A stretch of 35,542 nucleotides of DNA from an uncultured Sphingopyxis sp. GTDB taxonomy: Bacteria; Pseudomonadota; Alphaproteobacteria; Sphingomonadales; Sphingomonadaceae. Position 1 is the stretch's first letter; each line of letters begins with the position of its first letter. The stretch covers positions 1-35,542 of the forward strand of contig CALMYE010000061.1 in the NCBI GenBank assembly GCA_937873425.1, given 5' to 3'. Under the pieces are notes generated by a model. The model was not told the origin of the DNA and ran no database searches. It worked only from the letters and a program-made list of their open reading frames with translations. The position numbers were made by a program, and so were the translations under genes. Positions 1-35,542 of the stretch are shown here, piece by piece.

Positions 1-52
1 CATACGACTGAAAATCGTAGTGTCGGTGGTTCGATCCCGCCCCCGGGCACCA
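1..52 (+). tRNA. tRNA-Phe (GAA), 3' part
   Basis: Only the anticodon arm onward is inside the window. The anticodon stem pairs 3-7 with 15-19 around a seven-base loop whose bases 10-12 read GAA, giving phenylalanine. The T arm has stem GGTGG/CCGCC around TTCGATC with one G-T pair. The acceptor strand CCCGGGC is followed by discriminator A and an encoded CCA at 50-52. The D arm and 5' acceptor strand lie before the window. It sits directly beside a catabolic cluster, but no integrase is visible. Confidence 0.93.
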
Positions 53-323
53 TTTATTCTTCTCAGGACATTTCAGCACGTCCCAAGAGGGTCGGTGAGT
101 CCAGCAAACTCAATTCTGGATGGCCGAAAGGCGGGCAGCTCTTTCGCGCAGTTCGTCCAACTCTGGATCGTCTTCCGGTCGGTGCGATTTTTCGGGCCGA
201 TGATCGCTGAAAACACTTGGCATCGAGAATATTGAGTTCGAGGCGCGTGGGAGCGCGGGGACCAACATCGCACGGCGCGCAAGGACAATCAGACCAGCCA
301 TACGCATCGACTGCCCGGCTTCT

Positions 324-1253
324 TTATCCGGCGAGTTCGTAGTTCCGGCCGAAATCGGGCGGCGGCGGGCCGTCGGCCGACCAGAGGAACATGCCGTCCT
401 TCTTCGTCCATTCCTTCGCCTCCCATCGGAAGGAGGCGGGGATATAGTCCATGTCATAGAAATATTCGCACATGCCGTTCCACGGATCGCGGAAATAGTG
501 GAAATAATTCGATCCGACGCCGTGACGTCCCGGCCCCCAGGCGTGCTTGTAGCCCTTTTGATAGAGGCGGACCGCCGCGACCTCGGCCTCGTCGATATTG
601 GCCATCTCGAAGCTGGCGTGATGGAAACCCGGCGCTTCGGACTTGAGCATCGCGAGCACATGATGGTCGCTGTCGCCGGGCAGGCGCATGAAGGCGGCAT
701 AGCCGTCGACGATGCGGTCGCTGACGACGAAACCGAGCGTGTCGCAATAAAAGGCCGACTGCGCGATCACGTCGCGCGCGAACAGGATGAAATGTCCCAT
801 GCGGCGCGGGCGCGGGTTCATGTCGAAAGGCGGACAGCCCTTGTCGCCGATGCGGTCGATCAGCCCCGGACGGTTGATCGCCGGCGCGGCATCGACGCCC
901 TGCCAGGGCGCGGGGTCGGCGATCTGGACGTTCACCAGCGTGCCTTCGGGGTCGCGGAACCACAGGCCGTCCGGCGCGCCGGCATAGGGCGGGTCGAGGC
1001 GGGCGATCCCCTTGTCCTGCAGGCGCTGCTCGATCGCGGTAAGGCCCGCCGCGTCGGTGCCGAGCGAAAAATGGTGGAGCTTGCGGTCGCGGCCGGTCTC
1101 GACGAGGACGATCTGGTCCTGGTCGCGGCCGTGACAGCGCATCGCGACATGGTCGGCGCGCTCGACTGTGTCGAGGCCGAAGGCGTCGTAGAAATCGACG
1201 CCAGCCTTCAGCTCGGGAATGCCGAGCGCGACATGCTGCATCGACGTGATCAT
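324..1253 (-). CDS. Type I (VOC-fold) extradiol ring-cleavage dioxygenase
   Basis: This predicted 309-residue cytosolic enzyme would cleave a catechol next to its two hydroxyls, using Fe(II) and O2. It has the two-domain vicinal-oxygen-chelate layout of BphC/catechol 2,3-dioxygenases. The likely metal ligands are all present in the C-terminal domain: His154 (MGHF), His212 (FHHASFE) and Glu263 (MCEYF). A BphC-like active-site Tyr253 lies in YFRDPWNG. The ATG at 1253 was chosen because GGGAGAG stands just upstream and the protein then begins at the first VOC module; a longer reading frame runs back into wrbA but has no support. It is the last gene of the leftward unit hydrolase-mhpB-wrbA-dioxygenase, 26 bases after wrbA. 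The substrate cannot be fixed from sequence; hydroxylated biphenyl, cumate or phenylpropionate catechols are all possible. The family is clear. Confidence 0.92.
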   Translation of the reverse strand: MITSMQHVALGIPELKAGVDFYDAFGLDTVERADHVAMRCHGRDQDQIVLVETGRDRKLHHFSLGTDAAGLTAIEQRLQDKGIARLDPPYAGAPDGLWFRDPEGTLVNVQIADPAPWQGVDAAPAINRPGLIDRIGDKGCPPFDMNPRPRRMGHFILFARDVIAQSAFYCDTLGFVVSDRIVDGYAAFMRLPGDSDHHVLAMLKSEAPGFHHASFEMANIDEAEVAAVRLYQKGYKHAWGPGRHGVGSNYFHYFRDPWNGMCEYFYDMDYIPASFRWEAKEWTKKDGMFLWSADGPPPPDFGRNYELAG

Positions 1254-1279
1254 CTTCTCTCTCCCTTCTCGCGCGTGGC

Positions 1280-1879
1280 TTATGACGCCAGTTTCGCCGC
1301 CAGTTTCGCGACCAGCTCGCCCTGATGCCGCGCGCCCTCGAGCTCGTTCGCCGACGGCTGGCGCTCGCCCTTGCCGCCCGCAATCGTCGTCGCGCCATAG
1401 GGCGAGGCGCCGGTGACTTCGTCGAGCCGCATCTGGCCCTGAAAGCTGTAGGGCAGGCCGGCGACGACCATGCCGAAATGCAGCATGTTGGTGATCAGCG
1501 AAAAGAGCGTCGTCTCCTGCCCGCCATGCTGGGTCGCTGTCGATACGAAGGCGCTGCCGACCTTGCCGTGCAGCGCGCCGCGCGCCCACAGGCCGCCGGT
1601 CTGGTCGAGGAAGGCCGCCATTTGCGAGGGCATGCGGCCGTATCGCGTCGGCACGCCGAAGATGATCGCGTCATAATCGGCGAGCTCGTCGACGGTGCAG
1701 ACGGGCGCGGCCTGATCGGTCTTGAAATGCGCGGCGGCCGCGACGTCGGGCGGCGCGGTCTCGGGGACGCGTTTCACGACCGCCTCGGCGCCGCCGGCGC
1801 GGACGCCGTCCGCGACGGCTCCTGCCATCGTTTCGACATGGCCGTAGCTCGAATAATAGAGGATCAATATGCGTGTCAT
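1280..1879 (-). CDS. wrbA: NAD(P)H:quinone oxidoreductase, WrbA type
   Basis: This 199-residue flavodoxin-like protein is predicted to reduce quinones by two electrons using FMN and NAD(P)H. The N-terminus [16 protein letters not shown] is the FMN phosphate-binding loop of Wrb[14 protein letters not shown] and [13 protein letters not shown] are further WrbA signatures, and the length matches the family (about 198-200). The ATG at 1879 has AAGGAAG upstream. Within the leftward unit it stands between mhpB and the VOC dioxygenase. A sensible role there is to keep catechol or hydroquinone intermediates reduced and limit redox cycling. That role is inferred from position; the family call is direct. 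Confidence 0.94.
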
Positions 1880-1894
1880 GGGGGCTTCCTTGGT

Positions 1895-2836
1895 TCAGGC
1901 TGCCGGTTCGGCGGCCGCGATGCCCATTCCGGCATTCCATTGCGGGATGGGATGATAGAGGATGTGGCGCGGCGTGAAAGGGCCCGCCGCGGCCATCGCG
2001 GCATAGGCGGCGACCCAGTTGCGCACTTCGTGGCCGCCGCAGCCCGCGACGCGCGTCAACTCGCCTTCGTCCAGCCGCCCGACGCTCTCGAAATCCCCCG
2101 CGGCCATTTGCGCCATGAAATCGCGGTCCCATTCGGGCGCGAGCGGCGTCGCACGGCCCTCGCCCCGGGCAAGCTTGCGCGCGGTCTCGAAATTGGCCTC
2201 TTCGCGCGCGCGCCGCGCCTCGATCGGCGGGTTGCGCCCGGCGATCAGCATTTCGGCGACCGGCGGCGGTGCGGTGCGGATATTGGGGATCGGCGGGTCG
2301 TGCGACAATCCGCCCGACCCCAGGATCAATATGCGCTTCCCGGTGCCCACGGCCCAGCGGCCGACGGCCATGCCCAGCCGGCGCACCTGATTGATCGAGG
2401 GCAGGGGCGGGCCGGCGCAGTTGACGTGGATCGGCAACAGCGGCCAGGCATCGACCTTGCCGCCGAGCAGAACGAGGAGCTGCGCGAAGCCGTGGTCGGC
2501 CTGCATGCGGTACGACATCGCGATGTCGACATCGTCGGCATGCAGCGCGCGAATGCAGTCGAGGGCAAGCTCCTCGGGCACGTCGAAATGCCCCTCGCCG
2601 ATATCGTAGTCGCCGATCGCCTCGGCGCGGATGCCGACCGTGAAGGGCGGCAGCATGTCATAGAAGAATCCCTTGAAATGGTCGGGCGCGAACTGGATCA
2701 CCAGCTCGGGATCGAAGGCGCGCACCTCCTCGCCGAGCGCGCGGAAGGCGGCGCGAACCTCGGCGTCGATCGCCGGATCGGCCTCGACATGGTCCATCAG
2801 CGGCGTGTGGGATGCGCAGATCAGGCGCAAGGTCAT
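1895..2836 (-). CDS. mhpB: 2,3-dihydroxyphenylpropionate 1,2-dioxygenase-like (MhpB, LigB fold)
   Basis: This 313-residue protein resembles E. coli MhpB (314 residues) along its whole length, including LVIQFAPDHFKGFFYDMLPPF near the start and ILGSGGLSHDPPIP in the middle. MhpB is a type II extradiol dioxygenase that opens 3-(2,3-dihydroxyphenyl)propionate to a yellow meta-cleavage product. The acid/base residues known from MhpB, His115 (QADHGFAQ) and His179 (GGLSHD), fall at the same numbers here. It starts 13 bases after the hydrolase stop, so the two are surely co-transcribed. No clear Shine-Dalgarno precedes ATG 2836, which suggests translational coupling. The cluster also holds an unrelated type I extradiol enzyme, so the two may serve different catechols. 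The natural substrate may differ from that of the E. coli enzyme. Confidence 0.92.
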   Translation of the reverse strand: MTLRLICASHTPLMDHVEADPAIDAEVRAAFRALGEEVRAFDPELVIQFAPDHFKGFFYDMLPPFTVGIRAEAIGDYDIGEGHFDVPEELALDCIRALHADDVDIAMSYRMQADHGFAQLLVLLGGKVDAWPLLPIHVNCAGPPLPSINQVRRLGMAVGRWAVGTGKRILILGSGGLSHDPPIPNIRTAPPPVAEMLIAGRNPPIEARRAREEANFETARKLARGEGRATPLAPEWDRDFMAQMAAGDFESVGRLDEGELTRVAGCGGHEVRNWVAAYAAMAAAGPFTPRHILYHPIPQWNAGMGIAAAEPAA

Positions 2837-2849
2837 CGCGGCGCGTCCG

Positions 2850-3722
2850 TCAGGCGGGGGTCAGCGCGTGGGTGCGCAGGAAGTCGATGTGGAGCGCGTT
2901 GAACTCGTCTGCCTTTTCCCACTGCGGCCAGTGCGCGCAATCGTCCATGACGACCAGCGGGCGGGCATGCGGGATCGCGGCCACGAAACGCTCGCCGGTC
3001 GCGACCGGCGCGGTCGGGTCATGGTCGGTCCAGATGACCAACGTCGGCGCGGTGATCCGCGACAGGTTTTCGTCGGTCAGGACGTTGCGCATGCGGATGT
3101 CCATATTCTGGAGGCAGAGGATATGCTCCATTGCCTTCAGGAAACCCGGCTGGGTGTAGATGGCGAGGCGTAGCTCGACGAGGTCGTCGGTCACGCGCGA
3201 CGGGTCGTTCATCAGCCATTCGAGCCGTGCGCGCACCGTCGCGGGGCTCGCCTCGGCGACCGCCTTTATCGTGACGTTGTAGACGCGCTCCATGACCGCC
3301 GGGTCGGTGTTGAGGCCCCCCGCGGTGTTGAGCGTCAGCGAGGCGACCCGGTCGGGATGGTCGATCGCGAACTGCGCCGCGATCCAGCCGCCGAGCGACT
3401 CGCCATGGACGTGGAGCCTGTCGAGCCCGAGCGCGTCGGCGAAGTCGAGGAGATGCCGCACATAATGGCGGATCTCATAGTCATGGTCGGGCTTGCTGCT
3501 GTAGCCGTGGCCGACCATGTCGAGCGCGATGGTGCGCCAATGTTCGGCATGGGGCAGCAGGTTGCGCGTGAACGCCTCGAGATGCCCGCCGGTGCCCGGG
3601 ATGAAGACGACCGCCTCCTTCGCCAGCGGATCGCCCGCCTCGATGAAGCGCGTCCGCACGGGACCGGCATCGACATAGCCGAGCCGGACGGTGCCGCGCG
3701 CGATTTCGGGCCAAAGAAACAT
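2850..3722 (-). CDS. mhpC: Alpha/beta-hydrolase, meta-cleavage product (C-C) hydrolase, MhpC-like
   Basis: This 290-residue alpha/beta-hydrolase would split the ring-opened dienoate into 2-hydroxypenta-2,4-dienoate and an acid. The catalytic triad is visible: Ser109 in HGESLGG, Asp235 in WTDHDP and His264 in DCAHWPQ. The WPQ after the histidine and the GTGGHLEAF oxyanion region fit meta-cleavage hydrolases of the MhpC/BphD group. It is the first gene of the leftward unit, with GGGAGAG six bases before the ATG, and lies next to mhpB, whose product it would use. A copy of the cluster's palindromic motif is at 3759-3776, in its promoter region. An esterase acting on the BVMO product is the main alternative role. 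Confidence 0.85.
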   Translation of the reverse strand: MFLWPEIARGTVRLGYVDAGPVRTRFIEAGDPLAKEAVVFIPGTGGHLEAFTRNLLPHAEHWRTIALDMVGHGYSSKPDHDYEIRHYVRHLLDFADALGLDRLHVHGESLGGWIAAQFAIDHPDRVASLTLNTAGGLNTDPAVMERVYNVTIKAVAEASPATVRARLEWLMNDPSRVTDDLVELRLAIYTQPGFLKAMEHILCLQNMDIRMRNVLTDENLSRITAPTLVIWTDHDPTAPVATGERFVAAIPHARPLVVMDDCAHWPQWEKADEFNALHIDFLRTHALTPA

Positions 3723-3758
3723 CCTATCTCTCCCTTTGATTCGAGAAACATCCTAGCA

Positions 3759-3776
3759 TGCCAGTTTAGAATGTAA
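3759..3776. promoter_or_regulatory. Cluster operator site 1 (mhpC-like / gntR divergent region)
   Basis: This copy reads TGCCAGTTTAGAATGTAA. The right half matches the best copy at 6662-6679 exactly (AG-A-ATGTAA), while the left half is degenerate. It lies 37 bases before the leftward hydrolase start and upstream of the GntR gene, suiting control of the leftward operon. Confidence 0.6.
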
Positions 3777-3900
3777 ATATGGATAGGCGCATAGGGTGGG
3801 TGAAGGCGAATTCCTCTGGAATATCGAGAATAACGGCGGTTTTGCGGCGCGGGAGAATATGAATGAAAGCGAGTGGCGTTGGAAACGCCGCGCGCAAATC

Positions 3901-3918
3901 TTGCATTCTAGTTCTCCG
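3901..3918. promoter_or_regulatory. Cluster operator site 2 (upstream of gntR)
   Basis: This copy reads TTGCATTCTAGTTCTCCG. The left half and the CTAG centre are conserved and the right half is weak. It lies 53 bases before the chosen GTG start of the GntR regulator, where an autoregulatory site would be expected. Its location is one reason to reject a longer N-terminus for that gene. Confidence 0.55.
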
Positions 3919-3970
3919 CGCTGGTATGAGGCCGCAACGGGCGCCCATGGCGCCGCGGGGAGATGTGCCG

Positions 3971-4627
3971 GTGAACAAGAAGGACGAAATCTATGAGCTG
4001 CTGGTCAGCCGGCTGGTCAATGCACATTACAGTTTCGGCCAGCGCCTGTCGGTCAAGGAACTGGCGGCGGACACCGGCGCCAGCCGCCAGCCGATCATGG
4101 CCGCTCTCAACCGGCTGAATTCAGAGGGTTTCGTCAAGATCATCCCGCAGGTCGGCTGCGAAGTGGTCAGTCCGGATCGCAACGAGATCGCCGACTTCTA
4201 TCTGATGTTCGAGCGGCTGGAGGGTCTGCTCGCCGAGCTCGCCGCGGCCCGCCGCACCGAGGAGCAGCTGAAGGACCTGCGGGCGCTGCAGGCGCGAATC
4301 CAGGCGATCGATTTTTCGGATTCGCAGAGCGCGCGCGACTATGGCCAGCTCAACCGGGCCTTTCACCAGCTGATACACGATATGGCCCGCTCGCCGTTCG
4401 TCGACGAGCGGCAGAACAGCAATTTCAACATGTCGGACTTCTTCATCAACCAGGCGGGCGGATTCGACCATTTCATGGCCGATGCGGCGCGCGAGCATGA
4501 AGAGATCATCGACGCGATCGCCTCGAAATCGCCCGCGCGGACGCGCGCGCTGTCCGAGGCTCACATCGCCGGCGTCGCGAGCGCCGTGCTTGCCGGATTG
4601 CGCACCGCCACCTCGGCGGCAGCCTAA
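3971..4627 (+). CDS. GntR-family transcriptional regulator with FCD domain
   Basis: This is a ligand-responsive DNA-binding regulator of about 218 residues. Residues 1-70 form the GntR winged helix, with LSVKELAADTGASRQPIM as the recognition region. Residues 80-210 are an FCD-type all-helical effector domain, with NRAFHQLIHDMA and AREHEEIIDAI supplying likely metal or ligand residues. The frame is open from 3863, but GTG 3971 was chosen because GGGGAG lies at the proper distance and because a palindromic motif at 3901-3918 falls inside the longer version. It lies between the leftward ring-cleavage unit and the rightward BVMO-receptor unit. It is the best candidate to bind the 18-base palindrome found at six places in the cluster. 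That link is inferred; an IclR regulator is also present. Confidence 0.9.
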   Translation: MNKKDEIYELLVSRLVNAHYSFGQRLSVKELAADTGASRQPIMAALNRLNSEGFVKIIPQVGCEVVSPDRNEIADFYLMFERLEGLLAELAAARRTEEQLKDLRALQARIQAIDFSDSQSARDYGQLNRAFHQLIHDMARSPFVDERQNSNFNMSDFFINQAGGFDHFMADAAREHEEIIDAIASKSPARTRALSEAHIAGVASAVLAGLRTATSAAA

Positions 4628-4632
4628 CATAC

Positions 4633-4650
4633 TTGCATGCTAGTTCATGC
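4633..4650. promoter_or_regulatory. Cluster operator site 3 (upstream of the BVMO gene)
   Basis: This copy reads TTGCATGCTAGTTCATGC. The left half TTGCAT-G-CTAG matches the consensus and the right half is degenerate. It starts six bases after the gntR stop and lies about 100 bases before the Baeyer-Villiger monooxygenase start, in the only gap where that gene's promoter could be. Confidence 0.65.
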
Positions 4651-4747
4651 TGCGCTAGACAGGCGCCTATCGAACGGCGGGAGCGATTCGTCCTCCTGAC
4701 CGATCGGCGGCAGCGACGCGCCCGCAGAGGCGCCCGCAAGGAGAGAC

Positions 4748-6595
4748 ATGATGGGCGCTGACCCCGGTTCCGCATATGACGGCGATGCGCTGCGCGCCAA
4801 ATATCTCGCCGAGCGTGACAAGCGCCTGCGCCGCGAGGGCGATGCGCAATATATCGAAGCCAGCGGCGACTTCGCCGGTTTCGTCGCCGATCCCTATGTC
4901 GAGCCGGGCTTCGCGCGCGAAGCGGTGACCGAAGAGGTCGAGGTGCTGATCGTCGGCGGCGGCATGGGTGGCCTGCAGACCGCGGCCGAACTCGTCCGCC
5001 GCGGCATCCAGGATTTTCGCATCGTCGAGCAGGCGGGCGACTTCGGCGGCACCTGGTACTGGAATCGCTACCCCGGCGTGCGCTGCGATATCGAGGCCTA
5101 TATCTACATGCCGTTCCTCGAAGAGGTCCCCTCGGTGCCGAGCGAGCGCTATGCGACCGGCGCCGAGATTTTCGCGCATTGCCAGGCGATCGGCCGTCAC
5201 TTCGGCCTTTACGAGAAGAGCCTGTTCCAGACGCGCGTCGAGCGCATGACGTGGGACGGCGACGCCGCGCGCTGGCTGGTCGAGACCGATCGCGGCGACC
5301 GCATCGCGGCGCGCTTCGTCACCGTCAGCCAGGGGCCGCTCGCCAAGGTCAAGCTGCCCGGCATCCCCGGCATCCGCGATTTCAAGGGCCGGATGTTCCA
5401 CTCGGCGCGCTGGGACTATGCCTATACGGGCGGCGATGCCGGCGGCGGACTCGACAAGCTCGCCGACAAGCGCGTGGGGGTGATCGGGACCGGCGCGACC
5501 GCGGTCCAGATCGTCCCCCGCGTCGCCGAGCATGCGAAGCGGCTCTTCGTCTTCCAGCGCACGCCGTCGTCGATCGACATTCGCGCGAACAGCCCGACCG
5601 ATGTGGCCTGGCTGCACGGGCAGGGCGCGGGATGGCAGCGCCGCCGGATGGACAATTTCCTGGGCATCATCTCGGGCAAGCCCGTCCCCGAAATATTGGT
5701 CGACGATCATTGGGGCGACCTGTTCCTTCGCATGGGCGAATTGATGCATCAGGCGCATGCGGCCGGCGAGACGCCCGACCCGCACGCGGCGATGCAGCGG
5801 TCGGATTATGAGAAGATGGAGGCGATCCGCGCGCGCGTCGCCGAGCAGGTCGACGACCCCGATCTCGCCGAGCGGCTGAAGCCCTGGTATAATTTTCTCT
5901 GCAAGCGGCCGCTGTTCAGCGACGAGTTCCTCCCGGCGTTCAACCGGCCGAACGTCACGCTGGTCGATACCGACGGCCGCGGCGTCGAGCGCATCACCGA
6001 AACAGGGATCGTCGCGAACGGCGAGGAATATCCGCTCGACCTGATCATCCTCGCCACCGGCTTCGACGTCGGCGCGCCCCCGCACAAGGTCGGCGGCTAC
6101 GAAGTCGTCGGCCGCGATGGGCGGACGCTCGCCGAGCGCTGGGACGGCGGTCTGCGGACGCTGCACGGCACGCAGCTCAGCGGCTTTCCCAACTTCCATA
6201 TCGTCGGCGGCACCCAGCAGGGCACCACGGCCTTCAATTTCACCCATGTGCTGCGCATGCAGGCCGAGCATGCCGCCGAGATCATCGCGCATTGCCGGGC
6301 CGGGGGAAGGACGGCGCTCGAACCGGCGCCGGAGGCCGAGGAGCGCTGGCACGAACTGCTCGAGGCCAAGCATGTCGACCATGAGCATTTCTATGAGGAA
6401 TGCACCCCGGGCTTCCTCAACAATGAGGGCAAGTTCCGCGACATGCCGACCTTCGTCGGCGCGACCTATGGCGGCGGGCCGCTCGAATATGAGCAGCTGC
6501 TGACGGCGTGGCGCGCCGGGGACATGCATCGCGATCTGGTCGCGCCGCCCGGCGCTGCCCGAAACGACGCTGAGCCCCGCCGCGCCGCGGGATAA
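4748..6595 (+). CDS. Flavin-dependent Baeyer-Villiger monooxygenase (class B)
   Basis: This 615-residue protein would insert oxygen beside a ketone carbonyl, giving an ester or lactone at the cost of NADPH and O2. The FAD Rossmann motif GGGMGG is at 70-75, followed by FGGTWYWNRYPGVRCD, the typical BVMO FAD contact. The BVMO fingerprint FxGxxxHxxxWD is seen as FKGRMFHSARWD at 212-223. The NADPH motif GTGATA lies near 246-251 and is followed by FQRTPSS. Residues 1-60 extend ahead of the FAD domain, as in larger BVMOs such as phenylacetone or hydroxyacetophenone types. ATG 4748 and ATG 4751 both follow AAGGAG, so the start may be one codon later. It faces away from the ring-cleavage unit and is followed by a TonB receptor. 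Substrate is unknown; an aryl or benzocyclic ketone fits the neighbours. Confidence 0.93.
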   Translation: MMGADPGSAYDGDALRAKYLAERDKRLRREGDAQYIEASGDFAGFVADPYVEPGFAREAVTEEVEVLIVGGGMGGLQTAAELVRRGIQDFRIVEQAGDFGGTWYWNRYPGVRCDIEAYIYMPFLEEVPSVPSERYATGAEIFAHCQAIGRHFGLYEKSLFQTRVERMTWDGDAARWLVETDRGDRIAARFVTVSQGPLAKVKLPGIPGIRDFKGRMFHSARWDYAYTGGDAGGGLDKLADKRVGVIGTGATAVQIVPRVAEHAKRLFVFQRTPSSIDIRANSPTDVAWLHGQGAGWQRRRMDNFLGIISGKPVPEILVDDHWGDLFLRMGELMHQAHAAGETPDPHAAMQRSDYEKMEAIRARVAEQVDDPDLAERLKPWYNFLCKRPLFSDEFLPAFNRPNVTLVDTDGRGVERITETGIVANGEEYPLDLIILATGFDVGAPPHKVGGYEVVGRDGRTLAERWDGGLRTLHGTQLSGFPNFHIVGGTQQGTTAFNFTHVLRMQAEHAAEIIAHCRAGGRTALEPAPEAEERWHELLEAKHVDHEHFYEECTPGFLNNEGKFRDMPTFVGATYGGGPLEYEQLLTAWRAGDMHRDLVAPPGAARNDAEPRRAAG

Positions 6596-6661
6596 GGCGC
6601 GGCCCGGTTCGGGCGAATACGGAGCGGGCATGGAAGGGCGTCGGATTTCTGTGCTTGAAAC

Positions 6662-6679
6662 TTACATGCTAGAATGTAA
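6662..6679. promoter_or_regulatory. Cluster operator site 4, best palindrome (upstream of TonB receptor)
   Basis: TTACATGCTAGAATGTAA is an 18-base inverted repeat: TTACAT pairs with ATGTAA around CTAG, with only the bases flanking the centre mismatched. It ends 21 bases before the receptor start, so a bound protein would block transcription initiation or elongation. The internal TAGAAT also resembles a -10 box. Confidence 0.75.
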
Positions 6680-6700
6680 AAAAGGGAAGGGGAGAGAGTG

Positions 6701-8932
6701 ATGAACCATCTGATCGAGAGGCTGCTGGCCACCGGCACCGCCATCGGCGCGCTGGCCTGCGCGCAGGCCGCGCAGGCGCAGGACGCCGCGCCCGCCGAAG
6801 AGCAAAGCGGCTTTCAGCTCGAAGAGATCGTCGTCACCGCGCAGAAGCGGGCGGGCGATCTGCAGGACACGCCGATCGCGATCTCGGCCTTCAGCGGCGC
6901 GACGCTGGAGGATCGCGGCATCGACGATCTCGCCAATCTGCAATCCTATGTCCCGAACCTCCAGATCGGGCAGGAGCAGGATGGGACCAAGATCGCGCTG
7001 CGCGGTATCGGCCTGCAAGGCACGACGTCGATCTCGGACTCCGGCATCGCCTTCTATATCGACAATTTCTATGTCGGCCGCCCGGCGGGCGGCAGCGCCG
7101 TCTTCTTCGACATCGACCGCCTCGAAGTGCTGCGCGGGCCGCAGGGCACGCTCTATGGCCGCAACGCGACCGGCGGCGTCGTGAACGTCATCTCCAAACT
7201 GCCCGATCCGGACCGCTTCGCGGGGCAGGTCGGCGCGAGCTATGGTTCGCGCAACCTGTTCGAAGGGCGCGCGATGCTCAACATTCCGCTGACCGACATC
7301 GCGGCCTTTCGCGTGTCGGCGGTCTATTCGGAAGAGGACGGCTATATCCGGAATGTGTCGACGATCCCCGGCACCAAGAACGGATTCGGCAGCGACGGCG
7401 ACTATAGCGTGCGCGGCCAGTTGCTCGTCGGCACCCCCGACGAGATCGAGGTCCATCTGTTCGGCAATTATTCCAAGCAGAACGGCAGCGGCATCACCAT
7501 GAGCTATCTCGAGCGCAACATCGGCGGCCCGCCGCCGGTGCAGGCCTTGCTGGCGACGATCCCCGCGGACAATCCGAACCCGCGGATCACCAACAATAAT
7601 TTCCCCGGCTATCTCGATATCGAAACGACGACCGGCTGGGCCAAGCTGACCAAGGATTTCGGCGGCTTCGAGGCGGTCGTGCAGGGCGGCAAGATGTGGC
7701 AGACGAGCGACCTCGTCCAGGATTTCGACGGTTCGGGGGTCGATGTCGGCCGCTTCCGCAAATATCAGACGAGCGATGCGACCAGCCTCGAAGCGCGGCT
7801 CGCGTCGAACGGAGGCGGGCCGCTCAGCTGGATCGTCGGCGGCTATTATTTCAAGGAAAGCGTTTATATCTTTCGCGAGGTCATCCTGAACGGGCTGACG
7901 CCGGGCGGGCCGATCACGCTGCCGCCCTTCCTGCTCGATGAATATGGCACCAGCCGCACAATCGCGGCCTTCGGGTCGGCGACCTATGCGATTGCGCCGA
8001 CCTTTCGCGTGACCGGCGGCATCCGCTACACCGACGATTACAAGGGCGGGCGCAAGATCACGCGCGGCAATTTCGGCCAGCCCTTTCCGCCCGATATTCC
8101 GAACGCCCAGTTCAGCGGCATCACCGGCTTCGACAAGATCAACTGGAAGGTCGGGGTCGAATGGGACGCCGCCGACCGGACGCTCGTCTATGCGAGCGTC
8201 TCGACGGGATACAAGGCGGGCGGCTTCAACATCTCGTCCGACGCCTCGCCCTACGATCCGGAGAATATCACGGCCTATGAACTCGGCATCAAATCCGATT
8301 TCTGGGACCGCCGCGCGCGCGTCAACGTCGATGCCTTCTATTATGATTACAGCGACATGCAGCTGACGACGCTGGGAACCTTCGGGCCGAGCAATGCGCC
8401 GGGGCAGTTCACCGTCAACGCCGGTTCGGCGCGCATCTATGGCATCGAGCTCGATACCCAGTTCAAGGTGACGCCGGGCCTCTTGCTGATGGCGAGCTAT
8501 GCCTTCACCGACGCGAAGTTCACCGAGTTGTTCAACGCCGACCCGCGCAACAATATCCGGCTCGACCTTTCGGGCAACAGGGTTCCCTATGTGTCGCGCC
8601 ATGCGGTGAATCTCGGCGTGCAATATGATGTCGAGGTCGGCGATGCCGGGAAGCTGCGCTTCGGGATCAACCACGGCTGGCATTCGAAGAAATGGCTGCG
8701 CGAATTCAACAATCCGGTGATCGATCTGGTGCCCGCGAACGGCAAGACCGACATCACGGTCAGCTTCGAGGTCGCCGACACCGGGCTGAAGCTGACCGGC
8801 TATGTCACCAACCTCGAGAATGATATCGAGCGCAACAATATCTACGTCAGCCCCGGCTTCATCGGGTTGAGCGCCGTGACCAGCTATACCAAACCCCGGA
8901 CCTTCGGGGTGCGCGCCGACTGGAGATTCTGA
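6701..8932 (+). CDS. TonB-dependent outer-membrane receptor (cluster-associated)
   Basis: This 743-residue outer-membrane active transporter likely imports the substrate of the surrounding pathway. A signal peptide ends near AQAAQAQDA. The TonB-box-like stretch LEEIVVTAQKR follows, then a plug domain containing IRGIG-type and VLRGPQGTLYGRNATGG motifs, and a beta-barrel ending in aromatic WRF, as expected for outer-membrane insertion. ATG 6701 was chosen because GGGGAGAG precedes it; a GTG one codon earlier also exists. It follows the BVMO gene by about 100 bases and has its own strong operator copy at 6662-6679, which links uptake to the pathway. A perfect hairpin terminator follows. Siderophore uptake is possible but unlikely given the shared control motif. 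Confidence 0.94.
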   Translation: MNHLIERLLATGTAIGALACAQAAQAQDAAPAEEQSGFQLEEIVVTAQKRAGDLQDTPIAISAFSGATLEDRGIDDLANLQSYVPNLQIGQEQDGTKIALRGIGLQGTTSISDSGIAFYIDNFYVGRPAGGSAVFFDIDRLEVLRGPQGTLYGRNATGGVVNVISKLPDPDRFAGQVGASYGSRNLFEGRAMLNIPLTDIAAFRVSAVYSEEDGYIRNVSTIPGTKNGFGSDGDYSVRGQLLVGTPDEIEVHLFGNYSKQNGSGITMSYLERNIGGPPPVQALLATIPADNPNPRITNNNFPGYLDIETTTGWAKLTKDFGGFEAVVQGGKMWQTSDLVQDFDGSGVDVGRFRKYQTSDATSLEARLASNGGGPLSWIVGGYYFKESVYIFREVILNGLTPGGPITLPPFLLDEYGTSRTIAAFGSATYAIAPTFRVTGGIRYTDDYKGGRKITRGNFGQPFPPDIPNAQFSGITGFDKINWKVGVEWDAADRTLVYASVSTGYKAGGFNISSDASPYDPENITAYELGIKSDFWDRRARVNVDAFYYDYSDMQLTTLGTFGPSNAPGQFTVNAGSARIYGIELDTQFKVTPGLLLMASYAFTDAKFTELFNADPRNNIRLDLSGNRVPYVSRHAVNLGVQYDVEVGDAGKLRFGINHGWHSKKWLREFNNPVIDLVPANGKTDITVSFEVADTGLKLTGYVTNLENDIERNNIYVSPGFIGLSAVTSYTKPRTFGVRADWRF

Positions 8933-8954
8933 GGTCGAAGGACCCCTCCTAGAG

Positions 8955-8982
8955 ACGCCGGCCATCGCGCGATGGCCGGCGT
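8955..8982 (+). terminator. Intrinsic terminator after the cluster TonB receptor
   Basis: A perfect 12-base-pair stem, ACGCCGGCCATC with GATGGCCGGCGT around GCGC, is followed by TTTTCTTTTT. It ends the rightward BVMO-receptor unit just before the convergent hydrolase gene. Confidence 0.92.
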
Positions 8983-8997
8983 TTTCTTTTTGGGGGT

Positions 8998-9969
8998 CTA
9001 AGGCGCGCGCTCGACGCGCTGGTGATCCGGATAGATGTCGATCCGGGTCAGGTCGCCCGCCACTTCGACGCGGCCGCTGTAGCGCGTGCGCGTCGCGGCG
9101 AGCAGCGCGGCGTCGGCCGCTTCGCCGGTGACGCTGTGATAATAGATCGCGATGCCGGGCTGCATGGCGGCGAGCGCGTCGCCGGCCTCTTCGGCGGTAA
9201 GGTGCAATCCCAGGATCTTTTGCGCCTGCGCGGCGGAGAAGCTGCGGCGCACATAGGCGACCATCGGCGGTGAGGCGACTTCGAGCAGCGCGACATCGAC
9301 CCCGCGGCCATAGCGCGCGAGCTGGGGCGTCGCGGCGGTGTCGCCCGAGATCAGCACCGACAGATCGCCCTTGTCGATGCGGTAGCCGAAGGCGGGGATG
9401 CCGCCATGCCTGACCGCGAAGGCGGTGACGCGAAGGTCGCCGCTTTCATGGACCGGACCGTCGCGGCGCACCGTCGTGACGGCGGGCGCGATCCCCGCCT
9501 CGCTTGCCGGAATGCCATCGGCGCGCCGATAGGATATGTCCGCCGCGAAGGCCTTGCGAAGCCCCGCCATCATCGCCTTGCTTCCCTTGGGTCCCCAGAC
9601 GCGCAGCGGCGTCGTGCGTCCCTGCGTCCAGCCGTTGAGCCAGAGGTCGGGGATGCCGACGACATGATCGCTGTGAAGATGGGTCAGGAACAGCCGGTCG
9701 ACTCGCGGCAGCAGCGCGGGATCATATTGCGCCAGCCGCGTCGTGCAGCCGCGACCGCAATCGAAGAGCAGATTCTCGGTTTCCGTCTGGATCAGGATCG
9801 CGGTCCCGGCCTGCGTCCGGCTGGGCACCGGAGTTCCCGACCCGAGGATGACGACGCGAAGCGGCGGGGCTTCCCTCGCTGCCGTCGGCGCGGCGGTTGG
9901 CTCCGTCGATGCTGCGGGCGCGGCAACGCCGAGCAGGACCGCAGCGAGCAAGGCTCGCCGATCAGGCAC
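8998..9969 (-). CDS. Exported metallo-beta-lactamase-fold hydrolase (RNase Z/AtsA-like)
   Basis: This 323-residue zinc hydrolase carries a hydrophobic N-terminus, RRALLAAVLLGVAAPAAS, that looks like a signal peptide. The metal site THLHSDH lies at 96-102. The fold begins at VVILGSGTPVPSRTQAGT, as in the arylsulfatase/RNase Z-like branch, and a second metal aspartate is likely in LISGDTAATPQ. It starts at GTG 9969 and overlaps the end of the FAD hydroxylase gene by eight bases, so translation is probably coupled. In this pathway it might open a lactone or hydrolyse an ester, perhaps in the periplasm. That role is inferred; arylsulfatase or phosphodiesterase activity is equally allowed by the fold. 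It is the last gene of the second leftward unit. Confidence 0.88.
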   Translation of the reverse strand: MPDRRALLAAVLLGVAAPAASTEPTAAPTAAREAPPLRVVILGSGTPVPSRTQAGTAILIQTETENLLFDCGRGCTTRLAQYDPALLPRVDRLFLTHLHSDHVVGIPDLWLNGWTQGRTTPLRVWGPKGSKAMMAGLRKAFAADISYRRADGIPASEAGIAPAVTTVRRDGPVHESGDLRVTAFAVRHGGIPAFGYRIDKGDLSVLISGDTAATPQLARYGRGVDVALLEVASPPMVAYVRRSFSAAQAQKILGLHLTAEEAGDALAAMQPGIAIYYHSVTGEAADAALLAATRTRYSGRVEVAGDLTRIDIYPDHQRVERAP

Positions 9970-11581
9970 TGTCCGCGCTGAGCGAGGCTATCCAGCGGGT
10001 GCAGGCCGCAACATCCCAGCCCTTGCCGCGCCAGCCGACATAGCCGTCGGGGCGGATGATGTAGAGCATCCGGCGGCGTTTGGCGTCGAGGCCGTAGCGC
10101 TTCGCCAGCGCCGCATCGGCCGGGATCGCGTCGATGACGACCGGCTCGGCCCGGGGGTCGAGCCTTGTCAGTGCGTCTTGTGCCGTGGAAAGTTCGGGGC
10201 CGCTGTCATCGTCGGCCGGATCGAGCGAGAGTGCGAGCAGGGTAAAGCGATAGCCGGCAAGCGCCCCGTAGAGCGTGCCGTCGCCGGGCCATGGCGCGTC
10301 GGGCGCGCGCTCGCCGGGTTTCGGGCCTTTGCCGCCGGGGGTGTCGGCGGGGACCAGCGACCCGCCCGCCGGATAGGCGATGCCGCGTTGCGACGCGCCC
10401 TTGAAGGCGTTGGTCTGGAACGGCTTTTTCTTCGAGAGGAAGGGCAGGATGACCGGAAGCAGCCGATCGCGCATCTTTGCCTTGAAACCCGCTTGGCCCG
10501 CCGTCGCGGCGAACAGCCGGCCGGTGCGCTTCACCACCGCCTCGCCGACGGGCCGCCGCTCGCCGTCGTAGCTGTCGAGCAGCGCCGGGTCGGCGCCGCG
10601 CAGCACGGCCGCGAGTTTCCACGCGAGATTCGCGGCGTCCTGCAACCCCGTGTTCATGCCCTGACCACCCGCCGGCGAGTGGATATGCGCGGCGTCGCCC
10701 GCGACGAAGACGCGGCTCGCGTGGTAGCGGTCGACGAAGCGGTGATGCGCGCGGTAGCGCGTCACCCACCGCGGCTCGCTGAGCTTGACCGGCAGGTTCA
10801 GCGCGGCTTCGAGCCCCGCCTGCATTTCGGCCAGGTCGAGCGGGGCGGGGGCGCTGCCGTCCTCGTCGCCGAAGCTGCCCGACACGTCGGTCGCCATCAC
10901 GCGCGAGCAGCGCGCGCCGTCGAGCGGCAGGAACAGCCCGATCAGCGGGCCGTTCAGGAAGACGCGGAAATTGTCATGGTCGAGCGGCCAGTCGACGCGG
11001 CAGTCGGCGAGCAGGAAACGCTGCGGCAGCAATTCGCCGTCCCAGCCGATCCCGGCGCCGGCGCGCACGATGCTGCGCGATCCGTCGCCGCCGACGATAT
11101 AGTCTGCCCGCACGACTTCGATCCGGCCGTCGCCATGCGCCAGTTCCGCGCGCACGCCGTCGCCGTCCATGGTGAAGCCCGTGCAGTCGGTGCCGCGCTC
11201 GATCGCGACGCCCTGCGCGGCGAGATCCCCGGCCAGCAGCGCCTCGGTTTCCGATTGCGGGATCATCAGGATGAAGGGGAAGGGGGTGTCGCCCGCCTCG
11301 GCGCGGGTGAAATCGAGCCCGCCCGCGAACCTGCCCTTCACATGGATGTTGACCGAACGGGCGATCACGCCGCGTTCGACGAAGCCGTCGGCAAGGCCCA
11401 TCGACTGCAGCAATTCGATCGAGCGGGCCTGAACCGCGAAGGCGCGCGATTCGCGCGTCGCCTCGCTCCGCCGCTCGACGATCCGCACCCGCACGCCCGA
11501 ACGCGCGAGCAGATTCGCCGCCATCAGCCCGGTCGGGCCGGCGCCGACGACCAGCACCTCGCAGTCGTCGCTATGGGTCAT
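9962..11581 (-). CDS. FAD-dependent aromatic hydroxylase (class A, MhpA-like)
   Basis: This 539-residue flavoprotein is predicted to hydroxylate a phenolic ring using NAD(P)H and O2. It shows GAGPTG at 13-18 (FAD ADP-binding), the DG motif GGDGSRS at 164-170, and the GD motif GDAAHIHSPAGGQGMNTG at 295-312. Together these define the phenol hydroxylase/MhpA branch. The C-terminal part from about 400 fits the thioredoxin-like tail of that branch. It overlaps the upstream small ABM gene by ATGA and the downstream hydrolase by eight bases, so the three form one tight unit. Known relatives include 3-(3-hydroxyphenyl)propionate and melilotate hydroxylases, whose product would feed MhpB. The exact substrate is inferred only. 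Confidence 0.92.
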   Translation of the reverse strand: MTHSDDCEVLVVGAGPTGLMAANLLARSGVRVRIVERRSEATRESRAFAVQARSIELLQSMGLADGFVERGVIARSVNIHVKGRFAGGLDFTRAEAGDTPFPFILMIPQSETEALLAGDLAAQGVAIERGTDCTGFTMDGDGVRAELAHGDGRIEVVRADYIVGGDGSRSIVRAGAGIGWDGELLPQRFLLADCRVDWPLDHDNFRVFLNGPLIGLFLPLDGARCSRVMATDVSGSFGDEDGSAPAPLDLAEMQAGLEAALNLPVKLSEPRWVTRYRAHHRFVDRYHASRVFVAGDAAHIHSPAGGQGMNTGLQDAANLAWKLAAVLRGADPALLDSYDGERRPVGEAVVKRTGRLFAATAGQAGFKAKMRDRLLPVILPFLSKKKPFQTNAFKGASQRGIAYPAGGSLVPADTPGGKGPKPGERAPDAPWPGDGTLYGALAGYRFTLLALSLDPADDDSGPELSTAQDALTRLDPRAEPVVIDAIPADAALAKRYGLDAKRRRMLYIIRPDGYVGWRGKGWDVAACTRWIASLSADSA

Positions 11582-11892
11582 GCGGCGTCGGCGCCCACGC
11601 GCTTCGCCGCAAACACCTGGCAGCGGGTGATCGCATAGGGCGCGGTGAACAGCTCCGGATTGCGCTCCTGCACCCAGGCGGCGACCGGGCCGTTCACATG
11701 CGCCTCCACTGCGGCCTCGTCAACGAAGCTGTTGAAGATGGCATATTCGCGCGTCCCGATCTGCATCGCGCGGAAGCTGGTCGTGCCGGGTTCGCTTTCG
11801 AGCCGGCGCGCAGCCTCGACGAGGAAGGCGCGCGCTTCCTCTTCCTTGCCCTCGCGGGCTTCCATCGTCGCCCAGACCGCGAATTGATCCAT
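11578..11892 (-). CDS. Small ABM-domain (antibiotic biosynthesis monooxygenase-like) protein
   Basis: This 104-residue protein has the dimeric ferredoxin-like fold of ABM/YgiN-type proteins: MDQFAVWATMEAREGKEEE begins strand one and the first helix, and EYAIFNSFVDEAAVEAH follows the pattern of the second half. Members act as cofactor-free quinone-forming oxygenases or as small accessory proteins. ATG 11892 was chosen for the GGGAGAG six bases upstream; an in-frame extension runs through the control region and is not credible. It leads the second leftward unit and overlaps the FAD hydroxylase by ATGA. A copy of the cluster operator lies 22 bases upstream. It might act on the hydroxylated product, but no activity can be assigned from sequence. 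Confidence 0.88.
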   Translation of the reverse strand: MDQFAVWATMEAREGKEEEARAFLVEAARRLESEPGTTSFRAMQIGTREYAIFNSFVDEAAVEAHVNGPVAAWVQERNPELFTAPYAITRCQVFAAKRVGADAA

Positions 11893-11914
11893 GATCGCTC
11901 TCCCATTTGATAAC

Positions 11915-11932
11915 TTGTATGCTAGAATGTTA
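11915..11932. promoter_or_regulatory. Cluster operator site 5 (upstream of the ABM-hydroxylase unit)
   Basis: TTGTATGCTAGAATGTTA is close to the best copy: the centre GCTAGAATGT is identical and both halves keep the TTxxAT / ATGTxA pattern. It lies 22 bases before the ABM start codon on the leftward side. Confidence 0.7.
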
Positions 11933-12012
11933 TATCTGTGGCGCGAAGTCAACAGGGCGGCAGGAGAGGTGGTGACGTCGTTTGAGAAGCGGGGTGTGAT
12001 TCTGTCTTCTTC

Positions 12013-12039
12013 GTCACCCCGGACTTGATCCGGGGTGAC
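12013..12039. repeat. Short palindromic intergenic repeat (REP-like)
   Basis: GTCACCCCGGA and TCCGGGGTGAC form a perfect 11-base-pair inverted repeat around CTTGA. This sequence type is a frequent dispersed intergenic palindrome in sphingomonads and other alphaproteobacteria. It lies between two divergently transcribed genes, so it is unlikely to be a terminator. Confidence 0.75.
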
Positions 12040-12104
12040 GGAAGGGGGCAATCGAACCGGCCGCAACTGAACCAGGTCGTCACCGCAGGAACAGGAGAAC
12101 GGAA

Positions 12105-12599
12105 TTGGATTTAGCGGAGACATTGCCACCGCGCGCCGGCGTCCGGCCGCGCACGATTCCCTGCGCGCCGCACAGCCAGGTCGACCAGATCGTGCCCGAG
12201 GCGCGCAGCCTTGCCGCGCAACTGATCGAGCGGCTGGCGTCGCTCGAGCATGTGACGCTGGGACACAGCCTGCGCGCGCCGCCGGGGTCGGTCGGCTTCT
12301 ACCTCGATGCCGCCGCCTGCTGCGGCAATGGCGATGCCTTCCTCCTCGGCGACGAGTTCGCGCATGTGCATCTGGAGGATGATTGCAGCCTGCATGTCGT
12401 CCTGCCCGAGCCGCTGCGCGGCGCGGCGATCGCGGCCGGCTGGGCCGAGCCGCATCCGCTGGCGGGACAGCCGACGGTATCGCCCGACACGGTGATGCTC
12501 TACGCGCCGCGCGATATGGCGGAGGTGGACATCCTCGCCGGTCTGGTGCGGGCGAGTTGGGCGAACGCGCGCGGGCTCAATGCCCGAGCTGGCGGCTGA
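12105..12599 (+). CDS. Luciferase-family (DUF5519-like) protein
   Basis: This 164-residue protein is of the type annotated as luciferase family/DUF5519; no enzymatic activity is established for that group. The hallmark stretches LGDEFAHVHLEDDCSLHVVLP and GWAEPHPLAG are present, and VMLYAPRDMAEVDIL completes the typical C-terminal pattern. It has no signal peptide or membrane segment. Translation likely starts at TTG 12105, since AGGAG lies seven bases upstream and no ATG is available near the N-terminus. It runs convergently into the IclR gene and overlaps its end by 23 bases, so the two transcripts are antisense at their tails. Its link to the aromatic pathway is unknown, and it carries no operator copy of its own. 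Confidence 0.8.
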   Translation: MDLAETLPPRAGVRPRTIPCAPHSQVDQIVPEARSLAAQLIERLASLEHVTLGHSLRAPPGSVGFYLDAAACCGNGDAFLLGDEFAHVHLEDDCSLHVVLPEPLRGAAIAAGWAEPHPLAGQPTVSPDTVMLYAPRDMAEVDILAGLVRASWANARGLNARAGG

Positions 12600-13341
12600 T
12601 CGCTTCGGCGGCCCGCCGCAGTCGCGCGGCGATGTCCGGCGCATTGCCGGGATTGAACCGGGTGGGCGAGCCCGAGAGCGAGATCGCATAATCGCTGCCG
12701 CGCAGATGATCGAGCGGCACCGCGACGCAGCCGAGATCGTCGGCCATCTCGCGATCGTCGATCGCATAGCCGCGCGCGCGCGTCGCGCCGAGTTCGCTGC
12801 GCAGCGCCAAGGGATCGGTGATCGTGCGCGACGTCAGCGGCACGAGCGGCGCGGCGAGATAGGCGTCGAGCCGGCTCTCGACCAGCTGCGCGAGCAGCAC
12901 CTTGCCGATGCCGGTGCAATAGGCCTCCAGCTGCATCTGCTCGCGCGTGAAGCCCGATTGCGCGCCTTCCTTGACCAGATAGGTCACCATTTCGCCCTCA
13001 AACACGCCGAGATAGGCCGTGGCGTGTTCGGCCTGCGCAAGCCGGCGCAGCATCGGACGCGCGATCTCGATCAGCCGCGCATGCGGGCTGACCCGCGCCG
13101 CGAGCTGGCGCAGCCTCTCTCCTCCCGCATAGCGGCCGCGCGCTATTCGCATGAGCAATTCCCGTTCGACGAGCAGCGCCAGCAGCCGCCGCCCCGTCGC
13201 GGGCGCGAGCCTGGCCCGGACGATCAGTTCGGCCGCCGGCGTGCGTCCGCCGTCTAGCGTGACCGCTTCGAGCAGCGCCAGCGTTCGTGCCGCCGATTGC
13301 GAACCTTGCATGTTAGAATCGCTCATAATGTGAGCAATCAT
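12577..13341 (-). CDS. IclR-family transcriptional regulator
   Basis: This regulator of up to 254 residues has the IclR layout. A winged helix is formed by the SAARTLALLEAV start and APATGRRLLALLVERELLMR. An effector domain follows, with YLVKEGAQSGF, AYCTGIGKVLLAQL, RARGYAIDDREMADDLGCVAVPL and a C-terminal ISLSGSPTRF. Starts at 13341, 13326 and 13311 are all in frame and none has a clear Shine-Dalgarno. The shortest would place the palindrome at 13318-13338 fully upstream and is attractive. It is divergent from mhpD and most likely controls the mhpD-F-E operon. IclR proteins control many aromatic pathways, including the mhp genes of E. coli (MhpR), where the inducer is a pathway intermediate. 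Confidence 0.9.
   Translation of the reverse strand: MIAHIMSDSNMQGSQSAARTLALLEAVTLDGGRTPAAELIVRARLAPATGRRLLALLVERELLMRIARGRYAGGERLRQLAARVSPHARLIEIARPMLRRLAQAEHATAYLGVFEGEMVTYLVKEGAQSGFTREQMQLEAYCTGIGKVLLAQLVESRLDAYLAAPLVPLTSRTITDPLALRSELGATRARGYAIDDREMADDLGCVAVPLDHLRGSDYAISLSGSPTRFNPGNAPDIAARLRRAAEAISRQLGH
13306..13323. promoter_or_regulatory. Cluster operator site 6 (iclR / mhpD divergent region)
   Basis: TTGCATGTTAGAATCGCT matches the consensus in its left half and centre (one change in CTAG). It overlaps the shortest possible start codon of the IclR gene and the left arm of a separate palindrome at 13318-13338. It is the weakest case in position, but the match extends over 13 of the first 14 bases of site 3-type copies with two changes at most. 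Confidence 0.5.
13318..13338. promoter_or_regulatory. Probable IclR operator
   Basis: ATCGCTCA and TGAGCAAT form an 8-base inverted repeat with one mismatch around TAATG. It lies at the 5' end of the iclR gene and about 70 bases before mhpD, where an IclR dimer could control both directions. Confidence 0.55.
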
Positions 13342-13406
13342 AGCGGATCGCGGCTATCGGGTCAAAAGCCGTTCGCATAGGATGGCGGCATCGGGAGGAT
13401 GTTTGA

Positions 13407-14198
13407 ATGACGGTCAGCCATGAAGATCTCGCGCGCCGCTTGCGCGATGCCTATTCGGGGGAAGCGGTGCCGCCGCTGCGCGACGGGCTCGACCCGGCCG
13501 ACGCCGACGGCGCCTATGCGGTGCAGACGATCAATACCCGTTATTGGGAAGCGCAGGGCCGCCGCATCGTCGGGCGCAAGGCCGGACTGACGGCAAAGGC
13601 GGTGCAAGCGCAACTCGGCGTCGACCAGCCCGACTTCGGCGTGCTGTTCGACGACATGCGGATCGCCGACGGAGGGACGCTCGATCCCGCGCGCGCGCTG
13701 CAACCGAAGGCCGAGGCGGAGATCGCCTTCGTCCTCGGCGCCGATCTGCCCGATACCGAGACCACGCCCGAACAGGTCGCCGCTGCCGTCGCAACTGTCC
13801 ATGCCGCGATCGAGATCGTCGATAGCCGCATCGCCGACTGGAAGATCAGCTTTGCCGACACCGTCGCCGACAATGGCTCGTCGGCCTTCTTCGTGCTGGC
13901 CGATGCGGGCCTGCCGCTCGCGGGGCTCGACCTCGAAGGCGCGGCGATGGCGATGGAGATCAATGGTGCGGTCGCCTCGACCGGCGTCGGCGCCGCGGCG
14001 CTCGGCAATCCGCTGAACGCCGCCGCCTGGCTTGCGCAGACCCTCGCAGCGCGCGGCGAGCCGTTGAAGGCGGGCGATATCCTCCTCGCCGGCGCGCTCG
14101 GGCCGATGGTCGCGCTGACCCCGGGCGATCATGTCCATGCGAAGGTCGTCGGGATCGGCGAATGCAGCTTTTCATACGCTGCCGGTCTTGGGGGCTGA
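13407..14198 (+). CDS. mhpD: 2-keto-4-pentenoate hydratase
   Basis: This 263-residue enzyme adds water to 2-hydroxypenta-2,4-dienoate, giving 4-hydroxy-2-oxovalerate. It belongs to the fumarylacetoacetate hydrolase superfamily. The Mg/Mn-binding acids are visible in [12 protein letters not shown] and [13 protein letters not shown], and [10 protein letters not shown] and the C-terminal [19 protein letters not shown] are family signatures. ATG 13407 is preceded by GGGAGGA. It is the first gene of the rightward lower-pathway operon, and the next gene starts four bases after its stop. It would take the dienoate released by the C-C hydrolase encoded 10 kb away. A decayed second copy of this family's C-terminus exists at 17499-17651. 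Confidence 0.95.
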
Positions 14199-14202
14199 AA
14201 CG

Positions 14203-15144
14203 ATGGCGAAGACGAAAGTGGCGATCGTTGGATCGGGCAATATCGGCACCGACCTGATGATCAAGGTCATGCGGCTGTCGGACGTGCTGGAAATGGGCGC
14301 CTTCGTCGGCATCGATCCCGAATCCGACGGGCTGAAGCGCGCCGAGCGGCTGGGTGTGCCGATCACCGCCGGGGGCCTCGACGGACTGGTCGCGATGCTC
14401 GGTTTCGCAGACATCGACATCGTCTTCGACGCGACCTCCGCGGGCGCGCACAAAAGGCACAGCGAGGTGCTGATCGCCCATGGCAAGCGCGTCGTCGACC
14501 TGACTCCGGCGGCGATCGGACCCTATACGATCCCGCCGGTCAACGGCGACGCGAATCTCGATGCGCCGAACGTCAACATGGTCACCTGCGGCGGGCAGGC
14601 GACGATCCCGATCGTCGCGGCGGTGAACCGCGTCGCGAAGGTGCATTATGGCGAGATCGTCGCCTCGATCGCGTCGAAGAGCGCGGGGCCGGGCACCCGC
14701 GCCAATATCGACGAGTTCACCGAGACGACGAGCGCGGCGATCCGCGATGTCGGCGGAGCGGCGCGCGGCAAGGCGATCATCATCCTCAATCCCGCCGAGC
14801 CGCCGCTCATCATGCGCGACACCGTCTATTGCCTCTGCGACGACGGCGACCGCGACGCCATTGCCAAGAGCGTCGAGGATATGGTGGCGGAAGTGCAGAC
14901 CTATGTCCCCGGCTATCGTCTCAAACAGGCGGTGCAGTTCGAAAGCATCGGCGGCAACGCGCCGCTGCGCATCCCCGAAATGGGCGGCAGCTTCACGGGC
15001 CTCAAGGTCAGCGTCTTCCTCGAAGTGGAGGGCGCGGCGCATTATCTGCCCGCCTATGCCGGCAATCTCGACATCATGACGTCGGCGGCGCTGAGGACCG
15101 CCGAGAAGATCGCGCTCCGCATGCGGCAGGAGATGGCGGCATGA
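14203..15144 (+). CDS. mhpF: Acetaldehyde dehydrogenase (acylating)
   Basis: This 313-residue enzyme oxidises acetaldehyde to acetyl-CoA with NAD and CoA, in complex with the MhpE aldolase that channels the aldehyde. The NAD motif [14 protein letters not shown] starts the protein. The catalytic cysteine lies in [12 protein letters not shown], and [18 protein letters not shown] is a conserved C-terminal signature. Length fits the MhpF/DmpF family (312-316). ATG 14203 gives the standard N-terminus; an in-frame ATG upstream lies within mhpD. The stop overlaps the mhpE start by ATGA, consistent with stoichiometric complex formation. Confidence 0.96.
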
Positions 15145-16163
15145 CCTTCGACCCAAGGACGACAAAGCTCTACATCCAGGATGTGACGCTCCGCGACGGC
15201 ATGCACGCCATTCGTCACCAGTACGGCCTCGACCATGTGAAAGCGATTGCGCGCGCACTCGACCGGGCGAAGGTCGATGCGATCGAAGTCGCGCATGGCG
15301 ACGGCCTTCAGGGGTCGAGCTTCAACTACGGCTTCGGCGCCCATACCGACTGGGACTGGATCGGCGCGGTCGCCGAGGTGCTCGAACATAGCGTGCTCAC
15401 CACGCTGCTGCTCCCCGGCATCGGAACGATTCACGATCTGAAGCACGCTTATGAAATGGGCGTGCGGTCGGTGCGGATCGCAACCCACTGCACCGAGGCT
15501 GACGTCGCGAAGCAGCATATCGAGTTCGCACGTGGCATCGGCATGGACGTTTCGGGCTTTCTGATGATGAGCCATATGTCCGAGCCCGAACCGCTCGCGC
15601 AGCAGGCGCTGCTGATGGAAAGCTATGGCGCGCACTGCGTCTATGTCACCGACAGCGGCGGCGCGATGACGATGGACCAATATGCCGCGCGTCTCGCCGC
15701 CTATGACCGGGTGCTGAAGCCCGAGACGCAGCGCGGCGTCCACGCGCACCACAACCTCAGCCTCGGCGTCGCGAACAGCATCATCGCAGTGCAGAACGGC
15801 GCAATCCGCGTCGACGCGAGCCTCGCGGGCATGGGCGCCGGGGCGGGCAATGCGCCGCTGGAGGTGTTCATCGCTGCTGCCGATGTCGAGGGCTGGAAAC
15901 ACGGCTGCGACCTGTTCGCGCTGATGGACGCGGCGGAGGAACTGGTGCGTCCGCTGCAGGATCGCCCCGTGCGCGTCGATCGCGAGACACTGACGCTCGG
16001 CTATGCGGGCGTCTATTCCAGTTTCCTGCGCCACGCCGAAAAGGCCGCCGCCGATCATGGGCTCGACACGCGCGCGATCCTCGTCGAACTTGGGCGGCGC
16101 AAGATGGTCGGCGGGCAGGAGGACATGATCGTCGACGTCGCGCTCGACATGCTGAAACAATAG
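15141..16163 (+). CDS. mhpE: 4-hydroxy-2-oxovalerate aldolase
   Basis: This 340-residue DmpG/MhpE-type aldolase cleaves 4-hydroxy-2-oxovalerate to pyruvate and acetaldehyde, which passes to MhpF. It begins with [17 protein letters not shown], where the arginine-aspartate pair and the histidine serve catalysis and Mn binding. The metal histidines are in [15 protein letters not shown], and [16 protein letters not shown] is the conserved loop. The C-terminal third forms the DmpG communication domain. The true start is ATG 15141, which overlaps the mhpF stop; the open frame extending upstream lies inside mhpF. With mhpD and mhpF it completes the lower meta pathway. Confidence 0.96.
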
Positions 16164-16180
16164 GGCCGGGAGAGGCGCAA

Positions 16181-16927
16181 GTGGATCTGGGTATCAGGGG
16201 ACGCACCGCGATCGTGTGCGCCGCGAGCAGCGGCCTCGGCCGCGCCTGCGCCAAGGCGCTGGCGGGCGAGGGCGTCGATGTCGTCATCAACGCGCGCACG
16301 GCCGCGACGCTGGAGGAAGCCGCCGCCGAAATCCGCGCGCATGCGCCGGACGTGACGGTCACGACCGTGGTCGGGAACGTCACCGACCCCGATGTGCGCG
16401 ACGAGCTCGTCGCAGCGGCGGGCCAGGTCGATATTCTCGTCAACAACGCAGGGGGACCGCCCCCCGGCGACTATCGCGACTGGGACCGCGATATATGGAT
16501 CGCCGCCATCGACCAGAATCTGCTCGCCGCGGTCGAACTGATCAGGCTGACCGCCGACGGCATGGCGGCGCGGGGTTTCGGGCGGATCGTCAACATCACC
16601 TCGTCGGCGGTGCGCGTGCCGATCCCGGTGATCGGCCTGTCGAACGCGACGCGCGCGGCGCTCACCAACTTCGTCTTCGGACTGGTGCCGCAATATTCGG
16701 GCAAGGGCGTGACGATCAACAATCTGCTCCCCGGCCCGTTCGACACCGGGCGGCTGCGCAATTCAAAGGAAATCACAAAGCATCTGACCGGCAATGCGGT
16801 CGCCGGGCGCGTCGGCGACCCCGATGAGATGGGTGCGATGTGCGCTTTTCTGTGCAGCCGCCATGCGGGCTATCTGACGGGGCAGAACATATTGATGGAC
16901 GGCGGGCTTTACCCGGGCAGCTTTTGA
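16181..16927 (+). CDS. SDR-family protein lacking the usual catalytic Tyr and Lys
   Basis: This 248-residue Rossmann-fold protein is of the short-chain dehydrogenase/reductase type, starting at GTG 16181 after GGGAGAGG. The fold markers are present: a modified glycine-rich loop CAASSGLG at 13-20, NNAGG from 88, and GRIVNITSS at 134-142. The YxxxK site is replaced by SNATR, so position 154 is Ser and 158 is Arg. These align by number with Tyr154 and Lys158 of the FabG in the same window. PGPFDTGR and the C-terminal MDGGLYPG are otherwise normal. It is the fourth gene of the mhpD operon. It may catalyse by another mechanism, act on a quinoid or enol substrate, or have a non-redox role. Confidence 0.9.
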   Translation: MDLGIRGRTAIVCAASSGLGRACAKALAGEGVDVVINARTAATLEEAAAEIRAHAPDVTVTTVVGNVTDPDVRDELVAAAGQVDILVNNAGGPPPGDYRDWDRDIWIAAIDQNLLAAVELIRLTADGMAARGFGRIVNITSSAVRVPIPVIGLSNATRAALTNFVFGLVPQYSGKGVTINNLLPGPFDTGRLRNSKEITKHLTGNAVAGRVGDPDEMGAMCAFLCSRHAGYLTGQNILMDGGLYPGSF

Positions 16928-16942
16928 TGGCGCGAGGAGCAT

Positions 16943-17308
16943 ATGGTTGCACCCTTCGTCATTGAGACCGACGAGACGGGCGTCATCAGCGTCGTCGCGA
17001 GCGGTTTCTGGTCCGCCGACGATCTTGAGGGCCATTTTGTCGACCTGAAGACGGCGGTCGAAGCGGCGCGGGCGCGGTTCGGCGTCGTGCGTGTCCTGGT
17101 CGATCTGCGTGCGAGCCGTGTGCAGTCGCAGGAAGTTTTCGACCGGCTGCGCGAAGCGACGAGTGCGACATATGGCGAGCGTGATCGCATCGCGATCGTT
17201 GCGGAATCGACGCTGCTCACGATGCAGATGCGGCGGCTGGATGCCAAGGCGGGGCGCGCCGCCTTCGCCGATGTCCGGACGGCGCGCGACTGGCTGCTGT
17301 CAGCCTAG
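16943..17308 (+). CDS. Small STAS/SpoIIAA-like protein of unknown function
   Basis: This 121-residue soluble protein alternates strands and helices like SpoIIAA/STAS-like proteins. It runs FVIETDETGVISVVASGFWS, a helix through LKTAVEAARARFG, VRVLVDLRASRV, a second helix, DRIAIVAES, and a final helix DVRTARDWLLS. ATG 16943 has AGGAG at good distance. It ends the mhpD-F-E-SDR operon, 15 bases after the SDR stop, so it is probably co-expressed. No catalytic residues stand out. Such proteins are often found singly in proteobacterial operons without assigned function. A binding or stabilising role for a pathway protein is possible but not shown. Confidence 0.75.
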   Translation: MVAPFVIETDETGVISVVASGFWSADDLEGHFVDLKTAVEAARARFGVVRVLVDLRASRVQSQEVFDRLREATSATYGERDRIAIVAESTLLTMQMRRLDAKAGRAAFADVRTARDWLLSA

Positions 17309-17340
17309 GGTCATTCCGGTCTTGAAGGAGGCGATTGAAA

Positions 17341-17466
17341 CCCTTCCTCTTCAGAGGAGGGGCAGCGAGACTTGGCAGCTTGCTGCCTAGTCGCAGCGGG
17401 GTGGTGCTCGAAACCTTGCGCGCTGTCGCGCGCCACCACCCCAACCCCTCCTCTGAAGAGGAGGGG
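17341..17466. repeat. Palindromic repeat element, copy A (22-base terminal inverted repeats)
   Basis: The ends 17341-17362 and 17445-17466 are inverted copies matching at 21 of 22 bases, and each contains its own small palindrome CCTCTTCAGAGG. The interior carries a hairpin core, GACTTGGCAGCTTGCTGCC followed by TAGTCGCAGC. The same core plan recurs in copy B at 29404-29570. The element is non-coding and fills most of the gap between the STAS-like gene and the hydratase remnant. Confidence 0.8.
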
Positions 17467-17498
17467 CTTTGCCTGCTTCAATCAGCGTCGGAAAGACT

Positions 17499-17651
17499 CT
17501 AAGCTATCGATACCGCGACGCTGCCGAGCCGGTCGACATCGAGCGTGACGCGATTGCCCGGCGCGAGCGCCTCGACCGCTGTCGCACCGCCCGCCATCAC
17601 CACATCGCCGGCCTTGAGCGGTTCGCCCGCCGCCGCTGCGGGGTGCCCGCA
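17499..17651 (-). pseudogene. C-terminal remnant of an MhpD-type hydratase
   Basis: The leftward frame reads [20 protein letters not shown] and continues for about 20 more residues to a TAG at 17499. It lines up with the end of the intact MhpD in this window, [20 protein letters not shown]. Only this last domain strand is left. The piece begins six bases after the ohr stop codon, and GHPAAAA just before it may come from a further internal deletion. No start codon or ribosome site supports expression. It suggests that a second hydratase gene once stood here and was cut off by the rearrangement that brought ohr/ohrR next to the cluster. Confidence 0.7.
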
Positions 17652-17656
17652 CCGCG

Positions 17657-18082
17657 TCAGGCGGCGAGCGTCAGGCGGACGTCGAGGCTGCCGCGGGTCG
17701 CGTGCGAATAGGGGCACACGACATGCGCCTGATCGACCAGCTGCTGCGCCACGTCCGCCTTGATGCCGGGCAGGGCGATCGTCAGGGCGACGTCGAGGCC
17801 GAAACCCTGGCCGTCGTCGCGCGGGCCGATGCCGACCGCGGCGGTCACGGTGCTCGCCTCGTCGATCTTCACCTTGCGCTGCCCGGCGACGAATTTCAGG
17901 GCGCCGAGGAAGCAGGCGGCATAGCCGGCCGCGAACAGCTGTTCGGGATTGTTGCCGTCGCCGCCCGGCCCGCCCAGTTCCTTCGGAGTGACGAGCGCGA
18001 CGCTGAGCGCGCCGTCGGTCGTCGATGCCTGGCCCGTGCGGCCGCCGGTGGCCGTCGCTTCGGTGCGATAGAGAATTTTCAT
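17657..18082 (-). CDS. ohr: Organic hydroperoxide resistance protein (Ohr/OsmC family)
   Basis: This 141-residue thiol peroxidase reduces organic hydroperoxides to alcohols. The N-terminus KILYRTEATATGGRTG and the LGGPGGDGNNPEQLFAAGYAACF stretch (given here only in part as a family mark) are typical of Ohr rather than OsmC. The two redox cysteines lie in AACFLGAL and VVCPYSHATRG. ATG 18082 has AAGGAG six bases upstream. The gene is divergent from an OhrR-type MarR regulator, and TTATCGCGATAA palindromes occupy the intergenic region. Its 3' end abuts a hydratase remnant. Peroxide-resistance genes often accompany aromatic oxygenases, but the pair is not obviously part of the cluster regulon. 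Confidence 0.95.
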   Translation of the reverse strand: MKILYRTEATATGGRTGQASTTDGALSVALVTPKELGGPGGDGNNPEQLFAAGYAACFLGALKFVAGQRKVKIDEASTVTAAVGIGPRDDGQGFGLDVALTIALPGIKADVAQQLVDQAHVVCPYSHATRGSLDVRLTLAA

Positions 18083-18116
18083 GATCGTCTCCTTCGGTTT
18101 CAATTCGCCATAATGA

Positions 18117-18128
18117 TTATCGCGATAA
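18117..18128. promoter_or_regulatory. Probable OhrR operator A
   Basis: TTATCGCGATAA is a perfect 12-base palindrome, 35 bases before the ohr start codon. A second copy lies 53 bases away, close to five helical turns, so two dimers would sit on the same DNA face. Confidence 0.7.
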
Positions 18129-18169
18129 ATGTTAGATAGGATGGCGAAGGCCCCTTGTCCAGAAAATAA

Positions 18170-18181
18170 TTATCGCGATAT
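18170..18181. promoter_or_regulatory. Probable OhrR operator B
   Basis: TTATCGCGATAT repeats operator A with one base changed; the inner ten bases TATCGCGATA are a perfect palindrome. It lies 46 bases before the ohrR start and would serve autoregulation. Confidence 0.7.
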
Positions 18182-18227
18182 ATATCCCGGCACGACGTCC
18201 GTTCCGGACGCGCCCAGGGAAATGACG

Positions 18228-18701
18228 ATGACCGACGACATGACCGCGATCCCGCTCGACGACCATCTGTGCTACGCCATCTATTCGGCGGGCATCGCGA
18301 TCCAGCGCGCGTACAAGCCGCTGCTCGACGCGCTCGGGCTGACCTATCCGCAATATCTGGTGCTCAACACGCTGTGGCAGCAGGACGGCCAGACGGTCGG
18401 CGGAATCGCCGAGCAGCTCGCGCTCGAATCGAGCACGCTGACGCCGCTGCTTAAGCGGCTCGAGGCGTCCGGGTTCGTCCGGCGGACGCGCAATCCGGAC
18501 AATGAGCGGCAGGTGATCGTGGCGTTGACCGAAGAGGGAAGGGCGCTGCGTTTGCGGGTGGGATGTCTTGCGGACAGGATGCTGGCCGCGTCGGGCCGGT
18601 CGCCCGCTGCGCTCGGCGACCTCAACCGCGACGTCAAGGCGCTCCGCGACGCCATCTACCGCCATATCGGCGGGTGGAAGGTGGCGGAGGCGACTCCCTG
18701 A
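18228..18701 (+). CDS. ohrR: MarR-family organic-peroxide sensor (OhrR)
   Basis: This 157-residue winged-helix repressor is predicted to sense organic hydroperoxides by oxidation of the N-terminal cysteine in DDHLCYAIYSA, the place of the reactive cysteine in OhrR proteins. The winged helix spans TVGGIAEQLALESSTLTPLL and the wing RRTRNPDNERQVIVALTEEG (last residues of each only approximate domain edges). ATG 18228 was chosen because AGGGA lies seven bases before it; ATG 18222 is too close to that site. It is divergent from ohr with two palindromic operators between. Pairing with ohr makes the OhrR assignment strong. Confidence 0.93.
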   Translation: MTDDMTAIPLDDHLCYAIYSAGIAIQRAYKPLLDALGLTYPQYLVLNTLWQQDGQTVGGIAEQLALESSTLTPLLKRLEASGFVRRTRNPDNERQVIVALTEEGRALRLRVGCLADRMLAASGRSPAALGDLNRDVKALRDAIYRHIGGWKVAEATP

Positions 18702-18877
18702 GCGCGATCATGTTGCAGTGCAAACTGTTGCTTTTCAGTCACAAATTTCCGGAAAATCCCCGGGCTGACGCCGTCGCGCGTTGACGCGGCGTTCCGGCCC
18801 GATAGAGCGGCGGGCTCCCGCTGGAGTATCCCCTCCTTGGCCCATCGGGCCGCGCTTCGGCGGGTCGGAGAGAAATC

Positions 18878-21490
18878 ATGACCCTGCGCAACATATTGTT
18901 GGGCGCCACCATGCTGTGCGCCGCGACCACCCCCGCCATCGCCTTCGCCCAGGACGCCGCGCCGGCGGACGCGAACGACTATGGCAACGAGATCATCGTC
19001 ACTGCGACCAAGCGCGCGCAGACGCTGCAGGACACGCCCGTCGCCGTCTCGGTGACCTCGGCGGCGGATATCGAGAACGCCCAGATCCGCGACTTGATCG
19101 ACCTGCAGTCGGCGGTGCCCAGCCTGCGCGTGTCGCAGCTCCAGTCGAGCGCCAACACCAACTTCATCATCCGCGGCTTCGGCAACGGCGCGAACAATGC
19201 CGGCATCGAACCATCGGTCGGCGTGTTCATCGACGGCGTTTACCGCTCGCGTTCGGCGGCGCAGATCGGCGACCTCCCCGCGGTCGAGCGCATCGAGGTG
19301 CTGCGCGGTCCGCAATCGACCTTGTTCGGCAAGAACGCCTCGGCGGGCGTGATCAGCATCGTCACGCAAAAGCCGCAATATGATTTCGGCGGCAGCGCCG
19401 AGGTCACCTACGGCAATTATGACGCGATCACGGTGAAGGGCAATGTCACCGGCCCGATCGGCGATACGGTCGCCTTCTCGCTCGGCGGCAATTTCAATCG
19501 CCGCGACGGCTATGCGCAGGACCTGAAGCTCGGCACCGACGTCAACGACCGCAACCGCTGGGGCGTGCGCAGCCAGCTGTTGTTCGAGCCGACCGACGCA
19601 CTGTCGATCCGCCTGATCGGCGATTATGACAAGATCGACGAGAATTGCTGCATCGCCGGCAATGTCATCGCCGGCCCGACCGTCGCGATCACCAACGCGC
19701 TCGCGGGCGGCCCCAGCGTCGATCCGAACAACCCCTTCTCCTACCGCGTCTACAATAATTTCCTCTCGTCGAACGAGATCGAGAATTACGGCGGCTCGGC
19801 GCAGATCGACTATGATCTGGGCGCGCTCGCGCTGACCTCGATCACCGCCTATCGCGAGGTGCGCGCCGATACCGACCAGGATTCGGACTTCACCGGCGCC
19901 GACCTGATCGGCCGCAACAGCCAGCAGCTCGGCATCGACACCTGGACGCAGGAGCTTCGCCTGACCTCCGACTTCGACGGCCCGGTCAACTTCCTGCTCG
20001 GCGGCTATTATTTCCACGAGAAGATCGACCAGAAGAACGACATCAATTTCGGCATGCATTTCCGCCCCTATGGCGACGCGCTGATCCGCGCCGCGAGCGG
20101 CAATGCGCTCAACGTCGCGATGCTCGAACAGACGTTCGGCGCGATCGAGGGCAATCCGGCGCGATATGTCGGCACCTTCTTCCGCGCGGGCGACGGGCTC
20201 GATGAATCCTATCGCATGACCAACACCGCCTGGTCGATCTTCGGCACCGTCGATTTCGAGGTCACCGACCGGCTGACGCTGACCGCAGGCGCCAATTATA
20301 CGCAGGACCGCAAGCGTTTCTCGACCGGCACGGTCAGCACCGACGTCTTCTCGGGCCTCGACCTCGACGCGGCGGCCTATGCGCCCTTCCGCAACCAGCT
20401 GCTCCTCGGCGGCGCGTTGCAGCAGGCGGGGGTCAACCCGAACGATCCGGCGGCGGTCGCGGCTTTCGCGACCAATCCGGCGACGGCGCCGATCTTCCAG
20501 CAGTTCGTGGCCTTCGCCAACGCCAACCAGAACAACCCGGCGGCGAACCCGCTCGGCGGACTGCGCGCCTTCCAGTTCCTGCCGCCCTTCCTCAACCTGC
20601 CCAACGCGGTCGAGCCGGGCCGGACGAAGGACAAGGACCTCGCCTGGAGCGTGCGCGCTTCCTATGAGCTGACCGACACGGTCAACATCTATGCGACCTA
20701 TGCGACCGGCTTCAAGGCGAGCTCGGTCAACCTGTCGCGCGACAGCCGCCCGCTCGCGAGCGACCTTCCGGCGATCACCGCCGCCGGGCTGCGCACGACC
20801 AACCTCGTCGCCGGCTCGCGCTTCGCGGCGCCGGAAGAATCCGAAGTCTATGAATTCGGGCTCAAGGCGAACTGGTCGGTCGCGGCGCTGAACCTCGCGG
20901 TGTTCAAGCAGTCGATCAAGGGCTTCCAGTCGAACATCTTCACCGGCACCGGCTTCGCGCTCGCCAATGCGGGCAAGCAGTCGACCTGGGGTTTCGAGTT
21001 CGACGGCTCGGTGCGTCCGGTCGACGGGCTCAACCTGACGCTGGCGCTGACCTGGCTCGACCCGAAATATGACAGCTTCGTCGGCTCGGCCTTCGGCGAC
21101 ATCTCGGGCAGCCGGCCCGCGGGCATTCCGGACCTGGCGATGTCGCTCGGCGGCACCTATACGCATGAATTCGCGGGCGGCACGCGCGCGATCCTGCACG
21201 TCGATTATCAGTATGAAAGCCCGGTGCAGATCGTCGAGGGGCTCGGCGGCTTCCCGACCCCGGCCGAAGGACTGCTGATCGCGCAGGGCCTGAAGCGCGA
21301 GGTCAACCAGCTCAACGCCTCCTTCACCGTGGCGCTGACGAACGGGCTGGAGGTCGGCGTGTGGGGTCGCAACCTGACCAACGCCACCTATCTGACGACC
21401 GTCTTCCCGGCGGTCGCGCAGGCGGGCAGCGTGTCGGGCTATCCCAGCCAGCCGCGCACCTATGGCGGCATGGCGCGCTTCAAATTCTGA
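18878..21490 (+). CDS. TonB-dependent outer-membrane receptor
   Basis: This 870-residue outer-membrane transporter begins with a signal peptide ending near AIAFAQDA. It has the TonB-box-like EIIVTATKRAQTLQDTPVAV, a plug with IRGFGNG and VLRGPQSTLFGKNASAG, and a barrel ending in MARFKF with terminal Phe. It lies alone after ohrR, with about 175 bases of leader. That leader holds a small palindrome TTGCAGTGCAA at 18713-18723 that may be regulatory. The gene is convergent with another receptor, and both share one terminator. It carries no copy of the cluster operator. Its substrate cannot be told from sequence; sphingomonads use such receptors for plant sugars, aromatics and siderophores. Confidence 0.94.
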   Translation: MTLRNILLGATMLCAATTPAIAFAQDAAPADANDYGNEIIVTATKRAQTLQDTPVAVSVTSAADIENAQIRDLIDLQSAVPSLRVSQLQSSANTNFIIRGFGNGANNAGIEPSVGVFIDGVYRSRSAAQIGDLPAVERIEVLRGPQSTLFGKNASAGVISIVTQKPQYDFGGSAEVTYGNYDAITVKGNVTGPIGDTVAFSLGGNFNRRDGYAQDLKLGTDVNDRNRWGVRSQLLFEPTDALSIRLIGDYDKIDENCCIAGNVIAGPTVAITNALAGGPSVDPNNPFSYRVYNNFLSSNEIENYGGSAQIDYDLGALALTSITAYREVRADTDQDSDFTGADLIGRNSQQLGIDTWTQELRLTSDFDGPVNFLLGGYYFHEKIDQKNDINFGMHFRPYGDALIRAASGNALNVAMLEQTFGAIEGNPARYVGTFFRAGDGLDESYRMTNTAWSIFGTVDFEVTDRLTLTAGANYTQDRKRFSTGTVSTDVFSGLDLDAAAYAPFRNQLLLGGALQQAGVNPNDPAAVAAFATNPATAPIFQQFVAFANANQNNPAANPLGGLRAFQFLPPFLNLPNAVEPGRTKDKDLAWSVRASYELTDTVNIYATYATGFKASSVNLSRDSRPLASDLPAITAAGLRTTNLVAGSRFAAPEESEVYEFGLKANWSVAALNLAVFKQSIKGFQSNIFTGTGFALANAGKQSTWGFEFDGSVRPVDGLNLTLALTWLDPKYDSFVGSAFGDISGSRPAGIPDLAMSLGGTYTHEFAGGTRAILHVDYQYESPVQIVEGLGGFPTPAEGLLIAQGLKREVNQLNASFTVALTNGLEVGVWGRNLTNATYLTTVFPAVAQAGSVSGYPSQPRTYGGMARFKF

Positions 21491-21541
21491 AAGCGGCGGG
21501 GGAGGGGGCGGTCCCCACTCCTCCGCCCCCGCAGACAAAGA

Positions 21542-21575
21542 AAAACCCGGCCTCTCCGCCGAGAGGCCGGGTTTT
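21542..21575. terminator. Bidirectional terminator between two convergent TonB receptors
   Basis: AAAACCCGGCCTCTC and GAGAGGCCGGGTTTT form a perfect 15-base-pair stem around CGCC. T-rich tracts follow on both strands, so it can stop transcription from either receptor gene. Confidence 0.95.
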
Positions 21576-21595
21576 CTTTCGGCGTCAGCCGCGGG

Positions 21596-24508
21596 TCAGA
21601 ATTTGAACCCGGCAGCCAGGCCGTAGCGGCGCGGGTCGAGCGTGAACACGTTGGTGAACAGGCCCGACGACTGGTCGGTGACATAGAGGCCCGTGACCGG
21701 CTGGCTGTCGAAGATGTTCTGGACGAACGCCCTGACAAACCATTTCTTGTCGACCCCGTTCAGCTGGATCTGGGCGTTCGCCTGGGCATAGCCGTTGATC
21801 TTGTTGATCCGGCCGTTGAAGATATTGCCATAGCTGTCGCCGGTGTAGCTGATGTCGAGACGCGGGGTCAGCGACATGTCGTTCGAGAAATTATGCGTAT
21901 ATTGCACGCCGGCGCTGAACTTGACGTTCGGCGCCTGCGGCAGCTTATTGCCGCGGATGTTCACCGGCACCCCGGCATTCTCGACCGTGACGCCGCCGAA
22001 CAGTGCGCCGACCGTCGCCGCATTGCCCGCCAGCACGTCGCAGATGCTGAAGGCGCCCGGCGAATTGATGCCGCTGGCGGTGCCGAAGCCGGCCGGCCCC
22101 TGGAGGCCGAGGCTGCCGTTGATCGCGGTGACATAGCCGACGGTCCCCGCGGCGTTGCCGGCGGTCGTCGGGACCACGGCGCAGTTGGACCCGTTGGTGA
22201 TGTCCTTGATGATCACCGTGTCCGACCGGCCGCCCGAAGGATCGCGCGGATTGCCCAGGAACTTGTCGCTCGACACTTCGGTGTTGAGGTAGCTTGCGCC
22301 CAGGTTGATCACGAAATCGCGCGTCGGGGTGATGACCGCTTCGGCTTCGAGGCCCCAGATGTTGGCGTCGACATTGTCGTTGACCGAGGTGCGGGCGACG
22401 ATGCGGCTGAGCTGCAGATCCTTATACTGGTAATAGAAGCCGGTGACGTTCAGCTGCAGCGCCCCGAAGCGGTTCTTCGACCCGATCTCGAACGCGTTGA
22501 CGATTTCGGGGACGAAGGCTTCGGGGACGGCGAAGACCGGTTGCAGCGGCGGGTTGATGCCGCCCGATTTATAGCCGCGCGAATAGCTGGCATAGATCAG
22601 ATTGTCGGGCGTGACCTTCCAGTCGATCACGGCGCGACCGGTGACCTCGTCGAAGCCGACGCGGCGGATCTGGAACGGCTGGGCGCCGGGGATGCCGGCA
22701 TCGGCGTCGAAGGTGCCGGCGAAGGGCGAGTTGAATGCGCTGCCCGTCGTGCCGAAGGGGACGAGGAAGCTGGCCAGCGTCGAACGCGCGACGACCTGCT
22801 TCTTGTCGTTGGTGTAGCGCAGGCCGGCAGTCAGCTTGATCGAGTCGCTGAACTCGAAATAGCCCTCGCCGAACAGGCCGTAGGACTTGACCCTCAGATC
22901 GTCGGTGTTGTTGCGGAAGAAGGGCGTGCCGAGGAAGGACGGCGGCAGCGGCCCGGCCGGCGGCGCGGTGCCGAGCGCGGTGAAGGTGCCGAGGATGCCG
23001 GTCAGATAGTCGATCCCGAACGAGTTCACATAATAGCTGTTCTCGGTCAGGTGCGACTTGCCATAGATGCCGCCGAGCAGGAAGTTGAACGGCCCGTCGA
23101 AGTCGGAACCGATGATCAGTTCGCCCGACCAGCTGCTGCTCTTCTGGTTCGACCGGTCGAAGTCCTGCGGGGTCGCGGTGCAGGTGGAGAAGCCGCCAAA
23201 GGAGCCGAGCCCGGTTTCCTCCGACAGCGAGGTGCAGAGCACCCCGCCCGGACCGTTCGGGATCAGCGCATTGGCGATCGGCGCGAAATAGGATGCCGGC
23301 AGGCCGGGAATGCCGCCCGCCGCAGCCGCGGCGAGCGCGCCCAGCGCGGGCGCGAAGAAGCTGCGGTCCTGGATCGACAGGTTATAGTCCTGCTGGCTGT
23401 CGACACGCGCTTCCTGATAGACGCCCGCGAGCGAGACGTTGATCGCGCCGAAGCTGTGTTCGAGCCGGCCCTGGAGCTGAAGCTCGTCGGAGAAATAGGT
23501 CGGCTTGTAGTCGGTGTTGACCACGCGCGGATCGGCGATTCCCTGGAAGGTCGACAGCGCATCGGGGCCATAGAGGCTGCCGAGGCCGAAGGCGGTCGGA
23601 ATGCCGCGGATCGCAAGGAATTCGCGGCTGGTCAGCACGCCGACGAAGGTCGAGTTGGCGTTGGTGACGCCCGCGTCGCGGCGGTTGTTCAGACAGCCGA
23701 GGACGCCGGTGGGATCGCGCTGGCAATATTGCTTCTGGATGCGCATGCGATTGTCGTCCTCGCGGAAATAATATCCCATGAGGTCGAGCGTGGTGTCGGG
23801 GGTCGGCTGCCAGCGGATCGAGCCGCGGATCGCATACATGTCGCGGTCGTCGATGCGGCTGTTGTCGAAGATGTTGCGCGTATAGCCGTCGCGGTTGAGG
23901 TAGAAGCCCGCGATGCGGACGCCCAGCGTGTCGCCGAGGGGCAGGTTGACCATGCCCTTCGCCTTGATGCTGTTGTAATTGCCATATTCGAACTCGCCCG
24001 ACGCGCCGAAGCCCGACATGTCGGGCTTGGCGGTGACGACATTGACCACGCCCGAGGTCGCGTTGCGGCCGAACAGCGTGCCCTGCGGCCCGCGCAGCAC
24101 CTCGATGCGTTCGAGGTCGAAGAATTCGGTTTCGAACAGGCGGGTGCCGATCAGCGGCGATTCATTCTGGTGGATCGCGGTCGCGCTGTCGCAGCTGACG
24201 CCGACGCACAGGTCGCCGATGCCGCGGATCGTGAAGCTCGACGAGGTGAAGTTGGTCTTGGTGAAAGTGACGTTGGGCAGCGTGAGCTGAAGGTCGGACG
24301 GATTTTCGATCTGCTGCGCTTCCAGCGCTTCCGCCGAAAAGGCGCTGACCGCGATGGGAACGTCCTGCAGGCGTTCGGACTGGCGCTGCGCGGTGACGAC
24401 GATCTCGCCGCCGAACGCATCGGTTTCGGTTTGCGCGTCCTGCGCAAGCGCCGGCGTCGCCACCGACATCGCAAGGATCGACGTTCCGATCAGTGCCTTG
24501 AACTTCAT
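21596..24508 (-). CDS. Large TonB-dependent outer-membrane receptor
   Basis: This 970-residue receptor has a signal peptide ending at ATPALAQDA, a TonB-box-like GGEIVVTAQRQSERLQDVPI, a plug with IRGIGD and VLRGPQGTLFGRNATSGV, and a barrel ending in AAGFKF. ATG 24508 is preceded by GGGAGG; a TTG one codon before also reads open. It is longer than the other receptors here. Several cysteine pairs occur in predicted loops, such as LCVGVSC in the plug and YCQRDPTGVLGC in the barrel, so disulfide-braced outer loops are likely. It is transcribed away from folE and shares a terminator with the convergent receptor. Substrate unknown. Confidence 0.94.
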   Translation of the reverse strand: MKFKALIGTSILAMSVATPALAQDAQTETDAFGGEIVVTAQRQSERLQDVPIAVSAFSAEALEAQQIENPSDLQLTLPNVTFTKTNFTSSSFTIRGIGDLCVGVSCDSATAIHQNESPLIGTRLFETEFFDLERIEVLRGPQGTLFGRNATSGVVNVVTAKPDMSGFGASGEFEYGNYNSIKAKGMVNLPLGDTLGVRIAGFYLNRDGYTRNIFDNSRIDDRDMYAIRGSIRWQPTPDTTLDLMGYYFREDDNRMRIQKQYCQRDPTGVLGCLNNRRDAGVTNANSTFVGVLTSREFLAIRGIPTAFGLGSLYGPDALSTFQGIADPRVVNTDYKPTYFSDELQLQGRLEHSFGAINVSLAGVYQEARVDSQQDYNLSIQDRSFFAPALGALAAAAAGGIPGLPASYFAPIANALIPNGPGGVLCTSLSEETGLGSFGGFSTCTATPQDFDRSNQKSSSWSGELIIGSDFDGPFNFLLGGIYGKSHLTENSYYVNSFGIDYLTGILGTFTALGTAPPAGPLPPSFLGTPFFRNNTDDLRVKSYGLFGEGYFEFSDSIKLTAGLRYTNDKKQVVARSTLASFLVPFGTTGSAFNSPFAGTFDADAGIPGAQPFQIRRVGFDEVTGRAVIDWKVTPDNLIYASYSRGYKSGGINPPLQPVFAVPEAFVPEIVNAFEIGSKNRFGALQLNVTGFYYQYKDLQLSRIVARTSVNDNVDANIWGLEAEAVITPTRDFVINLGASYLNTEVSSDKFLGNPRDPSGGRSDTVIIKDITNGSNCAVVPTTAGNAAGTVGYVTAINGSLGLQGPAGFGTASGINSPGAFSICDVLAGNAATVGALFGGVTVENAGVPVNIRGNKLPQAPNVKFSAGVQYTHNFSNDMSLTPRLDISYTGDSYGNIFNGRINKINGYAQANAQIQLNGVDKKWFVRAFVQNIFDSQPVTGLYVTDQSSGLFTNVFTLDPRRYGLAAGFKF

Positions 24509-24946
24509 CAACAGCCTCCCTTTTTCGACCCGCCCTGCGGGCCGCCCAATTGAATCGCTCCAAATCGGGAGGGGATATGTCCAGACAGGGCTACGGGCGC
24601 CGGACCGCGTCGATCCAGCGCGTGCGCGTGCGCGAAACAGTGTAGCCAGCCGTGCTGGTCATCGTCCTCTCCCACCCGCGCCCGGGGATTGGCGCCGGCA
24701 TCTCCATCACGACCCGCTTTGCGCAGGTTCTGTAATATCCTGAAACTGCGCCCAGTTGACGAGAGCGTCAAGGGACTTGTTCATCGGCGCGCGAGAACAA
24801 TTTTCTTGCGTCACCGGTGTCGGGAAAAGGTCCGATTCCGCAACGTAAACTTGGGTTTGGGCAGAAAATTCTTCGCGCGGCGCTCTTGCGCATCGGCGAA
24901 ATCGCGCCGAAAAGTGCGACATGAAAGCAACAGTGAAAGCGGGGCG
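24509..24946. other. 438-base intergenic region between a TonB receptor and folE
   Basis: The two flanking genes diverge, so both promoters must lie here. A possible rightward -35 element TTGACG at 24756-24761 is followed at 17 bases by a poor -10 (GTTCAT). No copy of the cluster operator, no convincing gene and no strong hairpin was seen. A nine-codon open frame at 24921-24950 overlaps the folE start by ATGA, but there is no evidence that it is translated. Confidence 0.6.
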
Positions 24947-25543
24947 ATGACGAAGGTGGAAACGGGTCCGGACGGCAAGCCGGTGGTCCCGGACGAGGTG
25001 CTGGACGCGGTTCGCACGCTCATCACATGGGCCGGCGACGACCCGTCGCGCGAGGGGCTGCTCGACACGCCGCGCCGCGTCGCGCGCGCCTGGCTCGAAT
25101 ATTGCCAGGGCTATGCCGAGGACCCCGCCGTCCACCTGTCGCGCACCTTCGAGGAGGTCGGCGGCTATGACGAGATCGTCATGCTGCGCGACATCCCGTT
25201 CCAGTCGCATTGCGAGCATCATATGGCGCCTATCACCGGCAAGGCGTCGATCGCCTATCTGCCCCGCGACCGCGTCGTCGGCATCTCGAAGCTGGCGCGC
25301 GTGCTCAACGGCTTCGCCCGCCGGCTTCAGGTGCAGGAGCGGCTGACCGCCGAGGTTGCCCAGTGCATCTGGGACAATCTGAAGCCGCACGGCGTTGCGG
25401 TGGTGATCGACGCGCAGCACGGCTGCATGACCGGGCGCGGCGTCCGCACGCCGGGCGTCGGCATGGTGACCAGCCGCCTGCTCGGCAATTTCCTCGAGGA
25501 CGACCGCAGCCGCAAGGAAGTGCTCAGCCTGATGGGTTATTGA
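24947..25543 (+). CDS. folE: GTP cyclohydrolase I
   Basis: This 198-residue enzyme converts GTP to 7,8-dihydroneopterin triphosphate, the first step of folate synthesis. The zinc ligands known from E. coli FolE are present: Cys89 and His92 in SHCEHHMAPI and Cys160 in HGCMTGRG. EGLLDTPRRVA, ISKLARVLNGFARRLQVQE and the C-terminal region to SLMGY match the family. ATG 24947 gives the normal short N-terminus; the frame is open further upstream but the extension is arginine-rich and without family match. Its stop overlaps the convergent methyltransferase end by seven bases. Confidence 0.96.
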   Translation: MTKVETGPDGKPVVPDEVLDAVRTLITWAGDDPSREGLLDTPRRVARAWLEYCQGYAEDPAVHLSRTFEEVGGYDEIVMLRDIPFQSHCEHHMAPITGKASIAYLPRDRVVGISKLARVLNGFARRLQVQERLTAEVAQCIWDNLKPHGVAVVIDAQHGCMTGRGVRTPGVGMVTSRLLGNFLEDDRSRKEVLSLMGY

Positions 25544-26271
25544 GCCGAGCGCGGCCGGCAGAGGAATCCGATGCTCGGCGAAACCGCGCGCGGCACCCAG
25601 TCATAGGGCGAGCCGTGTATCGCCTCTATGTCGAAACGGCCGCGGATCGTGCGTTCAAGCTTGCGCCAGTCGAAGCCCCGATGCCCGCCCGTGTGCGGCG
25701 GCACCTTGTCGAGCCGGTAAGCGGCGGCGTGGAATGTGTCGCGCCAGCGATATTCGCGGTGGCGGCGATAGCCGATCGCCGCCGACCCGATATTCTTGAT
25801 CGCGACGGCGGGGCCGACCTCGTTGGGCACGGTGCAGTAGAGCGCGTCGATTCCGGCGCCGGCGGCGCGTTCGAGCAGCGCCGCGACCGACGCCTCGGCC
25901 ATATGCTCGAAGGTTTCGAGCGCGATGACGAGGTCGGCGGCGTCGATCAGGTCGAGCCGGTCCTCGATCAGCCCGCGGTGGATCGCGAAATTGGGCCGGT
26001 CGCCGAAGCGCTCGCCGGCGACCATGCACATCCGGCCCCGCATCTCGACGCCCGCATAGTCGATCGCCAACAGCGGATCGAGCACCGCAAAGGCGCGGCC
26101 GGCGCCGCTGCCGACGTCGAGGATGCGGATCGGCGCGCCGCCGCGCTGCCGCGTCAGTTCGCCGACGACCCGCACGAGGTTGCGATAGCGGACCGAATGC
26201 AGAAAGCGCGTGACCGGGCTGTGGTCGAGGCGCTTTTCGTAGCGCGTCTGCTTCAGGCCGCGGTCGGTCAT
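25537..26271 (-). CDS. Class I SAM-dependent methyltransferase
   Basis: This 244-residue protein has the SAM-binding motif ILDVGSGAGRAF at about residues 49-60, an acidic residue at the end of strand two in YAGVEMRG, and the motif DLVIALETFEHM later. These are class I methyltransferase features. The first 35 residues are basic (RYEKRLDHSPVTRFLHSVRYR). The target is not apparent; lipids, sugars or small molecules are possible. It lies downstream of rplI behind a hairpin terminator, so it may have its own promoter. It overlaps folE tail to tail by seven bases. No direct partner gene is visible. Confidence 0.85.
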   Translation of the reverse strand: MTDRGLKQTRYEKRLDHSPVTRFLHSVRYRNLVRVVGELTRQRGGAPIRILDVGSGAGRAFAVLDPLLAIDYAGVEMRGRMCMVAGERFGDRPNFAIHRGLIEDRLDLIDAADLVIALETFEHMAEASVAALLERAAGAGIDALYCTVPNEVGPAVAIKNIGSAAIGYRRHREYRWRDTFHAAAYRLDKVPPHTGGHRGFDWRKLERTIRGRFDIEAIHGSPYDWVPRAVSPSIGFLCRPRSAQ

Positions 26272-26317
26272 CGCCGCTTCATAGGAAAGGGCAAGGGCGA
26301 AGGCCAGCGCGCAGCAA

Positions 26318-26351
26318 AAGGGCCGCGCCTCCCTTCGGAAACGCGGCCCTT
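26318..26351 (-). terminator. Terminator after the rpsF-rpsR-rplI operon
   Basis: On the minus strand AAGGGCCGCG pairs perfectly with CGCGGCCCTT across a 14-base loop, and TTTTGC follows. It lies 24 bases beyond the rplI stop. Confidence 0.75.
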
Positions 26352-26374
26352 CTGAAAGGCTATGCCGGAAAGGC

Positions 26375-27004
26375 TCAGGCCTCTTCGGCGTCGTCCGCGG
26401 CGGGGGCTTCCTCGGCGGCGAGTTCGGACGGCGGGGTCGCCTCTTCGAACTCGTCCTCGCTGTCGGGTTCCAGCGCGGCGGCGGCGACCGCGGCCTGTTC
26501 TTCCTCGAACATGGCGGCGATGACGTCGATGCCCTGCTTCTGCATTTCGGCCTCGTCGGGCGAACGCGCGACGTTGACGCTGACGGTCACCACGACTTCG
26601 GGGTGCAGCTTCACCTTGACGTCGAACAGGCCGAGCGACTTGATCGGGCGCTCGAGCTCGACCATCGCCTTGGTCACGTTCGCCGCGCCGTCCTCGACCA
26701 GCGCCTCGACGATGTCGCGCACCGACACCGAACCATAAAGCTGGCCGGTGTTCGACGCCTGGCGGATCAGCACGACCTGCTTGCCGTCGATGTCCTTCGA
26801 GCGGCCCTCGGCGGCGGTGCGGCGTTCGGCGTTGTCGGCCTCGATCTTCGCGCGATTCGCCTCGAACAGCTTCTTGTTCGCCTCGTTCGCGCGCAGCGCC
26901 TTGTTGTTGGGGAGCAGGTAATTGCGGGCAAAGCCGTTCTTGACATTGACGACGTCGCCGATACCGCCCAGCTTCTCGATACGCTCGAGCAGGATGATTT
27001 CCAT
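26375..27004 (-). CDS. rplI: 50S ribosomal protein L9
   Basis: This 209-residue ribosomal protein binds 23S rRNA near the L1 stalk. The start MEIILLERIEKLGGIGDVV and the following GFARNYLLPNNKALRA form the typical N-terminal RNA-binding domain. A long helix joins it to the C-terminal domain around ELERPIKSLGLFDVKVKLHPEV (domain edge approximate). About 45 extra residues at the end are very rich in Glu and Ala, giving a length well beyond the roughly 150 of E. coli L9. Such acidic tails are common in sphingomonad L9. It is the last gene of the rpsF-rpsR-rplI operon, 13 bases after rpsR. Confidence 0.97.
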   Translation of the reverse strand: MEIILLERIEKLGGIGDVVNVKNGFARNYLLPNNKALRANEANKKLFEANRAKIEADNAERRTAAEGRSKDIDGKQVVLIRQASNTGQLYGSVSVRDIVEALVEDGAANVTKAMVELERPIKSLGLFDVKVKLHPEVVVTVSVNVARSPDEAEMQKQGIDVIAAMFEEEQAAVAAAALEPDSEDEFEEATPPSELAAEEAPAADDAEEA

Positions 27005-27017
27005 CTTTCCGCCCTCC

Positions 27018-27242
27018 TTACTTCACGATGTAGGGGAGCAGGCCGATGTGGCGGGCGCGCTTGATCGCCTGCGCCAGCTCACGCTGCTTCTTGGTGGACA
27101 CCGCGGTGATCCGCGACGGGACGATCTTGCCGCGCTCCGACAGGTAACCCTGGAGCAGGCGGACGTCCTTGTAATCGATGACCGGTGCGTCCTTCGCGCT
27201 GAAGGGGCAGGTCTTGCGGCGACGGAAAAAGGGTCGTGCCAT
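27018..27242 (-). CDS. rpsR: 30S ribosomal protein S18
   Basis: This 74-residue protein of the small subunit platform forms a heterodimer with S6. [29 protein letters not shown] and the basic [20 protein letters not shown] are signature stretches. It lies between rpsF and rplI in the usual order, with 11 and 13 base gaps. Confidence 0.98.
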
Positions 27243-27253
27243 GGTCGTTATCC

Positions 27254-27619
27254 TTATTCTTCGCCGTCGCGGTCACGGCCGCGGCCGCCCCGACGTTCCT
27301 GCTTGCGCATCATCACCGACGGGCCCTTTTCGAGCTCGTCGACCTTGATCGTCATCCAGCGGAGGATGTCTTCGTTGATCGCGGCCTGACGCTCGATCTC
27401 GGCGACGGCTTCGCCCGGCGCTTCGGCCGACAGCATCACATAGTGACCCTTGCGGTTCTTCTGGATCTTGTAGGCGAGCTGCTTCAGGCCCCAGGTTTCG
27501 GTCTTGTGAACCTGACCCTTATATTCGCCGATGACGTTGGTGACGGTTTCCGCCAGCGCGTCGACCTGAGCCTGGCTCAGATCCTGACGCGCGATAAAGA
27601 CATGCTCGTAAAACGGCAT
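27254..27619 (-). CDS. rpsF: 30S ribosomal protein S6
   Basis: This 121-residue protein of the small subunit binds 16S rRNA with S18. It starts [20 protein letters not shown] and contains [20 protein letters not shown], both standard S6 features. The C-terminus is an Arg/Gly/Asp-rich tail ([13 protein letters not shown]). ATG 27619 gives the family start; the open frame further upstream runs through the leader and repeats. It heads the operon. A plausible promoter at 27755-27783 and two leader hairpins lie upstream. Confidence 0.97.
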
Positions 27620-27691
27620 GGTCGCGCTTCCTTCATTTGGCCGATCGCTGGTTCCGCGCCGATCGCGAAACCCCTCCGGCTGTCGTCCGGC

Positions 27692-27743
27692 TTTGCTTGT
27701 ACTGGTGCAAAGCAAATGGGGCGACGGCACAGAGCCTCGCCCC
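27692..27743 (-). promoter_or_regulatory. Possible structured leader of the rpsF operon
   Basis: On the minus strand, in the 5' leader, GGGGCGA pairs with TCGCCCC (27718-27743) and TTTGCTT pairs with AAGCAAA (27692-27716). A short CCGG/CCGG hairpin follows. rpsF leaders in many bacteria bind the S6-S18 pair for autoregulation. Whether this one does is inferred from position and structure only. Confidence 0.4.
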
Positions 27744-27754
27744 AATGGAGCGCG

Positions 27755-27783
27755 CCTATACAGATTCGGTGGCGGAAAGCAAG
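27755..27783 (-). promoter_or_regulatory. Probable promoter of the rpsF operon
   Basis: On the minus strand CTTGCT and TATAGG stand 17 bases apart, a form usual for vegetative promoters in alphaproteobacteria. Transcription would start near 27747, leaving a leader of about 130 bases. Confidence 0.5.
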
Positions 27784-27800
27784 GGTCGGCGGGGGAAAGA

Positions 27801-27946
27801 GGTTCACGCGGAGACGCGGAGGCGCGGAGAGAAGAGGGAAAGAGGGATTCGCGCAGAGGCGCAGAGATCGCAGAGGAAGAGAGAATGAAGGCGGCGAAGC
27901 CGCCATTCTCTTTTCTTCTCCGCGCCTCCGCGTCTCCGCGTGAACC
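27801..27946. mobile_element. MITE-like element with perfect 29-base inverted repeats
   Basis: Positions 27801-27829 and 27918-27946 are exact inverted copies, beginning GGTTCACGCGGAGACGCGGA. They match the ends of the GxxExxY element at 33476-33923 in the first 20 or more bases. The 88 bases between hold no gene. It lies between the rpsF promoter and the MurC-like gene. A second inverted-repeat pair of related sequence is interleaved with it (27847-27865 and 27962-27980). Confidence 0.75.
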
Positions 27947-27980
27947 CAATTCTCTGTGGCTTCTGCGCCTCTGCGCGAAT
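27847..27980. repeat. Second inverted-repeat pair interleaved with the MITE-like element
   Basis: ATTCGCGCAGAGGCGCAGA at 27847-27865 has an exact inverted copy at 27962-27980. Left arm lies inside the 27801-27946 element and right arm outside it, giving the order A, B, A', B'. The two repeat families share the pattern TTCxCGCxGAGxCGCxGAG. The right arm ends four bases before the MurC-like stop codon. Confidence 0.75.
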
Positions 27981-27983
27981 TCG

Positions 27984-29363
27984 TTAGCCGAGCTTCCCCA
28001 GCAGTTCCCGTCCGAAATCGGTCAGCGTATCGTCGCGCGCGCCGAGGATGAGGATGCGGTCGCCGGGTTTTGCGTCCGTCAGTATCGCCGCGCCGCATTC
28101 GTTGCGGGTCGGGAGATGCACCGCATCACCACCGCCCGCGACGATATCGGCGACGAGCGTGTCGCTCCCCACGCTGCGATCGACGGTGCCGCCGAAATAG
28201 ACCGGATCGCAGACGAACAGCCGGTCGCGGCCCCGCATCCCTTTCGCGAAGCTCGCGGCCAGTTCCTTGCCCATCTGGTGCAGCGGGCCATAGCCGTGCG
28301 GCTGGAAGAAGAGCAGGGCGCGGCCCGGCAGTTCGGCGACCGCCGCCAGCGTCGCCGCGACCTTGTCGGGATTGTGCGCGAAATCGTCGATGACGGTGAC
28401 GCCGCCCGCCTGTCCCAGCACTTCGTAGCGGCGCGCGAGCCCCGCGAAATCGGCGAGCGCCGCCGCTGAATCCGCGACCGATATGTTGACCGCGCGCGCG
28501 GCGGCGATGGCGGCCAGCGCGTTCATCGCATTGTGGCGACCCGGCATGCGCAGCCGCACCTCGGTCGTCGTGGCCGCGAAATGCGCAAGGAAACGGCATC
28601 CGTCGGCGAGCGCCTCGAAATCGCTGCCGCGCATCGCGGCGGCACCCGAAAAACCGAAGCGGATGACATTGCCGCCCGCCAGCAGCGGCGTGGATTCGGG
28701 ATCGTCGGCATTGACCACCGCCACCCGAGCCTTGGCCGCGAAATCGCCGAACAATTGGTGCAGTTCGTCGAGGCTCTTGTGGTCGAGGCTGATATTGGTG
28801 ACTACCGCCACATCGGGCCGGTAGAGCGCGATCGACGCGTCGCTTTCGTCGACCTCGCTGACATAGGTCGCCGCATCGCCGACCAGCGCGCTGGCGAAGG
28901 GGGCATCTTCATTCGCGAAGTTGCGCATCACCGCGCCGTTCATCACGGTGGGCTTGCGTCCCGCGCGCTCCAATATCCAGCCGACCATGCCGGTCACCGT
29001 CGACTTGCCGCTCGTCCCGCCGACGCCGATCGCCTGTGCCGCATCGTTGAACAGAGCGGCGTTGAGGTCGGCGCGCGTCATGCGGGGGAGTTCGAGCGCA
29101 TTCGCCGCCGCGACGTCGGGCACGCTGTCCTCGACCGCCGCCGAGGCGACGAGGGTCTGCCCCGCCGCGACACCGCTGCCGTCCTGCGGGAACAGTGCGA
29201 TGCCTTGGGCTTCGATCCAGCCGAACTTGTCCGCCGAGCGCCCCTGATCGCGGCTGCGGTCCGACCCCGCGACCCGCGCGCCGCGCGCCGCGACGATCAT
29301 CGCCAGCGGCAGCATCCCCGACCCGCCGATGCCGCAGAAGAAATAGGATTTGTTTTCCGACAT
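27984..29363 (-). CDS. Mur ligase family protein, MurC/Mpl-like
   Basis: This 459-residue ATP-dependent ligase resembles MurC, which joins L-alanine to UDP-MurNAc, and Mpl, which recycles murein tripeptide. It has the N-terminal [13 protein letters not shown] nucleotide-binding loop, the ATP P-loop [13 protein letters not shown] near 113-125, [22 protein letters not shown], and the [16 protein letters not shown] and [10 protein letters not shown] stretches of the family. MurC usually reads GTHGKT where this has GTSGKS. It stands alone rather than in a division/cell-wall cluster, so it is more likely a paralogue or recycling ligase than the essential MurC. An LD-carboxypeptidase gene, also tied to murein recycling, lies just beyond and divergent. 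Confidence 0.85.
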
Positions 29364-29403
29364 GGCGCGGCGTTATGGCCTTGCTCGATTGAAGGCAACC
29401 ATT

Positions 29404-29570
29404 CCCTCTCCCGTCGGGAGAGGGTTGCGCAGACTTGGCGCGAAGCGCCTAGTCGAAGCTGGGTGAGGGGATCGGATGTGGCGTGCGTAACCGGCGGCAG
29501 AACCCCTCATCCAACTCCGCCTAGCCGGCAAGCCGGCAAGGCTGCGTATCCTTCTCCCCGTGGGAGAAGG
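29404..29570. repeat. Palindromic repeat element, copy B
   Basis: The left end CCCTCTCCCG-T-CGGGAGAGGG and the right end CCTTCTCCC-CGT-GGGAGAAGG are each palindromes. Inside, AGACTTGGCGCGAAGCGCC followed by TAGTCGAAGCTGGGTG repeats the core of copy A at 17367-17404. The right half is a diverged inverted copy of the left (CTTG, CTAG, AGTTGGATGAGGGG on the minus strand). It fills the gap between the divergent MurC-like and LD-carboxypeptidase genes. Confidence 0.8.
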
Positions 29571-29587
29571 ATATGGAGAAGGATGTG

Positions 29588-30415
29588 ATGCGCATCGGAA
29601 TCGTCGCCCCTTCGACCCCCATATTGCCCGACGATGCGGAGGCGGTGCGCGCGCTCGCCAGCATCGGCTATCCGGAGGTCGAGCTCGTCTTCGACGAGCA
29701 GTGCTTCGCGGTCCACGGTCATTTCGCGGGCGAGGACGGCCACCGCTTCGCGGCGCTCGTCGAAATGGCGAACCGTCCCGATGTGGACGCGATCTGGTTC
29801 GCGCGCGGCGGCTATGGCGCCTGCCGCATCGCCGAGGAAGCGGTCGCTGCGATGACCGACGCCGCGCGCGGCAAGGCGTTTCTCGGCTATTCCGACCAGG
29901 GCAATCTGCTCGCCGCCCTCTACCGCGACGGTTTCGATCATGTCGCGCACGGGCCGATGGTCGCCGACATCCGCCGCGAGGGCGGCGATGCGGCGGTGCT
30001 GCGCGCGCTCGACTGGCTCGTCGCGCGCGACCCTGCGGCGTGCGAGGGCGGGCTGGAGCATGGCGCGCGCCACGCCGCCTTCAACCTGATGACGCTGTCG
30101 ATGCTGCTCGGCACCCCGCTCGAACCCGATCTTTCGGGCCATGTGCTGCTGGTCGAGGAGGTCAGCGAATATCTCTATGCCTTCGACCGCGCCCTCTTTC
30201 ATGTTGCCCATTATCTGGCCCCGCGCGGTCTCGCGGGCCTGCGCCTCGGCCGGGTCAGCGACATAGCCGAAAACGACCGGCCTTTCGGCCTCGACGCCGA
30301 GGAGATCGCCCGCGACTGGTGCGCGCGCACCGGGATCGCCTGGCTTGGCCGCGCCGACATCGGCCATGACGCGGCGAACAAGGTCGTCCCCTTCGGCTTG
30401 CATCGCGCGGGGTGA
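29588..30415 (+). CDS. ldcA: LD-carboxypeptidase (peptidase family S66)
   Basis: This 275-residue serine peptidase would cut the terminal D-Ala from murein tetrapeptides in recycling. The nucleophile serine is in FLGYSDQGNL, where most S66 enzymes have GYSDxT. The HGPM motif follows, then LLVEEVSEYLYAFDRAL with the glutamate, and DIGHDAANKVVPFG with the histidine. ATG 29588 has GAAGGA upstream; an in-frame ATG at 29573 lies at the end of a repeat element and is less likely. No signal peptide is seen, consistent with cytosolic recycling. It is divergent from the MurC-like ligase, which may form a functional pair with it. Confidence 0.9.
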   Translation: MRIGIVAPSTPILPDDAEAVRALASIGYPEVELVFDEQCFAVHGHFAGEDGHRFAALVEMANRPDVDAIWFARGGYGACRIAEEAVAAMTDAARGKAFLGYSDQGNLLAALYRDGFDHVAHGPMVADIRREGGDAAVLRALDWLVARDPAACEGGLEHGARHAAFNLMTLSMLLGTPLEPDLSGHVLLVEEVSEYLYAFDRALFHVAHYLAPRGLAGLRLGRVSDIAENDRPFGLDAEEIARDWCARTGIAWLGRADIGHDAANKVVPFGLHRAG

Positions 30416-30460
30416 AGGAATAGGCGCGGGTCCCATTCAAGAACAGGCAGGGGACGCCAG

Positions 30461-31399
30461 ATGCGCGCATTCATCTTTCCGGGTCAGGGCAGCCAGTCGG
30501 TCGGCATGGGCAAGGCGCTCGCCGACGCCTCGCCGGTTGCGCGCGAAGTATTCCAGGAAGTCGACGATGCGCTCGGCCAGCATCTGTTCAAGCTGATGAG
30601 CGAGGGGCCGGAGGATCAGCTCACCCTCACCGAGAATGCCCAGCCCGCGATCATGGCGAACGCGATCGCGACGCTGCGCGTGCTGGAGAAGGAAGGCGGG
30701 GTCATGCTCGCCGCCAGGGCCGACTATGTCGCGGGCCATAGCCTCGGTGAATATAGTGCGCTCTGCGCTGCCGGCGCCTTCGACCTCGCGACCACTGCCC
30801 GTCTCCTCAAGACGCGCGGTCAGGCGATGCAGGCGGCGGTGCCGGTCGGCGTCGGCGCAATGGCGGCGCTGCTCGGCGCCGATATCGACACCGCGCAACG
30901 CCTCGCCGACGCGGCGGCCGAGGGCGAAGTCTGCACCGTCGCCAACGACAACGACCCGTCGCAGGTCGTCATCTCGGGCCACAAGGGCGCGGTCGAACGT
31001 GCGGTCGCGCTGGTCAAGGATTATGGCATCAAGCGCGGCGTGCTGCTGCCGGTGTCGGCGCCTTTCCATTGCCCGTTGATGCAGCCTGCCGCCGATGCGA
31101 TGGCCGAGGCGCTCGGCGGCACACCGCCCGCCGCGCCGCTCGTCCCGGTCGTCGCCAATGTCACCGCGAGCCCGGTGAGCGACGCCGACACGATCCGGGG
31201 CCTGCTCGTCGAACAGGTCACCGGCCGCGTCCGCTGGCGCGAGAGCGTCGGCGCGATGGAGGATATCGGCGTCGGCCGGTTCGTCGAATTCGGCGGCAAG
31301 GTGCTAGCCCCGATGGTCAAGCGCAGCGCGGCGGGAGATGTCGAGGTGACGAGCATTATCACGATGGACGATATCGAGGCGCTGGCGAAGACGCTCTGA
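30461..31399 (+). CDS. fabD: Malonyl-CoA:ACP transacylase
   Basis: This 312-residue enzyme moves malonyl groups from CoA to acyl carrier protein to start fatty acid elongation. It begins FIFPGQGSQSVGMGKAL, has the nucleophile Ser94 in GHSLGEYSAL, and the catalytic histidine in VSAPFHCPLM. NDNDPSQVVISG and VRWRESV are further signatures. It starts at ATG 30461. fabG of the same pathway lies 2.5 kb on, separated by a beta-propeller gene and a repeat-bounded GxxExxY gene. In many bacteria fabD and fabG are adjacent. Confidence 0.97.
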   Translation: MRAFIFPGQGSQSVGMGKALADASPVAREVFQEVDDALGQHLFKLMSEGPEDQLTLTENAQPAIMANAIATLRVLEKEGGVMLAARADYVAGHSLGEYSALCAAGAFDLATTARLLKTRGQAMQAAVPVGVGAMAALLGADIDTAQRLADAAAEGEVCTVANDNDPSQVVISGHKGAVERAVALVKDYGIKRGVLLPVSAPFHCPLMQPAADAMAEALGGTPPAAPLVPVVANVTASPVSDADTIRGLLVEQVTGRVRWRESVGAMEDIGVGRFVEFGGKVLAPMVKRSAAGDVEVTSIITMDDIEALAKTL

Positions 31400-31519
31400 G
31401 CCACGACCGGCCATCCGGCCCTTTCATTCCCTTTGTCATTGCGAGCGTCTACAATCCGCTTTTCTCTATCAAGGTAATAAAGTATCATGCCCTCTCGGTT
31501 CGAGCCAAGGGAGAGGGCG

Positions 31520-33469
31520 ATGAACGGTTTCACGCGCATTTGGGCTTTCGGGCAATGGCTGTTCGTCGCGGCGCTGCTCGCTTCGCCGCTCTGGGCGGAC
31601 GCGACTTCAGGCGTCGTGCGGCAGATAGCCGCAGCCACGGGTTCGGGATCGCACATGCGGGCCTTCGCCGGCGAGGCGGAACTGAAAGCCTTTCTCGCCC
31701 GGCGCGCCAAGGCCGCGTCGGACGTGCAATATATGAGCGTGTCGGAATCCGCGGACGCCGCCGCCGTATCCGAGGTTGCGGCCGATGCGGCCGCCGCTCC
31801 GGCCGAACCCCCGCCGTCCTCCGCCGACGGCGAGGGCATCACCAACGTCCAGACCGCCGGGGTCGACGAAGGCGGGATCGTCAAGCGGCAGGGCGACCTG
31901 CTCATCGTGCTGCGCCGTGGGCGGCTGTTCACCATCGACACGTCGGGCGGCGGCATGCGTGCCGTGGCGGCGGTCGATGTCTTTCCCGGCAAGAGCGAGC
32001 CCGACGGCACCTGGTATGACGAGATGCTCGTCAACGGCGAGACGGTGGTCGTGCTCGGCTACAGCTATGCGCGCAGCGGGACCGAGGTGAACCGTTTCCA
32101 CCTTTCGGGCGACGGCAGGCTCGAATGGCGCGACACCCATTATCTGCGCTCGGGCGACTATTATTCGTCGCGCAACTACGCCTCGCGGCTGATCGGCGAC
32201 AAGCTGATCTTCTATGCGCCGCTGTGGTTCGATGCCGACTGGCAGGACAGCCTTCCCGCGCTCGCGGCGTGGGAGGAAGGCAAGGTCGGCCGCTTCAAGC
32301 CCTTCGCGACCGCGCGGCAAGTCTACATGCCCGACCCCGCGTGGCGCGACGACAGGCTGGCAGGCGATTTGCTCCATAGCGTGATGATCTGCGACCTCGG
32401 CGACCGCGACATGGACTGCGACGCGACCAATGTGCTCGGCGGTTGGTCGCGCAGCTTCTATGTCTCGCAAGGCGCGGTCTATGTCTGGGCCGACCTGGGT
32501 TCTCTTTGGCACGGGAACGCCGAGGACAATCGCGCGATGCTCTATCGCATCCCGCTCGATGGCGGCGCGCCGCAGGCGGTCGAGGTCGCCGGAATGCCGC
32601 TCGACCAATTCTCCTTCCGCGAAGAGGGCGACGGGTCGCTCCACGTCCTGACCCAGGCGGAGGGCGGCGGCGATGCGATGTGGCAGGCCGAGGCGAACGA
32701 CAAGGGCGACATGGCGCTGCTCCACCTCGCCGCGAGCCGCTTCGGTGACGGCGGCGCCAAGGTGACGCCCGCCGATTTCCGCACGCTTCCCGGTGTCGAG
32801 GGCTGGGAACGGCAGAACCGCTTCGTCGGCGACTGGCTCCTCTATGCGGGCGGCCGCGTCGCGCGCGACCTGCGCAAGCCGGACGACGGGGAAAAGGCGG
32901 CGCTCTATGCGGTGCCCCTGAAGGGCGGAGATGTGGTTCCGCTCGACCCCGGTCACGACGTCGGCCGCATCGACATCATGGGCCGCGACGCGATCGTCGT
33001 CGGGACGGGCGGTGGCGCGCTGGTCTTCACCACCGTCGCGCTCGACGGCCGGCCCGCGCTCGCGAGCCGCTACCGCTTTCCCGCCGCGGCGGAGGGAGAG
33101 AATCGCAGCCACGCCTTCTTCTATCGCCCCGACCCCGGCGGCAACGGCGACGACGGGCTGCTCGGCCTGCCGGTGATGCGCCGCGGCGATGGCGGCACCC
33201 GCTTCCTCGGCAGCGCCGCGTCGATCCTCTACCTGCGCCGCGCGCAGCGCGATCTGTCGCTCGCCGGCACGCTCGACGCGCGGCCGGGGCAGCGCGACGA
33301 CCATTGCCTTGCCTCCTGCATCGACTGGTACGGCAACGCCCGGCCGGTGTTTTTTGACGGTCGCATCTTCGCCCTGATGGGCTATGAGCTTGTCGAGGGT
33401 CGCTGGCAGGACGGAGCCGTGCGCGAAAAGGCGCGCATCGACTTCACCCCGCGCCGCAGCGGTCGCTAA
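31520..33469 (+). CDS. Secreted beta-propeller domain protein
   Basis: This 649-residue exported protein has a signal peptide, FGQWLFVAALLASPLWADA. After a linker rich in Ala and Pro comes TNVQTAGVDEGGIVKRQGDLL, close to the opening mark of the beta-propeller domain family (cf. PF09826). Repeated strands follow, including YDEMLVNGETVVVLGYSY and RNYASRLIGDKLIFYAPLW. Its function is unknown; family members are predicted extracytoplasmic proteins. ATG 31520 was chosen for GGGAGAGG upstream; the frame is open 11 codons earlier. It is inserted between fabD and fabG and has no visible link to fatty acid synthesis. Cysteines in MICDLGDRDMDCD and HCLASCIDW may form disulfides. Confidence 0.85.
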   Translation: MNGFTRIWAFGQWLFVAALLASPLWADATSGVVRQIAAATGSGSHMRAFAGEAELKAFLARRAKAASDVQYMSVSESADAAAVSEVAADAAAAPAEPPPSSADGEGITNVQTAGVDEGGIVKRQGDLLIVLRRGRLFTIDTSGGGMRAVAAVDVFPGKSEPDGTWYDEMLVNGETVVVLGYSYARSGTEVNRFHLSGDGRLEWRDTHYLRSGDYYSSRNYASRLIGDKLIFYAPLWFDADWQDSLPALAAWEEGKVGRFKPFATARQVYMPDPAWRDDRLAGDLLHSVMICDLGDRDMDCDATNVLGGWSRSFYVSQGAVYVWADLGSLWHGNAEDNRAMLYRIPLDGGAPQAVEVAGMPLDQFSFREEGDGSLHVLTQAEGGGDAMWQAEANDKGDMALLHLAASRFGDGGAKVTPADFRTLPGVEGWERQNRFVGDWLLYAGGRVARDLRKPDDGEKAALYAVPLKGGDVVPLDPGHDVGRIDIMGRDAIVVGTGGGALVFTTVALDGRPALASRYRFPAAAEGENRSHAFFYRPDPGGNGDDGLLGLPVMRRGDGGTRFLGSAASILYLRRAQRDLSLAGTLDARPGQRDDHCLASCIDWYGNARPVFFDGRIFALMGYELVEGRWQDGAVREKARIDFTPRRSGR

Positions 33470-33475
33470 AATAAT

Positions 33476-33505
33476 GGTTCACGCGGAGACGCGGAGACAC
33501 GGAGG
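33476..33505 (+). repeat. Left inverted repeat of the GxxExxY element
   Basis: Thirty bases beginning GGTTCACGCGGAGACGCGGA. They match the right repeat 33894-33923, read inverted, at 28 of 30 positions. Its GGAGG end is the only ribosome-binding site for the GTG start of the enclosed gene. Confidence 0.85.
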
Positions 33506-33511
33506 GGGCCG

Positions 33512-33928
33512 GTGCGGGACATTGATGTCGTGAGCGGCGACGTGCTGGACCTGTCTCTTCGCATTCATCGCGATTTGGGTCCTGGCCTGCTGGAAAGCGT
33601 CTACGAGACCATATTGGCCAAGAAACTCGTGCATATGGGCTACAAGGTCGATCGGCAGAAGCCGATCGACATCATATTCGAGGATATGCGTTTCGATGCC
33701 GCATTCCGTATCGACCTGCTCGTTGATGGCCGGCTGCTGGTGGAAATCAAATCGGTCGAGCAACTCAACGCCGCGCATGGCAAACAACTCTTGACCTATC
33801 TGCGCCTCACCGCCCAAGCGGTCGGCCTGCTCATCAACTTCGGCGGTGCGACGCTCAAGGAGGGCGTGCGTCGCATCGTCAACGACCATAAACCCTCCGC
33901 GTCTTCGCGTCTCCGCGTGAACCAATAA
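33512..33928 (+). CDS. GxxExxY protein (PD-(D/E)XK nuclease-like)
   Basis: This 138-residue protein belongs to the GxxExxY family, seen in IHRDLGPGLLESVYE where Gly25, Glu28 and Tyr31 make the name motif. The likely nuclease core is Asp68 in RIDLLVD, Glu78-x-Lys80 in VEIKS and Gln92, in the PD-(D/E)XK order. KQLLTYLRL and VGLLINFGG complete the family pattern. Function in the cell is not established. Translation starts at GTG 33512 with a ribosome site inside the left inverted repeat. The last ten residues, PSASSRLRVN, are encoded by the right inverted repeat, so gene and repeats form one unit. Base composition resembles the host. Confidence 0.9.
   Translation: MRDIDVVSGDVLDLSLRIHRDLGPGLLESVYETILAKKLVHMGYKVDRQKPIDIIFEDMRFDAAFRIDLLVDGRLLVEIKSVEQLNAAHGKQLLTYLRLTAQAVGLLINFGGATLKEGVRRIVNDHKPSASSRLRVNQ
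33894..33923 (-). repeat. Right inverted repeat of the GxxExxY element
   Basis: On the minus strand it begins GGTTCACGCGGAGACGCGAA and pairs with 33476-33505 with two mismatches in 30. It overlaps the 3' end of the enclosed gene, whose stop TAA lies just outside at 33926-33928. Confidence 0.85.
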
Positions 33929-33942
33929 AGGAACAATATCCG

Positions 33943-34689
33943 ATGTTCGACCTGACCGGCATGACCGCACTCGTTACCGGCGCCAGCGGGGGGATTGGCT
34001 CGGCCATTGCGCAGGCGCTGGCGGCGCAGGGGGCGCGGCTTGCGGTTTCGGGGTCCAATGCCGGCAAGCTGGACGCCTTTCTGGCGACGCTCGGCGGCGA
34101 GGGGCATGTCGCGCTGCCCTGCGATCTCGGCGACGCGGCGGCGGTCGATGCGCTCGTCCCCTCGGCGGTCGAGGCGCTGGGCGGCAAGCTCGACATCCTC
34201 GTCAACAATGCCGGCGTCACCCGCGACAATCTGATCCTGCGGATGAAGGACGAGGAATGGTCCGACGTCATCCGCATCAACCTCGAAGCCAATTTCCGCC
34301 TCGCGCGCGCCGCCGCCAGGCCGATGATGAAGGCGCGCTTCGGCCGCATCATCTCGATCACCAGCGTCGTCGGCGCGACGGGCAATCCGGGGCAGGCTAA
34401 CTACGCCGCGTCGAAGGCGGGCGTCACCGGCATGACCAAGGCGCTGGCGCAGGAACTCGCCAGCCGCGGCGTCACCGTCAACTGCGTCGCGCCGGGCTTC
34501 ATCGCCACCGCGATGACCGCCGACCTGCCCGACGCGCAGAAGGAGGCGCTGAACCAGCGCATTCCCGCGGGCCGCATGGGCGAGGGCAGCGACATCGCCG
34601 CCGCCGTCGTCTATCTCGCGTCGAAGGAAGCGGGCTATGTGACGGGCCAGACGCTGCATGTGAACGGCGGTATGGCGATGCTGTCCTGA
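33943..34689 (+). CDS. fabG: 3-oxoacyl-[acyl-carrier-protein] reductase
   Basis: This 248-residue SDR enzyme reduces 3-oxoacyl-ACP with NADPH in fatty acid elongation. It has the cofactor loop TGASGGIG at 12-19, NNAG at 88-91, and the catalytic Ser141, Tyr154 and Lys158 (QANYAASKAG). The C-terminal GQTLHVNGGMAML is the FabG end. ATG 33943 follows AAGGAAC, 15 bases after the GxxExxY stop, so its promoter or leader was probably altered by that insertion. acpP, often next to fabG, does not follow here. Confidence 0.95.
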   Translation: MFDLTGMTALVTGASGGIGSAIAQALAAQGARLAVSGSNAGKLDAFLATLGGEGHVALPCDLGDAAAVDALVPSAVEALGGKLDILVNNAGVTRDNLILRMKDEEWSDVIRINLEANFRLARAAARPMMKARFGRIISITSVVGATGNPGQANYAASKAGVTGMTKALAQELASRGVTVNCVAPGFIATAMTADLPDAQKEALNQRIPAGRMGEGSDIAAAVVYLASKEAGYVTGQTLHVNGGMAMLS

Positions 34690-34733
34690 CGGGGCAGTTC
34701 GGCGCGACGTTTGCGGATTCGAAGGGATTGGTG

Positions 34734-35270
34734 ATGATCAAGACGATGGCGGCAGGACTGGCGCTGATGGCGGCGGCGTTGCCGGCCGCGGTGATGGCGC
34801 AGGAAGGGGCAAAGCTCGATTGCGTCCTTCAGGACACTGCCGATGATCTCAAGGAATCGCTGTTCACCGCGATGATGGCCAGTGATACCGAGGCGCGCGA
34901 ACCCTTGTTCGCACAGTTGAGGGTGTTCACTACGTCGTGCGCGGAGCGGCACGGCATCGCCGAAGATCATCGGCGTTCCTATTTCAACTATAGCCTGTCG
35001 CGGATGATGCGCGACCGGCTGATCGAGGCTCTCGCCGGGCTCGGCATTTCCGCACTTCCCGTCGATCGCGCCCTCGATTTCGGGCCGGACGGCAGCAATC
35101 CCGCCTTGGAAGGCGGGATCACCGACGAACAGCTGGAATCGATAGAGCAGGCCTATCAGGCCGACGGGGTCGATTTCGACAATCTGGATGAAGCGGGATT
35201 GGAACGGATCGGCATGTATGCGGCGATCACCTCGATCTATTGGACCAGCCGCGCCGACCTGCCTTTCTGA
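34734..35270 (+). CDS. Small exported protein of unknown function
   Basis: This 178-residue protein begins with a clear signal peptide, MIKTMAAGLALMAAALPAAV, cut near MAQEGA. The mature part is mostly helical and acidic, with only two cysteines (KLDCVLQ and TTSCAERH), which may pair. I do not recognise a family. ATG 34734 was chosen because AGGGA lies eight bases upstream; TTG 34728 and GTG 34731 also read open. It follows fabG by 44 bases on the same strand and precedes a convergent receptor gene. A periplasmic location is the only firm statement. Confidence 0.75.
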   Translation: MIKTMAAGLALMAAALPAAVMAQEGAKLDCVLQDTADDLKESLFTAMMASDTEAREPLFAQLRVFTTSCAERHGIAEDHRRSYFNYSLSRMMRDRLIEALAGLGISALPVDRALDFGPDGSNPALEGGITDEQLESIEQAYQADGVDFDNLDEAGLERIGMYAAITSIYWTSRADLPF

Positions 35271-35297
35271 CCGGTCCAGCCCCGGTCCGCGCGGCGG

Positions 35298-35542
35298 TCA
35301 AAAGCTCGCGCGCGCCGTCACCCGGATATCCCGTCCAGCAAGCGGCACATAATCCTTGGTGAAGCTCGCGTGGCGGCGCGCCTCGACATCGAAGATATTG
35401 TTCGCCGCCAGCGTCAGCGTCAGATTCTTCGTGTCGGGCAGCGGGCGCCAGCTGATCGAGGCGTTGACCAGCGTAAAGCCTTTCGTTGGCGTCTCGAACT
35501 GCGCGACGCGGGTCTGGTCGTCGGTCCATTCGACCTCGACCC
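35298..35542 (-). CDS. TonB-dependent receptor, C-terminal part (cut by window edge)
   Basis: The leftward frame runs in from the window edge and stops at TGA 35298. Its last residues are LAGRDIRVTARASF, with NIFDVEARRHASFTKDYVP just before. This is the typical end of ZnuD-like and related receptors: a closing beta-strand with terminal phenylalanine. About 81 residues are visible; the signal peptide, plug and most of the barrel lie outside. Zinc uptake is possible from the resemblance but cannot be settled from this fragment. Confidence 0.85.
   Translation of the reverse strand, partial: VEVEWTDDQTRVAQFETPTKGFTLVNASISWRPLPDTKNLTLTLAANNIFDVEARRHASFTKDYVPLAGRDIRVTARASF

Follow-up and report, generated by a model that had tools for sequence, protein, structure and literature searches.

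GxxExxY genes of the PD-(D/E)XK superfamily, their bracketing inverted arms and dispersed gene-less arm pairs: a probable parallel to RAYT-REPIN systems

The closest described systems are those of the RAYT/TnpA-REP proteins and their repeats. As set out in parts of PMC3116915 and PMC8266576, RAYT genes are present as single, distinctive copies with no sign of gene mobility, repeats are located beside the gene, and further repeats are dispersed as inverted pairs. The presence of the gene and the abundance of the repeats are correlated, and the repeats are matched to the protein group (same sections of PMC3116915 and PMC8266576). REPs are most often preceded by the tetranucleotide GTAG (PMC8266576). 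A name of the GxxExxY family occurs in three papers of the open-access literature searched; one of them, PMC8934634, names the domain beside a reverse transcriptase, in a passage that contains no mention of repeats. No description of a link between GxxExxY and a repeat was found in the open-access literature; a search of the same literature with six arm strings of period 8 (the repeat type described below) gave no paper, and in a separate search one string was found in a fish eDNA paper, which was taken as unrelated.

The window analysed here is a stretch of 35,542 nucleotides from the genome of an uncultured Sphingopyxis sp., a 4.34-Mb draft in 337 contigs, in which the GxxExxY gene occurs twice, with 59% identity between the matched parts of the two copies. 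A locus of a genome from the same genus (L024) and one of a named Sphingopyxis MAG (L111) have identical protein cores. The gene in the window is bracketed by a pair of inverted 35-nt arms (Table 1), with a complementarity of 91% and a core alignment of 30/32 (locus L032). The first-pass annotation had described gene and repeats as one compact unit, and the bracketing is well beyond chance: the inverted-repeat score of the window copy is 26, whereas 90 displaced flank pairs from 30 loci of the genus score 13 or less. The left arm ends with GGAGGG, shortly upstream of the GTG codon, and could plausibly supply the ribosome site of the gene, as had been suggested. The protein ends in PSASSRLRVNQ, and these 11 residues and the stop codon are encoded by the right arm, which also agrees with the earlier description. 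At 27800–27990 of the window, arms of the GGAG type and of the CGCAGAG type are interleaved, not nested.

Table 1. Features of the window (positions are those of the whole stretch).
Feature	Position	Strand	Remarks
GxxExxY protein gene (TIGR04256 / PF13366 PDDEXK_3)	33512..33928	+	GTG start, 138 aa
Left arm	33472..33506	+	TTC, then tandem 8-nt units ACGCGGAG ACGCGGAG ACACGGAG; GGAG is ribosome-site-like
Right arm	33893..33927	-	left arm inverted; codes for the C-terminal 11 residues of the window copy
Gene-less short element	27800..27947	.	ends as in the gene-bearing unit; interleaved with CGCAGAG-type arms; long hairpin (z -12.25)
Neighbour, fabG-like 3-oxoacyl-ACP reductase	33943..34689	+	context, outside the element
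Neighbour, beta-propeller protein (PF09826)	31487..33469	+	context; immediately upstream of the element in the window genome

The window protein matches the TIGR04256 GxxExxY profile with 120.8 bits (the cut-off is 35; E 3.8e-35) and the PF13366 PDDEXK_3 profile above its cut-off (E 9.6e-35), in accordance with the PD-(D/E)XK-like family named by the first-pass annotation. In an alignment of 71 sequences, residues G25, E28 and Y31 of the GxxExxY motif are invariant, and so are D68, E78 and K80 of the PD-(D/E)XK site. Together with the family profile, this site points to membership of the PD-(D/E)XK superfamily, with nuclease activity predicted from the sequence. The structure of the protein was predicted with a pLDDT of 92.7. 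The fold matches of this model in the PDB are weak (tRNA-splicing endonuclease, SSO0001, which we take to be Cas4-like, lambda exonuclease and MGME1), and none has an E value of 0.001 or lower. Similar predicted viral structures include named PD-(D/E)XK nucleases. The sequence search against solved structures gave a single match, which is not significant (E 0.63), the matches in the defence library are weak (Cas4-type and similar), and those in PHROGs are also weak. Relatives are found in 8 plasmid records and at 3 loci of viral contigs, and no phage relative is observed at E 1e-5.

The arms of other GxxExxY copies were scored as the best ungapped inverted repeat across the gene, and in the Pseudomonadota and cross-phylum sets a score of at least 14 was counted as having arms. 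All 42 copies fetched from the genus are armed, with scores of 16–31 for the first 30 loci (30 of the 31 genus matches, as one match place had no locus) and 19–34 for the 12 further copies. In a draw of 299 Pseudomonadota genomes the family is present in 58, in 57 of them above the cut-off, and 33 of 51 matches, from 50 loci taken from this draw, score 14 or more. The cross-phylum set comprises 80 loci of named genomes and 3 loci of viral contigs, and 58 of its 83 copies reach the same score. Of 1626 control stretches, each placed around another ORF of these loci, 7 reach 14 (top score 31), as do ~11% of between-locus pairings. The 80 loci are the best 80 of at least 579 and cover many phyla; being closest to the query, they do not represent the GxxExxY family at random. 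The first-pass annotation had asked how often such genes elsewhere are bounded by repeats, and in all three sets this is so more often than not. Clear arms are absent from 41 of 173 GxxExxY copies, which have a low repeat score, and one more copy is a partial domain match. The earlier remark that the gene exactly fills the space between the repeats does not hold as a rule, since among the 131 clear-armed copies the stop codon precedes the right arm in 80, falls within the arm or at its outer edge in 14, and lies past it in 37. A TGA interrupts the GxxExxY copy at locus L011 of genome G003, and this genome shows no three-unit arms.

The arms consist of tandem 7-mers like CRCRRAG and near variants, the commonest being CGCGGAG, CGCAGAG, CGCAAAG, CACGAAG, CGCGAAG and CACAAAG. 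The spacing of the units is mostly 8, also 9, 10 and 11. The motif was chosen by us and limits what counts as an arm. Three-unit arms are present within 250 bp of the gene at 61 of the 80 cross-phylum loci (119 arms, against 2 with the reversed motif), and elsewhere in these loci 59 such arms are found in 639 kb, at 19 of the 80 loci, against 0 for the control. The left and the right arm of one copy agree with a mean match of 0.97 over the best 15-nt window, in copies that had been selected for having a repeat. The arm variant differs from copy to copy, while left and right arm vary together. Arm similarity is 0.998 at a protein identity of 90–100% and falls to 0.56 below 30%, which compares with 0.57 for shuffled arms. 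The correlation of arm similarity with protein identity (Spearman 0.51; Mantel 0/500) was calculated for 131 of the 173 copies, after the 41 copies of low repeat score and the partial one had been dropped. In the protein tree, the arm type changes along with the protein clades. Relatedness alone would yield some of this covariation, which by itself is no proof of recognition.

Arms are also present in large numbers away from the gene. When as many as 3 mismatches are allowed, the arm pattern has 171 matches in the window genome, compared with 7 for the reversed control, and many of the 171 form in-facing pairs without a gene. Three gene-less elements were folded as hairpins, with z values of -12.25 (27800–27947), -8.25 and -3.65 (the last element trimmed to 150 bases). 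Gene-less arm pairs in the two genomes measured are mostly 121–217 bp long. In genomes G366 and G032, 45 neighbouring in-facing arm pairs spanning less than 5 kb occur among the matches listed (G032 has 127 arm matches in all, and its pair spans are from those listed); 41 of them span 58–258 bp, three exceed 1.7 kb, and the remaining pair, with a span of 449 bp, corresponds to a GxxExxY copy. Back-to-back pairs of the same two genomes, again among the matches listed, have spans of 64–69 bp in 13 cases, 103 bp in one, and more than 1.1 kb in four. The three longer spans between arms in G032 have 18 listed ORFs, of which 10 were compared with profiles. Three of the 10 match a tRNA synthetase, the phage-integrase family and a dienelactone hydrolase, respectively, and the other seven have no match; none of these ten matches an IS transposase.

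The back-to-back arms at loci L237, L245, L249, L253 and L258 (about 1450–1570) are compact hairpins with a span of 64–69 bp, and several hairpins of this kind are nested within CCCGC..GCGGG-type palindromes, which belong to another repeat family. Closely spaced clusters of arms are seen in contig C296 of G392 (about 5021–6178) and in contig C25 of G388 (about 42471–47538), in the genomes of a Roseiflexus and a Flavobacterium locus.

At orthologous intergenic sites the short elements differ between species, with an apparently empty site in G365. The same sites are occupied by other palindromes, also ones without GxxExxY arms, and the arms wrap differing cores. Because of these other palindromes, the sites are only partly interpretable. 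One orthologous site (L236, L267, L268, L269 and L270) has similar inner palindromes of the CGTTCG..CTTGTCGAAG type, wrapped by GxxExxY-type arms that differ between species, which looks like a joint exchange of both arms. Target-site duplications were sought at 47 short elements, and no consistent length or offset, as would be required for a MITE or IS, was found among them. The excesses are small: at offset 0, for example, a 2-nt match was seen 2 times where 0.1 would be expected, and the direct 6-mers shared within 15 nt numbered 2, against an expectation of 0.35.

The abundance of arms is associated with the presence of the gene. At least four period-8 arms are present in 26 of 30 genus carriers and in 6 of 30 non-carriers (p 3e-7), and 25 of the 30 carriers still have at least four after two arms per gene copy are deducted. 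The 299 Pseudomonadota genomes comprise 34 with both gene and arms, 23 with the gene only, 18 with arms only and 224 with neither (p 6e-17), a count that uses 57 of the 58 family-bearing genomes, leaving out G060 with its match below the cut-off. Outside family f35 the corresponding numbers are 6, 6, 4 and 209. Within f35, gene and period-8 arms are uncorrelated (28, 17, 14 and 15; p 0.34), and many arms of this family have a period of 9–11, which is invisible to the period-8 pattern. The gene was also predicted from the arms of 24 new genomes, with the calls fixed in advance. The gene was found in ten of the 12 genomes predicted to carry it, all 8 predicted non-carriers (5 firm calls and 3 graded 'mostly') are without it, and it is present in 2 of the 4 genomes that had been left open beforehand.

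Among 23 cross-phylum genomes, picked by us from the 80 loci closest to the query, 19 have at least one arm match and 4 have none. The six top genomes reach counts of 107, 69, 34, 28, 19 and 17, with controls of 2, 0, 0, 0, 1 and 0, respectively. Three genomes are not clearly above the control (8 vs 5, 5 vs 3 and 7 vs 11), and in several of the 23 the counts are no higher than the arms of the gene itself could supply. Some arm-bearing genomes have no GxxExxY match, among them G373 (22 matches on one contig) and G215 (111 matches), and the arms of these two are possibly relics after loss of the gene. In G366, the single GxxExxY copy has CGCAGAG arms, and the listed period-8 arms of this genome are of other types; the arms of the copy have 8/9 spacing and are invisible to the period-8 pattern.

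The first-pass annotation had proposed a minimal mobile or selfish repeat, and its fuller form would be an autonomous element of the gene and two arms, with the short pairs as deletion derivatives in the manner of MITEs. Such an element would account for arms that bracket the gene and for gene-less pairs with the same ends, for the several GxxExxY copies per genome of some lineages, and for occupied and empty sites between species. The last point, raised earlier as a check, is seen between fabD and fabG, where 12 of the 30 best-matching genus loci are occupied by the gene, 13 have only 23–26 nt from the fabD-like stop to fabG, and the remaining 5 either have a wider gap or gave no measurable one, so that the site differs between species. 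The history of the gene argues otherwise. The 25 within-genome pairs among the fetched copies have identities of 33–69% and include no near-identical ones, thus no recent copying was caught in this set. In 18 of the 22 sphingomonad-like loci nearest to the window copy (our own pick from the 80 cross-phylum loci) the gene is located 57–88 bp upstream of a fabG-like gene, and the other GxxExxY clades of the genus are found elsewhere. At the fabG locus, eight copies of the GGAG type were compared, and dN/dS ranges from 0.009 to 0.091 (27 of 28 pairs computable), values that are rough because dS is often above 1. With short elements that have no consistent target duplication, the evidence is against the gene itself jumping, and an autonomous element of this kind seems distinctly unlikely. 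What stands of the earlier proposal is a nuclease-like gene linked to a repeat in a unit without a transposase gene, and what lacks support is the gene-plus-arms unit as a selfish mobile element; signs of mobility are seen instead in the short arm pairs that have no gene. A sphingomonad-like GxxExxY gene adjoining a fabG-like gene is also seen in a record named Arthrobacter sp. TPD3018 (L113), which may be mislabelled.

Another enzyme, or recombination or replication slippage, could have spread the arms, the GxxExxY protein being a domesticated nuclease that processes or polices hairpins, or a passenger. This would be compatible with a GxxExxY-arm link known from sequence data, with arms in genomes that have no gene match, with listed arm types that are not always those of the resident gene, and with arms that wrap unrelated palindromes. 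It is less easily reconciled with gene and arms that occur together at loci of many phyla and with an arm variant that tracks the protein lineage, nor is an IS transposase found in the 10 of 18 ORFs scanned from the G032 spans, although one phage-integrase-family match is; we consider it unlikely. The REP-like size, the palindromes and the intergenic location could further suggest REPs mobilised by a RAYT/TnpA-REP (HUH) transposase, and Y1_Tnp (PF01797) is indeed commoner in carriers (9/30, against 2/30 non-carriers, p 0.04), with GxxExxY present in 9 of the 11 Y1_Tnp genomes. These 11 are, however, drawn from 60 genus genomes, there is no Y1_Tnp match in the window genome, which has 89 arm matches, the arms of the window copy are without GTAG, and in the 49 Y1-free genomes the link between gene and arms persists (17/21 carriers vs 5/28 non-carriers, p 1.3e-5). 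On account of the arm-rich window genome and the persisting link, RAYT as the sole driver was rejected, and mobilisation by RAYT is on the whole highly improbable. More improbable still are arms that evolved at the GxxExxY gene as mere expression signals: the GGAG beside the start codon of the window copy and a right arm past the stop in 80 of 131 copies, where it could be a terminator, would fit, but the tens of gene-less arm pairs elsewhere already contradict this reading, and the joint variation of left and right arm and the 7 of 1626 control stretches that reach a score of 14 also speak against it.

Since the pattern matches that of RAYT/TnpA-REP, the enzyme family is unrelated, and the gene-arm link is retained in Y1-free genomes, we propose a REPtron-like system in which a PD-(D/E)XK nuclease replaces the HUH transposase, the gene being resident and the short arm pairs spreading; we regard this as probable. 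The recognition and mobilisation of the arms by the GxxExxY enzyme is, in our judgement, rather likely. In such a system, the GxxExxY genes would be resident enzymes, with one copy per type per genome, and the gene would stay in place through long vertical inheritance (as for the window clade beside fabG in sphingomonads) under purifying selection. The protein would bind its cognate arms, probably as a single-stranded DNA hairpin or a cruciform, and would cut at or near the arm ends. Cutting would spread short arm pairs into intergenic, palindrome-rich sites via host repair or replication, presumably leaving no target duplication. Gene-less arm pairs are dispersed in carriers and in a few non-carriers, which may have lost the gene. 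As a tentative extension, GxxExxY proteins could be the founding members of a new DNA-mobilising class, in which a lone, tiny PD-(D/E)XK nuclease spreads cognate CRCRRAG-like repeat pairs without a transposase, in parallel to and independently of RAYT-REPIN, in many phyla.

With the proposed system, a widespread gene family named solely after its motif acquires a role that can be tested, and a class of short repeats across many bacterial genomes would be explained. Resident nucleases with dispersed palindromes would then be known from two unrelated systems, so that the persistence of RAYT-REPIN-like pairs could be approached through comparison. The matched arm variants and protein clades offer cognate and non-cognate combinations with which specificity could be tested directly.

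In comparison with known systems, the window gene is a clear member of the TIGR04256 / PF13366 family. Its likeness to Cas4 and lambda-exonuclease-like PD-(D/E)XK nucleases consists of weak fold and profile similarity, and it differs from them in the lack of a PDB fold match at E <= 0.001. With MITEs and their autonomous IS it shares short elements that have terminal inverted repeats in common with a gene-bearing unit; it differs in having no transposase, no consistent target duplication and no near-identical gene copies. In contrast to RAYT-REPIN (the REPtron), the GxxExxY protein belongs to PD-(D/E)XK and not to HUH/Y1, the arms are tandem 7-mers of period 8–11, no GTAG is present in the arms of the window copy (the only one scored), and the gene sits inside one inverted arm pair. 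In other respects the likeness to RAYT-REPIN is close: among the copies and genomes fetched there is a single copy per type and no sign of gene mobility, the gene has its own repeats beside it and inverted pairs are dispersed in intergenic DNA, the abundance of gene and repeats is correlated, and the repeats are matched to the protein group.
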